64,000 nt of DNA from Actinokineospora enzanensis DSM 44649. Lineage in GTDB: Bacteria > Actinomycetota > Actinomycetes > Mycobacteriales > Pseudonocardiaceae. Of this stretch, positions 1 through 64,000 are shown in pieces (within the stretch, counting starts at the first letter, position 1; every line of letters begins with the position of its first letter). The DNA is taken from NCBI RefSeq assembly GCF_000374445.1, contig NZ_KB894408.1, forward strand, positions 116,892-180,891, read 5' to 3'. Under the pieces are notes generated by a model. The model did no database searches, was not told the DNA's origin, and saw only the letters and a list, made by a program, of their open reading frames with translations. Both the position numbers and the translations under genes were made by a program.

Positions 1-1352
1 AGCAGGTGCGGGCGCTGCTCGATGAACGCGGTGGTGACCCGGCCCGCGACGAAGTCCGGGTCGTCCAGCACGGCCTGCAGGAACGGGATGTTGGACGCCA
101 CGCCGCGGATGCGGAACTCGGCGACCGCGCGCCGCGCCCTGCGCACCGCTGAGGCGAAGTCGCGGCCCCGGCAGGTGAGCTTGACCAGCATGGAGTCGAA
201 GTGCGCGCTGACCTCGGCGCCCGCAGCGGTGCCGCCGTCCAGCCGGATGCCGCTGCCGCCCGGGGAGCGGTAGGCGCTGATCATGCCGGTGTCCGGGCGG
301 AAGCCCTTGGCCGGGTCCTCGGTGGTGATGCGGCACTGCAGCGCGGCGCCGCGCAGGTAGATGTCGTCCTGGGTGAGGCCGAGGTCGGTCAGCGTCTCGC
401 CCGCGGCGATGCGCAGCTGGGACTGCACCAGGTCGACGTCGGTGACCTCCTCGGTGACCGTGTGCTCGACCTGGATGCGCGGGTTCATCTCGATGAAGAC
501 GTGGTTGCCGCGGGTGTCCAGCAGGAACTCGACGGTGCCCGCGTTCTTGTAGCCGATGTGCCTGGCGAAGGCCACGGCGTCGGCGCAGATGCGGTCGCGC
601 AGGTCCGGGTCCAGGTTGGGCGCGGGCGCGATCTCGATGACCTTCTGGTGGCGGCGCTGCAACGAGCAGTCGCGCTCGTAGAGGTGGATCACGTTGCCGA
701 CGCCGTCGGCGAGGATCTGCACCTCGATGTGCCGCGGGTCGAGCACGGCCTGCTCCAGGAACACGGTGGCGTCGCCGAACGCGGACTCGGCCTCGCGCAT
801 GGCCGCCTCGACCGACTCGCGCAGCGCGGCCGGGTCCTCGACCCGGCGCATGCCGCGCCCGCCGCCGCCTGCCACGGCCTTGACGAAGATCGGGAAGCCG
901 ATCTCCTCGGCGGCCACCAGAAGCGCGTCCACGTCGGTGCCGGGGGCGGTGGAGCGCAGCACCGGCAGCCCGGCCTCGCGGGCGGCGGCGATGGCGCGGG
1001 ACTTGTTGCCGGTCAGCTCCAGGATGTCGGTGTCCGGGCCGACGAAGGTGATGCCCGCCTCGGCGCACGCCTTGGCCAGCTCGGGGTTCTCGGACAGGAA
1101 GCCGTAGCCGGGGTAGACGGCGTCGGCGCCCGCCTTCCGCGCGGCCTTGACGATCTCCTCGACGGACAGGTAGGCGCGCACCGGGTGGCCGGGCTCGCCG
1201 ATCTCGTACGCCTCGTCGGCCTTCATCCGGTGCGGGGAGTTGCGGTCCTCGTACGGGAAGACGGCGACCGTGCCTGCGCCGAGTTCGTATCCGGCGCGGA
1301 ACGCCCGGATGGCGATCTCGCCTCGGTTGGCGACGAGCACCTTGCGGAACAT
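1..1352 (-). CDS. pyc: Pyruvate carboxylase, N-terminal biotin carboxylase part (cut by window edge)
   Basis: The first 450 residues of a biotin-dependent carboxylase; the rest lies beyond base 1. It begins MFRKVLVANRGEIA, the classic biotin carboxylase N-terminus. A glycine-rich ATP-grasp loop (GGGGRGMR) lies near residues 157-165 and the conserved EMNPRIQVEHT motif near 285-296. The sequence after the ATP-grasp fold (residues ~330-450) matches the biotin carboxylase C-domain. Pyruvate carboxylase makes oxaloacetate from pyruvate and bicarbonate using ATP. The ATG at 1352 is preceded by a perfect AGGAGGT at 1361-1367. An acyl-CoA carboxylase alpha subunit is the main alternative, since the carboxyltransferase half that would decide is outside the window; the MFRKVLVANRGEIAIRAFRA start and the genome position favour pyc. 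Confidence 0.88.
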   Translation of the reverse strand, partial: MFRKVLVANRGEIAIRAFRAGYELGAGTVAVFPYEDRNSPHRMKADEAYEIGEPGHPVRAYLSVEEIVKAARKAGADAVYPGYGFLSENPELAKACAEAGITFVGPDTDILELTGNKSRAIAAAREAGLPVLRSTAPGTDVDALLVAAEEIGFPIFVKAVAGGGGRGMRRVEDPAALRESVEAAMREAESAFGDATVFLEQAVLDPRHIEVQILADGVGNVIHLYERDCSLQRRHQKVIEIAPAPNLDPDLRDRICADAVAFARHIGYKNAGTVEFLLDTRGNHVFIEMNPRIQVEHTVTEEVTDVDLVQSQLRIAAGETLTDLGLTQDDIYLRGAALQCRITTEDPAKGFRPDTGMISAYRSPGGSGIRLDGGTAAGAEVSAHFDSMLVKLTCRGRDFASAVRRARRAVAEFRIRGVASNIPFLQAVLDDPDFVAGRVTTAFIEQRPHL

Positions 1353-1571
1353 GCGCGGTTACCTCCTGCTCCGGGAAAGAGTCGGACGACGGAGATTATC
1401 GTGGATGTCCCATCCGTCGGGAGCTTCGTCCCACGTGACGGGCCTCATCCCGAATCGATCAACCTGGGGTTCCTCCGGCCCTTGACCGGTTCCACCGGAG
1501 ATTCTCCGGCCATCCACCCGCGTGGTCGATCACCCGCGGGCCCGGACCAGGCGCGCGGGATTAACGGCCGT

Positions 1572-2678
1572 TCACTCGGCGGGCCGCACCACGATCTCAC
1601 GGACCTCACCCGACGTCGAGTCGGGGAACAGCACCCGCACCCGGTCGGCCACCATGCCGCGGGTGCCGACGTCGGTGTACTCGCCGCCGAGCCTGCCGAC
1701 CGTGCGCCAGGTCCCGCTCACGTCCCGCAGCTGCACGAGCGCGCCCAGTGGCGTCCCGGCCGCGGCCAGCACCCGCACCCGGTCCACCGGGCGGGGTGCG
1801 CCGAGCGCGACGGTCGGGTCGGCGGCCCGGTGGCCGGTCTCCGGGTCGCCGTCGGCCCAGGCGTCGGCCGGGGCCGGGCGCACCGAGAACTCGCGCACCG
1901 CCAGCCAGTGCCGCTGGCCCGCGGTGGCGCGCAGCCGCAGGTACCGCACCGGCCGCGCGTCCAGGGCTGCGGACACCGAGGCCGAGCCGGGCAGCGTGCG
2001 CACGGTCTGCCAGCGGACCCCGTCCACCGAGCCCTCCAGCACGCCTGAGCGCAGGTAGTCCAGCGGCCGCGCGGCGGTGCCCATGCTCACCGCGACCGAG
2101 TCGAGCGGGCGCACCCGGCCGAGGTCGAGCACGTAGGCCGAGCCGGGGCGGGGGGCGGTGGAGCTCCAGTAGAAGGTGTCCACGTCGTCGTCGGCCATCC
2201 GGTCGGGCCCGTTGCCCGCGTAGGCGTCCGGGGCGGTGGTGGCGCGGGTCGGGCGGCTGATGCCGAGCGCGCGGTCGGAGGCCGCCAGCGCGGCGCCGAC
2301 GAACCGGCCGTACTCGGCGGGGATCCGCGCGCCCGCCAGGGCCAGCCGCTCGCACCAGGCCCGGCGGTCGTCGCCGTTCGCGTGCGCCACCAGCATCCGC
2401 GCCGCGCCGCGCACCGGTTCCGCAGGCGAACCCTCGGCCCGCAGGTAGGCGTCCAGGACCGCGGCCGACCGGCGCAGGTCGGCGCCCGCGGTGTAGTCGG
2501 CCCAGAAGCCGGTGAGCGCCCCGGCCCGGTCCAGCGCGTCGGTGACCCGGGCCAGCCGGGCGTCCGGCTTGACGTAGGGGTCCGGTCGCTGCTCGGCCCG
2601 CGCGGCGCCGGGCGCCGCGACCAACGCGACGACCACGAGCGGCACGGCAACGCACAGCCGTCGGCCACCTGGGGGCAC
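1572..2678 (-). CDS. Secreted F5/8 type C (discoidin) domain protein
   Basis: A 368-residue protein with a Sec signal peptide (hydrophobic stretch about residues 9-26, likely cleavage after ARA at 28). Residues ~30-145 form a helical region resembling the linker of GH84-type beta-N-acetylglucosaminidases. Residues ~150-280 read as an F5/8C galactose-binding-like domain (ADDDVDTFYWS, then AYVLDLG and the RYLRLRA strand), followed by a second beta-sandwich-like stretch to the end. No catalytic domain is present, so it is probably a carbohydrate-binding exported protein or a truncated glycosidase relative. The GTG at 2678 was chosen because AGAGGA lies 7-8 bases upstream and it puts the signal peptide at the N-terminus; longer in-frame starts exist. 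Confidence 0.6.
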   Translation of the reverse strand: MPPGGRRLCVAVPLVVVALVAAPGAARAEQRPDPYVKPDARLARVTDALDRAGALTGFWADYTAGADLRRSAAVLDAYLRAEGSPAEPVRGAARMLVAHANGDDRRAWCERLALAGARIPAEYGRFVGAALAASDRALGISRPTRATTAPDAYAGNGPDRMADDDVDTFYWSSTAPRPGSAYVLDLGRVRPLDSVAVSMGTAARPLDYLRSGVLEGSVDGVRWQTVRTLPGSASVSAALDARPVRYLRLRATAGQRHWLAVREFSVRPAPADAWADGDPETGHRAADPTVALGAPRPVDRVRVLAAAGTPLGALVQLRDVSGTWRTVGRLGGEYTDVGTRGMVADRVRVLFPDSTSGEVREIVVRPAE

Positions 2679-3655
2679 GGTCGATCCTCTCGTCTCGGGC
2701 GCGGTCACGTCCCAAGTGGTGGGTCGGCGCGTGCCCGCACATCCGGCCCCCCGGCCGGGCACACGGGCGCGATGCTGCCGGCCCCGCAGCGCCGACGCCA
2801 GTGCGCTCACCCGGACGGCCGTGCCAGTGTCCACTTGGTGGCCGGTCCCTCGACGGCCCACATGTCAAGGAGGTGACCGATCGGGCGCGGTCGACCGGGA
2901 AATGACTACGGGGTAACGAATCCGTGCGGTTGCCCGGCCGCGCGGACGCGGTCCGCGAGCGGCAGATCACGTTGACCCGAGCGGTCCAGGACCGATGTCG
3001 GGTCACCCCGGGAAGGCGTTGCCGCACAAGATGATCATGCCGTCGGCCGGGCTGGGAGCGCGCCCGCCGGGGCGGCGGCGAGCCCGGGACGCGGGCCGCT
3101 TGTCCGATCACGCTGCGTCGCCGACCGCACGCCCGCCGATCCCCCGAGCCCGCGGAGTCCGAATAGGACAGATCGGGCGGCGGGCCGGTTCGTCTACCGA
3201 GGGCGACGCTCGCCGGCGCGGGCGGGATGCCGCTCGGCGGTGCGGGTGGGACACGAGTGACACCGGGAGCGAGCGGTGGCTGTCTTTCCCACCGCGGGCC
3301 CCGCCGACCGGGTGGCGATCCCCGGGAACGGATCCACTTGGGAGATCCGGGAACGTCGAACCGGACACGGGCGGGAATCCGTGCGGCGGCGCGGACGATC
3401 AACGGCACGGCCGGGGAATTCCCTACCGAATCCCCTTCGTGTTCCGCTGCGCGAACACCGGTCGGACACCGACACCGGTTACGCGGAATTCCGCCAGGGG
3501 CGCGGGCGGATCGCGACGAAGTCGATCTCGAACCCGCGCCCGCACAGCGGATCCGACCCGGACGCGGGCAATGCGCCGCCCCCGACGGCAATCCCGAACC
3601 GTCCTGGCACGCGGAATTAACTACCTCGGCGGGTTCACTCCCGCGGTGGACATAC
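2679..3655. other. Gene-free interval, ~1 kb
   Basis: Divergent spacer between the discoidin gene and the DivIVA-like gene. The open frames here are GC-driven, lack recognisable domains and contradict one another between strands. A perfect anti-16S match AAGGAGGTGA occurs at 2867-2876 but has no start codon at a useful distance. The right end holds the candidate -10 of the next gene. I see nothing else. Confidence 0.4.
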
Positions 3656-3661
3656 TAAAGT
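3656..3661 (+). promoter_or_regulatory. Candidate -10 (TAAAGT) for a leaderless DivIVA-like gene
   Basis: TAAAGT fits the actinobacterial TANNNT -10 and ends 6 bases before the ATG at 3668, placing the transcription start at or next to the start codon. There is no clear Shine-Dalgarno sequence. A weak -35 (TTCACT, 3634-3639) is possible. Confidence 0.45.
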
Positions 3662-3667
3662 GGGGCA

Positions 3668-5224
3668 ATGCCCTCTGGTGACGCCGAGTCCACCGACCGA
3701 CTTCCGCACTTCGACACCGTTCTCCGCGGGTACAACCCCCGCCAGGTCAACGAACGGGTCACCCGCCTCACCTACGACCTGCGCCACGCGTCCAAGGGCC
3801 GCGACGACGCGCAGGCGAAGGTCGCCGAGCTGACCAAGTCGCTCGGCTCGCTCCAGCAACAGCTGCTGGAGACGACCACCCGCCTGAACCGGATCAGCGC
3901 CAACCCCAACAGCACCGAGGGCATGACCGAGCGCGTCCGGTTGATGATGCAGCTCGCCGAGGAGGAGATCGCCGAGTTCAAGCGGCAGGCCGACGAGTAC
4001 GGCGCCTCCACCCGCGCGGAGGCCGAGGCCTACGGCGCGAACACCCGCAAGGAAGCGGACGGGTACTCCTCGGCCACGCGCACCGCGGCCGATGACTACG
4101 CGGCGCAGACCCGGCTCAACGCCGAGGCCTACGCGAACAAGACCGCCAAGCAGGCCGACGACGCCGCCACCGGCGTGCGCGCCGAGGCGGACAAGTACGC
4201 CAAGGACCTGCGCGCCAAGCACGACAAGATGATCGGCGACCTGGAGGAGCGGCGCAGGCAGCTGGAGGCGGACTACACCCGCAACCACGCCGAGCTCGAC
4301 GCCGAGTACGAGACCATGCGCGCGAACCTCGCGGCCGAGCACAAGAAGCTCATGGCCGACGCGCGCGCCGAGATCGAGGCGCAGACCAAGGCGAACGAGG
4401 CCCGTATCGCCCAGCTCCACGACGACGCCTCCGCCCACCGCGACCAGTTGGACGCGGAGGCGCTCGGCGTTCGTGAGCGGTTGGACGGGGAGTCGGCCGA
4501 TCGTCGTGCCGCCGCCGAGGCGCAGGCGGACCAGGAGCTCGGCGAGAAGCGCGCGGCCGCCGAGGCCGAGCTGACCCGACGGACGGGCGAGGTCGAGGCG
4601 TCGTTGGCGGCCCGCAACGACGAGGTCGAGAAGAGCCTGGCCGAGCAGACCGCCGCCATCGAGGCCGCGTTGTTGGCGCAGACCGAGGAGACGGAGCAGG
4701 CGCTGGCCGACCAGCGGGCGTCGGCCGAGGCGGATATCAAGACCCAGCGGGATTCGGCGGAGAAGGCCGCTGCGCGGTTGGTGGCCGACGCGGAGAAGCA
4801 GAAGGCCGACACCGAGAAGTCGTTGGCTGCCGCGCGGTCTTCCGCCGATGCCGAGATCTCCGCCGCCCGGTCGGCCGCGGAGAAGGCGGCCGCGCGGTTG
4901 GTCGCGGACGCCGAGAAGAACAAGGCCGACACCGAGGCTGCCATGGCGGCTGCTCGTTCCGCTGCCGACGCGGAGATCTCGGCTGCCCGGTCGGCCGCGG
5001 AGAAGCACGCCGGGGACCTGGTGGCCGACGCCGAGGCGAAGTTGGCGGACGCCACTTCCCGGCATGAGCAGGCGGACGCGTTCGAGCGGCGGGTGTCCGA
5101 GCAGGTGAGCAGTACGTTCGCGGTGCTGGAGGAGGCCAAGCAGCATTTCGCGGAGAGCATGGCCGCGGTGCAGGCCAAGGCCGGTGCTGCTGCTTCCAAG
5201 AACGGAACTGCCCGGGTTCGGTGA
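3668..5224 (+). CDS. DivIVA-domain coiled-coil protein (Scy/FilP-like)
   Basis: A 518-residue, highly charged protein. Residues ~10-45 (FDTVLRGYNPRQVNERV) match the N-terminal DivIVA-type domain that recruits such proteins to curved membranes. Nearly all the rest is Ala/Glu/Lys/Arg-rich coiled coil. Residues 108-184 are seven exact 11-residue (hendecad) units of the type ADxYxxxTRxx; residues ~364-443 are two near-identical 40-residue units. In actinobacteria such proteins organise polar growth, cell wall synthesis or the tip-associated cytoskeleton; that role is inferred. It is single-copy and monocistronic, closed by a terminator at 5237-5269. The name Scy or FilP is not certain, since those assignments rest on repeat pattern rather than orthology. 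Confidence 0.72.
   Translation: MPSGDAESTDRLPHFDTVLRGYNPRQVNERVTRLTYDLRHASKGRDDAQAKVAELTKSLGSLQQQLLETTTRLNRISANPNSTEGMTERVRLMMQLAEEEIAEFKRQADEYGASTRAEAEAYGANTRKEADGYSSATRTAADDYAAQTRLNAEAYANKTAKQADDAATGVRAEADKYAKDLRAKHDKMIGDLEERRRQLEADYTRNHAELDAEYETMRANLAAEHKKLMADARAEIEAQTKANEARIAQLHDDASAHRDQLDAEALGVRERLDGESADRRAAAEAQADQELGEKRAAAEAELTRRTGEVEASLAARNDEVEKSLAEQTAAIEAALLAQTEETEQALADQRASAEADIKTQRDSAEKAAARLVADAEKQKADTEKSLAAARSSADAEISAARSAAEKAAARLVADAEKNKADTEAAMAAARSAADAEISAARSAAEKHAGDLVADAEAKLADATSRHEQADAFERRVSEQVSSTFAVLEEAKQHFAESMAAVQAKAGAAASKNGTARVR
3989..4219 (+). repeat. Seven in-frame 33-bp (11-residue) coding repeats
   Basis: Seven consecutive 33-base units encode hendecads that begin with Ala-Asp/Glu, four of them with Tyr at position 4 followed by a T-R or T-A pair. 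The DNA is diverged between units while the protein pattern is kept, indicating selection on the coiled-coil geometry rather than recent duplication. Confidence 0.75.
4757..4996 (+). repeat. Two tandem 120-bp coding repeats in the DivIVA-like gene
   Basis: Two adjacent 40-codon units starting AEKAAARLVADAEK and ending DAEISAARSA, with a decayed third copy (AEKHAGDLVADAEA) after them. High similarity at DNA level suggests a relatively recent duplication. Confidence 0.7.
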
Positions 5225-5236
5225 GGTTTTGCTTTC

Positions 5237-5269
5237 AGGGGCCGTTCCTTTGTGGGGCGGCCCCTTTTA
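5237..5269 (+). terminator. Intrinsic terminator after the DivIVA-like gene
   Basis: Stem AGGGGCCG / CGGCCCCT with a 13-base loop, followed by TTTAT; 13 bases after the stop codon. Confidence 0.7.
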
Positions 5270-5325
5270 TATGCGCCAGGGACGCGATTTCTGTTTCCGG
5301 CTCGCCCGGCCCGCACGGAAGATCG

Positions 5326-5366
5326 CAAAACAAAAGCGCCGACCGGACCCGGGTCCGATCGGCGCC
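5326..5366 (-). terminator. Intrinsic terminator after rpmB
   Basis: On the minus strand a 14-bp stem (GCGCCGATCGGACC / GGTCCGGTCGGCGC, one G-U) is followed by TTTTGTTTT. It starts 15 bases after the rpmB stop codon. Confidence 0.75.
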
Positions 5367-5380
5367 GATGAAGCAAGCAC

Positions 5381-5572
5381 TCAGCCGCGCACGACCTTGC
5401 CCGCCTTCAGGCACGAGGTGCAGACGTTCAGGCGCTTGCGCTGGGAGATGCCCAGGCGCGCGTGCACGGTCTGGATGTTCGGGTTCCAGCGGCGGTTGGT
5501 CCGCCGGTTCGAGTGCGAGACCGACTTGCCGAAGCCTGGCCCCTTGCCACAGACGTCGCACACGGCAGCCAC
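5381..5572 (-). CDS. rpmB: 50S ribosomal protein L28
   Basis: A 63-residue basic protein, the normal length for bacterial L28. It contains [20 protein letters not shown] near the N-terminus and [11 protein letters not shown] at the C-terminus, giving the four cysteines of the zinc-binding (C+) form of L28. It binds 23S rRNA in the large subunit. The GTG at 5572 was chosen over the GTG at 5581 because AAGGAG (5581-5586) is 8 bases upstream of the former and overlaps the latter. It is divergent from the fakA-like gene and recG, an arrangement conserved in many Gram-positive bacteria. A zinc-dependent C+ form often coexists with a C- paralogue elsewhere. Confidence 0.93.
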
Positions 5573-5667
5573 GTCAGACACTCCTTCGCCTTGGTGTCGC
5601 CCGCCTTGGCCGCTAGCGGTGGCCGGTGGGCACGTACGAGGGCTCGGGCAGGCCCGAGCGTCTGCAC

Positions 5668-5697
5668 AGGGTAACCGGTGCCGGGTCGGCCCTCCAA
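5668..5697 (-). promoter_or_regulatory. Candidate rpmB promoter
   Basis: Minus strand TTGGAG (5692-5697), 18-base spacer, TACCCT (5668-5673). The hexamers fit a sigma-A-like promoter and lie about 95 bases before the rpmB start. A similar TACCCT on the plus strand at 5730-5735 may serve the divergent fakA-like gene. Confidence 0.45.
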
Positions 5698-5762
5698 ACC
5701 GGGGCGACCCGACCGGGGAAGGGGCGGGCTACCCTCGCCGGAAACCGGTGGGAGGTGGGGCG

Positions 5763-7391
5763 GTGTTGGAGGCGCTGGACGCGGGCCAGGTGCGCCGGTG
5801 GGTGGCGGCCTGCGTGCGGTCGCTGGACGCGCACCGGGGGGCCATCGACCGGATCAACGTGTTCCCGGTGGCGGACGGGGACACCGGGTCGAACCTGGTC
5901 GACACCTTCACCGCGGCCCTGGACGCCCTGCTGCGCGCGGACGCGCGCGAGCTGGCGGCCGCCGGTGGGGCGTTCGGGCTGGTGGCGAAGGGGGCGCTGG
6001 CCGGGGCGCGGGGGAACTCCGGGGTCATCGCCTCGCAGGTGCTGCGCGGGATGGCCGAGGCGGTGCGGGGGCTGGACGTGGTCACCGGGCCCGCGTTGCG
6101 CGCGGCGTTGCGGCGGGGGGCCGAGCTGGCGGCGCTGGCGGTGTCCGAGCCGGTGCCGGGGACGATGTTGAGCGTCCTCGACGCCGCTGCCGCCGCCGAC
6201 GGTCCGGACACGCTGCACGCGGTCGCGCTGTCCGCCGCCCGCGCGGCCGCCGAGGCGCTCGACGCGACGCCCGGGCAGTTGGCCGTGCTCGCCGAGGCCG
6301 GGGTGGTCGACGCGGGTGGGCGCGGGGTGGTGGTCGTGTTGGACGCGCTGGTGGCCGTGGTGACGGAGCGGCCCGAGGCGACCGGGCACCTGGAAGTCCG
6401 GGAACCCGACGAGTCGGCTCCCGAGTGGCCGCAGGCCGAGGTGACCGCGCGGGAGGGTGGGTCCGAGCTGTACGGGTACGAGGTGATGTACCTGCTCAGC
6501 CGGACCACCGACGCGGCCGTCGAGAAGCTGCGCGGGGTGCTCGACCGGATCGGCGACTGTGTCTCCGTCGTGGGGGACGGTGATGAGCTGTGGACCGTCC
6601 ATGTGCATTGCAATGACATCGGCGCCGCGATCGAGGCGGGTATCGACGCGGGCAGGCCACGGCGGATCCGGGTGGCGCGGTTCGCGGACACGGTCGCGCC
6701 GGGACGGTTCACGCGGGACCGGGCGGTGGTCGCGGCCGTGCGCGGGAGCGAGCTGGCGGAGCTGTTCCTCGCGGAGGGGGTGTCCGTGCTGCGCGTGGAC
6801 GGTGCCGATCCGGACGCGTACGACCTGCTTGAGGTGATCACGAGCACGAGCGCCGCGCACGTCATAGTGCTCCCCGGGGACGCGGGCCTGATGGCGGTCG
6901 CGGACGAGGCGGCCGCGCGGGCGGTGGCGGCGGGACAGGACGTCGTGGTGGTGCCGTGCGCGTCGCCGGTGCAGGCGTTGGCGGCGATCGCCGTGCACGA
7001 CCCGCGCAGGCGGGCCGGGGACGACGTGGTGGGCATGGCCGAGGCCGCCGCCGCGACCCGGCGCGGGGAGGTGATCGTGGCTGGTGAGGACGCGATCACC
7101 TGGATCGGGCCGTGTCGGGCCGAGGACGTGCTGGGGTTCGCCGACGGCGAGGTGGTGCTGATCGAGCCGGGGCCGCCGACGGCCGAGGTATTGATCCGGG
7201 CGACCGAGGCGGTGGTCGCGCGAATGCTCGCGGCGGGCGGCGAGCTGGTCACCGTGCTCTCCGGTCGGGGTGCTCCGCCGGAGCTGCCCGAGCGGCTCGG
7301 TGACTTCCTGCGCCGTGAACGACCCGACACCGACCTCACCGCGCATCCGGGCGGCCAGGCCGACTCGGTGGTCGTACTCGGACTGGAGTGA
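5763..7391 (+). CDS. DAK/DhaL-domain protein, FakA-like fatty acid kinase subunit
   Basis: A 542-residue protein. Residues 1-~200 are a DhaL domain: NVFPVADGDTGSN at ~32-44 supplies the Asp cluster that chelates ATP-Mg, and GARGNSGVI at ~83-91 is the second hallmark. The middle and C-terminal parts correspond to the FakA extension that contacts the lipid carrier FakB. The family phosphorylates fatty acids bound to FakB (DegV proteins). The GTG start at 5763 has GGGAGG 7 bases upstream. The order rpmB-fakA-recG is widely conserved. No FakB/DegV gene lies in this window, so the partner must be elsewhere. Confidence 0.8.
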   Translation: MLEALDAGQVRRWVAACVRSLDAHRGAIDRINVFPVADGDTGSNLVDTFTAALDALLRADARELAAAGGAFGLVAKGALAGARGNSGVIASQVLRGMAEAVRGLDVVTGPALRAALRRGAELAALAVSEPVPGTMLSVLDAAAAADGPDTLHAVALSAARAAAEALDATPGQLAVLAEAGVVDAGGRGVVVVLDALVAVVTERPEATGHLEVREPDESAPEWPQAEVTAREGGSELYGYEVMYLLSRTTDAAVEKLRGVLDRIGDCVSVVGDGDELWTVHVHCNDIGAAIEAGIDAGRPRRIRVARFADTVAPGRFTRDRAVVAAVRGSELAELFLAEGVSVLRVDGADPDAYDLLEVITSTSAAHVIVLPGDAGLMAVADEAAARAVAAGQDVVVVPCASPVQALAAIAVHDPRRRAGDDVVGMAEAAAATRRGEVIVAGEDAITWIGPCRAEDVLGFADGEVVLIEPGPPTAEVLIRATEAVVARMLAAGGELVTVLSGRGAPPELPERLGDFLRRERPDTDLTAHPGGQADSVVVLGLE

Positions 7392-7464
7392 CCCGGTGTC
7401 GGTGCGTAGCGGCAGAATCGGGTCATAATCGGGCCGGACGAGACGACAGGGGCGAGACCGCGAC

Positions 7465-9639
7465 ATGACGGCGTTGAGCGACCGCCTGGACCGGGTGGTG
7501 GGCAAGAAGTCCGCGGACGCGCTCGCCACCGCGTTCAAGCTGGAGACCGTGGGCGACCTGCTGCGGCACTACCCGCGCCGGTACGCCGAGCGCGGCCAGC
7601 TGACCGATATCGCCGGGCTGGAGGTCGGCGAGCACGTCACGGTGATGGCGAAGGTCGTGTCGGTGAACAAGCGGCAGATGAAGACCAAGCGCGGCTCGCT
7701 GGTGGAGGTGTCGCTCACCGACGGCAAACGCTCGCTGGACTGCGCGTTCTTCAACCAGCCGTGGCACGTCGACAAGCTCAAGCCGGGGATGAGCGCGCTG
7801 TTCGCGGGCAAGGTCACCGCGTTCCGCACCAAGCTGCAGCTCGCCAACCCGGACTACCAGCTGCTCGACGGCGACACCGACGCGGACGGCGCGGACGTCC
7901 CGGCGGTGGAGGAGTTCGCGGGCGGGCTGATCCCGGTCTATCCGGCCTCGGCGAAGATCCAGTCCTGGCAGATCGCCCAGTGCGTGCAGCAGACGTTGAC
8001 CATGCTGGACGCGATCGAGGACCCGTTCCCGGACGAGCTGCGCGCCAAGCTCGGACTGCCCGGCTACGAGGAGTCGGTGCGCTCGATCCACCGCCCCGCG
8101 GAGTGGTCCGACCTGGAGACCGCGCGCACCCGGTTGAAGTGGGACGAGGCATTGTCCGTGCAGCTGGCGTTGGCGCAGCGGCGGCGCGCGGCCGAGGCCC
8201 GGCCCGCGCCGGAGTGCCCGCCGAAGCCGGGCGGCCTGCACGACGCGTTCGACGCGCGGCTGCCGTTCACGCTCACCGCCGGTCAGGTCGAGGTGGGCGA
8301 GGCCATCGCCGCCGACCTGGCGGGCAGCCACCCGATGAACCGGCTGTTGCAGGGCGAGGTCGGCTCCGGCAAGACGATCGTGGCGCTGCGCGCGATGCTC
8401 CAGGTGATCGACTCGGGCAGGCAGGCGGCGATGCTCGCGCCCACCGAGGTGCTCGCCGCGCAGCACGCCCGCTCACTGCGGGAGCTGCTCGGCGACCTGG
8501 GCCAGGGCGGCGAGCTGGGCGCGGCGGACGCCGCCACCCGGGTCACGCTGCTCACCGGCTCGCTGAACACCGCGCAGCGAAAGCAGGCCATGCTGGACGC
8601 GGCGAGCGGCGCGGCCGGGATCGTGGTCGGCACGCACGCGCTGATCCAGGACAAGGTGTCGTTCGCCGAGCTGGGCCTGGTGGTGGTGGACGAGCAGCAC
8701 CGGTTCGGCGTGGAGCAGCGGGACGCGCTGCGCGGCCGGGCCGGGGCGAACCTGAGCCCGCACGTGCTGGTGATGACCGCCACGCCGATCCCGCGCACGG
8801 TCGCCATGACCGTCTACGGCGACCTGGAGACCTCCGCGCTGCGCGAGCTGCCCGCGGGCCGCTCCCCCATCGCCACCACCGTCGTGCCGGTCGCGGAGAA
8901 ACCGGCCTGGCTGGACCGGGTGTGGCAGCGGGTGCGCGAGGAGGTCGCGGGCGGTCACCAGGGTTACGTGGTGTGCCCGCGCATCGGCGACGAGGAGGAC
9001 GGTCCGGGCGGCAACGACGACCGCCGACCGCCGCTGGCGGTGCTGGACGTGGCGGCGGAGCTGTCCGCAGGCCCGCTCGCCGGGCTGCGGCTGGGCATCC
9101 TGCACGGGCGGCTGCCCGCCGACGAGAAGGACACCGTGATGCGGGCCTTCGCCGCCGGGGAGATCGACGTGCTGGTGGCCACCACGGTGGTCGAGGTCGG
9201 CGTGAACGTGCCCAACGCCACCGGCATGGTCATCCTGGACGCCGACCGGTTCGGTGTCAGCCAGCTGCACCAGCTGCGCGGCCGAGTCGGCCGGGGGTCG
9301 GCGGCGGGGGTGTGCCTGCTGGTCACCGAGATGCCCGGCGGCACGTCGACCCGGGACCGGCTGGACGCCGTTGCGTCCACTTTGGACGGCTTCGAGCTGG
9401 CCAGGATGGACCTGGAGCTGCGCCGCGAGGGCGACATCCTGGGCGCCTCGCAGTCCGGCGCCAAGTCCGGGCTGAAGATGCTGTCACTGATCCGCGACGA
9501 GCAGGTGATCGCGGACGCCCGCGTGGTGGCCCAGGCGCTGGTCGCCGACGACGCGAAGCTTGCCGCGTTCCCCGGACTGGCCCACATGGTCCACCAAGTC
9601 GTCGACTCAGACCGCGCCGAATATCTGGAAAAAGCCTAG
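7465..9639 (+). CDS. recG: ATP-dependent DNA helicase RecG
   Basis: A 724-residue superfamily 2 helicase of usual RecG length. Order: N-terminal wedge/OB-fold region (residues ~50-150), Walker A GEVGSGKT near 296-303, the DEQH-type box (VVVDEQHRFG) near 405-414, TATPIPRT (motif III) near 437, and QLRGRVGRG (motif VI) near 605. RecG regresses stalled replication forks and processes branched intermediates. The ATG is preceded only by a weak GA-rich stretch; a CATAAT hexamer at 7424-7429 could be the -10. It is 73 bases after the fakA-like stop. It converges with the DUF3515 gene with only 23 bases between. Confidence 0.95.
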   Translation: MTALSDRLDRVVGKKSADALATAFKLETVGDLLRHYPRRYAERGQLTDIAGLEVGEHVTVMAKVVSVNKRQMKTKRGSLVEVSLTDGKRSLDCAFFNQPWHVDKLKPGMSALFAGKVTAFRTKLQLANPDYQLLDGDTDADGADVPAVEEFAGGLIPVYPASAKIQSWQIAQCVQQTLTMLDAIEDPFPDELRAKLGLPGYEESVRSIHRPAEWSDLETARTRLKWDEALSVQLALAQRRRAAEARPAPECPPKPGGLHDAFDARLPFTLTAGQVEVGEAIAADLAGSHPMNRLLQGEVGSGKTIVALRAMLQVIDSGRQAAMLAPTEVLAAQHARSLRELLGDLGQGGELGAADAATRVTLLTGSLNTAQRKQAMLDAASGAAGIVVGTHALIQDKVSFAELGLVVVDEQHRFGVEQRDALRGRAGANLSPHVLVMTATPIPRTVAMTVYGDLETSALRELPAGRSPIATTVVPVAEKPAWLDRVWQRVREEVAGGHQGYVVCPRIGDEEDGPGGNDDRRPPLAVLDVAAELSAGPLAGLRLGILHGRLPADEKDTVMRAFAAGEIDVLVATTVVEVGVNVPNATGMVILDADRFGVSQLHQLRGRVGRGSAAGVCLLVTEMPGGTSTRDRLDAVASTLDGFELARMDLELRREGDILGASQSGAKSGLKMLSLIRDEQVIADARVVAQALVADDAKLAAFPGLAHMVHQVVDSDRAEYLEKA

Positions 9640-9662
9640 GGATTTTGACCGTGTGGGTGACT

Positions 9663-10211
9663 CTACGGCTGCACTGCCTGCGCCAACAGGGCGCGTCCGA
9701 CCACTTCGGACACTGTCTGGAGTGGACCGGTGCCCACGTCGTGCGGCTGGGTCAGCGCCACGTACACCGGGCGGTCGACGACGAACCAGGTGGACGAGGT
9801 CTCCCCGTCGACCGGCAGCCACTGCACGCCGGACACCGCCCGCAGCGCCGAGTCCGGCGCCAGCTCCGGCGGTTTCCCCAGGCCGCAGCGCAACACCACC
9901 GGATCCCCGACGCGGTCGCCCCAGGCGACGGCACCCTGCGGGGCCGGGTCCATCAGCGGCAGCTTCGCCAGCGGCTTGTCCCCGTTGGGCAGCTCGGCGG
10001 GCAGCGCGGCGAGCAGGGCCGCGCACTCGGCGGACCCGGCGGTCGGCGCGTCCACCGGCACCAGGCCGACGGGACCGGAGCGCTCGGCGGGCTCGTCTGC
10101 CCCGGGCAGCAACCGGCTGGCCACCACCACGCCGACGGCCAGCACGCCCGCGAGCACCGCGCCGGTGACGACGGCGGTGCGGGACGGGCCGGTGCGGGTC
10201 TGCTCGCTCAC
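9663..10211 (-). CDS. DUF3515 family membrane-anchored protein
   Basis: A 182-residue protein with one N-terminal hydrophobic segment (residues ~12-35, VTGAVLAGVLAVGVVVASRLL) and an extracytoplasmic domain containing two cysteines (SAECAALL and VVLRCGLGK) that could pair. The C-terminal half (SGVQWLPVDG, VDRPVYVALT) fits DUF3515, an actinobacterial family of unknown function found beside thiL. It precedes nothing on its strand except the RAM-domain gene upstream, 19 bases away, so the two are probably co-transcribed. Confidence 0.8.
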   Translation of the reverse strand: MSEQTRTGPSRTAVVTGAVLAGVLAVGVVVASRLLPGADEPAERSGPVGLVPVDAPTAGSAECAALLAALPAELPNGDKPLAKLPLMDPAPQGAVAWGDRVGDPVVLRCGLGKPPELAPDSALRAVSGVQWLPVDGETSSTWFVVDRPVYVALTQPHDVGTGPLQTVSEVVGRALLAQAVQP

Positions 10212-10230
10212 CCGCCCACTAGACCACGGC

Positions 10231-10464
10231 TCAGAGGTGCACCACCGGGCAGGTCAGCGTGCGGGTGATGCCCTCCACGTTCTGGATGCGGGCGACGACC
10301 AGCTGGCCGAGCAGGTCGACGTTGTCCGCCTCGGCGCGCACGATGACGTCGTACGGCCCGGTGACGTCCTCGGCCGTCGTGACGCCCGCGATACCCGAGA
10401 TCTCCGCGGCCACCGCCGCGGCCTTGCCGACCTCGGTCTGGATCAGGATGTATGCGTGGACCAC
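10231..10464 (-). CDS. Stand-alone Lrp/AsnC ligand-binding (RAM) domain protein
   Basis: A 77-residue protein consisting only of the alpha-beta ligand-binding domain of Lrp/AsnC regulators, starting MVHAYILIQTE and with the GPYDVIVRAEADN core typical of the domain. There is no DNA-binding helix-turn-helix. Such small proteins form dimers or rings and may sense amino acids; function unknown. The GTG start at 10464 has GAAGGGG upstream. It is divergent from thiL and followed by the DUF3515 gene. Confidence 0.82.
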   Translation of the reverse strand: MVHAYILIQTEVGKAAAVAAEISGIAGVTTAEDVTGPYDVIVRAEADNVDLLGQLVVARIQNVEGITRTLTCPVVHL

Positions 10465-10572
10465 GGCGCGCCCCTTCGCGGCTAGGAGTCCCCAAGAGGT
10501 AGGAACGTGTCCAGCAACGTACCCCAGTTGCGTTTCATTGGGGATTCCGAATGTCGGTGATCGGAGGAAGCA

Positions 10573-11538
10573 GTGAGCCCGAACACGCCTGATGGCGCGG
10601 AAACCGTGGCCCAGGTAGGCGAGTTCGGTCTCATCGACCGGATCACCCGCGGCAGACCGCAGCCGCGCACCACGGTGGTGGGCCCCGGCGACGACGCCGC
10701 GGTGGTCGTCGCCGCGGACGGCCGGGTGGTGGCCAGCACCGACGTGCTGGTGGAGGGGGTGCACTTCCGGCTCGACTGGTCCAACCCGGACCACGTCGGC
10801 CGCAAGGCGGTGGCGGTGAACCTGGCCGACATCGCCGCGATGGGCGCGGTGCCCACGGCGGTCCTGGTGGGCCTGGCCTGCCCGGCCGAGACGGACGCCG
10901 AAGTGGTGGAGGGGCTGACCGCGGGCATGTGGCAGGAGGCCGCGCGGGCCAGGGTCGGGGTGGTGGGCGGCGACATGACCCAGTCCCCGACCCTGGTGAT
11001 CTCGATCACCGCCTTGGGGGACCTGCAGGGGCGCGAGCCGGTGACCCGCGGTGGCGCGCTGCCCGGTGACGTGGTGGCGGTGGCGGGCAGGCTCGGCTGG
11101 AGCGCGGCCGGTCTCGCCGTGCTGGGCCGCGGTTTCCGCTCCCCGGTGAGCGTCGTGGGCGCGCACCGCTTCCCGGAGCCCCCGTACCCGGCGGGCCCGT
11201 TGGCCGCCGACGCGGGCGCCACCGCGATGATCGACGTGTCCGACGGCCTGCTCGCCGACCTAGGCCACATCAGCGCCGCGTCCACGGTCGCCATCGACGT
11301 CCGCACCGAGCTGGTCGAGGTGCACCAGCGGCTGGTCGACGTCGCCTCCGCGCTCGGCGGCGACCCCCGGCACTGGGTGCTCACCGGCGGCGAGGACCAC
11401 GCGCTGGCCGCCACCTTCCCCGACCCGGCGGGCGTCCCGGACGGCTGGCGGGTGATCGGCACCGTCGCCCGGGGCAGCGGCGTGACCGTGGACGGGGCCC
11501 CGTACGCGGGCGCCACCGGCTGGCAGCACTGGCGCTGA
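10573..11538 (+). CDS. thiL: Thiamine-monophosphate kinase
   Basis: A 321-residue member of the AIR synthase-fold family. PGDDAAVV (~43-50), STDVLVEGVHFRLDW (~60-75) and DIAAMGA (~96-102) are the N-terminal ATP/Mg binding motifs; GGDMTQ (~134) and IDVSDGLLADLGH (~226) complete the active site. ThiL phosphorylates thiamine monophosphate to thiamine diphosphate. GTG start at 10573 with GGAGGAA 4-5 bases before it. No TPP riboswitch is visible upstream, as expected for the last step of the pathway. Confidence 0.94.
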   Translation: MSPNTPDGAETVAQVGEFGLIDRITRGRPQPRTTVVGPGDDAAVVVAADGRVVASTDVLVEGVHFRLDWSNPDHVGRKAVAVNLADIAAMGAVPTAVLVGLACPAETDAEVVEGLTAGMWQEAARARVGVVGGDMTQSPTLVISITALGDLQGREPVTRGGALPGDVVAVAGRLGWSAAGLAVLGRGFRSPVSVVGAHRFPEPPYPAGPLAADAGATAMIDVSDGLLADLGHISAASTVAIDVRTELVEVHQRLVDVASALGGDPRHWVLTGGEDHALAATFPDPAGVPDGWRVIGTVARGSGVTVDGAPYAGATGWQHWR

Positions 11539-11555
11539 CCCCGCCCGGGGTGGGT

Positions 11556-11561
11556 GACAAT
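11556..11561 (+). promoter_or_regulatory. Candidate -10 (GACAAT) of a leaderless GNAT gene
   Basis: GACAAT ends 6 bases before the GTG at 11568, with no Shine-Dalgarno sequence. The same hexamer precedes the ppk1 start. Confidence 0.35.
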
Positions 11562-11567
11562 CGGGGC

Positions 11568-12023
11568 GTGCGCATCGAGATCCGCGAATACGACCACCCC
11601 GACTCGGTCAAGCTGATCGCCGAGGTCCAACAGGAGTACGTCGTCCGCTACGGCGGCATCGACGACACCCCGGTGGACCCCGCCGAGTTCGCCCCGCCGC
11701 ACGGCCTGTTCCTGGTCGGCTACCTGGACGAGGTCCCGCTGGCCTCCGGCGGCTGGCGCGCGCACGGCGACGGCGTCGCGGAGATGAAACGCCTGTACGT
11801 CAACCCGACCGCGCGCGGCCGGGGCCTGGCGCGGGCGATGCTCGCCGAGCTGGAACGCACGGTCGTGGCCGCGGGCCACCACCGGGTCATCCTGGAGACC
11901 GGCATGGCCCAGCCGGAGGCCATCGCCCTCTACGGGTCGTCCGGCTACACGGCCATCGACCCGTTCGGCCACTACGCCGACTCCCCGGAGTCGCGGCACT
12001 TCGGCAAGTCCCTGCCCGGGTGA
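11568..12023 (+). CDS. GNAT family N-acetyltransferase
   Basis: A 151-residue single-domain acetyltransferase. The acetyl-CoA binding motif A is MKRLYVNPTARGRGLARAM (~73-91), containing the R-G-x-G-x-A loop, followed by HRVILETG and the ALYGSSGY motif B segment. Substrate cannot be told from sequence. GTG at 11568 chosen because it begins the first conserved strand (VRIEIREY); an in-frame GTG at 11550 would add 6 residues. It lies 29 bases after thiL. Confidence 0.82.
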   Translation: MRIEIREYDHPDSVKLIAEVQQEYVVRYGGIDDTPVDPAEFAPPHGLFLVGYLDEVPLASGGWRAHGDGVAEMKRLYVNPTARGRGLARAMLAELERTVVAAGHHRVILETGMAQPEAIALYGSSGYTAIDPFGHYADSPESRHFGKSLPG

Positions 12024-12045
12024 TCCCGGTCTCCACCAGGGTGAG

Positions 12046-12051
12046 TAGGGT
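12046..12051 (+). promoter_or_regulatory. Candidate -10 (TAGGGT) before ung
   Basis: TAGGGT lies 8 bases before the GTG of ung; no Shine-Dalgarno sequence is present, consistent with a leaderless mRNA. Confidence 0.4.
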
Positions 12052-12059
12052 GACCGGCC

Positions 12060-12734
12060 GTGGCACGACCGTTGACCGAGATCGTCGAATCCGGGTGGGC
12101 CGAGGCGCTGGCGCCCGCCACCGACAAGATCACCGCCATGGGCGAGTTCCTGCGCGCGGAGATCGCCGCCGGGCGGCGCTACCTGCCCGCCGGGGAGAAC
12201 GTGCTCCGCGCGTTCCAGCAGCCCTTCGCGGACGTGCGGGTGCTGATCGTGGGCCAGGACCCGTATCCGACGCCGGGGCACGCGGTGGGGCTGTCGTTCT
12301 CGGTGGCGCCGGATGTCCGGCCCATTCCGAAAAGCCTGATCAACATCTACAAGGAGTATGTGGAGGACCTGGGGCATCCGACGCCGTCCAATGGGGATCT
12401 GACGCCTTGGGCCGAGCATGGGGTGCTGTTGTTGAACAGGGCTTTGACGGTGGAGCCTGGGAAGTCCAACTCGCACCAGGGGAAGGGGTGGGAGGAAGTG
12501 ACGGAGCAGGCTATTCGGGCGTTGGCGGCTCGCGGGGGGCCGTTGGTGGCTATTTTGTGGGGGCGGAACGCGCGTAATCTGCGGCCGATGCTCGGGGCGG
12601 TGCCTGCTATCGAGTCGGCGCATCCTAGTCCGTTGTCGGCGCGTAGTGGGTTTTTTGGGTCTCGGCCGTTCAGTCGGGCCAATGAGTTGTTGGTGGAGCA
12701 GGGGGCTGAGCCGGTGGACTGGAAGCTGCCCTGA
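12060..12734 (+). CDS. ung: Uracil-DNA glycosylase (family 1)
   Basis: A 224-residue protein of typical length. GQDPYPTPG (~64-72) is the water-activating motif with the catalytic Asp; [12 protein letters not shown] (~122-133) is the uracil-binding beta-strand region; [18 protein letters not shown] (~190-207) is the catalytic His and DNA-intercalating loop. The enzyme removes uracil from DNA to start base excision repair. Its stop is 9 bases from the convergent MocR gene. Confidence 0.96.
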
Positions 12735-12743
12735 GGTTCCGGG

Positions 12744-14264
12744 TCACCGACCCGTGTCCTCGGGCCGGTTTCTCTTTCGAGGGATTCGCTCGGCCGCGCT
12801 TGCCGATCCTCCCGCGCTTCGCGCGGAATGATTCGTGGTGGAGGATTGGCCGTCGTGGCTGGTCGCCCTGGCCAGAAGGGACAGTAAGGACGGGATAGTG
12901 GTGGTCAGCTGGGTGCGCGAGCAGGCCGCGTAGCCGAGGGCGACGCCGAACCAGGTGGGGCGGGCGGCGTGGTGGCGGGCCAGGCCGTCCAGGAGGATGC
13001 CGTGGGTGTGGCCGTCGGTGATGAGGGTGCGTTCGGCTTCGGCGGTGGGGACAGGGATGACGAGGTGGGCGCCCGCGTCGTCGCCCAGGTAGGGGATGTC
13101 GGCCTGGATGAGGGCGTCGACCAGGAGGGTGCGGCGGTCGGACAGTTCGCGGCGGAGGCGGCGGAGGTGTCTGCCCAGGTCGCCGTTTCTGGCCAGTTCC
13201 ACCAGTACCAGCTGTCCGGCGGCTGCGGGACTCGTACCGGTGGCGTCGCGGTAGGCGAGGACGGCGGCGATGATCGGGGGTGGGGCGACCATCCAGCCGA
13301 TGCCCAGGGCGGGGGTGAGGATCTTGGACGTGGTGCCCAGGTGCACCACGACATCGGGGGCGAGCGCGGCCAGCAGGGGTAGTGGGGCGACGTCGTAGCG
13401 GAGTTCGCCGTCGTAGTCGTCCTCGATGACCAGCCAGCCCTCGCGGCGGGCGCGGGCGACCAGTTCGACGCGGCGGGCGGCGGACATGCGTCTGCCCAGT
13501 GGGTATTGGTGCGCGGGTGAGCAGTAGACGACCTTGGTGCCTGCCGGGACGGCGCCGGGCAGAAGACCGTCGGCGTCGACCGGGGCGGGGAGGACGCGCA
13601 GGCCTGCGGCGCGCATGGTGTCGACCGCGCGCTGGTAGCCGGGTTCCTCGACGGCCACCACGTCGCCGCGTTTCAGGACGGCGGCGGCGAGTTCGGTGAC
13701 GGCGGCGGTGGTTCCGCTGGTGGCCAGTACCGACTCGCCCTCGCCGTCGGCGAAGCCGTCCAAGGCCTCGTTCACGCGGAGGCCGCGGTGCCGCAGCAGG
13801 TGTTCGGCGATGACCGCGCGGTAGCCTGCCAGGCCTGCCCGGACGGGACGGGACATCGGGCCCGCGTCGGCGGCGCCCCGCCAGGCGCGACGCCACGCGG
13901 AGCGGTCGATGCCCTCCACCCAGGGGGAGCCGGGGCGCAGGTCGACTGCGGATCCCTCGTCCGCGCCGGTCGGTACGACGCGGGGGCGGGCGCGGGGTGA
14001 GCCGGGGGGCGCGGTGGTGACATAGGTGCCCGAGCCGTGCTTGCCGGTGATCCAGCCTTCCGCGTGCAGCTGCTCATAGGCGGCGGCGGTCACGGTCCGG
14101 CTGACGTTGAGTTGGACGGCCAGGGCGCGGGTCGACGGGAGTCGGTCACCGCTGCGGAGTCTGCCGTCGCCCGCCGCCGCGCGGAGCTCCTCGGCCAGCT
14201 GGACCGCGAGGGGGGTCGGGGACGCGCGGTCGAGGATCACCGGCAGGGCGGGGCTCTCCGACAC
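12744..14264 (-). CDS. MocR/GntR-type regulator with aminotransferase domain (PdxR-like)
   Basis: A 506-residue fusion. Residues ~5-75 form a GntR winged helix (DRLPSTRALAVQLNVSRTV, HGSGTYV); residues ~110-480 are a class I aminotransferase fold with the PLP lysine in TTSKILTPALG near 312 and the IEDDYDGELRY segment near 272-282. MocR proteins use PLP as effector; PdxR members control vitamin B6 genes and others control GABA use. It is divergent from a PNPOx-like flavoprotein, which makes a role in B6 or flavoenzyme control plausible. GTG start at 14264 has AGGAGG 6 bases upstream; the long upstream extension of the frame is not supported. Confidence 0.85.
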   Translation of the reverse strand: MSESPALPVILDRASPTPLAVQLAEELRAAAGDGRLRSGDRLPSTRALAVQLNVSRTVTAAAYEQLHAEGWITGKHGSGTYVTTAPPGSPRARPRVVPTGADEGSAVDLRPGSPWVEGIDRSAWRRAWRGAADAGPMSRPVRAGLAGYRAVIAEHLLRHRGLRVNEALDGFADGEGESVLATSGTTAAVTELAAAVLKRGDVVAVEEPGYQRAVDTMRAAGLRVLPAPVDADGLLPGAVPAGTKVVYCSPAHQYPLGRRMSAARRVELVARARREGWLVIEDDYDGELRYDVAPLPLLAALAPDVVVHLGTTSKILTPALGIGWMVAPPPIIAAVLAYRDATGTSPAAAGQLVLVELARNGDLGRHLRRLRRELSDRRTLLVDALIQADIPYLGDDAGAHLVIPVPTAEAERTLITDGHTHGILLDGLARHHAARPTWFGVALGYAACSRTQLTTTIPSLLSLLARATSHDGQSSTTNHSARSAGGSASAAERIPRKRNRPEDTGR

Positions 14265-14297
14265 CAGTGGCCTCCTGAAATCGCCGAGCTGTGGCCC

Positions 14298-14340
14298 TGT
14301 CAGGATGCCACTGTCGGCGGTCAGCATGACAGGCATGACC
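14298..14340. promoter_or_regulatory. Candidate MocR operator: CATGAC direct repeats and CTGTCA/TGACAG arms
   Basis: CATGAC occurs at 14325-14330 and 14334-14339 (9-bp period), and CTGTCA (14298-14303) is inverted against TGACAG (14327-14332). MocR/PdxR regulators are known to bind direct repeats in divergent promoters. The repeats overlap the start codons of the divergent gene. Confidence 0.35.
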
Positions 14341-15009
14341 ACTGACGTCCCAGCCCAGGAGCTGTCCCCCACTCCCCGCAGCACCATCCGCCGGGGTTCC
14401 GAGCGCGCGCGGGCCGACCGGGCCGAGCTGTGGGCGGTGCTGGACGCGGGGCTGGTCTGCCACCTGTCGACGGTGGTCGATGGCGCGCCGCTGGTCCTGC
14501 CCACCGGCTACGGCCGGGACGGCGACACTCTCTACCTGCACGGTTCGACCGGCGCGCGCAGCCTGCGTGCGGCTGCCTCCGGTATGGAGGTGTGCGTCGC
14601 GGTGACACTGCTCGACGGCGTGGTCTACGCGCGGTCGGTGTTCCACCACTCGATGAACTACCGCTCGGCCGTGATCCACGGCACCGCCGTGCGGATCGAC
14701 GACCCGGACGCCAAGATGCACGGCCTGCGCGTGCTCACCGAGCATCTCGCCCCCGGCTCGTGGGACCACACCCGGCTGCCCAACGCCAAGGAGTTCGCGG
14801 CGACCGCCGTACTGGCGCTGGACCTGTCCGAGGCGGCGGTCAAGGTGCGCTCCGGCCCGCCCGGGGACGACCCGGCGGACGAGGCCACCGACCTGGTGTG
14901 GGCGGGTGTGCTGCCGATCCGCCAGGTGTGGGGCGAGCCGCAGTCGGCGGCGGCGCACGCCGTCCCGGCGCACGTCACCGCGCGGGCGGCAACGGCTCCA
15001 GACCGGTGA
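14335..15009 (+). CDS. PNPOx-like flavin-nucleotide-binding protein
   Basis: A 224-residue protein of the pyridoxamine 5'-phosphate oxidase-like split-barrel superfamily. ELWAVLDAGLVCHLSTVVDG (~29-48) and LPTGYGRDGDTLYLHG (~53-68) are the FMN-binding beta strands; HSMNYRSAVIHG (~103-114) is the second conserved segment. It is closest to the FMN-binding 'PNPOx family protein' group, not to PdxH itself, so the substrate is unknown. Start could be 14326 or 14335. Its 3' end overlaps the convergent cysteine dioxygenase gene by 35 bases. Confidence 0.75.
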   Translation: MTTDVPAQELSPTPRSTIRRGSERARADRAELWAVLDAGLVCHLSTVVDGAPLVLPTGYGRDGDTLYLHGSTGARSLRAAASGMEVCVAVTLLDGVVYARSVFHHSMNYRSAVIHGTAVRIDDPDAKMHGLRVLTEHLAPGSWDHTRLPNAKEFAATAVLALDLSEAAVKVRSGPPGDDPADEATDLVWAGVLPIRQVWGEPQSAAAHAVPAHVTARAATAPDR

Positions 15010-15457
15010 CCGGGTCGATGCGGTAGTTGCGCATGGCCGGGCGGTTCGACCGGTAGACGTGCACGCTCACCGCCGGGTCGGGCGAGTCGTTGCGCACCTG
15101 GTGCACGTAGCCCGGCCCGAACACGCGGGACTGCCCGGCGGTCAGCGTGTGCAGCACCTCGGCGGCCCGGCCGGGCACCGCGACCCGCTCGGTCAGCGTG
15201 CCGCTCACCACGGTGAACGCGCCCGTGGCGAAGGAGTGGTCGTGCAGGTCGGTGCCCTGGCCGGGCAGCCAGCTCAGCAGCCACACCTCTTGGTCCTCGG
15301 TGCGCTCGACCAGCGCGGCGAACCGCTCGACCGGGTCGTAGCGCAGCAGCCGCGCCCAGCGGGCACGGTCCAGCGCGTACTCGCGGGCGGTCAGGACGGG
15401 GTGCGCGGTGGCCGGGGTGGCGGCGAGCGCGACGGTGTTGGGCGGCACGGCGAACAT
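14975..15457 (-). CDS. Cysteine dioxygenase type I
   Basis: A 160-residue cupin. The iron ligands are visible: H72 and H74 in LHDHS, and H119 in GYVHQVRN. Length and ligand spacing match bacterial cysteine dioxygenases, which oxidise cysteine to cysteine sulfinate. ATG 15457 was chosen because it reproduces the family length; the same frame is open to a GTG at 15535, adding 26 residues (MSRSVLLSRAVPAF...) that do not belong to the family, so a longer protein or an overlapping leader is possible. The 3' end overlaps the PNPOx-like gene. Confidence 0.82.
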   Translation of the reverse strand: MFAVPPNTVALAATPATAHPVLTAREYALDRARWARLLRYDPVERFAALVERTEDQEVWLLSWLPGQGTDLHDHSFATGAFTVVSGTLTERVAVPGRAAEVLHTLTAGQSRVFGPGYVHQVRNDSPDPAVSVHVYRSNRPAMRNYRIDPVTGLEPLPPAR

Positions 15458-15870
15458 GCGGGATCTCTCGATCTCTTCGAGGTGCGGACGGCCGAAAGCC
15501 GGAACGGCTCTGGAGAGAAGAACGCTGCGGGACACGCGAACTCATACGGCCCGTCGACGCGGGCCTGATGGGATGAGTCGGATCACCGACAGAGACAGCA
15601 ACAGCGCGCGCCGCCGACCCGGCCGAGGTCGAGACCCCGTCGGTCGATACCGGCGCTGCGCGTCACGCCGCACAGCGAACCAGGCCGGAATACCGGGGTC
15701 AACCCCGCCCATCCAGTGGGAAGATCCCTCGCGGCGCAGGTCACGGCGGTGCCCGCGCCCCCGACACCAAACCACCGCGCTCGCTGCGCCGAATGCACCG
15801 CGATGTCCGACAGGCATGCCGGCACGCGGGGAGAGGGTTCCCGGTGGCCGGTCGACGAGAGCGGGTGGGC
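15458..15870. other. Divergent spacer between cysteine dioxygenase and sigK
   Basis: About 400 bases. It contains the open 26-codon extension of the dioxygenase frame and an alternative GTG start for sigK at 15844 with GGAGAGG upstream. No RNA element or further gene was recognised. Confidence 0.35.
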
Positions 15871-16467
15871 ATGGCCGAACGGGTTCGGCGGATCGCGGGC
15901 GGGGCCGGGACCGAGCAGGTGCCGCCCGAACCCGAGGCCCTGTTGCTGCTGGTGGCGCGCGGGGACGAGGGCGCCTTCGAGCGGCTGTACGACCTGGTGT
16001 CGGGGCCGGTGTTCGGCCTGGTCCGGCGGATCGTGCGGGACCCGGCGCAGTCGGAGGAGGTGACCCAGGAGGTGCTGTTGGAACTGTGGCGCACCGCCGC
16101 GCGGTACAGCCCGGACCGGGGCAGCGCCATGACCTGGGTCATGACCCTGGCACACCGTCGCGCGGTCGACCGGGTGCGGTCCGCGCAGTCGGCCACCGAC
16201 CGGGAGGACCGAGCGCACCGACGCGAGGCCACCAGACCGTTCGACGAGGTGGCCGAGCAGGTGAGCACGCGGCTGGAACACGAACAGGTGCGCCGCTGCC
16301 TGTCCTCGCTCACGGATCTGCAGCGGGAGTCGGTGGAACTGGCCTACTACCGGGGGCTGACCTACCGGGAAGTGGCGGAACTGCTGGACACCCCGCTGGG
16401 GACGATCAAAACCAGACTGCGGGACGGCCTCATCCGCCTGCGCGACTGCCTGGGGGTGGCCCGATGA
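15871..16467 (+). CDS. sigK: ECF RNA polymerase sigma factor SigK
   Basis: A 198-residue ECF sigma factor. Region 2 spans ~35-100 (FERLYDLVSGPVFGLVRRI, EEVTQEVLLELWR, WVMTLAHRRAVDRVR) and region 4 spans ~140-190 (CLSSLTDLQRESVELAYYRG, EVAELLDTPLGTIKTRLRDG). The immediate downstream RskA-type gene with ATGA overlap identifies the SigK (ECF19) group. Start uncertain: ATG 15871 gives the family length; GTG 15844 has the better Shine-Dalgarno sequence. In mycobacteria SigK drives a small redox-linked regulon. Confidence 0.88.
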   Translation: MAERVRRIAGGAGTEQVPPEPEALLLLVARGDEGAFERLYDLVSGPVFGLVRRIVRDPAQSEEVTQEVLLELWRTAARYSPDRGSAMTWVMTLAHRRAVDRVRSAQSATDREDRAHRREATRPFDEVAEQVSTRLEHEQVRRCLSSLTDLQRESVELAYYRGLTYREVAELLDTPLGTIKTRLRDGLIRLRDCLGVAR

Positions 16468-17186
16468 CCGCCGACATCCACGCGCTGACCGGCGCCTACG
16501 CCCTGGACGCGATCCCGGACGTGGAACGCGCCGCGTTCGAGCGCCACCTGGCCGAGTGCGACTCGTGCGCGCAGGAGGTCCGTGAGCTGCAGGCCACTGC
16601 CGCCCGGTTGGGCTCGGCGGCCGCCGTACCGCCGCCGCCGGAGCTGAAGGCCCGTGTTCTCGCGCGTGTCTCCCAGGTTCGCCAGCTGCCGCCGGTGGTT
16701 CTGCCCCGACAGGGCAGCCGGTCGTGGCCGCTGCGGGCTACCGGGTTCGCGGCCGCCGTGCTGTTGGTGGTGTCGGTGTCGCTCGGGGTGCTGTTGGTTC
16801 GGAGCAACAGCGACCTGGACTCGGAGCGGACGCAGAACAGTGCGCTGACGGGGCTGTTGTCCGCTTCCGATGCCCGGATCGGCTCCGGGACGGCGGCCGG
16901 TGGGACCAATGCCACGATCGTGGTGTCCCGGTCGCGGGGGCAGGTCATGGTGATGGCCGATCATGTGCCGCCCGCGCCCGCGGGGAAGGTCTATCAGGGG
17001 TGGCTGATGGGCGAGGGCGAGCCCCGCTCGCTCGGCCTGCTCAACCCGGACGCGGCCGGTCGCATGTCCATGTTGGACAGCCGGGACCTGTCGGGCGCCC
17101 GGCAGTTCGGGATCAGCGTGGAGGCGGCGGGCGGATCGACTACGCCGTCCAGCGACATCATGATGAGTATGGCGCTGCCCGGGTAG
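16464..17186 (+). CDS. rskA: Anti-sigma-K factor RskA
   Basis: A 240-residue membrane protein. The N-terminal cytoplasmic domain has a zinc anti-sigma signature H28-x3-C32-x2-C35 (HLAECDSC). One transmembrane helix lies at ~92-112 (AAAVLLVVSVSLGVLLV). The outer domain (VMADHVPPAPAGKVYQGWLM, GISVEAAGGS) is the conserved RskA C-terminal domain. It sequesters SigK at the membrane and is degraded by regulated proteolysis upon signal. Its ATG overlaps the sigK stop (ATGA), giving translational coupling and equal stoichiometry. Confidence 0.9.
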   Translation: MTADIHALTGAYALDAIPDVERAAFERHLAECDSCAQEVRELQATAARLGSAAAVPPPPELKARVLARVSQVRQLPPVVLPRQGSRSWPLRATGFAAAVLLVVSVSLGVLLVRSNSDLDSERTQNSALTGLLSASDARIGSGTAAGGTNATIVVSRSRGQVMVMADHVPPAPAGKVYQGWLMGEGEPRSLGLLNPDAAGRMSMLDSRDLSGARQFGISVEAAGGSTTPSSDIMMSMALPG

Positions 17187-17225
17187 GGACTGCTCGCCTG
17201 CGGCACCGCGCGGGTTTGTGCGGGT

Positions 17226-17271
17226 GGAATGACTTTGCGTGGGCCCCTCGGGACCCACGCAAAGTCATTCC
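17226..17271. terminator. Bidirectional terminator between rskA and the CGL-like gene
   Basis: A perfect 18-bp stem (GGAATGACTTTGCGTGGG and its complement) with a 10-base loop lies between two convergent genes. There is no U-tract, as is common in actinobacteria. Confidence 0.75.
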
Positions 17272-17272
17272 G

Positions 17273-18352
17273 TCAGCCCTGCTCCAGCGCCGCCAGCACA
17301 TCGGCCACCAGGTCGTCGGCGTCCTCACACCCGCACGAGAACCTCAACAACCCCTCCCCCACCGGATCCCCCCACTGCGCCCGTCGATCCGCGTTCGAGT
17401 GCAACCCCCCGAAGCTCGTCATGGCCGACACCCACCGTGCGGACGCCACAAACTTCTCCGCGGCAGCGGCCGACTCAAGCTCGAACGACACCACTCCCCC
17501 GAACCGCCGCATCTGCCGTGAAGCCACCGCGTACGAGGGGTCATGCGGCGACCCCGGCCACCGCACCCACCGAACCCGGGGGTGCGCACGCAACACCTCA
17601 TATACAGCCGCGGCGTTCTCCGCCTGCCGCGCCAGCCGGAGATCCAACGTGCCCAGCCCCCGATGGGCCAACCATGCCTCGAACGGACCAGGGATCGCCC
17701 CGCTGACAGTGCGCTCCGCGCGCAGTCTGTCGATCAACGACACATCGGCGGTACTCACATGGCCCAACAGGACATCGCTGTGCCCGGACAGTGCCTTCGT
17801 GTCGCTGGCCAGGGTGATGTCCGCGCCGAGCTCCAACGGCCGCTGCCCCAACGGCGTCGCCGTCGTGTTGTCCACCGCCACGAGGGCGCCCGCCCGGTGC
17901 GCGAGCGCGGACACCGCCGCGATGTCGCAGACGTCGAGGCCCGGGTTGGACGGTGTTTCCAGTAACACCAGGCGCGCGCCGGAAACCATGTCCTCGGTCC
18001 ACCGCGCGGCCGTGGGAACCTCGCGGACGGTCACCTCCAGGTGGTCCCGGACGTAGGACCGGATCAGGAAGTAGCCGTCCGCCGGGAGGACCACCGTGTC
18101 ACCCGTGCGGAGAACCGTCCGCAGCACGGACGAGACCGCCGCCATCCCCGAGGCGTACACCACGCACTCGCCGCCGTCCAGGTCGCCGATGGCGGATTCC
18201 AGGGCCTGCCAGGTGGGGTTGGCCGCGCGGCCGTAGAAGTCCGGGCCGCCCAAGTGGAACTGCGAGGTCAGCACCGGCTGCGGCGGCACCGGACCGCCCG
18301 GCACCCCGGCGGGCTGGCCCGCGTGCACGCAGCGGGTTCCGTCGCCGGTCAC
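17273..18352 (-). CDS. Cystathionine gamma-lyase-like PLP enzyme
   Basis: A 359-residue fold-type I PLP enzyme of the Cys/Met metabolism family. [10 protein letters not shown] (~72-81) is the PLP phosphate loop, [11 protein letters not shown] (~162-172) the Asp contact and [15 protein letters not shown] (~182-196) holds the PLP lysine near 185. Slightly shorter than E. coli MetB/MetC (~390). Reaction could be cystathionine gamma-lyase or another C-S lyase. It follows gpsA with a GTGA overlap (18349-18352), so translation is coupled to a lipid-metabolism gene, an odd pairing; the nearby cysteine dioxygenase hints at sulfur amino-acid catabolism. Confidence 0.82.
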
Positions 18353-19362
18353 CGTTCCGGCCTCAGTTTGCGGCCGATGAGCTGGCCCGCCATCTCGTGC
18401 GGGTCGAAGCCGTCGTGGCAGACGCGGTGCACCACCTCGGTGATCGGCATCTCCACACCGTGCCGCACGGCCAGTTCCCGGATGGACGAACAGGACTTCA
18501 CGCCCTCGGCGACCTGTCCGCCCACCGCGGCCTGGGCCTGGGTCATGGTCTCGCCGCGGCCGAGCCGGGCGCCGAAGGTGCGGTTGCGGGAGAGCGGCGA
18601 CGAGCACGAGGCGACCAGGTCGCCCAGGCCCGCCAGGCCCGCGAAGGTCATCGGGTCGGCGCCGAGGGCCGCGCCAAGCCTGCCGATCTCGGCCAGGCCG
18701 CGGGTCATCAGCGTGGCCAGGGTGTTGGCGCCGAAGCCGAGGCCGTCGGCCATGCCGCAGGACAGCGCGATGACGTTCTTGCCCGCGCCGCCGAGCTCGC
18801 AGCCGACCACGTCGGTGATCGTGTACGGCCGGAAGTAGCCGGTGGTGCAGGCGCGCTGCACGGCGACCGCGCGGTCGTGGTCGCGGCAGGCGATGACGGT
18901 GGCGGTCGGCTGCTCCGCGGCGATCTCCTTGGCCAGGTTGGGCCCGGACACCACGGCGACCTGGTCCTCGGCCACCCCGGTGACGTCCACCACGACCTCG
19001 CTCATCCGCTTGAGCGTGCCCAGTTCCACGCCCTTGGCCAGGCTCACCAGGGTGGCGTCCGGCCGCAGCAGGCCGCGCCACGCGGTGAGGTTGTGCCGGA
19101 GCACCTGGCTGGGCACCGCGAGCACGACCGTGTCCGCGCCGTCCAGCGCCACCCGCGGGTCCGATGTGGACCTCAGGGTGCCGGGCAGCCGGACACCGGG
19201 CAGGTAGGCGCCGTTGACCCGGGTCTCGGCGATCTCCTCGGCCAGGTCCCGGCGGCGCGCCCAGAGGGTGATCTCGCGGCCGGTGTCGGCCATCACCTTG
19301 GCGAACGTGGTGCCCCACGATCCCGCGCCCATCACGGTGATCCCGCCGCCCGCGGTGGACAC
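18349..19362 (-). CDS. gpsA: NAD(P)H-dependent glycerol-3-phosphate dehydrogenase
   Basis: A 337-residue protein of normal length. The Rossmann loop GAGSWGTTF is at 12-20, followed by LAVPSQVLR (~81-89), [10 protein letters not shown] (~107-116), [12 protein letters not shown] (~136-147) and [17 protein letters not shown] (~187-203) with the catalytic lysine. It reduces dihydroxyacetone phosphate to glycerol-3-phosphate for phospholipid synthesis. The GTG start is 2 bases after the plsC stop, so plsC-gpsA-CGL form one operon. In M. tuberculosis ddl normally separates thiL from gpsA; no ddl is seen here. Confidence 0.95.
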
Positions 19363-19364
19363 GG

Positions 19365-20216
19365 TCAGCTCGCCCCGTCGCCCGCGGCAGGATCGACCGA
19401 CCCGGTGGACCCGGTCGGCTCGGCAGGCTTGGCGGACTTGGCCGGTTCAGTTGACGCAGCCGGTTCAGTGGACACGGCCGGTTCAGTTGACGCGGCAGGT
19501 TCGGCGGGCTTGGGGCGCCGGGGCGGGCGGTAGAACTCCTCGGGCGCGGTCTCCCCGCGCACCTCGGCCAGCAGTGCTCGCACCTCGGTCATCAACAGGT
19601 AGGTGACGTCGCGCAGCAACCGGTTGGTGACCGGCTGCCCGCGGTAGGCGGACAGGTCCACCGGGTCGCCGACCAGCGTGACGACCTCCTTGCGCGGCAG
19701 CGGGCGGAACTTCTTCGTGTATCCGTCCCAGATCCTGTTGGTGCCCCAGCGCGCGGCCGGGATGACCGGCGCGTCGGTCTCCAGCGCCAGCCGGGCGACG
19801 CCGGTGTGCGGGCGCATCGGCCAGCCGTCCGGGTCCTTGGTGATGGTGCCCTCGGGGTAGATGAGCACCAGTTTGCCCTCGCGCAGCGCGTCGTGCGCGG
19901 CGCGCAGGCTGTCCCGGGCCTCCGCGGCGCCGCGGTAGACCGGGATGCCGCCGGACCCGGCGAGCATCTTCCCGAACACCGGCACCTTGAACAGGCTGTC
20001 CTTGGCCATGAACCGGGGCACCCGCCCGTTGCGGTGCACCATCACCGCGTCGTTGGGCGGGTCCAGGTGGGAGATGTGGTTCATCACCAACAGGCCCGCT
20101 CCCTCCCGGGGCAACTTCTCCGCGCCGCGGTAGGTGCGCTTGCCCAGCCAGCTCAGCGGGTAGAACACGACCGCGGCCGCGCCCACCCAGAACCCGCCCT
20201 TCTCCCGCTTGCCCAA
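19365..20216 (-). CDS. plsC: 1-acyl-sn-glycerol-3-phosphate acyltransferase
   Basis: A 283-residue PlsC-family acyltransferase. The catalytic HX4D motif is in [13 protein letters not shown] (~43-55), and YPEGTITKD (~117-125) is the glycerophosphate-binding motif. A hydrophobic segment near 9-25 may anchor it. It makes phosphatidic acid; the downstream gpsA supplies the glycerol-3-phosphate precursor. Start is taken as TTG at 20216 because GGGAG lies 7 bases upstream and no ATG/GTG suits. The last ~55 residues are a Pro/Ala/Ser/Thr tail built on a six-residue repeat (EPAAST), unlike the family core. Confidence 0.88.
19442..19495 (-). repeat. Three tandem 18-bp coding repeats in the plsC tail
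   Basis: Three 18-base units encode [18 protein letters not shown] in the disordered C-terminal tail. Likely slippage-prone. Confidence 0.7.
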
Positions 20217-20343
20217 ATCCGAACTCCCATCCGTCCGAGAACACCGGTGCCGACCTGGTGAGTCTTCCTGGCGGGTCCGGCGGCGGTCCAGACGGGGTGG
20301 TCGCGCGTGCACCGGATCGGGGACGGCCGGCAGTATCGGACGG

Positions 20344-20982
20344 GTGGGGAGCCTGGTGGGTCTGGTCGTGCCGGTGAAGCACCTGGACCGGGCGAAGTCC
20401 CGGTTGCGTGGCGCGGTCCCGGGCGGCGCGGTCGAGCACCGCGCGCTGGTGCTGGCCGTGGTGACGGACACGGTCACCGCCGCGCTGGCCGCGCCCGGGG
20501 TGGGTCGGGTGCTGGTGGTGTGCGAGGACGAACGGGTGGTGGCCGCGTTCGCGGGCACCGGCGCGGAGTGCGTGGACGAACGCGGCCTGCCCGGTCTGAA
20601 CGCGGCGCTGCGCTTCGGCGCCGCGCGGCTGCGCGCGGACGATCCGACGGGTGTGGTGGGAGCGTTGCAGGCGGACCTGCCCGCGCTGCGGCCCGAGGAC
20701 CTGGCGGCGGCGGTGGCCGAGGCCGACGGCAGGCGCGCGTTCGTGCCGGACCGTCCGGGCACCGGCACCGCGTTGTTGTTGAGCGCCCGGGGAGCGGCGC
20801 TGTCGCCCCGGTTCGGCGCTGGTTCGGCGGCGGCGCACGGGGTCGACGCGGTGCGCGTGGCGGAGGCGGCCGCTCGACTGCGTTGCGATGTGGACACCCC
20901 GGGTGACCTGCGGCTGGCACAGGCCCTCGGACTGGGCAGGCGGACCGCCCGGCTGGTGCTCGCCACAGCCGATCCGGCCTGA
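20344..20982 (+). CDS. cofC: Phosphoenolpyruvate / 2-phospho-L-lactate guanylyltransferase (F420 biosynthesis)
   Basis: A 212-residue nucleotidyltransferase. [17 protein letters not shown] at the N-terminus is the hallmark GTP-binding loop of CofC/Fbi[16 protein letters not shown] (~100-114) holds the metal-binding Asp, and [15 protein letters not shown] (~130-144) is the substrate loop. It activates the phospho-acid that becomes the side chain of coenzyme F420; in mycobacteria the substrate is phosphoenolpyruvate (FbiD). Position between plsC/gpsA and ppk1 equals fbiD in M. tuberculosis. GTG 20344 chosen; another GTG 15 bases later is possible. Confidence 0.88.
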
Positions 20983-21066
20983 TCACCGGGGTCGTCGAGG
21001 GGTCGACACGCGGAGAATTCACGGTCGTGTAGCCCGCGGGGATGCGCTATTCCGGCCGCGGTGCAT

Positions 21067-21072
21067 GACAAT
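21067..21072 (+). promoter_or_regulatory. Candidate -10 (GACAAT) of a leaderless ppk1 mRNA
   Basis: GACAAT ends 7 bases before the GTG at 21080. The same hexamer and spacing occur before the GNAT gene at 11568. Confidence 0.35.
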
Positions 21073-21079
21073 GGGAACC

Positions 21080-23383
21080 GTGAGCACGGAGAGCACCCAG
21101 GCCCGGGACCAGGCCCCAGCGACCAGCACCGACGACGCCGACGCCGGATCGGCGGGCGGCACGCCGGAATCGCGCGGGGTGCCCTCCCCGCCGCCCGCGG
21201 TCACCCCCGCTGCCGCGGCCACCGACCTGCCCGACGACCGCTACCTCAACCGCGAACTGTCCTGGTTGGACTTCAACGCCCGGGTGCTGGCGCTGGCCGA
21301 GGACGCCTCGCAGCCGCTGCTGGAGCGGGCCAAGTTCCTGGCCATCTTCGCCTCGAACCTGGACGAGTTCTACATGGTGCGGGTGGCCGGGCTGAAGCGG
21401 CGGAACGAGACGGGCCTGTCGGTGCGCAGCGCGGACGGCCTGACCCCGCGCGAGCAGCTGGCCTACATCGCCAAGCGCAACCAGGAGCTGGTCGACCGGC
21501 ACGCGCGCACCTTCGAGGAGCAGGTGCGGCCCGCGCTGGCCGAGCGCGGCATCCGGATCCTCACCTGGACACAGGTCACCGACGAGGAGCGCGGCAGGCT
21601 TTCCACCTACTTCCGGGAGCAGGTCTTCCCGGTGCTGACGCCGCTCGCGGTGGACCCGGCGCACCCGTTCCCCTACATCTCCGGCCTGTCGCTGAACCTG
21701 GCGGTGACGGTGCGCGACCCGGAGGGCGGCACCGAGCGCTTCGCCAGGGTGAAGGTGCCGGACAACGTGCCGCGGCTGGTGCCCATCGACCGCAGCGCGG
21801 ACGAGCAGGTGGCGATCTTCCTGCCGCTGGAGGAGCTCATCGCCGCGCACCTGGACTCGTTGTTCACCGGCATGGACGTCACCGAGGTGCACGCGTTCCG
21901 GGTGACCCGCAACGCCGACCTTGAGGTCGAGGAGGACCGGGACGAGGACCTGCTCAAGGCACTGGAGCGGGAGCTGGCGCAGCGCCGGTTCGGACCGTCG
22001 GTGCGGCTGGAGATCGCCGCCGACATGAGCGAGCACATGCTGGAACTGCTGCTGCGCGAGCTGGAGGTGCACCCCGGCGACGTGGTCATCGTGCAGGGCG
22101 GGGAGAACACCGACGAGCACGCCGACTCCGCCGAGGACGAGGACAGTGACACAGCGGACCGGGACACAGCGGACCGGGACGCCCCGCGCAGGCGCGGACG
22201 CGCGCTGCTGGACCTGTCGTGCCTGTGGCAGATCTACGGCGTGGACCGCAAGGAGCTCAAGGACCCGCCGTTCGTCCCGGCCACGCACCCGGCGTTCGGC
22301 GAGCGGGAGACGCCCAAGAGCATCTTCGCCACCCTGCGCGAGGGCGACGTGCTGGTGCACCACCCGTACGACTCGTTCTCCACCAGCGTGCAGCGGTTCG
22401 TCGAGCAGGCGGCGAGCGACCCGCACGTGTTGGCCATCAAGCAGACTCTTTACCGCACCTCCGGCGACTCGCCCATCGTGGACGCGCTGATCGACGCGGC
22501 CGAGGCGGGCAAGCAGGTGGTGGCGCTGGTGGAGCTGAAGGCGCGGTTCGACGAGCAGGCCAACATCAAGTGGGCGCGGGCGCTGGAGAAGGCGGGCGTG
22601 CACGTGGTCTACGGCCTGGTGGGCCTCAAGACGCACTGCAAGACCGCGCTCGTGGTGCGCCAGGAGGGCGCCACGATCCGCCGCTACTGCCACATCGGCA
22701 CCGGCAACTACAACCCGAAGACCGCGCGGCTCTACGAGGACGTGGGCCTGCTCACCGCCGAGCCGTCCATCGGCGCCGACCTCACCGACCTGTTCAACGT
22801 GCTCACCGGCTACGCCAGGCAGGACACGTACCGCAGCCTGCTGGTCGCCCCCTACGGCGTGCGGCGCGGGATCGTGGAACGGATCGAGCAGGAGATCGAG
22901 CACCACCGGGCCGGGCGCGCCGCGGGCATCCGGATCAAGGTGAACTCCCTGGTGGACGAACAGGTCATCGACGCGCTCTACGGGGCGTCGCAGGCCGGCG
23001 TGCCGGTCGACGTGGTGGTGCGCGGGATCTGCGCGCTGAAGCCCGGCATCCCCGGGCTGAGCGAGAACATCCGGGTGCGCTCCATCCTGGGCCGGTTCCT
23101 GGAGCACTCGCGGGTGTTCAACTTCCTCGGCGCGGCCGAGTACTGGATCGGCAGCGCGGACATGATGCACCGCAACCTCGACCGCCGGGTCGAGGTGCAG
23201 GTCCGGGTCACCGACCCGCGGCTGACCGCGCAGCTGGACGCCATCCTCGACTCGGCGCTGGACCCGTCCACCCGGTGCTGGGTGCTGGCCGCCAACGGTG
23301 AATGGGAACCCTCGCCCGCGGCCGGTTCCACGGTGCGCGACCACCAGGCGGAGCTGCTGGCCCGGCACCGCGCGCTCGGCTGA
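21080..23383 (+). CDS. ppk1: Polyphosphate kinase 1
   Basis: A 767-residue protein. After a ~45-residue Ala/Pro-rich, disordered N-terminal extension come [15 protein letters not shown] (~57-71) and [15 protein letters not shown] (~94-108) of the N and head domains; the phosphorylated catalytic His is in [16 protein letters not shown] near 538, and [17 protein letters not shown] near 690 holds the second conserved His. An acidic low-complexity insertion ([14 protein letters not shown]) lies near 345-365. The enzyme reversibly polymerises ATP gamma-phosphate into polyphosphate. GTG 21080 (leaderless) is preferred; an ATG at 21065 adds 5 residues. Confidence 0.94.
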
Positions 23384-23386
23384 GCC

Positions 23387-24298
23387 GTGCCGCACGAGGA
23401 GGACCGGCGGCAGATCCGGGCCGCGGGCGCCGTGCTCTGGCGCCCGTCGCCCGGTTCGGACGGTCCTGAGGTGGCGGTGGTGCACCGGCCGCGCTACGAC
23501 GACTGGAGCCTGCCCAAGGGGAAGCTCGACCGGGGCGAGACGGTGCACGCCGCGGCGGTGCGCGAAGTGGCCGAGGAGACCGGTTTCGCGGCCGTGCTGG
23601 GCAGGCACCTGGCCCGGGTCGGCTATCCGGTGCCGGGCGGTGACAAGACGGTCGAGTATTTCGCCGCGCGGGCCGCGGGCGGCGGGTTCACGCCGAACGA
23701 GGAGGTCGACCGGCTGCGCTGGCTGCCGGTGCCGGAGGCCGCCGAGCTGGTGACCTACCCGCACGATCGGGTGGTCCTGCACCGGTTCGCCGAGGTTCCG
23801 CCCGCGACGGTGACCCTGCTGCTGGTGCGGCACGCGCACGCGGGCCGCAAACAACTGTGGACCGGGCCGGACGACGAGCGGCCGCTGTCGCCGACCGGCC
23901 GGGCGCAGACCGAGGCGCTGACACGGCTTCTGCCGCTGTTCGGACCGGACCGGGTGCACGCGGTCCCCAAGCTCCGGTGCGTGGCCACAGTGGCGCCGCT
24001 GGCCGGGTTGCTGGGTGTCCCGATAGTCGAGGAACCGGTGCTCGCGGAACACACGCACGAGCGGACCGGCCCGGCGGTGGCCCGGGTGCGCGAGATCGCC
24101 CGCGCGGGCGGCACACCGGTGGTGTGCAGCCAGGGCGGGGTGATCCCGGACGTGGTCCTGGCGCTGCTGGCGGACCTGGGCGGTTCCGCTGTGGAGGCGA
24201 CGGCGGTGCGCAGCCGCAAGGGAAGTGTCTGGGTGCTGACGTTCACCCCGGACGGACGGCTGGCCGCCGCCGACTACCTCCGGCCCGCCTCGTCCTGA
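23387..24298 (+). CDS. mutT1: Nudix hydrolase / histidine phosphatase fusion (MutT1-like)
   Basis: A 303-residue two-domain protein. Residues 1-~140 are a Nudix domain whose Nudix box spans ~45-66 (starts GKLDRGET, ends REVAEETG). Residues ~145-303 are a histidine phosphatase domain with the RHG-type motif LLVRHAHAG (~145-153). The combination and the place directly after ppk1 match mycobacterial MutT1, which hydrolyses 8-oxo-dGTP and diadenosine polyphosphates. In the phosphatase domain the usual RHG is RHA. GTG start, 3 bases after ppk1, so the two are co-transcribed. Confidence 0.88.
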   Translation: MPHEEDRRQIRAAGAVLWRPSPGSDGPEVAVVHRPRYDDWSLPKGKLDRGETVHAAAVREVAEETGFAAVLGRHLARVGYPVPGGDKTVEYFAARAAGGGFTPNEEVDRLRWLPVPEAAELVTYPHDRVVLHRFAEVPPATVTLLLVRHAHAGRKQLWTGPDDERPLSPTGRAQTEALTRLLPLFGPDRVHAVPKLRCVATVAPLAGLLGVPIVEEPVLAEHTHERTGPAVARVREIARAGGTPVVCSQGGVIPDVVLALLADLGGSAVEATAVRSRKGSVWVLTFTPDGRLAAADYLRPASS

Positions 24299-24435
24299 CC
24301 CGCCCACCTGCCGATCCTGCCCGTTCGCCCGGCCCGGTCGCGGTTTCCCGCTGCCGGGCCGCGAACCTTGTGGGCGCTCGGCCACTTCCGCAGGCCAGGC
24401 CCGTTCATCCCACCCCTGACAGGGGATCCCGGACA

Positions 24436-24476
24436 CGCGAGAGCCCCGCACGGGGGAAGCGTGCGGGGCTCTCGCG
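24436..24476. terminator. Bidirectional terminator between mutT1 and hupB
   Basis: Perfect 17-bp stem (CGCGAGAGCCCCGCACG and complement) with a 7-base loop between convergent genes; no U-tract. Confidence 0.8.
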
Positions 24477-24532
24477 ATGTGCTCAAACCACTGGCGACCC
24501 GGGGGCCGCCGAAGACCGTGCGACGCGGCGAC

Positions 24533-25201
24533 TTACTTCTTGGTCGCCTTGGCGGTCGCCCGAGGCGTGGTGCTCTTGGCGGCCGTCGTCTTCTTGGCCG
24601 CGGGCTTCGCCGCCGCCGTGGTGGTCTTCTTCGCGGCGGTGGTCTTGGCCGCCGTGGTCTTCGCCGCGGTGGCCTTGGGGGCCGCCGCCTTGGTCGCGGT
24701 CGTCTTGGCCGCCGTGCTCGCCGCGCGGGTGCGCGTCGTGGTGGCCTTCGCCGCCGTGGTCGCCGCCGCGGGCTTCGCCGCCGCCGCGCGGGTGCGCGTG
24801 GTGGTGGTGCGCGTGGTGGCGGCGGGCTTCGCCGCTGCGGTGCGGGTCGCGGCCGCGCGGGTGGCGGTGGTCGCCGTGCGCGTGGTGCCCGCGGTCGACC
24901 GGGTGGCCGCGACCTTGGGCAGCTTCTTCGCCCCGCTCACGACCTCCTTGAACATCGTGCCCGCGCGGAAGGCGGGCACGTTGGTCTTCTTGACCTTGAC
25001 CGTCTCACCGGTGCGCGGGTTGCGCGCGGTGCGGGCGGCACGCGCGCGCTTCTCGAACACGCCGAAGCCGGTGATGTTGACCTTCTCGCCCTTGTTGACC
25101 GTGCGAACGATCACGTCGACGAGCCCGTCGACCGCGGCGCCCGCGGCCTTCTTGTCGCCAAGGCGCTCGGTCAACGCCTCGATGAGTTGGGCCTTGTTCA
25201 C
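24533..25201 (-). CDS. hupB: Histone-like DNA-binding protein HU with long Lys/Ala tail
   Basis: A 222-residue protein. Residues 1-~92 are a canonical HU fold ([61 protein letters not shown]). Residues ~105-222 are an unstructured tail of Lys, Ala, Thr and Arg with PAAK/KTTA repeats, like mycobacterial HupB and streptomycete HupS, which resembles eukaryotic histone H1. It compacts the nucleoid; the tail controls DNA affinity and can be acetylated. GTG start with GGAGG 8 bases upstream. Lies between mutT1 and leuD as in M. tuberculosis. Confidence 0.95.
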
Positions 25202-25421
25202 CCTTCAGTCCTCCGTAAGAGAGCCACACTGCCGTTTACGGCCGATTCAGGCCGACTTCTGGCAAAGATAGGCCCAAATGCGCGCGATTACCACGCGACG
25301 CGCCCGATTTTTCGTTGCCGCATGCGGGCTCCACCCCTGCCGGGGGGCCGAATCGGAGGTTTTCGGGCGTCGCGCGGGGGTTTGGCGGGCCGCTGCGAGG
25401 GGGCGCGGCTGGGGTTGTGGA

Positions 25422-25453
25422 GGGGGTTCAGGGCGGGGCCTGCCGGAACCCCC
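25422..25453 (-). terminator. Candidate terminator after leuD
   Basis: Inverted repeat GGGGGTTC / GAACCCCC with further inner pairing, 33 bases after the leuD stop. No U-tract. Confidence 0.45.
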
Positions 25454-25485
25454 GGTGTGCGAAGGGGATTCCGGCCGGGGCCGGA

Positions 25486-26088
25486 TCAGGCGCTCGCGAT
25501 CGGCGTCGTGACCGGCAGGTAAGTGGCCCTGGCCTGCTCGAACTCGCCGATCCCTGCCTCGTGGCGCAGCGTCAGGGCGATGTCGTCGAGCCCTTCCAGC
25601 AGCCGCCAGCGGGTGTAGTCGTCCACGCTGAACGGGGCGGTGAAGTCCTTGGCGCGGACGGTCTTCGCGGACAGGTCGACCGTGACCTCCGTCCCAGGCT
25701 CGGATTCGAGCAGCTTCCACAACAGTTCGATGTCGGACTGCTCGCACTGGGCGGCCAGCAGGCCCGCCTTGCCGGCGTTGCCACGGAAGATGTCGGCGAA
25801 CCTGGCCGAGACGACGACCCGGAAGCCGTAGTCCGACAGCGCCCAGACGGCGTGCTCGCGGGACGAGCCGGTGCCGAAGTCCGGCCCGGCGACGAGCACG
25901 CTGCCCGCCCGGTAGGGCTCCTGGTTGAGCACGAACTGCTCGTCCGCCCGCCAGGCGGCGAACAGCCCGTCCTCGAACCCGGAGCGGGTCACCCGCTTCA
26001 GGTAGACCGCCGGGATGATCTGGTCGGTGTCCACGTTGGACCGCCGCAGCGGCACCCCGACACCGGTGTGGGTGGTGAACGGCTCCAT
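25486..26088 (-). CDS. leuD: 3-isopropylmalate dehydratase small subunit
   Basis: A 200-residue swivel-domain protein: [15 protein letters not shown] (~19-33), [17 protein letters not shown] (~68-84) and [17 protein letters not shown] (~95-111) are the family hallmarks. With LeuC it isomerises 2-isopropylmalate, and in this organism probably citramalate as well. The ATG has GAGGGT upstream, overlapping the end of leuC, so leuCD form one operon. Confidence 0.96.
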
Positions 26089-26099
26089 GTGATCTACCC

Positions 26100-27542
<1,443 letters not shown>

Positions 27543-27558
27543 CGGTGATCACCATCAG

Positions 27559-27606
27559 CTTCCCACGGACTGGACTTCCCACATGACGGGAAAGTAGTAT
27601 CGAGAC
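27559..27606. promoter_or_regulatory. leuCD / iclR divergent control region
   Basis: CTTCCCAC occurs twice (27559-27566, 27575-27582) and GGGAAAG (27588-27594) is inverted to the second copy, making an imperfect palindrome around 27575-27594. TAGTAT (27595-27600) is a -10 six bases before the regulator's GTG. NdgR-type IclR regulators bind such divergent leuCD promoters, so these are candidate operators. Confidence 0.5.
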
Positions 27607-28308
27607 GTGGGACAGCATAGCGGCATCGGAGTTCTGGACAAGGCAATGGCCGTACTGCAGGCGGTGGCCAAGGAGCCCTGTGGCCTGGCCGAGCTCTGCA
27701 CCAAGACCGGCCTGCCCAGGGCGACCGCGCACCGGTTGGCCGTCGGCCTGGAAGTGCATCGCCTGCTGCGCAGGGGAAGCGACGGCCGCTGGCGGCCCGG
27801 CACGGCACTGGCCGAGCTGGCGGGCGGCGCGACCGACCCCCTGTTGGACGCGGCGACGGCGGTTCTCCCCCGACTACGGGACCGCACCGGCGAAAGCGTC
27901 CAGCTCTACCGCCGCGACGGCCTGCACAGAATCTGCGTCTGCTCGGCCGAACCCCCCAGCGGCCTGCGCGACACCGTCCCGGTGGGCGCCCGCCTCCCGA
28001 TGACCGCGGGCTCCGGCGCCAAGGTCCTGGCCGCCTGGGCCGACGCCGCCACCCAACGCAGCCTCCTCACCGACGCCGTCTTCGGCGAACGCGCCCTACT
28101 GGAGGTCCGCCGCCGAGGCTGGGCCCAATCCGTAGCCGAACGCGAACCCGGCGTCGCCTCAGTCTCCGCCCCGGTACGCGACGCCTCCGGCGCCGTAGTC
28201 GCAGCCGTCTCCGTCTCCGGCCCCATCGACCGCATGGGCCGCCGCCCCGGCGCCCGCTGGGCCGCCGACCTCCTAGCCGCCGCCGACGCTCTGCAGAATC
28301 GTTTGTAG
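27607..28308 (+). CDS. IclR family regulator of leuCD (NdgR-like)
   Basis: A 233-residue regulator. N-terminal winged helix-turn-helix at ~10-60 (AVLQAVAKEPCGLAELCTKT, LPRATAHRLAVGLE), then the IclR effector domain (~75-230; VPVGARLPMTAGSGAKVL, AAVSVSGPIDRM). Conserved next to leuC in actinobacteria; the streptomycete orthologue NdgR controls leucine, methionine and cysteine genes. Leaderless start: TAGTAT lies 6 bases before the GTG. Confidence 0.88.
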   Translation: MGQHSGIGVLDKAMAVLQAVAKEPCGLAELCTKTGLPRATAHRLAVGLEVHRLLRRGSDGRWRPGTALAELAGGATDPLLDAATAVLPRLRDRTGESVQLYRRDGLHRICVCSAEPPSGLRDTVPVGARLPMTAGSGAKVLAAWADAATQRSLLTDAVFGERALLEVRRRGWAQSVAEREPGVASVSAPVRDASGAVVAAVSVSGPIDRMGRRPGARWAADLLAAADALQNRL

Positions 28309-28464
28309 TCCCGCCACCCACCCCCTCATCCCCGCCCGGCACGGTCCCCCACCTGACACCGCACACCTCACCACCGCGTCAGGAACCCACCGAGCCAAGC
28401 CACACCACCCCGGCAAAACACCGACCTATCCCCCACCCCCCAATTCCCCACCCCACCCTCCCCC

Positions 28465-28495
28465 AACGCCCGCCCACCCGGCGGGCGTTTCTTTT
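28465..28495 (+). terminator. Intrinsic terminator downstream of the IclR gene
   Basis: 10-bp stem AACGCCCGCC / GGCGGGCGTT, 5-base loop, then TCTTTT. About 155 bases after the stop codon. Confidence 0.75.
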
Positions 28496-28813
28496 ACCCA
28501 CCCCTACCCCACTCCAGCCCCACCCGATACCGAATTAACAACCACCACCCCACCACTCCAGACCGCGCGCAAAAACACACGACCTCAAGCGAAGCGAAGA
28601 GGAACCCGAGAAGATGCGATGCGATGAGGTGCACCGAGATGAGAAACCCTTGAGCGAAGCGAAAAGGCCCGCTGGTTCACGGCTTGCGTGCACAGGGCTC
28701 GCCAGGGTGAGGAGCTAGCACCGTGGGGGGTCTGGGGGCTCGGCCCCCAGAGACAATGACGAAGAAAGACCTGCGAGGACGCCCCAGCGTCCGAGCAGGC
28801 CTCTCCACTTTCG
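28496..28813. other. Non-coding spacer with a 9-bp hairpin
   Basis: Contains two copies of GCGAAGCGAA near 28588 and 28655, and a hairpin TCTGGGGGC-TCG-GCCCCCAGA at 28731-28751 that could terminate the tRNA transcripts on the minus strand. This hairpin type is a candidate dispersed palindrome. No gene was recognised. Confidence 0.4.
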
Positions 28814-28886
28814 TAGCCCCGACGGGATTCGAACCCGCGCTACCGCCTTGAGAGGGCGGCGTCCTAGGCCGCTAGACGACGGGGCC
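28814..28886 (-). tRNA. tRNA-Glu (CTC)
   Basis: 73 bases on the minus strand. Acceptor GGCCCCG/CGGGGCT (one G-U), anticodon stem CCGCC/GGCGG with loop CTCTCAA and anticodon CTC, T-arm with GGTTCGAATC. No CCA is encoded. Confidence 0.95.
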
Positions 28887-28952
28887 AGGAACTTTCATTC
28901 TCTTGTGTTTCTTGCTGCAGAGACTCTAGCAGACTGCTTTTGGGCCTCTACG

Positions 28953-29024
28953 CTGGGGTACCAGGACTCGAACCTAGACTAACTGAACCAGAATCAGTCG
29001 TGCTGCCAATTACACCATACCCCA
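28953..29024 (-). tRNA. tRNA-Gln (CTG)
   Basis: 72 bases on the minus strand. Acceptor TGGGGTA/TACCCCA with discriminator G, anticodon stem ACTGA/TCAGT with anticodon CTG, T-arm GGTTCGAGTCC. Lies 66 bases upstream of tRNA-Glu, probably one transcript. No CCA encoded. Confidence 0.95.
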
Positions 29025-29127
29025 CTGGTCGCGCCGTTCAGCCGCTCCGCGCCTCGGGGCGGGAGTGGCTGTCCTGCGTGCCGTGGAAGATGTTAGACCA
29101 CAGCCCCGCTGATCGAGAAATCGGGCC

Positions 29128-29934
29128 CTAGGCACGCGGGGTGGGCAGGGGAGAACCGCTGGTCACCGTCGGTGTGCGGTACTCGGTGACGAGGAGGGCG
29201 GGCAGGTCGGCGAGGGAGTCGACGACCGGGATGCCGGGGTCGGCCGGGTGGCCGGTGTGCGCGCGGTCGAGCCACAGACCGTGCAGTCCGGCGGCGCGGG
29301 CGCCGCGCGCGTCGAGGTCGAGGCGGTCGCCGATGTGGGCGGTGCGGTCGGGCGCGGTGCCCAGCCGGGCGCAGGCGGTGTGGAAGATCACGGGGTCGGG
29401 TTTGGCGGCGCCGAGCTCGCCCGCGCTGATCACGGTGTCGAAGAACCGGCCGATGCCGAGTCCGGCCAGGCGCTCGCGTTGCCGGGGGGCGGAGGCGTTG
29501 GTGACGGCGGCGAGCCGGAAGCCCGCCGCGCGCAGCCAGTCCAGGCAGGGCAGTACGTCGGCGAACAGCCTGCAGGACCCGATGGCCTGGGCGAGTCTGC
29601 GGTTCTCCAGCGCGGCGATGGTGGCGTCGTCGAGGTGGGTGCCGAGGCAGGCGAGGAATGCCTTGGTGCGGGTGTGCCGCATGGCGTCGTAGTCGAGCAG
29701 GCCCGAGACCACGAGCGCGCTGTGCTCCTCGGTGACGCGCTGCCAGGTGTCCCACTGGTCGTCGCGGCCGATCAGGACCGAGAGGGCGGCGCGGGCCGAG
29801 CCGGTGAAGTCGACGAGGGTGTCGTCGATGTCCAGGCAGAGTGCCTCGACCACGGGCGGGAGGGGTTGCGGGATCGCTCGCGCCGGCGCGTAAGTGATCG
29901 AAGTGGACGGTGCGGGCACGAGCGCGGAAGTCAT
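29128..29934 (-). CDS. HAD-superfamily hydrolase
   Basis: A 268-residue protein. HAD motif I CLDIDDTLVDF (~33-43), motif II AVTNAS (~144), motif III KPDP (~181), motif IV IGDRLDLDARGARAAGL (~203-219). The first ~28 residues are a non-conserved extension. A phosphatase of unknown small-molecule substrate. The upstream region lacks a clear Shine-Dalgarno site. Confidence 0.85.
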   Translation of the reverse strand: MTSALVPAPSTSITYAPARAIPQPLPPVVEALCLDIDDTLVDFTGSARAALSVLIGRDDQWDTWQRVTEEHSALVVSGLLDYDAMRHTRTKAFLACLGTHLDDATIAALENRRLAQAIGSCRLFADVLPCLDWLRAAGFRLAAVTNASAPRQRERLAGLGIGRFFDTVISAGELGAAKPDPVIFHTACARLGTAPDRTAHIGDRLDLDARGARAAGLHGLWLDRAHTGHPADPGIPVVDSLADLPALLVTEYRTPTVTSGSPLPTPRA

Positions 29935-30554
29935 CCAGCGAGGCTAGAACTCGGGATGGCTCCGGCGATTCGTCTGCCCAGGTGATGTTTGGGCTTCTGA
30001 CACGGTCAAGCGCGCGGGTTTGCGACATGGCGAAACTGAGGTGTATCGCGGGTTCTCGCATCTCCGTTACGACACCCCGGTTTTCGCAATCGGGTGAGAG
30101 TGCGATCACGACCGTGCGGTGCCGTGCCCCGACTTCCGGGGGAACACTGTACGGGGCGTGGTCGCCGGGCCCGTGGCGTGGGAAACCTTGCGCGGCACGG
30201 GTCTCCGCCCGGAGCACGGGGGCGACGGTGCGTGATTCCCCGGTCGCCACGGGGATCCACGCCGTCCACCGACCCAGGGGGTGAACCCCGGTAAAGGAAG
30301 CGCAACATCGGCATCGCGTCGGTGAAACCCGGCCGGACGACCGTTCTGTCCACTGTGGTCAGCCGGACCACCAGGCACGCGCCGCGCGCTCGACCATCTC
30401 GGTGTTCGAGACGATCTGCGCGACCGGGTCGCGCGTGGACAGTTTCCGCCCGCCGCGACAGCGCGGCGGGGAGCGCCGAACCCTTGGCCCGATCGGCGGA
30501 TCCGCCCGGTGGGCGGCTTGACCGGGGCCGGTCGCCGGTTGCATCCTGAGCTTA
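29935..30554. other. Gene-free interval, ~620 bases
   Basis: Between HAD (minus) and the FAD oxidoreductase (plus). Open frames on both strands are compositional and show no domain; no RNA or repeat was recognised except the operator-like palindrome at its right end. Confidence 0.35.
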
Positions 30555-30570
30555 TTCAACTACCGTTGAA
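30555..30570. promoter_or_regulatory. Candidate operator TTCAAC-N4-GTTGAA
   Basis: A perfect 6-bp inverted repeat with a 4-base spacer in an AT-richer patch 29 bases upstream of the FAD oxidoreductase start. The form resembles TetR- or MarR-type operators. No regulator gene is adjacent. Confidence 0.45.
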
Positions 30571-30598
30571 ATCTGGCTGGGCGATCCTGGGAGGGGCA

Positions 30599-31840
30599 AT
30601 GTCGGGCGGGGCGATCTCGGAGAGCACGACGGTGTGCGTGGTGGGCGGCGGACCGGCGGGGATGGTGCTCGGCCTGCTGCTGGCGCGGGCCGGGGTGGCG
30701 GTGACGGTGCTGGAGAAGCACGCGGACTTCCTGCGCGACTTCCGCGGCGACACCGTGCACCCGCCGACCCTGGACCTGCTGGACGACCTCGGTCTCGGCC
30801 CGGCGTTCCGCGCGCTGCCGCAGAGCCGCGTCACCGAGGTCCAGGTCCCGTTCCGCGGCGGCACGCTGCGCGTGGCCGACCTGTCCGCGCTCCCGGCCCC
30901 GAACAACTACGTGGCGATGGTGCCGCAGTGGGACTTCCTCGACCTGCTGGCCGACGCCGCCGCCAGGGAACCGGCGTTCACGCTGCGCATGCGCACGGCC
31001 GCGACCGCCCTGCGGTGGTCCGGTGACCGGGTGGTGGGCGTCGACTACCGCACGGAGGCGGGGGAAACCGGCACCGTCACCGCCGACCTGGTGGTGGCCT
31101 GCGACGGCCGCGGCTCCCTGCTGCGCGACGCCGCCCACCTGCACCCCCGGTCGTTCCCCACACCGATGGACGTGTGGTGGTACCGCCTGCCCCGGCACGA
31201 GGAAGACCCGTCCGGCATCGTCGGCGTCATCAGCTCGGCCCGCGCCGCGGTGCTGATCGACCGCGGCGACTACTGGCAGGTGGCCACCCTCATCCGCAAG
31301 GGCTCCGACCCACAGGCCCGCCGCTCCCCGGTCACCGACATGCTGCGCGACGTCACCTCCGCCGCCCCCTGGCTGGCCGACCGCGTGACCGCCGTCGCCT
31401 CCTGGGACGACGTGAAGACCCTGGACGTCAAGCTCGACCGGCTCCCCCGCTGGCACCTGCCCGGCCTGCTCTGCCTCGGCGACGCCGCACACGCGATGTC
31501 CCCGGTCGGCGGCGTCGGCATCAACCTGGCCGTACAGGACGCGGTGGCCGCCGCCCGCCTGTTGGCCGCGCCCCTGCGCGCGGGCACGCTGTCCACATCG
31601 GACCTGGCCCGCGTCCGGCGCCGCCGCCTCCTGCCGACCCTCGCGGTCCAGACCCTGCAACGCGTCCTGCACGCCAGGGCCTTGCGTCCCGCCCTGGAGG
31701 GAAAGGTGGAGATCGCCCGCGGCAAGGTGCCCCTGCCGCTGCGCCTGCTGACCCGCCTGCCGCTGCTGCGCAGGCTGCCCGCCCAGATCATCGGCCGGGG
31801 CCTGTTCACCGAACCCACACCGACATTCGCCCGACGGTGA
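30599..31840 (+). CDS. FAD-dependent aromatic-hydroxylase-type monooxygenase
   Basis: A 413-residue flavoprotein of the PHBH/UbiH group. The dinucleotide fold GGGPAGMVLGLLLARAG is at ~15-31, the DG motif VACDGRGSLLR near 165-175, and the GD motif CLGDAAHAMSPVGGVGINLA near 294-313. The protein hydroxylates or otherwise oxidises an unknown substrate using NAD(P)H and O2. GGGAGGGG precedes the ATG. Singleton gene with its own operator-like palindrome; substrate unknown. Confidence 0.83.
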   Translation: MSGGAISESTTVCVVGGGPAGMVLGLLLARAGVAVTVLEKHADFLRDFRGDTVHPPTLDLLDDLGLGPAFRALPQSRVTEVQVPFRGGTLRVADLSALPAPNNYVAMVPQWDFLDLLADAAAREPAFTLRMRTAATALRWSGDRVVGVDYRTEAGETGTVTADLVVACDGRGSLLRDAAHLHPRSFPTPMDVWWYRLPRHEEDPSGIVGVISSARAAVLIDRGDYWQVATLIRKGSDPQARRSPVTDMLRDVTSAAPWLADRVTAVASWDDVKTLDVKLDRLPRWHLPGLLCLGDAAHAMSPVGGVGINLAVQDAVAAARLLAAPLRAGTLSTSDLARVRRRRLLPTLAVQTLQRVLHARALRPALEGKVEIARGKVPLPLRLLTRLPLLRRLPAQIIGRGLFTEPTPTFARR

Positions 31841-32406
31841 GGTCGGTGGCTGTCCGGTTCGCGCAGCTGTCAAGCGCCACAACGAAACCAGGGCCCCTGT
31901 CCACTTCCCGCACGGTCAAGCGCCCTCGACGAACACGGGGAAGGCGCTGCCCCGGGATGTGGACATCCAGGCTGCACGGCCGCGAAGTCCACCCGTCCGG
32001 GGCGGCACCGCCCGACGCACATTCCGCTCGCGGTCGGTTCGAGCCGTGTTCAAGAGGCGCGGGGATGAATCCGGACGAGTTCCCCAATGGGTCGCAGGCA
32101 AGATCGACAATTCGCCGCGGCGCACATCCGGGCCCATCGAGTTCGCGCCCCGCGGCGGCCTGAACACCTGCCGGGAATGCGGACGACTCCCGCCGAGAAC
32201 CCGCCGCCCGAAAAAAGACCGCGCAAATCAAGATCATTCCCTCGCGCGCGCCCCGCCCTCCCCAGGGGCTTGAGGTCCTAGGCCGTTTCGGGAGCTGTCA
32301 AGCAGGGGTCAGGGATGGGTGTGGATGGATTCGGGGGATGTGGACAACCAGATCCGCAGGTCGACGGAACGCCCATCGGTATTCCCACCTGGTCGGGTGA
32401 TGGGAC
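31841..32406. other. Gene-free interval, ~570 bases
   Basis: No convincing coding frame, RNA or repeat found. It lies between convergent genes (FAD oxidoreductase and the FAH-family gene). Confidence 0.35.
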
Positions 32407-32435
32407 CGGCCGCGGCCCCGAAGGAGCCGCGGCCG
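32407..32435 (-). terminator. Terminator after the FAH-family gene
   Basis: Perfect 10-bp stem CGGCCGCGGC / GCCGCGGCCG, 9-base loop, 16 bases after the stop codon; no U-tract. Confidence 0.65.
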
Positions 32436-32450
32436 TCCACACGGGAGTGA

Positions 32451-33221
32451 TCAGCGGTTGGCGACGGTGTTGGTCAGCGTGCCGAGACCCTCGATGGTCA
32501 CCGACACCGACTGCCCGGCCGTGAGCGGGCCGACGCCCGCCGGGGTGCCGGTCAGGATGACATCGCCGGGGAGCAGTGTCATCACCCGCGACACCCATTC
32601 GACCAGGGTCGGGATGTCGTGGATCAGCTGCGAGGTGCGGGAGTCCTGTTTGACCTCACCGTCCAGTGTGGTCCGGATCGACAGGTCAGCCGCCTGCACC
32701 CCGGTGGTGATCCACGGGCCCAGCGGGCAGAACGTGTCGTGGCCCTTGGCGCGGGTCCACTGGCCGTCGGCCTGTTGCTGGTCGCGGGCCGTCACGTCGT
32801 TGGCGATGGTGTAGCCGAGGATGACGTCGGCCGCCTTCGCCGCGGGCACGTCCCGGCACGGCATGCCGATGACCACGGCCAACTCGCCCTCGTAGTCCAC
32901 TCGGGACGACTCGGCCGGGAGCTTGATCGCGGCTCCGGGGCCGATCACCGAGGTGGACGGTTTCATGAAGATGACCGGGGTGGCCGGGGCCTCCTGGCCC
33001 ATCTCCCTGGCGTGATCGGCGTAGTTCTTGCCGACGCAGAGGATCTTGCTTGGCAGGATCGGCGCCAGCAGCCGGGTGTCGGCCAGCGGCCACCGCCTAC
33101 CGGTGAACGTCGGGGTGCCGAACGGGTGCTCGGCGACCTCGACCGCGACCTCCGCGCCTTCGTCCCCCTCGACGGTGACGAACGCGACTCCTTCTGGATG
33201 GGCAATTCGAGCGATACGCAC
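32451..33221 (-). CDS. Fumarylacetoacetate hydrolase family protein
   Basis: A 256-residue protein. ILCVGKNYADHAREMG (~60-75) and KPSTSVIGPG (~86-95), VDYEGELAVVIG (~107-118) and TGTPAGVGPL (~231-240) are the FAH-fold metal-binding and substrate motifs; an N-terminal DUF2437-type segment precedes them. The position next to the tRNA pair and leuB matches Rv2993c of M. tuberculosis. Members include oxaloacetate decarboxylase/tautomerase and acylpyruvase, so function is not settled. GTG at 33221 chosen; TAGGCT at 33229-33234 is 7 bases upstream, but the gene also follows cimA by 10 bases and may be in its operon. Confidence 0.82.
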   Translation of the reverse strand: MRIARIAHPEGVAFVTVEGDEGAEVAVEVAEHPFGTPTFTGRRWPLADTRLLAPILPSKILCVGKNYADHAREMGQEAPATPVIFMKPSTSVIGPGAAIKLPAESSRVDYEGELAVVIGMPCRDVPAAKAADVILGYTIANDVTARDQQQADGQWTRAKGHDTFCPLGPWITTGVQAADLSIRTTLDGEVKQDSRTSQLIHDIPTLVEWVSRVMTLLPGDVILTGTPAGVGPLTAGQSVSVTIEGLGTLTNTVANR

Positions 33222-33231
33222 GGGCACCAGC

Positions 33232-34896
33232 CTAACGACTCGCGGTGACCTGGCCGACACGCATGGCCTTGTGCGCCAGCGCGTCGCACAGGGCCAGCCA
33301 GCTGGCCTCGACGATGTTGCCGTGCACACCCACCGTGGTCCATTCACGTTCCCGGTCGGTGGACTGCACGAGCACCCGCGTCACCGCGTCGGTGCCGTGC
33401 TCCACCGTGCGCGAGCCCGCCCCGCCCGAGGTCAGGATGCGGACCTTGTAGTCGGTCAGCTCGACCTCGTCCAGCCACGGCAGGTGCGGCAGCAGCGCGC
33501 GGCGCAGCGCGGCGTCGAGCGCGTGCACCGGGCCGTTGCCCTCCGCGGTCGCGATGACGCGCTGCCCGTCGACGCGCACCTTCACCGTCGCCTCGGACAC
33601 CACCGCGCCGTCCTGGCGGTGGTCCAGGATGACCCGGTACGACTCCAGCTCGAACGGCACCACCGGGTCGGTCGCGGCCGGGTCCAGGCCCGCGATCTCG
33701 CCGCGCAGCAGCAGCTCGAACGAGGCGTCCGCGGCCTCGAACGACCAGCCGCGCGCCTCCAACTCCTTCACCTTGCGCAGTGCGTTGGTGACGGCTTCTG
33801 GCTTGCCGGCCAGGTCGACCCCGAGCTCGTGTCCCTTGAGCTCCAGGCTGGCCCGGCCGGCCATCTCGGTGACCAGCACCCGCATGTCGTTGCCGACGGT
33901 GGCCGGATCGATGTGGTTGTACAGCTCCGGGTCCACCTTGATCGCGCTCGCGTGCAGGCCCGCCTTGTGGGCGAAGGCCGACGACCCGACATAGGCCTGG
34001 TGGGTGTCGGGTGCGATGTTGGCGAGTTCGGCAAGGGCATGGGAGACCCGGGTGAGCTCGGCAGGCGTGCCGGTGGGCAGCACCTGGAGGCCGAGCTTGG
34101 TCACGAGATTGCCGATCACGGCGAACAGGTCGGCGTTACCGGCCCGCTCCCCGTAACCGTTCGCGGTGCACTGGACGTGGCTCGCGCCCGCCTGCACAGC
34201 CGCGACACTGTTGGCCACCGCGCAGGACGTGTCGTCCTGGCAGTGGATGCCCACCCGGAAGCCGGTGCGGGCGATGACCTCGCGGACGGTGTCCGCCAGG
34301 CCGAGCGGCAGCTGGCCGCCGTTGGTGTCGCAGAGCACGACCACGTCCGCGCCCGCCTCCGCCGCCGCGGTGAGCACCCGCAGCGAGCAGTCGGGGTCGA
34401 AGGCGTAGCCGTCGAAGAAGTGCTCGGCGTCGAGGAACACCCGGCGCCCCTCCCCGACCAGGAAGCCGACCGTGTCGCGCACCATCTCCACGGCCTCGGC
34501 GACGTCGGTGCGCAGCGCGCGCTCGATGTGCCTGCGGTCGGACTTGGCCACCAGCGTCACCACCGGCGCCTGCGCGTCCAGCAGCGCGCGGACCTGCGGG
34601 TCCTGGGCCGCCGTGCTGCCCGCGCGCCGGGTGGAGCCGAACGCGACCAGGGCCGCGTGCCGCAGTTCCAGCTCACCCGCCGCCGCGCGGGCGAAGAACT
34701 CGGTGTCCTTGGGCAGCGCGCCCGGCCAGCCGCCCTCGATGAACCCGACACCCAGGCCGTCCAGCAGGCGCGCCACGGCGAGCTTGTCGGCGACCGAGTA
34801 GGAGACGCCCTCGCGCTGCGCGCCGTCGCGCAGGGTCGTGTCGTACACGTGGAACGTGTCGCCGAGGGGGGTGCCTGCCGGACTGGTGCGAGTCAC
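33232..34896 (-). CDS. cimA: (R)-citramalate synthase
   Basis: A 554-residue protein. YDTTLRDGAQREGVSYS (~18-34) is the DRE-TIM active-site start; HFFDGYAFD (~160-168), LCDTNGGQLP (~189-198) and HCQDDTSCAVANSVAAVQAG (~219-238) continue the barrel. The ~130-residue C-terminal LeuA_dimer domain is the allosteric part. It condenses pyruvate and acetyl-CoA into citramalate, entering isoleucine synthesis with LeuCD and LeuB instead of threonine dehydratase. AAGGAG is 7 bases before the GTG. Expression is controlled by the attenuator at 35018-35119. The DRE-TIM group also contains 2-isopropylmalate synthase; the FIEGGWPGALPKD motif favours citramalate synthase. Confidence 0.9.
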   Translation of the reverse strand: MTRTSPAGTPLGDTFHVYDTTLRDGAQREGVSYSVADKLAVARLLDGLGVGFIEGGWPGALPKDTEFFARAAAGELELRHAALVAFGSTRRAGSTAAQDPQVRALLDAQAPVVTLVAKSDRRHIERALRTDVAEAVEMVRDTVGFLVGEGRRVFLDAEHFFDGYAFDPDCSLRVLTAAAEAGADVVVLCDTNGGQLPLGLADTVREVIARTGFRVGIHCQDDTSCAVANSVAAVQAGASHVQCTANGYGERAGNADLFAVIGNLVTKLGLQVLPTGTPAELTRVSHALAELANIAPDTHQAYVGSSAFAHKAGLHASAIKVDPELYNHIDPATVGNDMRVLVTEMAGRASLELKGHELGVDLAGKPEAVTNALRKVKELEARGWSFEAADASFELLLRGEIAGLDPAATDPVVPFELESYRVILDHRQDGAVVSEATVKVRVDGQRVIATAEGNGPVHALDAALRRALLPHLPWLDEVELTDYKVRILTSGGAGSRTVEHGTDAVTRVLVQSTDREREWTTVGVHGNIVEASWLALCDALAHKAMRVGQVTASR

Positions 34897-34940
34897 GGGT
34901 CTGCTCCTTGGGAGGGGTCAAGTCTGCGGTAGGGCGGGTG

Positions 34941-34999
34941 GGTGGATAGGCACTGCACGGGTAGGGCGGTGGATAGGCACTGCACGGGTAGGGCGGTGG
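34941..34999. repeat. Tandem 27-bp duplication in the cimA leader
   Basis: Two exact copies of a 27-base unit (starting GGTGGATAGGCAC, ending GGGTAGGGC) at 34941-34967 and 34968-34994, plus five bases of a third. It lies between the attenuator terminator and the cimA Shine-Dalgarno sequence. Confidence 0.85.
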
Positions 35000-35017
35000 C
35001 GTGGGAAGCGGCGCCGG

Positions 35018-35119
35018 AAAACAAAAAGACCCCCCGCGGGTGCGAGAGGTCTGCGCGCTGGGCTTCGGTCGAAGCTACCCAGCGCGCTCGTCGATAATGA
35101 TCACGACGGAGGCGGCCAT
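35018..35119 (-). promoter_or_regulatory. Transcription attenuator of cimA
   Basis: Minus-strand leader RNA. A leader peptide (35075-35119) has consecutive Val-Val-Ile-Ile-Ile codons. After it come a strong hairpin (GCGCGCTGGG / CCCAGCGCGC, 35053-35087, with an inner GCTTCG/CGAAGC stem overlapping the leader's end) and an intrinsic terminator (AGACCTC / GGGGGTCT, 35027-35052, followed by TTTTTGTTTT on the minus strand). The arrangement is classic amino-acid attenuation: scarcity of Ile or Val stalls the ribosome on these codons and lets the RNA avoid the terminator. Confidence 0.8.
35075..35119 (-). CDS. cimA leader peptide MAASVVIIIDERAG
   Basis: A 14-codon ORF whose stop lies inside the hairpin. 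It has Val x2 and Ile x3 in a row, the expected regulatory codons for a branched-chain amino acid operon. Upstream CAGTAT lies 6 bases before the ATG, suggesting leaderless translation. Confidence 0.7.
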   Translation of the reverse strand: MAASVVIIIDERAG

Positions 35120-35207
35120 GCCGCGATACTGGCACACCGCGCGCGGCCGGGTCCACTCCACGGACCGCGACTCCCACCATGTGGGTGGCGTTATCGGCGG
35201 TGAACGC

Positions 35208-35240
35208 CGACGGCCGCCCCGGTTCGCGGGGCGGCCGTCG
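35208..35240 (-). terminator. Terminator after leuB
   Basis: Perfect 13-bp stem CGACGGCCGCCCC / GGGGCGGCCGTCG with a 7-base loop, 18 bases after leuB. It separates leuB from the cimA leader, so cimA has its own promoter. Confidence 0.75.
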
Positions 35241-35258
35241 GTGCGAAACGCCTGGTGG

Positions 35259-36296
35259 TCAGGCGGTCTTGGCGTTCGAGGACACCAGCGCGGCGAGCCG
35301 GTCGCCGATGGCGAACGTGCCGCCCGGCGAACCGTGGTCGCGGGTGGCGAGGTCGAAGGCCACCGAGGCCTCGATCCGCCGCGCCGCCTCCACCTCGCCG
35401 AGGTGGTCGAGCAGCAGCGCCACCGACAGCACCGCGGCCGTCGGGTCGGCGATGCCCTGGCCCGCGATGTCCGGCGCGCTGCCGTGCACCGGCTCGAACA
35501 TGCTCGGGTTGCGCTTGGTGATGTCCAGGTTGCCGCTGGCCGCCAGCCCGATGCCGCCGGTGACCGCCGCCGCCAGGTCGGTGAGGATGTCGCCGAACAG
35601 GTTGTCGGTGACGATCACGTCGAACCGGGCCGGGTCGGTGACCATGTGGATGGTCGTGGCGTCCACGTGCTGGTAGGCCACGGTCACGTCCGGGTGCTGC
35701 AGGGACACCTCCTCGACCACACGCGACCACAACGAGCCCGCGTGGGTGAGGACGTTCGTCTTGTGGACGAGCGTGAGGTGCTTGCGCGGGCGCGCCGACG
35801 CGCGGGTGAACGCGTCCCGCACCACCCGCTCCACGCCGAAGGAGGTGTTGACGCTGACCTCCGTGGCGATCTCGTGCGGAGTGTCCTTTCGCAACAGACC
35901 GCCGTTGCCTGCGTAGAGCCCCTCGGTGCCCTCCCGGACCACGATCATGTCGATCTCGCCCGGGTCCGCGATCGGGCTCTTCACGCCCGGGTAGAGCCGC
36001 GCCGGGCGCAGGTTCACGTGGTGGTCGAGCTCGAAGCGCAGCCGCAGCAGCAGCCCGCGCTCCAGGATGCCGCTGGGCACCGACGGATCGCCAACCGCGC
36101 CGAGCAGGATGGCGTCGTGTTCGCGCAGCTCCGCGAGCACGGACTCCGGCAGGAGCTCCCCCGTCGCGTGCCAGCGCGCCGCGCCGAGGTCGTATCGGGT
36201 GATCTCCGCGGTCGGAACGACCTCACCGAGCACCTTCAGCGCCTCGGCGATCACTTCCGGCCCGATCCCGTCACCTGGGATCACCGCGAGCCGCAT
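35259..36296 (-). CDS. leuB: 3-isopropylmalate dehydrogenase
   Basis: A 345-residue beta-decarboxylating dehydrogenase. Starts [26 protein letters not shown] near 135-145 and [20 protein letters not shown] near 235-254 are NAD and substrate motifs; [18 protein letters not shown] near 271-288 is the NAD-binding tail. It makes 2-ketoisocaproate, and 2-ketobutyrate from beta-methylmalate in the citramalate route. GGAGGT lies 6 bases before the ATG. Confidence 0.95.
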
Positions 36297-36432
36297 GCAC
36301 ACACCTCCCGGGTATCGGCCCGAACTGACAGGGCCTGCTAGTCGAGGGAAGGCTACCGGCATGCGGTCCGTTCGCCGCATCTCGCCACCCCTCCGGGTGG
36401 AGTTTTCCGGTCACATCCGGCCGCGGGGGACA

Positions 36433-36481
36433 CGAACGGTGCCCGGATCGGTTGTTCGCCAACCGATCCGGGCACCGTTCG
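36433..36481 (-). terminator. Long perfect terminator hairpin after serA
   Basis: A 21-bp perfect stem (starts CGAACGGTGCCC; loop GTTCGCC) 34 bases after the serA stop. Unusually long and perfect; no U-tract. Confidence 0.7.
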
Positions 36482-36515
36482 CCGTTTCGACTTGCGTCCC
36501 AGCCCGTGGACCGGA

Positions 36516-38111
36516 TCAGGCGAAGTCGACCGACCGCACCAGGGTGGCGCCGATCGACGCGCCGATGGACTCCAGCACCGAGGCGTCCACCGCGCGGTCC
36601 ACCCGCAGCAGCATGACCGCGTCGGTGCCCGCGCTGGTCTGGCTGATCTGGGCGGCGTCGATGTTGACCCCGGCCTCGCCGAGCAGGGTGCCGACGGTGC
36701 CCATCACGCCCGGCCGCTCCGGGTACTCCAGCAGCACGACGTCGCCCTCGGCGCGCAGGTCGAACGAGCGCCCGTGCACCTCCACCAGCTTCTCCACCTG
36801 GCCGAGGCCGGACAGGGTGCCGCTGACGGTGACCGCCGCGCCGTCCGGGTAGACGCCGCGCAGGGTGACCACGCTGCGGTGGTTGAGGCTCTCGCTCTCC
36901 TTGGCGACCTCGACCGTGACGCCCAGCGTCTCGGCCAGCCGCGGCGCGTTGACGAAGGTCACCTGGTCCTCGACGATGCCCGCGAACACCCCGCGCAGCG
37001 CGGCCAGCGGCAGGATCGAGACGTCCTCAGTGGACAGTTCGCCGCGGACCTGCACGGTGATCGACGTCGGCGCCTTGCCGCCCAGCGCGGACAGCACGGT
37101 GCCCAGCTTCTGGGTCAGCGACAGGTACGGGCGCACCTCCTCGCCGACCACGCCACCGGCCACGTTGACCGCGTCCGGCACGAAGTCGCCGCGCAGCGCC
37201 AGCCGCACCGAGTGCGCCACGTCGGTGCCCGCCCGGTCCTGCGCCTCGGCGGTGGAGGCGCCCAGGTGCGGGGTCACCACGATGCCGGGCACGCCGAACA
37301 GCACGCTGTCGGTGGTCGGCTCCTTGCTGTACACGTCCACGCCAGCGCCGCCGACCTGGCCGGAGCGCACCGCCTCGGCCAGCGCGTCCTCGTCGATGAG
37401 GCCACCGCGGGCGGCGTTGACGATGATGACGCCCTTCTTGGTCCTGGCCAGCGCGGCGGCGTCGATCAGGCCCTTGGTCTCCGGCGTCTTGGGCAGGTGC
37501 ACGGAGATGAAGTCGGCGCGGGCCAGCAGCTCGTCCAGCTCCACCAGCTCGATGCCCAGCTGCGCGGCGCGCGCGGCGGAGGCGTACGGGTCGTAGGCGA
37601 TCAGCGTGGTGCCGAACGCGGCCAGGCGCTGGGCGAACAGCTGCCCGATCTTGCCCATGCCGACCACGCCGACGGTCTTGCCGAGCACCTCCACCCCGGA
37701 GAACGCGCTGCGCTTCCACTGCCCCTCCTGCAGCGTGGCGTGCGCGGCGGGGATCTGGCGCGCGGTGGCCAACAGCAGCGCCACGGCGTGCTCGGCGGCC
37801 GACACGATGTTGGACGTCGGCGCGTTCACGACCAGCACACCGCGCTCGGTGGCGGCAGGCACGTCCACGTTGTCGAGGCCGACACCCGCGCGCGCGACCA
37901 CCTTGAGCGTGTCGGTGGCCTTGAGCACCTCGGCATCGACCTGGGTCGCCGACCGCACAAGCAGCGCGTCGGCCCCGGCGACGGCGGCGAGCAGGGCGGG
38001 CCGGTCGGTGCCGTCGACGTGGCGGACCTCGAACTCGTCACCGAAGACGTCCAGCACGGACGGCGCGAGCTTCTCGGCGATGAGGACGACGGGACGGCTC
38101 GTAGTAGTCAC
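36516..38111 (-). CDS. serA: D-3-phosphoglycerate dehydrogenase
   Basis: A 531-residue long-form enzyme. The N-terminal catalytic and NAD-binding domains hold VGVVGMGKIGQLFA (~140-153), NAARGGLIDEDAL (~230-242) and HLGASTAEAQ (~281-290) with the catalytic His. An allosteric-substrate-binding domain (~310-450) and C-terminal ACT domain (VVLLEYPERPGVMGTVG near 460) follow, typical of actinobacterial type-I PGDH, which is inhibited by serine. First step of serine synthesis. GTG start chosen because AGGAG is 7 bases upstream; the upstream frame would add 9 residues. Confidence 0.96.
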   Translation of the reverse strand: MTTTSRPVVLIAEKLAPSVLDVFGDEFEVRHVDGTDRPALLAAVAGADALLVRSATQVDAEVLKATDTLKVVARAGVGLDNVDVPAATERGVLVVNAPTSNIVSAAEHAVALLLATARQIPAAHATLQEGQWKRSAFSGVEVLGKTVGVVGMGKIGQLFAQRLAAFGTTLIAYDPYASAARAAQLGIELVELDELLARADFISVHLPKTPETKGLIDAAALARTKKGVIIVNAARGGLIDEDALAEAVRSGQVGGAGVDVYSKEPTTDSVLFGVPGIVVTPHLGASTAEAQDRAGTDVAHSVRLALRGDFVPDAVNVAGGVVGEEVRPYLSLTQKLGTVLSALGGKAPTSITVQVRGELSTEDVSILPLAALRGVFAGIVEDQVTFVNAPRLAETLGVTVEVAKESESLNHRSVVTLRGVYPDGAAVTVSGTLSGLGQVEKLVEVHGRSFDLRAEGDVVLLEYPERPGVMGTVGTLLGEAGVNIDAAQISQTSAGTDAVMLLRVDRAVDASVLESIGASIGATLVRSVDFA

Positions 38112-38174
38112 GCGGCGACTCCTGGGCTTTAAGGGCATGGGAGGGAGGTGGTTACGACGCTGTAACCCGAGCCG

Positions 38175-38202
38175 AGTCTAAGCCGGTCACTGAACCGTTC
38201 CA
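38175..38202 (-). promoter_or_regulatory. Candidate serA promoter
   Basis: Minus strand TGGAAC (38197-38202), 16-base spacer, TAGACT (38175-38180), about 60 bases before the start codon. Confidence 0.45.
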
Positions 38203-38233
38203 CCGCAGGGTGAGACAGGTGACATGCCGAACG

Positions 38234-39640
38234 TCACTCACCGATCACCGGCGGCGAGGTGAACTCCGCGTTGCCGAACATCTCGTCGTCGTCACCCTCC
38301 ACCAGGTACGCGGGCCGCCGTTTCTCCTGCTCCTTGGCCAACGGCGGTTCCTCGACATCCGACCGCGCCGGGACCGGGGTGGTGCCGATGGTGTATCCAC
38401 CGGACCCGGCAGGCCCGAAACCACCGGGCCCGAACGCGACCTCCGGCACCGGCACCATCGGAATGGACGGTCGAGGCCCCACGGGCACACCACCACGATT
38501 CGGCGGCGGCACCGGATTCATCCCGGGACGCGACGGCGGCGCGACCGGGTTCATGCCTCCGCGCGACGGCGGCTCGGGCATCCGCCCCGGCCCCCGCACC
38601 GCGCCCGGCGGCGGTGCGACGGGGTTCATTCCCGTGCGGGAAGGCGGCTGGGAGAGCTGTCCCGCCGGCGAGGGCGGCCTGCTCACCCCGCCACCCGCGA
38701 ACGCCGCACCCGCGCCAGGACCGGACCGATCGAGCGGCCGCGATACCGAATCGGGTGGTGGAACGGCATTCATGCCGGTCCGGGACGGCGGCTGGGACAC
38801 CTGCCCGGGGCCACCACCCGGCTGCGACACCGCACCAAGCGGCAAAACAGGATTCATGCCGGTGCGAGACGGCGGCTGGGAAACCTGCCCGGCCGCGTGC
38901 GGATTCACTCCACCGCGCGTGGCAGGCCCGGACGTCTGCCCCGGACCCCACCGATCGGGTTGTGGCACCGGGTTCGCGCCGGTGTGCGGCGGCATCGGTC
39001 CTCCGCCGTGGTGCGGCATCGCCGGTCCACCATGCGCGGGCAGGGATTGTCGGGGCGGCATACCGCCCGAACCACGGGGATCCGCAGGTGTTCGTCCGAT
39101 TCTACCGGGATCTCCCGGCCGAACCGGCAACACCGGCACCATCCCCGACATGGACGGCGGCTGCGCGGGATCCGGGTGCCGCGCCGGTGCGGTGGGACCG
39201 GTCCCCGTGGGCGCGGGGAGCGGTCCGGTCTGCGACACCGGTTGTGCGAGCGGGCCGGGAACCGGTCGCTGGATGTTCTCCGGACCGGTCGGTCGCGGCG
39301 TGCCGGGCAGGTGTCCCGGCACGTTCCGGCCGGGCGGACGGATCGCGACCGTGCGGTTCGGTTGGCCGATCGCGGAAGTGGGGGCCGACTCGGCGAGCGC
39401 CGACTCCGGTGCGGGACCGTCCGGGGATCTGTCCGGGGATCTGTCCGGGGACCGCAGGGGCGCACCGGCCACCGGTCTCGGCGGTGGGACGGCCCGGGTA
39501 CCCATCTCCTCCGGGGGGATCCAGACCTGTGCCGCCGGGAGCGACCCGGATACCCGGCCCGCCCGGTCGGCGTCCGGCTCGGTCCACGCGGGCCGGGCTG
39601 GGCTGCCCGGTCCCGCGGGGTCCTCGCCGGGTCCGGTCAC
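38234..39640 (-). CDS. Pro/Gly-rich repetitive protein with conserved acidic C-terminus
   Basis: A 468-residue, intrinsically disordered protein with no catalytic domain. Its centre repeats a Q(V/L)SQPPSRTGMN motif three times, with related PEPPSRGGMN and PPSRPGMN copies after them; its N-terminal half is Pro/Ser/Thr rich. Only the last ~40 residues look conserved (RRPAYLVEGDDDEMFG, then PPVIGE), a tail seen in Pseudonocardiaceae proteins of type VII secretion-like neighbourhoods, from memory. GTG start overlaps the DUF397 stop (GTGA). Function unknown; composition alone could inflate the frame, but the coupled start and the tail support it. Confidence 0.6.
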   Translation of the reverse strand: MTGPGEDPAGPGSPARPAWTEPDADRAGRVSGSLPAAQVWIPPEEMGTRAVPPPRPVAGAPLRSPDRSPDRSPDGPAPESALAESAPTSAIGQPNRTVAIRPPGRNVPGHLPGTPRPTGPENIQRPVPGPLAQPVSQTGPLPAPTGTGPTAPARHPDPAQPPSMSGMVPVLPVRPGDPGRIGRTPADPRGSGGMPPRQSLPAHGGPAMPHHGGGPMPPHTGANPVPQPDRWGPGQTSGPATRGGVNPHAAGQVSQPPSRTGMNPVLPLGAVSQPGGGPGQVSQPPSRTGMNAVPPPDSVSRPLDRSGPGAGAAFAGGGVSRPPSPAGQLSQPPSRTGMNPVAPPPGAVRGPGRMPEPPSRGGMNPVAPPSRPGMNPVPPPNRGGVPVGPRPSIPMVPVPEVAFGPGGFGPAGSGGYTIGTTPVPARSDVEEPPLAKEQEKRRPAYLVEGDDDEMFGNAEFTSPPVIGE

Positions 39641-39912
39641 CACGGCTCGTCGAACTCCCCCGCCTTGGCGCCCTCGACGAACGCGTCCCACTCGGTCTCG
39701 GTGAACACCAGCACGGTGTCCTCGGGCCCGGTGAACTTCGAGTTGCGCATGGCGATATAGGTCTTGCCGTCGGAGTGCGGGACGAACGCGATCTCCACGT
39801 ACTCGCCGTCGGGGTCGGCGTCCGGCTCGGCGGCGCGCTGCCACTCGGCCTTACTCAGGTCCAGCTTGCCGCGGACCTCCGCCTTGTCGTCGTAGATGGG
39901 GGCGCTCTCCAT
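39637..39912 (-). CDS. DUF397 domain protein
   Basis: A 91-residue protein. AEWQRAAEPD at the front and VEIAFVPHSDGKTYIAMRNS followed by VLVFTETEWDAFVEGAK is the DUF397 signature, a family abundant in sporulating actinomycetes and usually paired with an XRE helix-turn-helix regulator. No XRE gene is adjacent here; the next gene downstream is the Pro-rich protein, coupled by GTGA overlap. GAGGAGA precedes the ATG at 39912. Confidence 0.88.
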   Translation of the reverse strand: MESAPIYDDKAEVRGKLDLSKAEWQRAAEPDADPDGEYVEIAFVPHSDGKTYIAMRNSKFTGPEDTVLVFTETEWDAFVEGAKAGEFDEPW

Positions 39913-40023
39913 CACGTCTCCTCGCTGGGGCTGCCGGGATAATGCCGGGGACCAGGTATACCGCAGCGACCCGCGCGCGCGGCACGCACCGTGTCGCTGC
40001 GCCCGCCACTCGATCGCGCTGAG

Positions 40024-40029
40024 TAACGT
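40024..40029 (+). promoter_or_regulatory. Candidate -10 (TAACGT) of a leaderless gene
   Basis: TAACGT lies 8 bases before the GTG at 40038; no Shine-Dalgarno sequence. Confidence 0.4.
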
Positions 40030-40037
40030 GCGCGTCC

Positions 40038-40751
40038 GTGACCTCGTATTTCGCCCGCTACCTGCGGGGCGAGCGGGAAGCGGTGTGGGCGGAGCTGCGC
40101 GCGCTCGGCCCCATCCCGGACGACCTCGCCGAGGACGTCACCGCCGTCGCCGACGAGACGATGCTGCGCGTCGGCCAGAACGTCGCGCGCATCGCCGCCG
40201 CCCTGCCCGACCTGGGCTGGACCAGCTCCGACCGGCTCCTGGACGCCCACCAGCCGCCCACCGACGGCGACCACGCCCTGGTCGACACGCTGACCGGCAC
40301 CCTCGGCCCGCTCCCGTACGCCCTGGACGCCTGCCTGCGCCACGTGGGCCACGTCTGGTTCGCCGGTGACTGCGAGGCCCTCCTGCTCACCTACCACCTG
40401 GAACCCATCCCGCACGGCGACCCGCCCGGCCCCCAGTACCCGGACCCGCTGTGCCTGGCCAACGCCTACACCCTGCACGAGGACCGCGCCGACAACCCCG
40501 GCCCCGGCTTCCGCTTCGCCCTGTCCCCCGACGAACTGTCGAAGGCCAACCTGGCAGGCGGCACCCACGACATAGCCCTGCCCGCCCCGATAGCCGACCC
40601 ACCCCTGCACGGCGTCGCGGGCAACCCGACCACCACCCTCGTCGAGTACCTCCGCCACTCCCTCACCTGGGGCGGCTTCCCCGGCTACTCGCACGCCCCG
40701 GAACTGGCCCCCGCCCTGCTGATCACCCTGCGCACCGACCCGGATTTCTGA
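40038..40751 (+). CDS. Conserved hypothetical, possibly SMI1/KNR4 (SUKH)-like
   Basis: A 237-residue protein of no certain family. The N-terminal helix (MTSYFARYLRGEREAVWAEL) matches a group of actinobacterial hypotheticals. The middle segment LGPLPYALDACLRHVGHVWFAG (residues ~97-118) resembles the SUKH core ('GxLPxSLxxFYxxVGG'-like), but I cannot confirm it. SUKH proteins include toxin-immunity proteins. No toxin gene lies next to it. GTG start appears leaderless. Confidence 0.5.
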   Translation: MTSYFARYLRGEREAVWAELRALGPIPDDLAEDVTAVADETMLRVGQNVARIAAALPDLGWTSSDRLLDAHQPPTDGDHALVDTLTGTLGPLPYALDACLRHVGHVWFAGDCEALLLTYHLEPIPHGDPPGPQYPDPLCLANAYTLHEDRADNPGPGFRFALSPDELSKANLAGGTHDIALPAPIADPPLHGVAGNPTTTLVEYLRHSLTWGGFPGYSHAPELAPALLITLRTDPDF

Positions 40752-41183
40752 CACCCCGCCCCCTTCCCCGCAGCCACGCTAGCAGCCCACCCGCGCCGAT
40801 CCCGACAAAACCGCTGTTCCCGTCCCCCGGCACCCTCCCACAAGTTGTCCACATCCCCGCCGATTCATCCACAGCCCCCCGCTCAGGGGTATTGACAAGG
40901 TTCAAGGTCGCGTACGGTCTCATTTAGTGGGCCCGCCCCCGGGTGGGCGGGGGCGTATCCACCCGACCTCTTTCCAGAACAAACAAAGACACGAATCACC
41001 CGCCCAGGCGACCCCACACACCCCCACCCGACAGACCTCTGTGCACAACCAACATCCCCCGCTGGAAACCGCCGCCACAAATAGTCCCAACCCACCACGA
41101 AACCGCAGGCCGTCAACGAAGAGAGGGGGCCCATCAAGATCCAGGCGCAGGCCGAAGGCCAGCCGAAACCCCCCACAAAAGAA
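40752..41183. other. Non-coding spacer with DnaA-box-like sites and a promoter-like element
   Basis: About 430 bases, GC-poorer than neighbours. TTGTCCACA at 40845-40853 equals the actinobacterial DnaA box; TTCATCCACA follows at 40864-40873. A perfect TTGACA -35 occurs at 40892-40897 with no well-spaced -10. A GC-rich hairpin is at ~40929-40950. Whether any is functional is unknown. Confidence 0.4.
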
Positions 41184-41209
41184 GGGGCCCACCCAAACGG
41201 GCAGGCCCC
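41184..41209 (-). terminator. Intrinsic terminator after ilvC
   Basis: Stem GGGGCC / GGCCCC with an inner CCC/GGG, followed on the minus strand by TTCTTTT; 15 bases after the ilvC stop. Confidence 0.65.
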
Positions 41210-41223
41210 TCCGAAGAAAAAAC

Positions 41224-44687
<3,464 letters not shown>

Positions 44688-44842
44688 CGGATTCTGCCTC
44701 GTGGGTCTTGGTGTTCTCGGCTGGTGGCGTGGCGGGTGGGGGATCGGTCGGCCCGGTCCGGGTCGGTCGGAGGTCAGGTCGGTCGGAAGTCGGGTCGGTC
44801 GGAAGTCGGAGTGTCGGTCGTGCGAATACGGGCCTGGACACG

Positions 44843-44962
44843 AAAAAACCCCCGTCGACCGACAGTGGTCGCACGAGGGTCGCGCGTTCGACGCGGAGTG
44901 GGAGCTAGCTTCCGTCAGCGTCGAACGCGCGGCGGAAGTACGAGAATGGAGTGGACGGGCAC
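44843..44962 (-). promoter_or_regulatory. Transcription attenuator of ilvBNC
   Basis: Minus-strand leader. After the leader peptide (44915-44962) a perfect 14-bp hairpin forms (CGCGCGTTCGACGC / GCGTCGAACGCGCG; 44881-44894 with 44918-44931). The terminator pairs ACCCTCGT-G-CGACC with GGTCGACGGGGGT (44848-44880, one bulged G), ending in TTTTTT (44843-44848). Ile, Leu or Val starvation would stall the ribosome on the leader and free the RNA from termination. Confidence 0.85.
44915..44962 (-). CDS. ilvB leader peptide [15 protein letters not shown]
   Basis: A 15-codon ORF with Ile-Leu-Val-Leu in a row plus two more Val. GTG start is 7 bases after the TAGCGT -10, so the peptide is probably translated from a leaderless mRNA. 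Its stop overlaps the first hairpin arm. Confidence 0.78.
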
Positions 44963-44969
44963 GCGTCAG

Positions 44970-44998
44970 ACGCTAGTGCGTTCGGGGTAGAGCGTCAA
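44970..44998 (-). promoter_or_regulatory. ilvB promoter
   Basis: Minus strand TTGACG (44993-44998), 17-base spacer, TAGCGT (44970-44975). The transcription start falls at the leader peptide's GTG. The best-matched promoter in the window. Confidence 0.75.
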
Positions 44999-45083
44999 CT
45001 CTGCGGGACGACGGTCCCGGATGGTGGACGCCACACCCGGCCCCGGACGCGGGCGGCGAGGCCGGTGGGTGCACCATCTAGGG

Positions 45084-45653
45084 GTGTCCGAGCAGCCAGA
45101 ACCGCAGATCCCGGCCCGGTTGGTGTTCCGCGTCCCCACCGTGGCGGTGCTCGCCGCGCTGCTGTTCGCGATCTGCGCCACGCCGGTCGCCTTCGGCGCG
45201 CCGGGCCTGGTCGCGATCTACCTCATTCCCATCGCGGCGGTCGTCTGGGTGTTACGCGTGCGCACCACCGCGACCGCGGACGGGCTGACCGTGCGCGGCG
45301 TGGTCGGGTCGCGGGCACTGCCGTGGGCGTCGCTCAAGGGGTTCCGGCTGTCCCCCAAGGGGCAGGTGCGGGCCGTGCTGACCGACGACCGCGAGGTGCC
45401 GCTGCCCTCGGTGCGTACCCGGCACCTGCCCGCGCTGTCCTTGGTCAGCGGCGGCAGGCTGGCCGATCCGACGGTCGCGCCGGAGACCGCCGACGACGAC
45501 GAGCCGGTCGCCACCGAGACATCCGACACAGCCGCCACGGCAGCCGAGCCGACACCCGGCGTGCCGTCCGACGCCGAGCCCACCCCCGAGTCCGGCACGG
45601 AGTCCGACCCGGACGCCCGGGACGCGGCACGGGCGCGGTCGACACCGGAGTAG
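45084..45653 (+). CDS. PH domain-containing membrane protein (Cfp6-like)
   Basis: A 189-residue protein. Two transmembrane segments (~19-38 and ~44-60) precede a short bacterial PH-like domain (TATADGLTVRGVVGSRALPWASLKGF) and an acidic disordered tail of Asp/Glu/Thr/Pro. Located between ilvB and ilvD/DoxX as Rv3004 (Cfp6) in M. tuberculosis. Function unknown. GTG start. A possible promoter overlaps the ilvB promoter region on the opposite strand. Confidence 0.75.
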   Translation: MSEQPEPQIPARLVFRVPTVAVLAALLFAICATPVAFGAPGLVAIYLIPIAAVVWVLRVRTTATADGLTVRGVVGSRALPWASLKGFRLSPKGQVRAVLTDDREVPLPSVRTRHLPALSLVSGGRLADPTVAPETADDDEPVATETSDTAATAAEPTPGVPSDAEPTPESGTESDPDARDAARARSTPE

Positions 45654-45761
45654 CCTGGGGGGCACCGCTCCCCGCCCGGCCACGTCCACCCACGGCGTGG
45701 TCCAGCACCACCCCATCGCGCGGTTCCGCCGCGCCAGCCCGAGATCGACTTTGGAGGAGCC

Positions 45762-47606
45762 GTGCCAGCGCTGCGCTCCCGCACCACCACCCACGGCCGC
45801 AACGCCGCAGGCGCCCGCTCACTGTGGCGGGCCACCGGCATGACCGACAGCGACTTCGGCAAGCCCATCGTGGCGATCGCCAACTCCTACACCCAGTTCG
45901 TGCCCGGCCACGTGCACCTGCGCGACCTCGGCGACATCGTGGCCGACGCGGTGCGCGCGGCGGGCGGCGTGCCCCGGGAGTTCCACACCATCGCGGTCGA
46001 CGACGGCATCGCCATGGGGCACAGCGGCATGCTGTACTCGCTGCCGTCGCGGGAGATCATCGCCGACGCGGTGGAGTACATGGTCAACGCGCACCAGGCG
46101 GACGCGCTGGTGTGCATCTCCAACTGCGACAAGATCACCCCCGGCATGCTGAACGCGGCCATGCGGGTCAACATCCCGGTGGTGTTCGTCTCGGGTGGAC
46201 CGATGGAGGCGGGCAAGGCGGTCGTGGTCGGCGGCGTCGCGCACCCGTCCAGCGACCTGATCACCACCATCTCCGCCTCGGCGAACAGCTCGGTTGACGA
46301 GGGCGCGCTCGCCGAGGTGGAACGCTCGGCCTGCCCCACCTGCGGGTCCTGCTCCGGCATGTTCACCGCGAACTCGATGAACTGCCTCACCGAGGCGCTC
46401 GGCCTGGCCCTGCCGGGCAACGGCTCCACGCTGGCCACGCACGCCGCACGCCGCGACCTGTTCACCCGCGCGGGCACCACGGTCGTGGAGCTGTGCAAGC
46501 GCTGGTACGGCGAGGACGACGAGACCGCGCTGCCCCGCTCGATCGCCAACCGCGCCGCGTTCGAGAACGCGATGGCGCTGGACATGGCCATGGGCGGGTC
46601 CACCAACACCGTGCTGCACATCCTCGCCGCCGCGCGCGAGGGCGAGGTCGACTTCACCCTCGCCGACATCGACGCCATCTCCCGGCGGGTGCCGTGCCTG
46701 GCCAAGGTGTCGCCGAACTCCGACTACCACATGGAGGACGTGCACCGGGCGGGCGGCATCCCGGCCATCCTGGGCGAGCTGTGGCGCGGCGGGCTGCTGC
46801 GGACGGACGTGCGCTCGGTGCACAGCCCGTCGCTGGAGCAGTGGCTGTCCGACTGGGACATCCGCGGCGCGAACCCGACCCCGGCGGCGGTCGAGCTGTT
46901 CCACGCCGCGCCCGGCGGGGTGCGCACCACGAAGGCGTTCTCCACCGAGAACCGCTGGTCCTCGCTGGACACCGACGCGGCAGGCGGCTGCGTGCACGAC
47001 GTCGCGCACGCCTACACCGCCGACGGCGGCCTGGCCGTGCTGCACGGCAACCTGGCCGAGTCCGGCGCGGTCATCAAGTCCGCGGGCATCGACGAGGACC
47101 TGTTCGTCTTCCAGGGCCCGGCGCGGGTGGTGGAGAGCCAGGAACAGGCCGTGTCGGTCATCCTGGGCAAGCAGATCCAGGCGGGCGAGGTGCTGGTGGT
47201 CCGCTACGAGGGCCCGGCGGGCGGGCCGGGCATGCAGGAGATGCTGCACCCCACCGCGTTCCTCAAGGGCGCGGGCCTGGGCAAGAAGTGCGCGCTGATC
47301 ACCGATGGCCGCTTCTCCGGCGGCACCTCCGGCCTGTCGGTCGGGCACGTCTCCCCGGAGGCGGCGGGCGGCGGCACCATCGGCCTGGTCCAGGACGGCG
47401 ACCAGATCCGCATCGACGTGCCGGACCGGACGCTGGAGCTGCTGGTCGACCCGGCTGTGCTGGCCGAGCGGCGGGCGAAGATGGAGGCGAGCGAACGGCC
47501 GTGGCAGCCGGTCGACCGGGTCCGCCCGGTGACCGCCGCGCTGCGCGCCTACGCCCGGATGGCCACCGACGCGTCCACCGGCGCGGTCCGCGACCCGTCC
47601 CGGTAA
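45762..47606 (+). CDS. ilvD: Dihydroxy-acid dehydratase
   Basis: A 614-residue IlvD/Edd enzyme. Iron-sulfur cysteines are in [10 protein letters not shown] (~122-131) and [18 protein letters not shown] (~193-210). [20 protein letters not shown] near 514-533 is the C-terminal signature. It makes 2-ketoisovalerate and 2-keto-3-methylvalerate. GGAGGA is close to the GTG. Transcribed opposite to ilvBNC; ilvD is apart from that operon here and has its own leader of ~100 bases. Confidence 0.96.
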
Positions 47607-47621
47607 GCACCTGAACAGCCG

Positions 47622-47656
47622 AGAGGCCCGCGTCCGGTGTGGACGCGGGCCTCTTG
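47622..47656. terminator. Terminator between ilvD and the DoxX gene
   Basis: Perfect 14-bp stem AGAGGCCCGCGTCC / GGACGCGGGCCTCT with a 5-base loop, 15 bases after ilvD, between convergent genes. Confidence 0.8.
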
Positions 47657-47684
47657 TTCGTGCGCTTGTTCGTACGCGGCCCGG

Positions 47685-48401
47685 CTAGCGCAGGGCCACC
47701 AGGGTCACCACGGACAGACCGGCGGCGACGATCAGGAAGATGAACCCGAACGCGGGCGCCCGCCGGAACCAGGGCGTGTTGCGGTCCAGCGAGATGCGGC
47801 CCGCGCCCGCGAACAGCAGCGTGAACGCCACCGCCGCGTACACGGCCTCCAGCTCCACCGCGCCCGCGAACTCGTTGACGTTCACCCGCACCCAGATGGC
47901 GTTCGCCATCACGCCCAGGATGCCCGCGGCCGCGGCCGGGGTGAACAGGCCGACCACCAGCAGCCCGCCCGCGGCGAGCTCGGTGACGCCGGTGACCCAG
48001 GACAGCGCGGTGGCCTGGTGGAAGCCCAGCTCGGTGAGCTGCTTGGCGAAGTTGTCGATACCGGGGCCCTGCATGATGCCGAACACCTTCTGCAGGCCGT
48101 GCCCGACGAACAACGCGCCCACCACGACGCGCAGCACGAACAGCCCGAGATCGGCCCCGAGGTGCCAGGTGTGCGGCGCGGGTTCCACCACCTCCTCCCG
48201 GCGACCGTAGCTGGGCGTGCTCTCGCCGTCACCGAGGTCGCTGTCGCCTGTCCCCGGGCGCGGCAGGGCCGCCGTGGGACCGGTGCCGTAGCCACTGTCG
48301 TCGTGGCCGGGTGTCGTCGGATACTTGCTCTCCGACGGCGTGAAATAGCCGCTGTCCGCGTATCCGCCACTCTGCCGTGGGCGGTCGTCTTCGGTACTCA
48401 C
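47685..48401 (-). CDS. DoxX family membrane protein
   Basis: A 238-residue protein: ~75-residue hydrophilic N-terminal region rich in Gly/Ser/Thr/Asp/Tyr, then four transmembrane helices (about 85-105, 135-152, 158-180, 205-235). ADLGLFVLRVVVGALFVGHG (~81-100) and LFTPAAAAGILGVMANAIWV fit DoxX, a family linked to thiol/redox stress and terminal oxidase support. Positional match: Rv3005c of M. tuberculosis. GTG start is leaderless: TAGGGT lies 6 bases upstream. Confidence 0.85.
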   Translation of the reverse strand: MSTEDDRPRQSGGYADSGYFTPSESKYPTTPGHDDSGYGTGPTAALPRPGTGDSDLGDGESTPSYGRREEVVEPAPHTWHLGADLGLFVLRVVVGALFVGHGLQKVFGIMQGPGIDNFAKQLTELGFHQATALSWVTGVTELAAGGLLVVGLFTPAAAAGILGVMANAIWVRVNVNEFAGAVELEAVYAAVAFTLLFAGAGRISLDRNTPWFRRAPAFGFIFLIVAAGLSVVTLVALR

Positions 48402-48407
48402 GCCCGC

Positions 48408-48413
48408 ACCCTA
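48408..48413 (-). promoter_or_regulatory. -10 TAGGGT for the leaderless DoxX mRNA
   Basis: Minus strand TAGGGT-N6-GTG, identical in form to that at 49509-49514. Confidence 0.5.
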
Positions 48414-48590
48414 GGCGATAGGTCAACCCCCCACCGATAACAGGCCGGTCTCGTCGACGGACCCGGCCGTGTTTCGCGAGGCCATGGTGGTCGTCCCGCG
48501 ACATTCCGGACGCTGTGGTGGCGCCGCGGTCGCCAGGTCGGGGACGGTGCCGGGCGGGGATGAGGGGGCGGGTGGCGGGAGAAGAAAGGT

Positions 48591-49502
48591 CTAGTAATCG
48601 CCTCGCACGAGGTGTTCGGGGTCTTCACCACGTACGAACCTGGCGACCTGCTCGGCGACGACGCGGTAGGCGCGTTCGTGCACACCGGTGCAACTACCCG
48701 CCACATGCGGGGTCAGCAGCAGGTTGGGCGCGGTCCACAGCGGGTGCCCCTCAGGCAGCGGTTCGGGGTCGGTGACGTCCAACGCGGCCCGCAACCGGCC
48801 CGTGGTCAACTCCGCCACCAACGCGTCCGTGTCGACGACGGGCCCGCGCGCGGCGTTCACGAGCACGGCGTTGTCGGGCATCTTGGCGAGGAATCCGGCG
48901 TCGACCATATGCCGGGTGGCTGCGGTCATCGGCACCATCATCACCACCGCGTCGTGCAGGGGAAGAAGGTCCGGCAGCTCGGCCAGGCCGCGCACCCCGT
49001 CCCGCGCGGTGGTCGCGACCAGGGTTGGCACGGCGTCGAACGCTTCGAGCCTGCGACGCATCTGCCGCCCGAGATCACCCGCCCCCACCACGAGCACCCG
49101 CTTGTCCTGCAACGTCTCCGTCCGATGCGTATCCCACGACTTCGCGCGACGACTGTCCTCGAACTCGCGGATGTGCCGGTAGACCGCGAGCAGGGCGGCC
49201 ATGGCCCATTCCGCCGTACTGCCGCCGTGGGCCCCGCTGCAGGTGGAGATCATGACGTCCGGCGGCACTTTCCCCAGCCACGCCTCGGCCCCCGCGGTGA
49301 GCAACTGGATCAACCGAAGCTTGGGCAACCGGGCGAGCACATCCGTCTGTTCCCGGGCCAGGAAGTTGGGGACGAGCACCTCGGCCTCATCGGCCTGCGA
49401 CGGCAACGCCGTCAACGACTCGTAACGAACAGGCCGCACACCGTCGATCCGCGCGAGCACGCCCACGCCGTGGTCGTCGGGAACCAGAACCGTGACAGTC
49501 AC
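48591..49502 (-). CDS. D-2-hydroxyacid dehydrogenase family protein
   Basis: A 303-residue NAD(P)-dependent oxidoreductase. The Rossmann loop LVVGAGDLGRQMRRRLEAF is near 138-156; NAARGPVVDTDAL near 219-231 and the catalytic His in LTPHVAGSCTG near 266-276. It reduces an unknown 2-keto acid. Start at GTG 49502 (leaderless, TAGGGT 6 bases upstream) rather than GTG 49508. Confidence 0.85.
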   Translation of the reverse strand: MTVTVLVPDDHGVGVLARIDGVRPVRYESLTALPSQADEAEVLVPNFLAREQTDVLARLPKLRLIQLLTAGAEAWLGKVPPDVMISTCSGAHGGSTAEWAMAALLAVYRHIREFEDSRRAKSWDTHRTETLQDKRVLVVGAGDLGRQMRRRLEAFDAVPTLVATTARDGVRGLAELPDLLPLHDAVVMMVPMTAATRHMVDAGFLAKMPDNAVLVNAARGPVVDTDALVAELTTGRLRAALDVTDPEPLPEGHPLWTAPNLLLTPHVAGSCTGVHERAYRVVAEQVARFVRGEDPEHLVRGDY

Positions 49503-49508
49503 GCCCAC

Positions 49509-49514
49509 ACCCTA
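49509..49514 (-). promoter_or_regulatory. -10 TAGGGT for the leaderless dehydrogenase mRNA
   Basis: Minus strand TAGGGT-N6-GTG, matching the DoxX promoter. Confidence 0.5.
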
Positions 49515-49755
49515 CGGGCGCCCGCCCCGCGCCCCACGTCACCGACGAGGTGTGGAACGGCGGTCCGGCGGGAACAGCCCGGCGCCCTGGTGCGGCATCC
49601 TCGAAGATCGAGTTCGCGCAGTCGCCCGTCCCCGTGGTGCACCCGATGAAATGGTCGGCCCGGTCCGCTGAATGGCGGGTTCGCCCGCCACGATCCCGGC
49701 GAATACCGGCCGATCGTCACCCGAACCGGTGATCGGGTGCGGCACACTGGCCGCG

Positions 49756-50667
49756 ATGCGTGAACACGACCTGTGGGCCGCGGACGGTACCCGGCTGCGC
49801 GGCTGGCACACCGACTCCGACGGGATGCCGGTGTTGCTGTGCCCCGGCCTGGGCACGTTCCCCGAGGCCTGGCCCGCGCTGCTGTTGCCGGGCACCGGCG
49901 TGCAGGTCTTCAGCTGGTACCACCGCGGCACCATGGGGTCCGACCGCCCCGCCGACCCGGCTCGGATCACGCTGGACGACCACGTGGCCGACGCGCTCAC
50001 CGTGCTGGACGCGGCCGGGATCGGGCGGTGCGTGGTGGTCGGCTGGTCAGTCGGGGTGCTGGTAGCCACCGAACTGGCGCTACGGCACCCAGCTCGGGTG
50101 TCCGGGATGTTGCTGGCGGCAGGCGTGCCGGGCGACCCGTTCGCCGGGGTCCTGGGTGTGCTCGGCCTGCCGACCCGGCTGCGGCGTCCGCTGGCGATCG
50201 GCGGGGCGCGGGCCGTGCGGGCGGCGGGGCCGCTGGTGGACGCGGTACTGCACCGGCTGCCGGTGAACCGGATCACGGCGACGCTCCTGCAGCACAGCGG
50301 GTTCATGCTGCCCGGCGCCGACCCCGCCGACGTGGCGAAGGCGGTGCGCCGGTTCCTCGGCCACGACTGGCGCTGGTACGTGACCCTGGCGCTGGCCCTG
50401 GCGGACGTGCCGACCAGGGACCCGACCGGCATCACCTGCCCGGTGACGGTGCTGGCGGGCCGCTACGACGTGGTCGCCGACCCGCGCCGCACGGTCGGGC
50501 CGTTCGCCCGGCTGCCGCAGGCCCGCACGCGGGTGCTGCCGACCAGTCACTTCCTGCCGCTTGAGGCGCCGGAGGTGATCGTGGCCGAGCTGTCGTTGCT
50601 GGTGGAGCGGGTCGCGGTGGCGGCGCGGGCGGACCTGTTCACCGGGGATTCACGACGGCCGAACTAA
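49756..50667 (+). CDS. Alpha/beta hydrolase
   Basis: A 303-residue hydrolase. The nucleophile elbow GWSVG puts the catalytic Ser at ~98; the GLGTFPEAWP segment (~31-40) is the oxyanion loop, and the C-terminal His is in TSHFLPL near 276-282. Substrate unknown. ATG start appears leaderless (CACACT 7 bases before). The lipoprotein gene downstream starts 11 bases after its stop and may be co-transcribed. Confidence 0.82.
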   Translation: MREHDLWAADGTRLRGWHTDSDGMPVLLCPGLGTFPEAWPALLLPGTGVQVFSWYHRGTMGSDRPADPARITLDDHVADALTVLDAAGIGRCVVVGWSVGVLVATELALRHPARVSGMLLAAGVPGDPFAGVLGVLGLPTRLRRPLAIGGARAVRAAGPLVDAVLHRLPVNRITATLLQHSGFMLPGADPADVAKAVRRFLGHDWRWYVTLALALADVPTRDPTGITCPVTVLAGRYDVVADPRRTVGPFARLPQARTRVLPTSHFLPLEAPEVIVAELSLLVERVAVAARADLFTGDSRRPN

Positions 50668-50670
50668 CGT
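50665..50670 (+). promoter_or_regulatory. Candidate -10 (TAACGT) of the lipoprotein gene
   Basis: TAACGT lies 8 bases before the ATG at 50679 and overlaps the stop of the hydrolase gene. Confidence 0.35.
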
Positions 50671-50678
50671 GGGGCATC

Positions 50679-51863
50679 ATGACTGGCTCCCGGCTCGGCG
50701 TTCTCGTGGCGACGTGCGCGGTCCTCGCCTCGTCCGCGTGCGCGACGTTCACCGAACAGCCCGCCGCGGCGAGCTGGCAGCCCGCCACCCCCCTCACCCC
50801 GCAGGCCGCCCCGAAGCCCGACACCGGCGACAGCGAGGGCGGCGCGGGCGGCGACGCCGACCCCGGCCCGAACCCGGACCCCACGAAGATCCCGCCGCCG
50901 GACGGCTGCAAGGACTACAACCCGGCCGTCCTGGCCACCTGCCTGGACACCGTCGTCGCGGTCGCCGCCCTCCCCGGCGACGGCTCCAACCCGACGGCCC
51001 TGGTCGGCGAGCGCAAAACGGGCCGCGTCCTGCTGGTCCGCAAGGACACCGCCCCGACCCTGTTCGCGACCATCCCGGTCGACCCCACCGGCGACGGCGG
51101 CCTCACCGGCCTGGCACTGTCCCCGAACTACACGGAGGACCAGCTCGTCTACGCGTACGTGACCACCGCGACCGACAACCGCCTGGTCCGCATCGCCCCG
51201 CACGACTCCCCGAAGCCGGTTCTCACCGGCATCCCTCGCGGGACCACGGGCAACCGCGGCTCGCTCGCTCGCGACCACGTCGGCGCCCTGCTCCTCGCCA
51301 CGGGCGACGCGGGGAACCCGACCGCGGCCGCGAACCCGCAGTCGATGGCCGGGAAGGTGTTGCGGCTCAATGCCCAGGGAAAGGCGGCGGACGGGAATCC
51401 GACGGCGGGCGACCCGATTCTGACGAGCGGTCTGCACTCACCCGGCGGTATCTGCGCGGCGATGGACGGGGCGCAGATGTTGGTGACCGACCGGCTGCCC
51501 GCTCAGGACGTTCTCTACCGGATCAATCCCGGCAAGCCGCTGGGGACGCCTGCGTGGACGTGGCCCGATCGTCCCGGTGCTGCCGGCTGTGCGGCGACGA
51601 CGAAACTCGTGTGGGTGGCGATGTCGACGGCCGGGCATGTGCAGAATCTGCCGCAGGCGCCTGACGGGAGCTTCACCGGCAAGCCCCAGGTCGTGTTGGC
51701 CGCACCGGATGGGTTCGGGCGGATCGACGGCATGGACCTGATGACCGAGAGCCTGGCTGTCGCGGGGACCGTGAACAAGGGGGCACCCAATGCGGTGTCC
51801 AGTGATGATCGGGCGATTGTGATTCCCGTGCAGCCCCAAGGCGGCGCAGGCAGCGCCGACTGA
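50679..51863 (+). CDS. PQQ-dependent sugar dehydrogenase-like lipoprotein (LppZ-like)
   Basis: A 394-residue lipoprotein. Signal peptide with lipobox LASSAC (lipid-modified Cys 21), then a Pro/Ala/Gly-rich linker to ~80 and a beta-propeller domain of the glucose/sorbosone dehydrogenase family (GLTGLALSPNYTEDQLVYAY, GGICAAMDGAQMLVTD). A PQQ cofactor is not provable from sequence. It corresponds in position and type to LppZ (Rv3006) of M. tuberculosis, next to Rv3005c. Confidence 0.83.
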   Translation: MTGSRLGVLVATCAVLASSACATFTEQPAAASWQPATPLTPQAAPKPDTGDSEGGAGGDADPGPNPDPTKIPPPDGCKDYNPAVLATCLDTVVAVAALPGDGSNPTALVGERKTGRVLLVRKDTAPTLFATIPVDPTGDGGLTGLALSPNYTEDQLVYAYVTTATDNRLVRIAPHDSPKPVLTGIPRGTTGNRGSLARDHVGALLLATGDAGNPTAAANPQSMAGKVLRLNAQGKAADGNPTAGDPILTSGLHSPGGICAAMDGAQMLVTDRLPAQDVLYRINPGKPLGTPAWTWPDRPGAAGCAATTKLVWVAMSTAGHVQNLPQAPDGSFTGKPQVVLAAPDGFGRIDGMDLMTESLAVAGTVNKGAPNAVSSDDRAIVIPVQPQGGAGSAD

Positions 51864-51898
51864 CCCCTATTTCGTCTCGCTCTGTGCGCGATGTCGAA

Positions 51899-51930
51899 CC
51901 GGTGCCGCCCCACTCAAGGAACGGCACCGG
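51899..51930. terminator. Bidirectional terminator between the lipoprotein gene and gatB
   Basis: 9-bp stem CCGGTGCCG / CGGCACCGG with a 14-base loop, between convergent genes. Confidence 0.6.
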
Positions 51931-51938
51931 CCTGAACA

Positions 51939-53444
51939 TCAACCCCCGCACCGCTCCAAAATCAGCTCACGGACACGCTTGGCATCCGCCTGCCCCTTGG
52001 TAGCCTTCATCACGGCACCCACAATGGCTCCGGCAGCCGCGACCTTCCCATCGCGAATCTTCTCCGCGACATCCGGCTGAGCGGCAAGTGCCTCATCCAC
52101 CGCCGCATAGAGCGCGGAGTCATCCGAAACGACCTTGAGACCCCGACGATCGACCACCTCGTCCGGCTCCCCCTCCCCCGCCAACACACCGTCGACAACC
52201 TCACGAGCGAGCTTGTTCGTCAACGACCCATCGGCGACAAGGGCGATCACCCGAGCCACCTGACCGGCCGTGATCGGCAGCTCACCCAGTTCGACAGACC
52301 GATTGTTGGCCTGCTGCGACAGGTACGACACCCACCACGACCGAGCCTCGGCAGCGGACGCACCCGCGTCGACCGTGGCCGCGACCAGGTCGACCGCACC
52401 CGCGTTCACCAGGTCACGCAGCTCCAGGTCCGTCAGCGACCACTCCTCCTGGATCCGCTTGCGCCGGGCAGCGGGCATCTCCGGCAGCGTGGTGCGCAGG
52501 CGCTCCACCCAGTCACGGGAGGGCGCGATGGGCACCAGGTCGGGCTCCGGGAAGTACCGGTAGTCCTCCGAGGTCTCCTTGCGCCTGCCGCCCCGGGTCG
52601 TGCCGGAGGCCTCTTCGAAGTGGCGGGTCTCCTGCAGGATGCTGCCGCCGTCGGCCAGCAGCGCGGCCTGGCGGGTCATCTCGTAGCGCACGGCGCGTTC
52701 GACGCTGCGCAGCGAGTTGACGTTCTTGGTCTCGGTGCGCGTGCCGAACTCGGGCGCGTCCTTCTCCATCAGCGACACGTTCGCGTCGCACCGCAGCGAG
52801 CCCTGGTCCATCCGCACGTCCGAGACGTCCAGCGCCTTGAGCAGGTCGCGCAGCGTCGCCACGTAGGCGCGGGCGACCTCGGGGGCGCGCTCGCCGGTGC
52901 CGGTGATCGGCTTGGTGACGATCTCGATGAGCGGCACGCCCGCGCGGTTGTAGTCCAGCAGCGAGTAGTCCGCGCCGTGGATACGGCCGGTGGCGCCACC
53001 GACGTGCAGGGACTTGCCGGTGTCCTCCTCCATGTGCGCGCGCTCGACCTGCACGCGCACGACCTCGCCGTCGTCCAGCGTGACATCGAGCCAGCCGTCG
53101 AAGGCGATCGGCTCGTCGTACTGGGAGGTCTGGAAGTTCTTCGGCATGTCCGGGTAGAAGTAGTTCTTCCTGGCGAACCGGCACCACTCGGCGATCTCGC
53201 AGTTGAGCGCGAGGCCGATGCGGATCGCGGACTCCACCGCGATCTCGTTGACCACCGGCAGCGAGCCGGGCAGGCCAAGGCAGGTCGGGCACACCTGGGT
53301 GTTGGGCTCGCCGCCGAAGACGGTCGGGCAGCCGCAGAACATCTTGGTGTTGGTGGACAGCTCGACGTGCACCTCAAGCCCGAGCACCGGGTCGAAGCGC
53401 GCGATGACGTCGGCGTAGTCCATCAGTGCGACGGTGGTGGTCAC
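51939..53444 (-). CDS. gatB: Aspartyl/glutamyl-tRNA amidotransferase subunit B
   Basis: A 501-residue Gat[18 protein letters not shown] near 20-36, [16 protein letters not shown] near 94-109 and [10 protein letters not shown]-type sequence with LIEIVTKPI follow; the C-terminal YqeY-like helical domain ([17 protein letters not shown] type) ends the protein. With GatA and GatC it converts Glu-tRNA-Gln and Asp-tRNA-Asn into Gln- and Asn-tRNA. GTG start overlaps the small membrane protein stop (GTGA). Confidence 0.96.
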
Positions 53445-53635
53445 TTGTCCCTCCGGAACGCGCGCACGGCGATGAGCACGCCGGTGATCGCCACGATGAT
53501 GCTGCCCACCGCGTTGACCAGCAGCAGCCGGTCCTTGTCGGCGCGCGCCTCGGCCAGGCCGCGGGCCGCGCTGACGCCCGCGGTGACCGAGCCGACGAGC
53601 CCGAAGACACCCTTGAACTTGTTCGACCCGGCCAT
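53441..53635 (-). CDS. Small membrane protein between gatA and gatB
   Basis: A 64-residue protein. Starts [36 protein letters not shown] and has one hydrophobic segment (~37-57, [20 protein letters not shown]) and a basic end (RAFRRDK). The ATG shares one base with the gatA stop (TGATG) and its stop overlaps the gatB start (GTGA), so it is translated with both. Similar small proteins occur between gatA and gatB in other actinobacteria, from memory; function unknown. Confidence 0.78.
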
Positions 53636-55149
53636 CACACGACCTCCAACTCGGGCACACGGGTGATCAGGGAACCGCCCTGGGCCGCGTCCCTGGCGAC
53701 CTCGTAGGCCGCGGCGACCCGGTAGCCGCGGTGGTCCTGCAGCGCGGGCGACATGATCTGCAGGCCGACCGGCAGGCCGTCGTCCCCGGACAGTCCACAG
53801 GGGACGCTCAGGGCGGCGTTGCCTGCCAGGTTGGACGGGATGGTGCACAGGTCCGCCCGGTACATCGCCATCGGGTCGTCGACCCGCTCGCCGATGCGGA
53901 ACGCGGTGGTCGGCGTGGTCGGCGACACCAGCACGTCGACCCGGCCGAACGCGGCCTCGAAGTCGCGCATGATGAGCGTGCGGACCTTCTGCGCGGAGCC
54001 GTAGTAGGCGTCGTAGTAGCCCGCCGACAGCGCGTAGGTGCCGAGCATGATGCGGCGCTTCACCTCGGCGCCGAACCCGGCCGCGCGGGTCAGCGACATG
54101 ACCTCCTCGGCGCTGCGCTCGCCGTCGTCGCCGACGCGCAGGCCGTAGCGCATGGCGTCGAAGCGGGCCAGGTTCGAGGACGCCTCGCTGGGCGCGATCA
54201 GGTAGTAGGCGGGCAGCGCCAGGTCGAAGCTGGGGCAGGACACCTCGACGATCTCCGCGCCCAGCTCGCGCAGCTGCGCGACGGCCGCCTCGAACGCGGC
54301 GGACACGCCCGGCTGGTAGCCGTCGCCCGCGAACTCGGTGACCACGCCGACCCGCACACCCGTGAGGTCGCCGGTCGCGCCCTCGCGCGCGGCGGCCACC
54401 ACCGGCGGCACCGGCGCGTCGATGGAGGTGGAGTCCAGCGGGTCGTGCCCGGCGATCACCTCGTGCAGCAGCGCCGCGTCCAGCACGGTGCGCGCGCACG
54501 GGCCTGCCTGGTCCAAAGAGGACGAGAAGGCGACCAGGCCGAAGCGGGACACGGTGCCGTAGGTCGGCTTGACCCCGACGGTGCCGGTGACCGCGCCCGG
54601 CTGGCGGATCGAACCGCCGGTGTCGGTGCCGATGGCCAGCGGCGCCTCGAACGCGGCCAGCGCGGCGGCCGACCCGCCGCCGGAGCCGCCCGGGATGCGG
54701 TCGAGGTCCCACGGGTTGCGGGTGACGCCGAACGCGGAGTTCTCGGTGGAGGAGCCCATCGCGAACTCGTCCATGTTGGTCTTGCCGAGGATCACCACGC
54801 CCGCCTCGCGCAGGCGGCGCGTCACGGTCGCGTCGTACGGCGGCTGCCAGTGCTCCAGCACCTTGGAGCCGCACGTGGTGGGCGCGCCCTGCATGGCGAG
54901 CACGTCCTTGAGCGCCAGCGGCACACCGGCCAGCGGCGAGACGGCCGGGCGGCCTGCGGCGACGTCGTCGTCCACGGCCTTGGCAGCGTCCAGCGCGCGC
55001 TCGGTGTCGACGTGCAGGAACGCGTGGACGGTCGCGTCGACGGCGGCGATCCGGTCCAGGTGCGCCTGGGTCACCTCGACCGCGGACACCTCGCGGGCCT
55101 GGATCCGGGCGGCGAGGTCCGCCGCGTCCAGGCGGGTCAGCTCGCTCAT
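53635..55149 (-). CDS. gatA: Aspartyl/glutamyl-tRNA amidotransferase subunit A
   Basis: A 504-residue amidase. The Ser-cisSer-Lys triad is visible: K81 in PLALKDVL, S156 in GGSGGGSA and nucleophile S180 in [11 protein letters not shown]. It hydrolyses glutamine to provide ammonia for the transamidation. ATG overlaps the gatC stop by 4 bases. Confidence 0.97.
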
Positions 55150-55445
55150 GCTTCCTCCCCGAGGATGCGCGGTACACGGAACCGGCCGTCCTCGGCCGCG
55201 GGCGCGGCGGCGACGGCCTGCTGCTGGCTGAGCCCGGGGCGCACGTCGTCGCGGCGGAACACGTTGGTCAGCGGCACCGCGTGCGAGGTCGGCGGGATGT
55301 CCTGGTCGGCCACCTGGCCGACCTGGGCGACCGCCTGCACGATCTGGTCGAGCTGGGCGGCGAACCGGTCCACCTCGTCTTCGGTGACGGCCAACCTGGC
55401 CAGTCGGGCGAGGTGTTCGACCTCGCCGCGGGAGATGCTGGGCAC
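55146..55445 (-). CDS. gatC: Aspartyl/glutamyl-tRNA amidotransferase subunit C
   Basis: A 99-residue Gat[21 protein letters not shown] at the front and [14 protein letters not shown] near 64-77 are family hallmarks. It wraps GatA and GatB together. GTG start. A TAGACT -10 at 55485-55490 on the minus strand may drive the gatC-gatA-smORF-gatB operon. Confidence 0.95.
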
Positions 55446-55669
55446 TCGACGAACCCCCGGGGTTGTCTGTGACAGGACCCCGCGAGTCTATTTCGCGCAC
55501 ATCGGCCGCCCCGAACGGGTTGTTCCGAAGCCGTCTCGGTGCTAAACCGGTCCCGATCCCACGATTGGTGGCGGCCCGCACACCCGCGGTCTGGTCTGCG
55601 ACAATCAGCGGTCGGGCGCGGGCCACCAGGTCCCGTGTGAGAGGGCTCTAGCTGCGGGAGGCGTTCGCC

Positions 55670-56323
55670 TTGTCGTTCCTGATCCGGGTCCAGCTCCCGG
55701 ACAGCCCGGGGACCCTGGGCGCGGTCGCCACCGCCCTCGGGGCCATCGGCGCGGACATCCTCAGCGTGGACGTGGTGGAACGCGCGGGCGGCGTCGCGAT
55801 CGACGACATGGTGGTCGAACTCCCCAGCGGCCGCCTGCCGGACGTCCTGATCACCGCCGCCGAGTCGGTCGCGGGCGTCGAGGTGGACGCGGTCCGCCCG
55901 TACGCGGGCCTCCTGGACACCCACCGCGAACTGGAACTGGTCGAGGACGTCGCCGCCGACCCCGCCGACGGCCTGGCCATCTTCGCGGCGGGCGTCCCCA
56001 AGATCATCCGCGCGGGCTGGGCCATGATCGTCGGCCCCGGCGCGGACGGCGCCAACCGCCTGGCGGCGAGCACGGCGGCCCCGGACATGCAGACGATCGA
56101 CGTGCCGTGGATGCCACTGGCCCGCGCGACGGTGCTGGACGGCGAGGAACCGTGGGTACCGGCCACCTGGCGGGAGCTGGGCACGGAACTGGCGGCGACA
56201 CCATTGGGGAAACCCGATCGGGTGCTGCTGGTGGGCAGACCGGGCGGGCCGATGTTCCGCGCGGCGGAGGTGGCGCGGCTGGCGCACCTGGCCGGGATAG
56301 TGGCCGTCGTCCTGCCGGACTAG
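55670..56323 (+). CDS. ACT domain-containing protein
   Basis: A 217-residue protein. The N-terminal ACT domain (LIRVQLPDSPGTLGAVATAL, then ADILSVDVVER) is followed by a second ACT-like half (residues ~80-217) of unknown role. It is divergent from gatC, as Rv3013 in M. tuberculosis. TTG start with GGAGG 8 bases upstream. Ligand is unknown; ACT domains usually bind amino acids. Confidence 0.85.
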   Translation: MSFLIRVQLPDSPGTLGAVATALGAIGADILSVDVVERAGGVAIDDMVVELPSGRLPDVLITAAESVAGVEVDAVRPYAGLLDTHRELELVEDVAADPADGLAIFAAGVPKIIRAGWAMIVGPGADGANRLAASTAAPDMQTIDVPWMPLARATVLDGEEPWVPATWRELGTELAATPLGKPDRVLLVGRPGGPMFRAAEVARLAHLAGIVAVVLPD

Positions 56324-56833
56324 CCAGACGGCCCGCCTGAACGCCCACGGCGGTTGCCGGTGACAACGTTCCCACGAACGAGCACCCTTGCCACGTACGG
56401 GCGACGCGACGGCTACCGCTCGATACCAGGCTCGACCTGCCCCGCGCCGCACGCCTCAGATCTGGCCGTGACCTGCGCGAACACCTCCCAGCCCAGCGGC
56501 CGCGCCCGAAACATCGCCCCCTCCCGGCGTCCGCACCCGGAAACGTCGCCCCTCTCCCGGTGGCTGCGCCGGAAGCGTCGCACGGTCCCCGGCGGCCATC
56601 GCGATTCTCCGGTTCCGGCACCCCTTGGACCTGGCCGCGACCGACCCCGGCCAGAGATCCGATCACCCGCCGGATCCATTCGGGCTCGCGAATGGACTGA
56701 CCGATTTCCCGCACCATGCCCGCCTCGGACGGCGATCCGGCCCGTAGGCCGTACCCGATCACCCAGGATCGAACCCGGACACGCCCCGGTGATCACGCCT
56801 CAGCGACCGGCGATCCCCGCACGCACGCACCCG
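56324..56833. other. Gene-free interval, ~510 bases
   Basis: Between the ACT gene and the convergent GNAT gene. Open frames on both strands appear compositional. In M. tuberculosis this neighbourhood holds ligA; no ligA sequence was found here. Confidence 0.35.
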
Positions 56834-57349
56834 TCAGAGATCGAACGCGTAGGCGATCAACAACACCTCAGGCCCAGGCCGCCAGTCCCGCGTCGGCAGG
56901 CGCGTGAACCCGACACGTTCGTAAAGCCGGTGAGCGGTCGGCATATCGACCGGGCTGCACAGAACGACACGCGAGATGCCCAACTCCTCGGCCCGGTCCA
57001 GCACCGCCCGGACGAGCATCTCCCCCACTCCCCGCCCACGAACCCCGGCCCGAACGGCAAGCATCCGAAACTCCAACTCCCCCGCCCGAGAAATCTCCGC
57101 GTACGGCGTCCCGGGCTGGGCGATGGTGACCGTCCCCACCAGGCAACCCCCCGCGTCCACGGCGACAAGCAGTTCCGCGGCCCGCATACGCGACTCGGCA
57201 TCGGCCAGCGTGGCGGCATACCCGGTCCCCGCCCCCGCGAGATGCCCCGCCGCCCGATACGCCTCGACGGTGAGTGCGCCGACAGCGCGCACCTCGTCCG
57301 AGCGCGCCGGACGCACCGATATGCCAGCCGGTCGAACCACCTCTGTCAC
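56834..57349 (-). CDS. GNAT family N-acetyltransferase
   Basis: A 171-residue acetyltransferase. Acetyl-CoA motif A: FRMLAVRAGVRGRGVGEMLV (~92-111), with RGxG loop; LYERVGFTRLP near 141-151 is motif B. Substrate unknown. GTG start with GGGAGG 6 bases upstream. Confidence 0.86.
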   Translation of the reverse strand: MTEVVRPAGISVRPARSDEVRAVGALTVEAYRAAGHLAGAGTGYAATLADAESRMRAAELLVAVDAGGCLVGTVTIAQPGTPYAEISRAGELEFRMLAVRAGVRGRGVGEMLVRAVLDRAEELGISRVVLCSPVDMPTAHRLYERVGFTRLPTRDWRPGPEVLLIAYAFDL

Positions 57350-57546
57350 GCCTCGCCTCCCAGGAGGCGGCGCGTCGGGCGGGCCCTCACTCCCGCCGTC
57401 CACCGCCCTGACTTCTTTGTCCTACACCATCTTCGGCTCGATCACCACGCCCGAACGTGTCGCACGGAGAGTGATCGGGTGATCTCGCCGCGACACCCGG
57501 GATCTCCGTTCCCACGCCACCTTTCAGCGACACCGGGGTTCTCGCA

Positions 57547-57846
57547 ACGGCATCAACGTTCTCGCGACGGTGTCGAGGTTTCCTCACGATGGCGCCGAAT
57601 CTCGACCGAGCCGTGACGGTCACAGCTCGGGTGGTGGTGTCGGAGTTTCCCCGCAGGGTCTCGACGTTCCAGTGCGGTGTACCGGTCTCCCTCAGCACGG
57701 CGTGTCAAACCTCGCTGTGGCGTGCATGCCTGCCGGGTTGCGGCGTACCAGACGCGGGTGCCAGACCCCCTTGGTGTGGCGTGAGGCCTGCCCAGTACGG
57801 CGTGGCCAGAGTTGCCAGTGTGGCGTGCCGAGTCTGTTCAGTGGCG
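57547..57846. repeat. Degenerate ~21-bp quasi-periodic array of a GGCGTG-like core
   Basis: A core of the form (c/t)GG(c/t)(g)TG or GGCGTGnC recurs about 14 times. Starts of the GG cores fall near 57549, 57569, 57591, 57618, 57636, 57657, 57676, 57699, 57719, 57742, 57778, 57799, 57822 and 57843: spacings mostly 18-23 bases. The units are diverged and flanking sequence varies, so it is not a simple tandem repeat or CRISPR. Best-matched copies read GTGTGGCGTG or GTACGGCGTGG. Confidence 0.55.
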
Positions 57847-58073
57847 CGTCAGTCCTACGACAATTCCGGCTCTCAACGTGGCAGTGCCATCCCGACGCGG
57901 TGACCTCACCTGACCGCAGACCCCGGCACGCCGCACGGTGCCGCCATAGCCAGTAGGGCTATGGCTGCCGCGACGACAACGGTGCAGCTCGACATCGCGG
58001 CGCGGTGCGCGTCACCTCAACACAAACCGGGCACGCAGCGCGGTGCGGCCGTGGCCGGTACGGCGAGCAGTGC

Positions 58074-58118
58074 GGTACAGCGTCGACTGGTGCAGCGTCA
58101 GCTGGTGCAGCGTCGCGG
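58074..58118. repeat. 15-bp triplicate repeat
   Basis: GGTACAGCGTCGACT, GGTGCAGCGTCAGCT and GGTGCAGCGTCGCGG occur in tandem at 58074, 58089 and 58104. Confidence 0.7.
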
Positions 58119-58782
58119 GATCGACGGTGGTGCCCGTGCGGCAGTCGCGGTGGCAGGTCACGGTATGGCAGCGGCGGCTCCTTGACAGGCTCGGGGTCGG
58201 TCGCTGTCGCAGTTCCGGGTCATGGCGTGGCAGTGGCAGCGGTGAGGTCTCGCCGGGCTGGCATCGGGGAGTTCGGAAGGCGGGCCGTCGGGCGCGGTTC
58301 TCGCTCCCGCTGCCACGACTCCGCCATGTGAGTTGTGGCTGCGGGAATCCGGCGGTACAGAGATCCTGGGTAGTCGAGGGCGGGTAGGCCGACGGGTTAG
58401 CGGGTGCGCGGGCTGGTGGCATGTGGCTCCTTTCTGTTCGGGCAGGCGTCCCTGGTCAGGGTCCGTGTCGAGCTCCCCCGCGCGCCGTTCCTTATATCGC
58501 AACGAATGAGGCACGGTGTACGGTGTCGAGTTTCGGTCGCACGATGTGGTGAGTTCCTTGGGCCGCAAGGGAAACTCGTCGTGACGAGACGACCCGGTCG
58601 GGGGAATCGTGTCATCGAAGTCCGGGGTCGGGGTTCGGTTCCGAGGCTACTTCGGGCAGCCGAGAGTCGATTGAGAGAGGGCGGCGCAACCAAGGCGAGT
58701 CCATAGTGGACGCACCTGGGCACCTGCCGGTCAGCGCTGGTCACATCCGGAGACTAACGACCGCGATCGGCACGCGGAGGAT

Positions 58783-59415
58783 TCAGTCCACAAGCCCGCG
58801 GACGAGTTCGCGCAGCTCAAGCAGGTCGATCGTGTCCGCGGGCAGTTCCAGCGCAGGTTCCACCCGGCGGAGGCGGGCGGCGGCCAGGCGTTCGCCCAGG
58901 GTGGCGTCCAGGGGGAGGAAGGTCAGCGCGGCGCGGGCGGCGGTGTCGAGTTCGGCGAGGACCGGGTGGTGGACGGCGACGTCGACCACGCCCGCCGCCG
59001 CGTCCACCTGCGCGTGCACGCGGACGTCCGCGAGGACGACGCGATGTGGGCCCAGGTTGACGGTGACCCCGGTCGGGTCGGGTACCGGTGGCACCGAGTC
59101 GTGGAACTCCCAGAGGGCGTCGTCCGGGGGTGCGGCGGCTTTCCAGGCGTCGGTGTACGGGCGCAGGGCCGGGTCCTCCTGGCCGGAGACGACCAGCGCG
59201 TAGATGGCGCGGGTGCCGCGGTCCAGGGAGAAGTGCAGGTCGGGGTGCACGTCGGCGACCAGGTCGCAGAGTCGGGACTCGACGCGGTGTGGTTCGCGGT
59301 CGCCGAGGGCGGCCGCGATGTCGGGCAGCAGCTCGTGCCAGCGCGCCCAGAACCGTTCGGCCGACTCCTGTGCGGAGGGGCGTTGCTCGGGTCGGGCGCG
59401 GCGGAACCAGGTCAT
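58783..59415 (-). CDS. Conserved hypothetical protein
   Basis: A 210-residue protein with no recognised domain. The N-terminal 40 residues (MTWFRRARPEQRPSAQES, FWARWHELLPDIAAAL) and the middle (RIYALVVSGQEDPALRPYTDAWKAAA type) suggest a soluble protein with predicted helices; it resembles conserved actinobacterial hypotheticals near MoaD-family genes. Function unknown. ATG start preceded by GATGGGCAC. Confidence 0.7.
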   Translation of the reverse strand: MTWFRRARPEQRPSAQESAERFWARWHELLPDIAAALGDREPHRVESRLCDLVADVHPDLHFSLDRGTRAIYALVVSGQEDPALRPYTDAWKAAAPPDDALWEFHDSVPPVPDPTGVTVNLGPHRVVLADVRVHAQVDAAAGVVDVAVHHPVLAELDTAARAALTFLPLDATLGERLAAARLRRVEPALELPADTIDLLELRELVRGLVD

Positions 59416-59434
59416 GTGCCCATCATGGCGTGGT

Positions 59435-59719
59435 TCAGCCGCCCGCGACGGACGGGATCACCTCGATCCGGCTGTCGGCCGCGATCGGGGTGTCGAGGCC
59501 GCCCAGATACCGGCATTCCTCGCCGTCCACGTAGAAGTTGACATACCGGCGCAGGGCCCCGGTCTCGTCGCGCACTCGGCGGCCCACGTCGGGGTGGCGG
59601 GTGCCGAGGACGTCGAGCACGGTGCGCAGCGTGGTGGGCGGGTCGACGTCGACCGACACCTCCGCCTGTCCCCCGGCCTTGGCGCGCAGCGCGCCGGGCA
59701 GGTGCACGGTGACCGACAC
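59435..59719 (-). CDS. MoaD/ThiS family sulfur-carrier-like protein
   Basis: A 94-residue ubiquitin-fold protein ending in the characteristic GG (VIPSVAGG), the residue that becomes a thiocarboxylate. VTVHLPGALRAKAGGQAEV at the front and EVIPSVAGG at the end fit the family. Partner and sulfur acceptor are unknown; the sialidase remnant immediately upstream (stop adjacent to this GTG) shows the conserved pairing of these genes. Predicted to supply sulfur for cofactor or thioamino-acid synthesis. Confidence 0.85.
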   Translation of the reverse strand: MSVTVHLPGALRAKAGGQAEVSVDVDPPTTLRTVLDVLGTRHPDVGRRVRDETGALRRYVNFYVDGEECRYLGGLDTPIAADSRIEVIPSVAGG

Positions 59720-59821
59720 CTAGATCACCGCCGCGCGCAGGGAGAGCACGTCCGGCAGGTGCGCGGCGACGCGCGTCCAGTGGGCTCCCTCGTCGCGGCT
59801 GCCGTAGACCTCGCCGGAGCG
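59720..59821 (-). pseudogene. C-terminal remnant of an exo-alpha-sialidase/BNR-repeat protein
   Basis: Only the last ~33 codons remain (SGEVYGSRDEGAHWTRVAAH, then LPDVLSLRAAVI), which read like the C-terminus of the BNR-repeat sialidase-like proteins commonly adjacent to MoaD genes. The N-terminal majority is missing; upstream the frame runs into truncated threonine dehydratase sequence. Its stop (TAG) abuts the MoaD GTG. Confidence 0.65.
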
Positions 59822-60195
59822 GCGAGCGCGGCCGCGGAGGCCTCGGCGTAGGAGGCGCCGTGTCGGACCAGTGTGGCGCCTGCCGCCTCGATGCGGCGGG
59901 TCTTGGACTCCGGGGCGGGCTCGGGCACGAACACCGTGGCGGGCAGGCCGAGTAGGCGCGCGGCCGTAGCCACCGCCAGGCCGTGGTTGCCGCCGGACGC
60001 GGTGACCACGTGGCCGGGGCGGTCGCCCGCCAGGAGGGCGTTGAGCGCGCCGCGGATCTTGAACGTGCCGGTCAGCTGGTGGTGCTCCAGCTTCAGCACC
60101 ACCGGCCTGCCGTCGATCTCGACACGCCACACGGGAGTCCGGCGCGCGTACGGCGCGATGCGGTCGGCGGCTGCGGTGACGTCGGCGTGGTCCAC
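59815..60195 (-). pseudogene. Truncated threonine dehydratase-like gene
   Basis: The first ~125 residues of a fold-type II PLP enzyme (threonine/serine dehydratase). TGTFKIRGALNALLAG (~35-50) holds the PLP lysine and VTASGGNHGLAVATAARLLG (~57-76) the Asn-Gly loop; FVPEPAPESKTRRIEAAGA follows. The usual ~310-320 residues are absent: homology stops near 59815-59822, where out-of-frame sialidase C-terminal sequence begins. It could be translated as a 156-residue product ending at 59725, but without the C-terminal half it should be inactive. GTG start at 60195. Confidence 0.68.
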
Positions 60196-60252
60196 GCGTC
60201 CCGATGGTAATGCGATCGCGGCCGCGCACCGGGCATCCACCACACTGCTGGG

Positions 60253-61290
60253 GTGACCACCGTTCCCTGGCCGCCGGGCACCGCCTCCGGTATCGGCTCG
60301 CTGCCCGGCACCGATCCCCGGGAGGCCGCCGCGACCGTGCTCGGCGAGCTGCCCGACCTGCCGCACCTGCCGGAGCTGCCCGCCCGCGGCCTGGGCGCCG
60401 ACATGATCGGCCGGACGGCCGCGCTGCTGGTGGACCTGGCGGTCGAGCTGGTGCCGTCCGGCTATCGGGTGACCGCACGGCCGGGCGTCGACCACCGGCG
60501 TGCCGCCGATCTGCTGCGCTGGGACGTGGACGCGCTGGAGGAGGCCGTGGAGCGGCTCGGCACGCCGCCGCGGGTGGTGAAGGTGCAGGCGACCGGGCCG
60601 TGGACATTGATGTCGAACCTGGAGCTGCCGCGCGGCCACCGGGTGCTCACCGACCCGGGCGCGCTGCGGGAGTTCACCGAGTCGCTCGCCGAGGGCGTGA
60701 CCCGGCACGTGGCGGAGGTGCGGCGGCGGACCGGGGCCGAGGTGGTGGTCCAGTTCGACGAGCCGGGCCTGCCTGCCGTGCTGGCTGGCGCGCTGCGCAC
60801 GCCGTCGGGTTACGGCACCGTGCCCGCGGTCGCGGAACCGGAGGCGCGCGAGACGCTCGCGGCCGTGGTGGAGGCCGCGCGGAAGGCGAGCGGGCAGCCG
60901 GTGATCGTGCACTGCTGCGCGAAGCGGCCGCCGGTCGCGCTGCTGCGGGACGCGGGCGCGGGCGCGATCGCGCTGGACGTGACGTTGTTGCGGGACGCGC
61001 CCGCCGCGTTGTTCGACGAGATCGGCGAGGCCTGGGACGCGGGAACCGTGTTCTTCCTGGGCGTGGTGCCCACTGTGGAGCCTGCCACGCCGGTGACGTT
61101 GCGCTCGGCCGCCGAGCCCGCGCTGCGGTTGGTGGACCGGCTGGGGTTCTCGCGTTCGCTGTTGGCGGAACGTGCGGTGGCGACGCCGGGCTGTGGGCTG
61201 GCCGGTGCCACGGCCCGGTGGTCCCGTCGGGCGATGTCGCTGACGCGGGATGTGGCGAAGGCGTTCGTGGAGCCGCCGGAGAGCTGGTAG
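60253..61290 (+). CDS. MetE C-terminal-domain-like (UroD/MetE fold) protein
   Basis: A 345-residue protein resembling the C-terminal barrel of cobalamin-independent methionine synthase. QFDEPGLPAVLAG near 178-190 and VIVHCCAKRPP near 219-229 (zinc-ligand-like His and Cys), with ATPGCGLAGAT near 312-322 providing a third Cys, support a zinc site. It lacks the MetE N-terminal domain and is much shorter than MetE; methyl donor and acceptor are unknown. Position matches Rv3015c of M. tuberculosis. GTG start; CACACT lies 6 bases before. Confidence 0.82.
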   Translation: MTTVPWPPGTASGIGSLPGTDPREAAATVLGELPDLPHLPELPARGLGADMIGRTAALLVDLAVELVPSGYRVTARPGVDHRRAADLLRWDVDALEEAVERLGTPPRVVKVQATGPWTLMSNLELPRGHRVLTDPGALREFTESLAEGVTRHVAEVRRRTGAEVVVQFDEPGLPAVLAGALRTPSGYGTVPAVAEPEARETLAAVVEAARKASGQPVIVHCCAKRPPVALLRDAGAGAIALDVTLLRDAPAALFDEIGEAWDAGTVFFLGVVPTVEPATPVTLRSAAEPALRLVDRLGFSRSLLAERAVATPGCGLAGATARWSRRAMSLTRDVAKAFVEPPESW

Positions 61291-61320
61291 TCCGGGCCGC
61301 CCGGGATGGGCGGCCCGGAC
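61290..61320. terminator. Bidirectional terminator after the MetE-like gene
   Basis: Perfect 13-bp stem GTCCGGGCCGCCC / GGGCGGCCCGGAC with a 5-base loop, overlapping the stop codon and ending before the convergent permease gene. Confidence 0.75.
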
Positions 61321-61326
61321 CACGGG

Positions 61327-62637
61327 TCAGGCCCGCATCACCGTGGCGATCGGGATGCGGGCGGCGCGGATGGCCGGGAACAGGCCGCCGAGGATGCCCG
61401 CGACCAGGCCGGCCACGACGCCCGCGACCCCGGCCTCCCACGGGAACGCCACATCGTGCAGCATCTCCCGCCGGTCGCCGAAGAGCGTGCCCGCGACCTG
61501 CAGACCGGCGACCCCGACGCCGATGGCGGCCGCTGCGGTGAGCAGGCCGGTGATCAACGTCTCGGCGAGCACGATGCCCGCCAGCAGCAGTCGCGGCGTG
61601 CCGACCGCGCGGCGCAGCGCGAACTCCTCCACCCGTTCGCCGACCGTGGCCAGGCCGACGTTGAGAATGCCCGCGACACCGATGAGCAGCACCAGCGCCG
61701 CCATGCCGAGGAAGATCCACCGCATCAGGTCGAGCTGCCCGCCGATGTGCTCACGCGAGTTCACCACCGAGCGGTACGGCTCGACCGGGTCGGTCGACAC
61801 GGCCGACATCCTGGCCAGCAGGGTCTGCAACAACGGCTCGCCGTCGCCGTTCAGGTACAGCTCCAGCGACAGGTTGCCGAGGCTCGCCGAGGACATCCAG
61901 GCCATGGCCTCGTCGGCGCGGACGTAGGCGGTCGGGACCTCGTTGGCGTCGTGGACGGTGCCGATGATCCGCGGCGTCGGGTTCTTCGCCTCCGAGATGA
62001 TCTGCATCTCCGCGGGCAGCCGGTACTGGGTCAGCGCGGTGGCGGCCTCGCGGTTGAGGACGAGGCTCGGCGACAGCGAGGGCGGGCCGCCGAAGTCGAG
62101 CCAGCGACCCGCCTCCACCGGGAACGGTCGGTACGGGCGGATGTCGCCGGTGAGCAGCACCAGCTGCAGCTCGACCGCCTGCCCGCGGGGCAGGATCCCG
62201 GCGGCGTCCTGCTCCATCACCCGGCAGGTGCCGCTGGAGTCGCACACCATCCGCGAGCTGTTGCCGTACATGTCCTGGTTCGCGTACTTGAGCGGCGAGG
62301 GTCCCGGGTTGATCGGGCGCACGCCGGGCTCGCCGATGATCGCGGTGGCTGTCAGCGTCCCGACGACATCGGACCGGCCCGCCAGGGTGTCGACCGCGAT
62401 CGGCACGGTCTTCCCGCTGGAGGACAGGTTGACCCGAGTGGTGCCGTCCTTGGCCATGCGCAGCTCGATGTCGGCCAGCAGCGCGCGGTTGGCCAGCACC
62501 GAACCGGCCTGCACGGTGACGATCGCGAGCACGCCTAGGAAGAGGCTGACCATGGACAGGAACGTGCGCAGCTTCCGGGCGCGGATCCCCTGCCCGCCGA
62601 TCACCAGCGCGGAGCGGAACCGGCCGGACAGTCCCAT
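61327..62637 (-). CDS. MacB/FtsX-type ABC transporter permease
   Basis: A 436-residue permease. One N-terminal transmembrane helix (~27-50), a ~220-residue extracytoplasmic MacB-PCD-like domain, and three C-terminal helices (~318-335, 365-390, 405-425) typical of FtsX-domain exporters. ATG start overlaps the ATPase stop (TGATG). It should form a dimer with the adjacent ATPase. Export of a lipoprotein, antibiotic or peptide is possible; substrate unknown. Confidence 0.87.
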   Translation of the reverse strand: MGLSGRFRSALVIGGQGIRARKLRTFLSMVSLFLGVLAIVTVQAGSVLANRALLADIELRMAKDGTTRVNLSSSGKTVPIAVDTLAGRSDVVGTLTATAIIGEPGVRPINPGPSPLKYANQDMYGNSSRMVCDSSGTCRVMEQDAAGILPRGQAVELQLVLLTGDIRPYRPFPVEAGRWLDFGGPPSLSPSLVLNREAATALTQYRLPAEMQIISEAKNPTPRIIGTVHDANEVPTAYVRADEAMAWMSSASLGNLSLELYLNGDGEPLLQTLLARMSAVSTDPVEPYRSVVNSREHIGGQLDLMRWIFLGMAALVLLIGVAGILNVGLATVGERVEEFALRRAVGTPRLLLAGIVLAETLITGLLTAAAAIGVGVAGLQVAGTLFGDRREMLHDVAFPWEAGVAGVVAGLVAGILGGLFPAIRAARIPIATVMRA

Positions 62638-63341
62638 CACCGGAACACCCCCTGGTGTTCGGGCACGAGCATGCCGTCGGTCAGCCGCAGCACGCGCTGC
62701 ATGCGGTTGGCGTGCGCGTGGTCGTGGGTGACCAGGACGAGGCCGCAGCCGCGGTGCGTCGCCGCGTGCAGGACGTCGATCACCAGGGCGCCGGTCTCGG
62801 TGTCCAGCGCGCCGGTGGGCTCGTCGGCCAGCAGGATCTTGGGTTCGCGGACCAGGGCGCGGGCGATGGCCACCCGCTGCTGCTCGCCGCCGGAGAGCCG
62901 GGCGGGCTTGTGCCTGGCCAGGTGCGCGATGCCGACCTGCTCCAGCGCCGCCATCACCTTGGCGCGGCGCTTGCGGCGCGGCAGCCAGCCCTGGCCGTTG
63001 ACCAGGGCCATGGACACGTTCTGCAGCGCGGTGAGGTGCTTGAGCAGGAAGAAGCGCTGGAACACGAACCCGAACTCCTGGCTGCGCAGCCGGGCCGCGC
63101 GGCGTTCGGGGACGCGCGCGATGTCGTTGCCGTGCAACAGGTAGCGGCCGGAGTCGGGGCGGTCGAACAGGCCGATGAGGCTGAGCAGCGTGCTCTTGCC
63201 GGAGCCGGAGCGGCCCAGGATCGCGACGCTGTCGCCGGGGTGCACGGTGAGGTTCACCCCGGACAGGATCGGGCGCGGCTCGCCCTGGCCGGTGAGCGTC
63301 TTGGTCAGGCCGTCGAGGTGGATCAGCGGGACGTCGCTCAT
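62637..63341 (-). CDS. ABC transporter ATP-binding protein (MacB/LolD-like)
   Basis: A 234-residue ATPase. Walker A GRSGSGKST at 43-51, signature LSGGEQQR at 149-156, Walker B ILLADEP at 169-175, H-loop in VLVTHDHAHA near 202-211. Its ATG overlaps the stop of the upstream adaptor gene (ATGA). Drives the adjacent permease. Confidence 0.94.
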   Translation of the reverse strand: MSDVPLIHLDGLTKTLTGQGEPRPILSGVNLTVHPGDSVAILGRSGSGKSTLLSLIGLFDRPDSGRYLLHGNDIARVPERRAARLRSQEFGFVFQRFFLLKHLTALQNVSMALVNGQGWLPRRKRRAKVMAALEQVGIAHLARHKPARLSGGEQQRVAIARALVREPKILLADEPTGALDTETGALVIDVLHAATHRGCGLVLVTHDHAHANRMQRVLRLTDGMLVPEHQGVFR

Positions 63342-64000
63342 TTCCCGTAGCCCTCCTTCGGCTCAGCCTGGGCGGGCGGCAGGCTGGGGCCGGGGACGGC
63401 GAGCGTCTCGGTGCCCGCGAGCCCGGACTTGATCTCCACGACGCGGCCGTCGGTCAGGCCGAGCACGACGTCCTTGGTCTGCCGGGCGCCGTCCGGGCCG
63501 AGCACGTCGACCTTGCCGTTGCCCTGCCTGCCCGCGACGGCCTCGACCGGGGCGACCAGCGCCTGCTTGACCTGGGCGGTGACCACCTCCACGGTGGCCT
63601 CGGCGCCGTTGATGAGCCGGATGTCCGGGGGCGCGGTGCAGACCAGCCGCATGCCGGTGGCGCTGGACGGTTCGCGGCCCTCGCCCGGGGCCTCGGCGGG
63701 CTGCGGGACCGGGGCCATCTGGGTGGGCAGCGCCTTCGGGTCGCCCTGGACGGGCGCGGCCGGGGTGGCGGGCGCGGGCGGCGGCGGGATGGTGCCCGCC
63801 GGGAGCGCGGCGATGGTCCCCAGCACCGCGCAGTCGAACGGGCCGGGCCCGCTCTTGATCTGGACGCGCACCACGCCGGTGCCGTCGGCCAGGGCGTAGG
63901 CCTGTTCGCCGCCGATGTCGGCGACGATGCCGTAGCCGCCGTACTTCGCCGAGACCACCGGCATCCCGGCGGTCACCTTGGCGCGGTCGTCGACGAGCCT
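63338..64000 (-). CDS. Efflux periplasmic-adaptor-like protein (cut by window edge)
   Basis: The C-terminal ~220 residues of a protein whose start lies beyond 64000. It shows KVTAGMPVVSAKYGGYGIVADI, a Pro/Ala-rich linker, and ATVEVVTAQVKQALVAPVEA with GLTDGRVVEIKSGLAGTETL, the beta-barrel/membrane-proximal part of HlyD/MacA-type adaptors. It probably links the MacB-type exporter to a substrate pathway in the cell envelope. It ends in ATGA overlap with the ATPase gene, so the three genes form one operon. Confidence 0.75.
   Translation of the reverse strand, partial: RLVDDRAKVTAGMPVVSAKYGGYGIVADIGGEQAYALADGTGVVRVQIKSGPGPFDCAVLGTIAALPAGTIPPPPAPATPAAPVQGDPKALPTQMAPVPQPAEAPGEGREPSSATGMRLVCTAPPDIRLINGAEATVEVVTAQVKQALVAPVEAVAGRQGNGKVDVLGPDGARQTKDVVLGLTDGRVVEIKSGLAGTETLAVPGPSLPPAQAEPKEGYGK

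Follow-up and report, generated by a model that had tools for sequence, protein, structure and literature searches.

A candidate isoleucine-sensing leader-peptide attenuator ahead of the citramalate synthase gene cimA in Actinokineospora enzanensis and its relatives

The region between leuB and cimA of Actinokineospora enzanensis DSM 44649 most probably carries an isoleucine-specific leader-peptide transcription attenuator of cimA, a reading to which we give a probability of about 0.85. As far as sequence can speak to it, the presence of a leader-peptide transcription attenuator ahead of cimA is strongly supported. Sequence comparison and folding establish the parts of the element, their conservation and spacing and the covarying base pairs, together with the match between codons and gene and, in the folding model, the dependence of its first hairpin on the ribosome.

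Parts of the cimA leader

The gene cimA (33232..34896, minus strand, GTG start at 34896) encodes a citramalate synthase of 554 amino acids (TIGR00977, 572 bits against a cut-off of 450) with HMGL-like and LeuA_dimer domains. It lies in what we call the window, the whole stretch of 64,000 nucleotides that was analysed, from a genome of 8.1 Mb, and leuB (35259-36380) and serA (36516-38138) stand upstream of it on the same minus strand. The product of cimA is the entry enzyme of the isoleucine route that does not start from threonine, and since citramalate leads to isoleucine, a leader with Ile codons fits the pathway of the gene. The best match to the threonine deaminase profile in the same genome scores 288.6 bits, below the cut-off of 378.75.

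Between leuB and cimA an open reading frame of 14 codons (35075..35119, minus strand; ATG at 35119, TAG at 35077-35075), which starts ~139 nt past the leuB stop codon, encodes the peptide MAASVVIIIDERAG. It opens with ATG GCC GCC TCC, continues with GTC GTG and then ATC ATT ATC, and closes with GAC GAG CGC GCT GGG before the TAG; the three Ile codons ATC ATT ATC (35093..35101, minus strand), unpaired in the consensus structure, are the likely sensor. Five nucleotides past the last of them begins a hairpin of 35 nt and 10 bp, P1 (GCGCGCTGGG / CCCAGCGCGC; 35053..35087, minus strand), identified by folding and covariation. The stem (35052-35027) of an intrinsic terminator, T, adjoins P1 without a spacer; T was found by a terminator scan and by covariation, and consists of AGACCTCTCGC-ACCC-GCGGGGGGTCT followed by the U-tract TTTTGTTTT (35018..35052, minus strand). 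The 14-residue peptide, the hairpin and the U-rich terminator that a preliminary description had placed ahead of cimA were thereby all recovered, on the minus strand. That description also had a 35-base hairpin overlapping the stop codon of the peptide; the length was right, and the geometry is amended here in that the 5' arm of P1 is made of the final codons of the peptide and the stop codon comes after that arm, where the stem meets the loop.

The terminator scan of 34850-35270 returned T as its one terminator-like site, against a mean of 0.2 in shuffled sequence, and the segment 34985-35135 folds at -67.7 kcal/mol compared with -54.0 (sd 3.7) for its shuffles (z -3.7, 0 of 200 as good). The motif AAGGAG (34904..34909, minus strand), read from the sequence, is the probable ribosome-binding site of cimA; it lies ~109 nt past T and outside the conserved model. 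Two other features of the region were noted. A tandemly repeated unit of 27 nt, CCACCGCCCTACCCGTGCAGTGCCTAT, is seen by eye between T and cimA (~34940-35000, minus strand), and just past the 3' end of leuB (~35208-35240) stands a strong G-C hairpin lacking a U-tract, at which the leuB transcript may end.

Conservation, range and sister leaders

We fetched 110 cimA loci, 30 from relatives and 80 from named genomes (Kutzneria, Amycolatopsis, Lentzea and Saccharothrix among them), and searched upstream of cimA for a terminator together with an Ile codon shortly before a GCGC stem, a distance of 5 nt being preferred. The leader element was present in 64 of the 110 loci, including all 40 of L001-L040, counts that are not independent because the two collections may hold the same species. 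The 46 loci without the standard form include many uncultured actinobacterial bins, Acidimicrobiia and non-actinobacteria; six of them (L046, L048, L071, L096, L104, L110) have a terminator of another form, and in three of these (L046, L096, L104) Ile codons can be seen by eye near the variant terminator, with or without a hairpin.

Spacing within the 64 leaders is constant. The last regulatory codon is 5 nt from P1 (GCGC) in 61 and 8 nt in the other 3; P1 and T adjoin directly (0 nt) in 56 leaders and are 1 nt apart in 8, and by eye the gap extends to a few nt in more distant leaders. The last regulatory codon (ATC 33, ATT 31) was required by the search rule to be Ile, as was the U-tract terminator to be present, while the second-last codon formed no part of the rule and is nevertheless Ile in 63 of 64 (ATT 55, ATC 8). 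At the third-last position we count Ile 40, Leu 11 and Val 5, and one leader, L058, is included in the 64 yet lacks an Ile run. From these codon counts it follows that the leader peptide is kept while third bases vary, and this in an unpaired stretch. Valine stands at the fourth-last codon in 24 of the 64 leaders and anywhere within the last four in 27. The earlier proposal of an isoleucine/valine attenuator with conserved VVIII codons can therefore be retained for the attenuator and for isoleucine, whose second-last codon is so well kept; VVIII as such is not preserved across the 64 leaders, and we reject valine as a conserved sensor. Of the 68 terminators upstream of cimA, 62 have a hairpin abutting them on the 5' side, versus 2 of the 36 other terminator-like sites that these loci contain. 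As judged from these comparisons, the conserved unit is an Ile run, 5 nt, a hairpin, 0-1 nt and a terminator.

Covariation was assessed in an alignment of 57 leaders, A1, from which seven of the 64 were left out (L007, L014, L023, L035, L038, L050 and L058) as near-duplicates, for their long loops or, with L058, for the missing Ile run. The consensus fold of A1 consists of P1 and T, with the regulatory codons outside every pair; 97.3% of cells are paired, double changes occur in 10 of 19 pairs, and none of 500 shuffles attains these values. Both-side changes are found in 6 of the 10 pairs of P1, the outer four of which (GCGC/GCGC) are invariant in the 57 sequences while the inner pairs covary. 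When the partner is shifted by 1-3 columns pairing falls to 40-57%, a control that is biased toward the structure because the structure was derived from the same alignment.

The leader transcript probably begins at or next to the leader start codon. A putative promoter, TGGACC (35155-35150), 18 nt and CAGTAT (35131-35126), was read from the sequence of the window (35126..35155, minus strand), where a plain scan of the leader region found no sigma-70 promoter. Since this putative promoter ends 6 nt ahead of the leader ATG, the transcript would be leaderless. Of the 64 cimA leaders, 51 have a start codon in frame (ATG or GTG) 6-7 nt behind a [TC]A...T box, compared with 2.1% when the upstream sequence is shuffled; the other 13 leaders do not have this pattern. 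The spacing from box to start resembles that of leaderless leader-peptide transcripts of S. lividans, reported for IlvL and other leader peptides in the available part of PMC8079986.

A covariance model, R1, was built from A1 and hence mostly from one class, so that more diverged leaders elsewhere may be missed. On the window it gives the cimA leader 99 bits, followed by an ilvB leader with 25.9 bits (E 5e-5). In the relatives' set of 61 genomes, whose R1 matches were compared by hand with the positions of cimA, a match lies directly upstream of cimA in all 35 same-family genomes that have the gene (27 of these leaders being in A1), and loss of the leader frame and terminator among close relatives, which the preliminary description had held up as damaging to the idea, is therefore not what is seen. 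Among other families of the order the leader precedes cimA in 15 of 20 genomes with the gene. The five genomes without it (G037, G038, G039, G053 and G054) have cimA 5 to 150 nt past leuB, and a script found no short I/L/V-rich open reading frame in the stretch taken from them. Six of the 61 genomes have no full cimA and no cimA-type leader among their R1 matches. In one of the six, G029 (L194, G029:C1), a member of the same family without cimA, the end of leuB is followed, by eye, by a fumarylacetoacetate-hydrolase-like gene, which is the gene found behind cimA in the window.

The phylum set holds 198 genomes, 154 of them with cimA; three positions outside the main cimA listing were looked up and are all partial genes. 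Apart from the window's own genome, leaders precede cimA in 9 of 9 genomes with the gene from other orders of the same class, and in the rest of the phylum R1 has a match directly upstream of cimA, with E 0.01 or better, in 2 of 144 genomes (G115 and G246). In a further genome, G192 (L195, G192:C9), an Ile leader stands ahead of a leuB-ilvE-cimA run.

The same layout recurs before other genes. We examined 70 R1 matches together with the genes behind them, the window's own being one of the 70: 21 of the 30 in the relatives' set that were not cimA leaders (L192-L194 were looked at separately) and 49 of the 60 in the phylum set. Twelve lie upstream of cimA and have two to four Ile each (L118, placed by position, and L117, the window's own, are among them). 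Upstream of ilvB there are 43, whose four model codons total Leu 65, Val 62 and Ile 30, a few of these leaders having no clear codon run; four matches upstream of leuS and two upstream of leuA have Leu runs; and of two upstream of leuB, one reads III in a leuB-ilvE-cimA run and the other is weak. The type of codon thus matches the gene, Ile for cimA, Leu/Val/Ile for ilvB and Leu for leuS and leuA. Six matches (L129, L135, L141, L143, L145, L177) have no assigned gene class; of these, L129, L135 and L143 have predicted peptides resembling those of ilvB leaders. Weak matches at L192, L193, L141, L145 and L177, and one at 30392-30434 of the window, were set aside as chance or unassigned.

The sister element of the window, the ilvB leader (44838..44960, minus strand; R1 match at 44838..44950, 25.9 bits), has by eye a GTG start and the codons ATT CTC GTA CTT, with a P1-like hairpin and terminator laid out as in the cimA leader. 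Five ilvB leaders among the R1 matches encode MRTRILVLGKRVG, the IlvL peptide published for S. lividans (available part of PMC8079986), and this anchors the family to a described attenuator; genomes that resemble Streptomyces by this peptide also have the cimA leader. The regulatory codons of the window's cimA leader and of ilvB leaders among L128-L186 are often rare synonymous ones, ATT, GTA and CTT. In seven genes of the window, 2 of the 136 codons for Ile are ATT, 1 of the 342 for Val is GTA and 3 of the 288 for Leu are CTT. Further observations concern single leaders. L151 (G035:C6, 280-380), found in one genome only, encodes the Ile leader MSLGLIIIDGAG up to its stop codon, with GLIIID and the same layout, before a gene of the Glu/Leu/Phe/Val dehydrogenase type. 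L127 (G110) and L137 (G085) carry leaders ending in LLLT and LLLL before the stop, each with a terminator, ahead of leuA; in this they differ from the LEU element that is described at leuA of other actinobacteria (available part of PMC1262725).

Mechanism and alternative readings

In the mechanism that we propose, transcription would set in at the start codon of the leader or immediately beside it, and a ribosome would begin to translate MAASVVIIIDERAG. With enough Ile-tRNA the ribosome would reach the stop codon and cover the 5' arm of P1; P1 being blocked, T would form and cimA would not be transcribed. With too little Ile-tRNA the ribosome would halt on the first Ile codon, its leading edge just short of P1, so that P1 could form and RNA polymerase would pass T into cimA. 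The G-C-rich P1, joined without a linker to the base of T, would act by preventing the closure of T within the exit channel of RNA polymerase. In vivo, termination at T is probable, as is a response of cimA to isoleucine.

The folding model bears on several of these steps. Ribosome masks were applied to the 64 leaders, reaching 11 nt past the codon as derived from the 26-nt footprint in the available part of PMC13236596. Under these masks P1 formation depends on the position of the ribosome, its probability falling from 0.999 with the ribosome on the first of the three codons to 0.41 at the second and 0.01 at the third, and reaching 0 with the ribosome at the stop codon. In the window, 11 nt separate the end of the first Ile codon from P1, so that the leading edge of a ribosome stalled there would lie just ahead of P1. 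According to the model, P1 is weakened or lost if the stall comes one or two codons later, which is a point against the explanation we consider best. T has a mean probability of at least 0.998 in every ribosome state of the 64 cimA leaders, and its 5' arm pairs little with upstream sequence in nascent RNA (means 0.01-0.21, with no more than 5 of 64 leaders exceeding 0.5); for these two reasons equilibrium folding gives no switch. T is likewise high in ilvB leaders (mean 0.95-0.96 over all three states, with single low cases) and little altered by ribosome state in leuS, leuA and the remaining classes.

Inspection of the leaders by eye and masked folding were both used to seek a trp-type antiterminator, which we reject; the masked folding of the 64 leaders, a thermodynamic model only, predicts no antiterminator overlapping T, and for this reason the switching step is something that we infer. 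A physical clamp is judged the likeliest means because P1 and T do not overlap, and because T is unchanged by the state of the ribosome while the junction is constant, P1 would oppose T through that junction.

The main rival to the clamp takes P1 as a mere pause hairpin, holding RNA polymerase for the ribosome, with the switching left to timing or to an antiterminator that is too weak or kinetic. The first hairpin of trp-type attenuators is a pause hairpin, and the majority of cimA leaders have a C-G step 9 nt past the end of P1 (in columns 70 and 71 of A1 the pairs are C-G in 52 of 57 and G-C in 48 of 57), which is near the distance of hairpin pauses. With the ribosome on the third codon, moreover, 5 of 64 leaders show upstream pairing of the T 5' arm at a probability above 0.5. 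Against this, the distance to a C-G step is different in the ilvB leaders when read by eye, no conserved partner of the T 5' arm was seen in the 64 leaders, and the 0-1 nt junction of P1 and T would be needless for a pause; we hold this role to be rather unlikely. The same junction could be read in the opposite sense, P1 and T being stacked and P1 aiding termination, and starvation would then lower cimA expression. Zero spacing between P1 and T would indeed favour coaxial stacking, but the sense of regulation is opposite to that expected of a biosynthetic gene and to that reported for M. tuberculosis ilvB1 (available part of PMC13236596), which makes stacking very unlikely.

A further reading has the element act on cimA translation or RNA stability instead of transcription, and it finds precedent in candidate leader peptides of actinobacterial cys operons without obvious terminators (available part of PMC1262725) and in the translation attenuation reported for M. 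smegmatis cys genes (cited in the available part of PMC13236596). However, a U-tract terminator is present in all 64 cimA leaders, as the search rule demanded, its stem covaries, and the probable ribosome-binding site of cimA falls well past T and outside the conserved model, so that we consider an action at this level highly improbable. Least credible of all is the view that we are dealing with the ordinary terminator of leuB, or with two adjacent hairpins that end the upstream transcript, next to a short open reading frame that arose by chance. The nearness of the leader to the leuB stop codon speaks for it, but leuB has a G-C hairpin of its own (~35240-35208), and the Ile codons, the spacing and the arrangement of the start are kept across families, with the same layout and other codons ahead of ilvB, leuA and leuS. 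A simple leuB terminator is strongly disfavoured by this conservation, by the counts of abutting hairpins and by the recurrence of the layout elsewhere.

Returning to the attenuator with a P1 clamp, we tentatively extend it beyond cimA: it is possible, with the odds somewhat against it, that the cimA, ilvB, leuS and leuA leaders form one antiterminator-free family that works by a steric clamp, a G-C-rich, ribosome-gated hairpin with at most a short linker to the base of the terminator, and in which only codons are exchanged according to the gene and are often the rare synonymous ATT, GTA and CTT.

Comparison with known attenuators

In the enteric trp and ilvGMEDA attenuators, a ribosome stalled on regulatory codons determines whether transcription ends or reads on, and an antiterminator overlaps the terminator. 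The cimA leader would share the choice made by stalling, while an overlapping antiterminator is not predicted in it; a structure under the control of the ribosome, as in trp-type systems, is found in P1, whose modelled probability goes from 0.999 on the first codon to 0 at the stop. This dependence has the same sense as that proposed for M. tuberculosis ilvB1, where a stall would let an antiterminator form and a ribosome at the stop codon would prevent it, and where induction was lost once the LVVI codons had been replaced by Ala (available part of PMC13236596). Against the reading proposed here, altered regulatory codons of S. coelicolor ilvB were without regulatory effect (cited in the available part of PMC1262725).

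Amino-acid attenuation of ilvB in actinobacteria, invoked in the preliminary description, is indeed described in the literature. The ilvB (ilvBNC/ilvBHC) attenuators of Corynebacterium, Mycobacterium and Streptomyces likewise have a short, often leaderless open reading frame of branched-chain codons (available parts of PMC1262725, PMC8079986 and PMC13236596), and a candidate U-tract terminator precedes the gene as in the cimA leader. The conserved codons differ, being Ile only in the cimA leader and a mix of Leu, Val and Ile in ilvB leaders. Attenuators of leuS in Streptomyces, for which an antiterminator hairpin has been described, have the same layout with a Leu run and differ in sensor codon and gene (available part of PMC1262725). 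Three features of these ilvB/leuS-type systems, namely a branched-chain-codon reading frame, a U-tract terminator and codons that fit the gene product, are found ahead of cimA.

Two other actinobacterial devices, both described in the available part of PMC1262725, invite comparison. The LEU element of leuA places end-product codons ahead of the gene of an isopropylmalate-synthase relative, as the cimA leader does; it is a pseudoknot pairing its Leu codons with the ribosome-binding site and possibly bound by protein, whereas the cimA leader of the window has no Leu run and has a terminator. The T-box of ileS also senses the charging of isoleucine tRNA, for which the cimA leader would use a ribosome on codons. 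Membership of an Rfam family or of the T-box class is rejected for the cimA leader: Rfam 15 has no match at gathering score on the element, and its seven matches, all far below that score, include no T-box.

Within the parts of the literature available, PMC1262725 describes ilvB, leuA, leuS, trp, trpS, cys and ileS elements in actinobacteria, and cimA or citramalate does not occur in that text. PMC8079986 lists eight S. lividans leader peptides, none of them for cimA, and the part available does not mention cimA or citramalate; the available part of PMC13158618 brings up cimA solely in connection with auxotrophy and refers to the ilvBNC attenuator of C. glutamicum, and that of PMC12857756 has nothing on cimA attenuation. 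No report of a cimA leader or attenuator was found in the open-licence literature, judged partly by titles and the beginnings of abstracts.

If the reading is true, an Ile-only switch would tie the citramalate route to isoleucine charging alone, in a genome whose ilvB reads Leu/Val/Ile. A widespread regulatory RNA would be added to actinomycete annotation, providing a defined element for studies of isoleucine supply, and the cimA leader would offer a simple system in which to test what may be a new mode of antitermination. Among the systems compared here, the cimA leader is a new addition to the known leader-peptide attenuators of actinobacteria.
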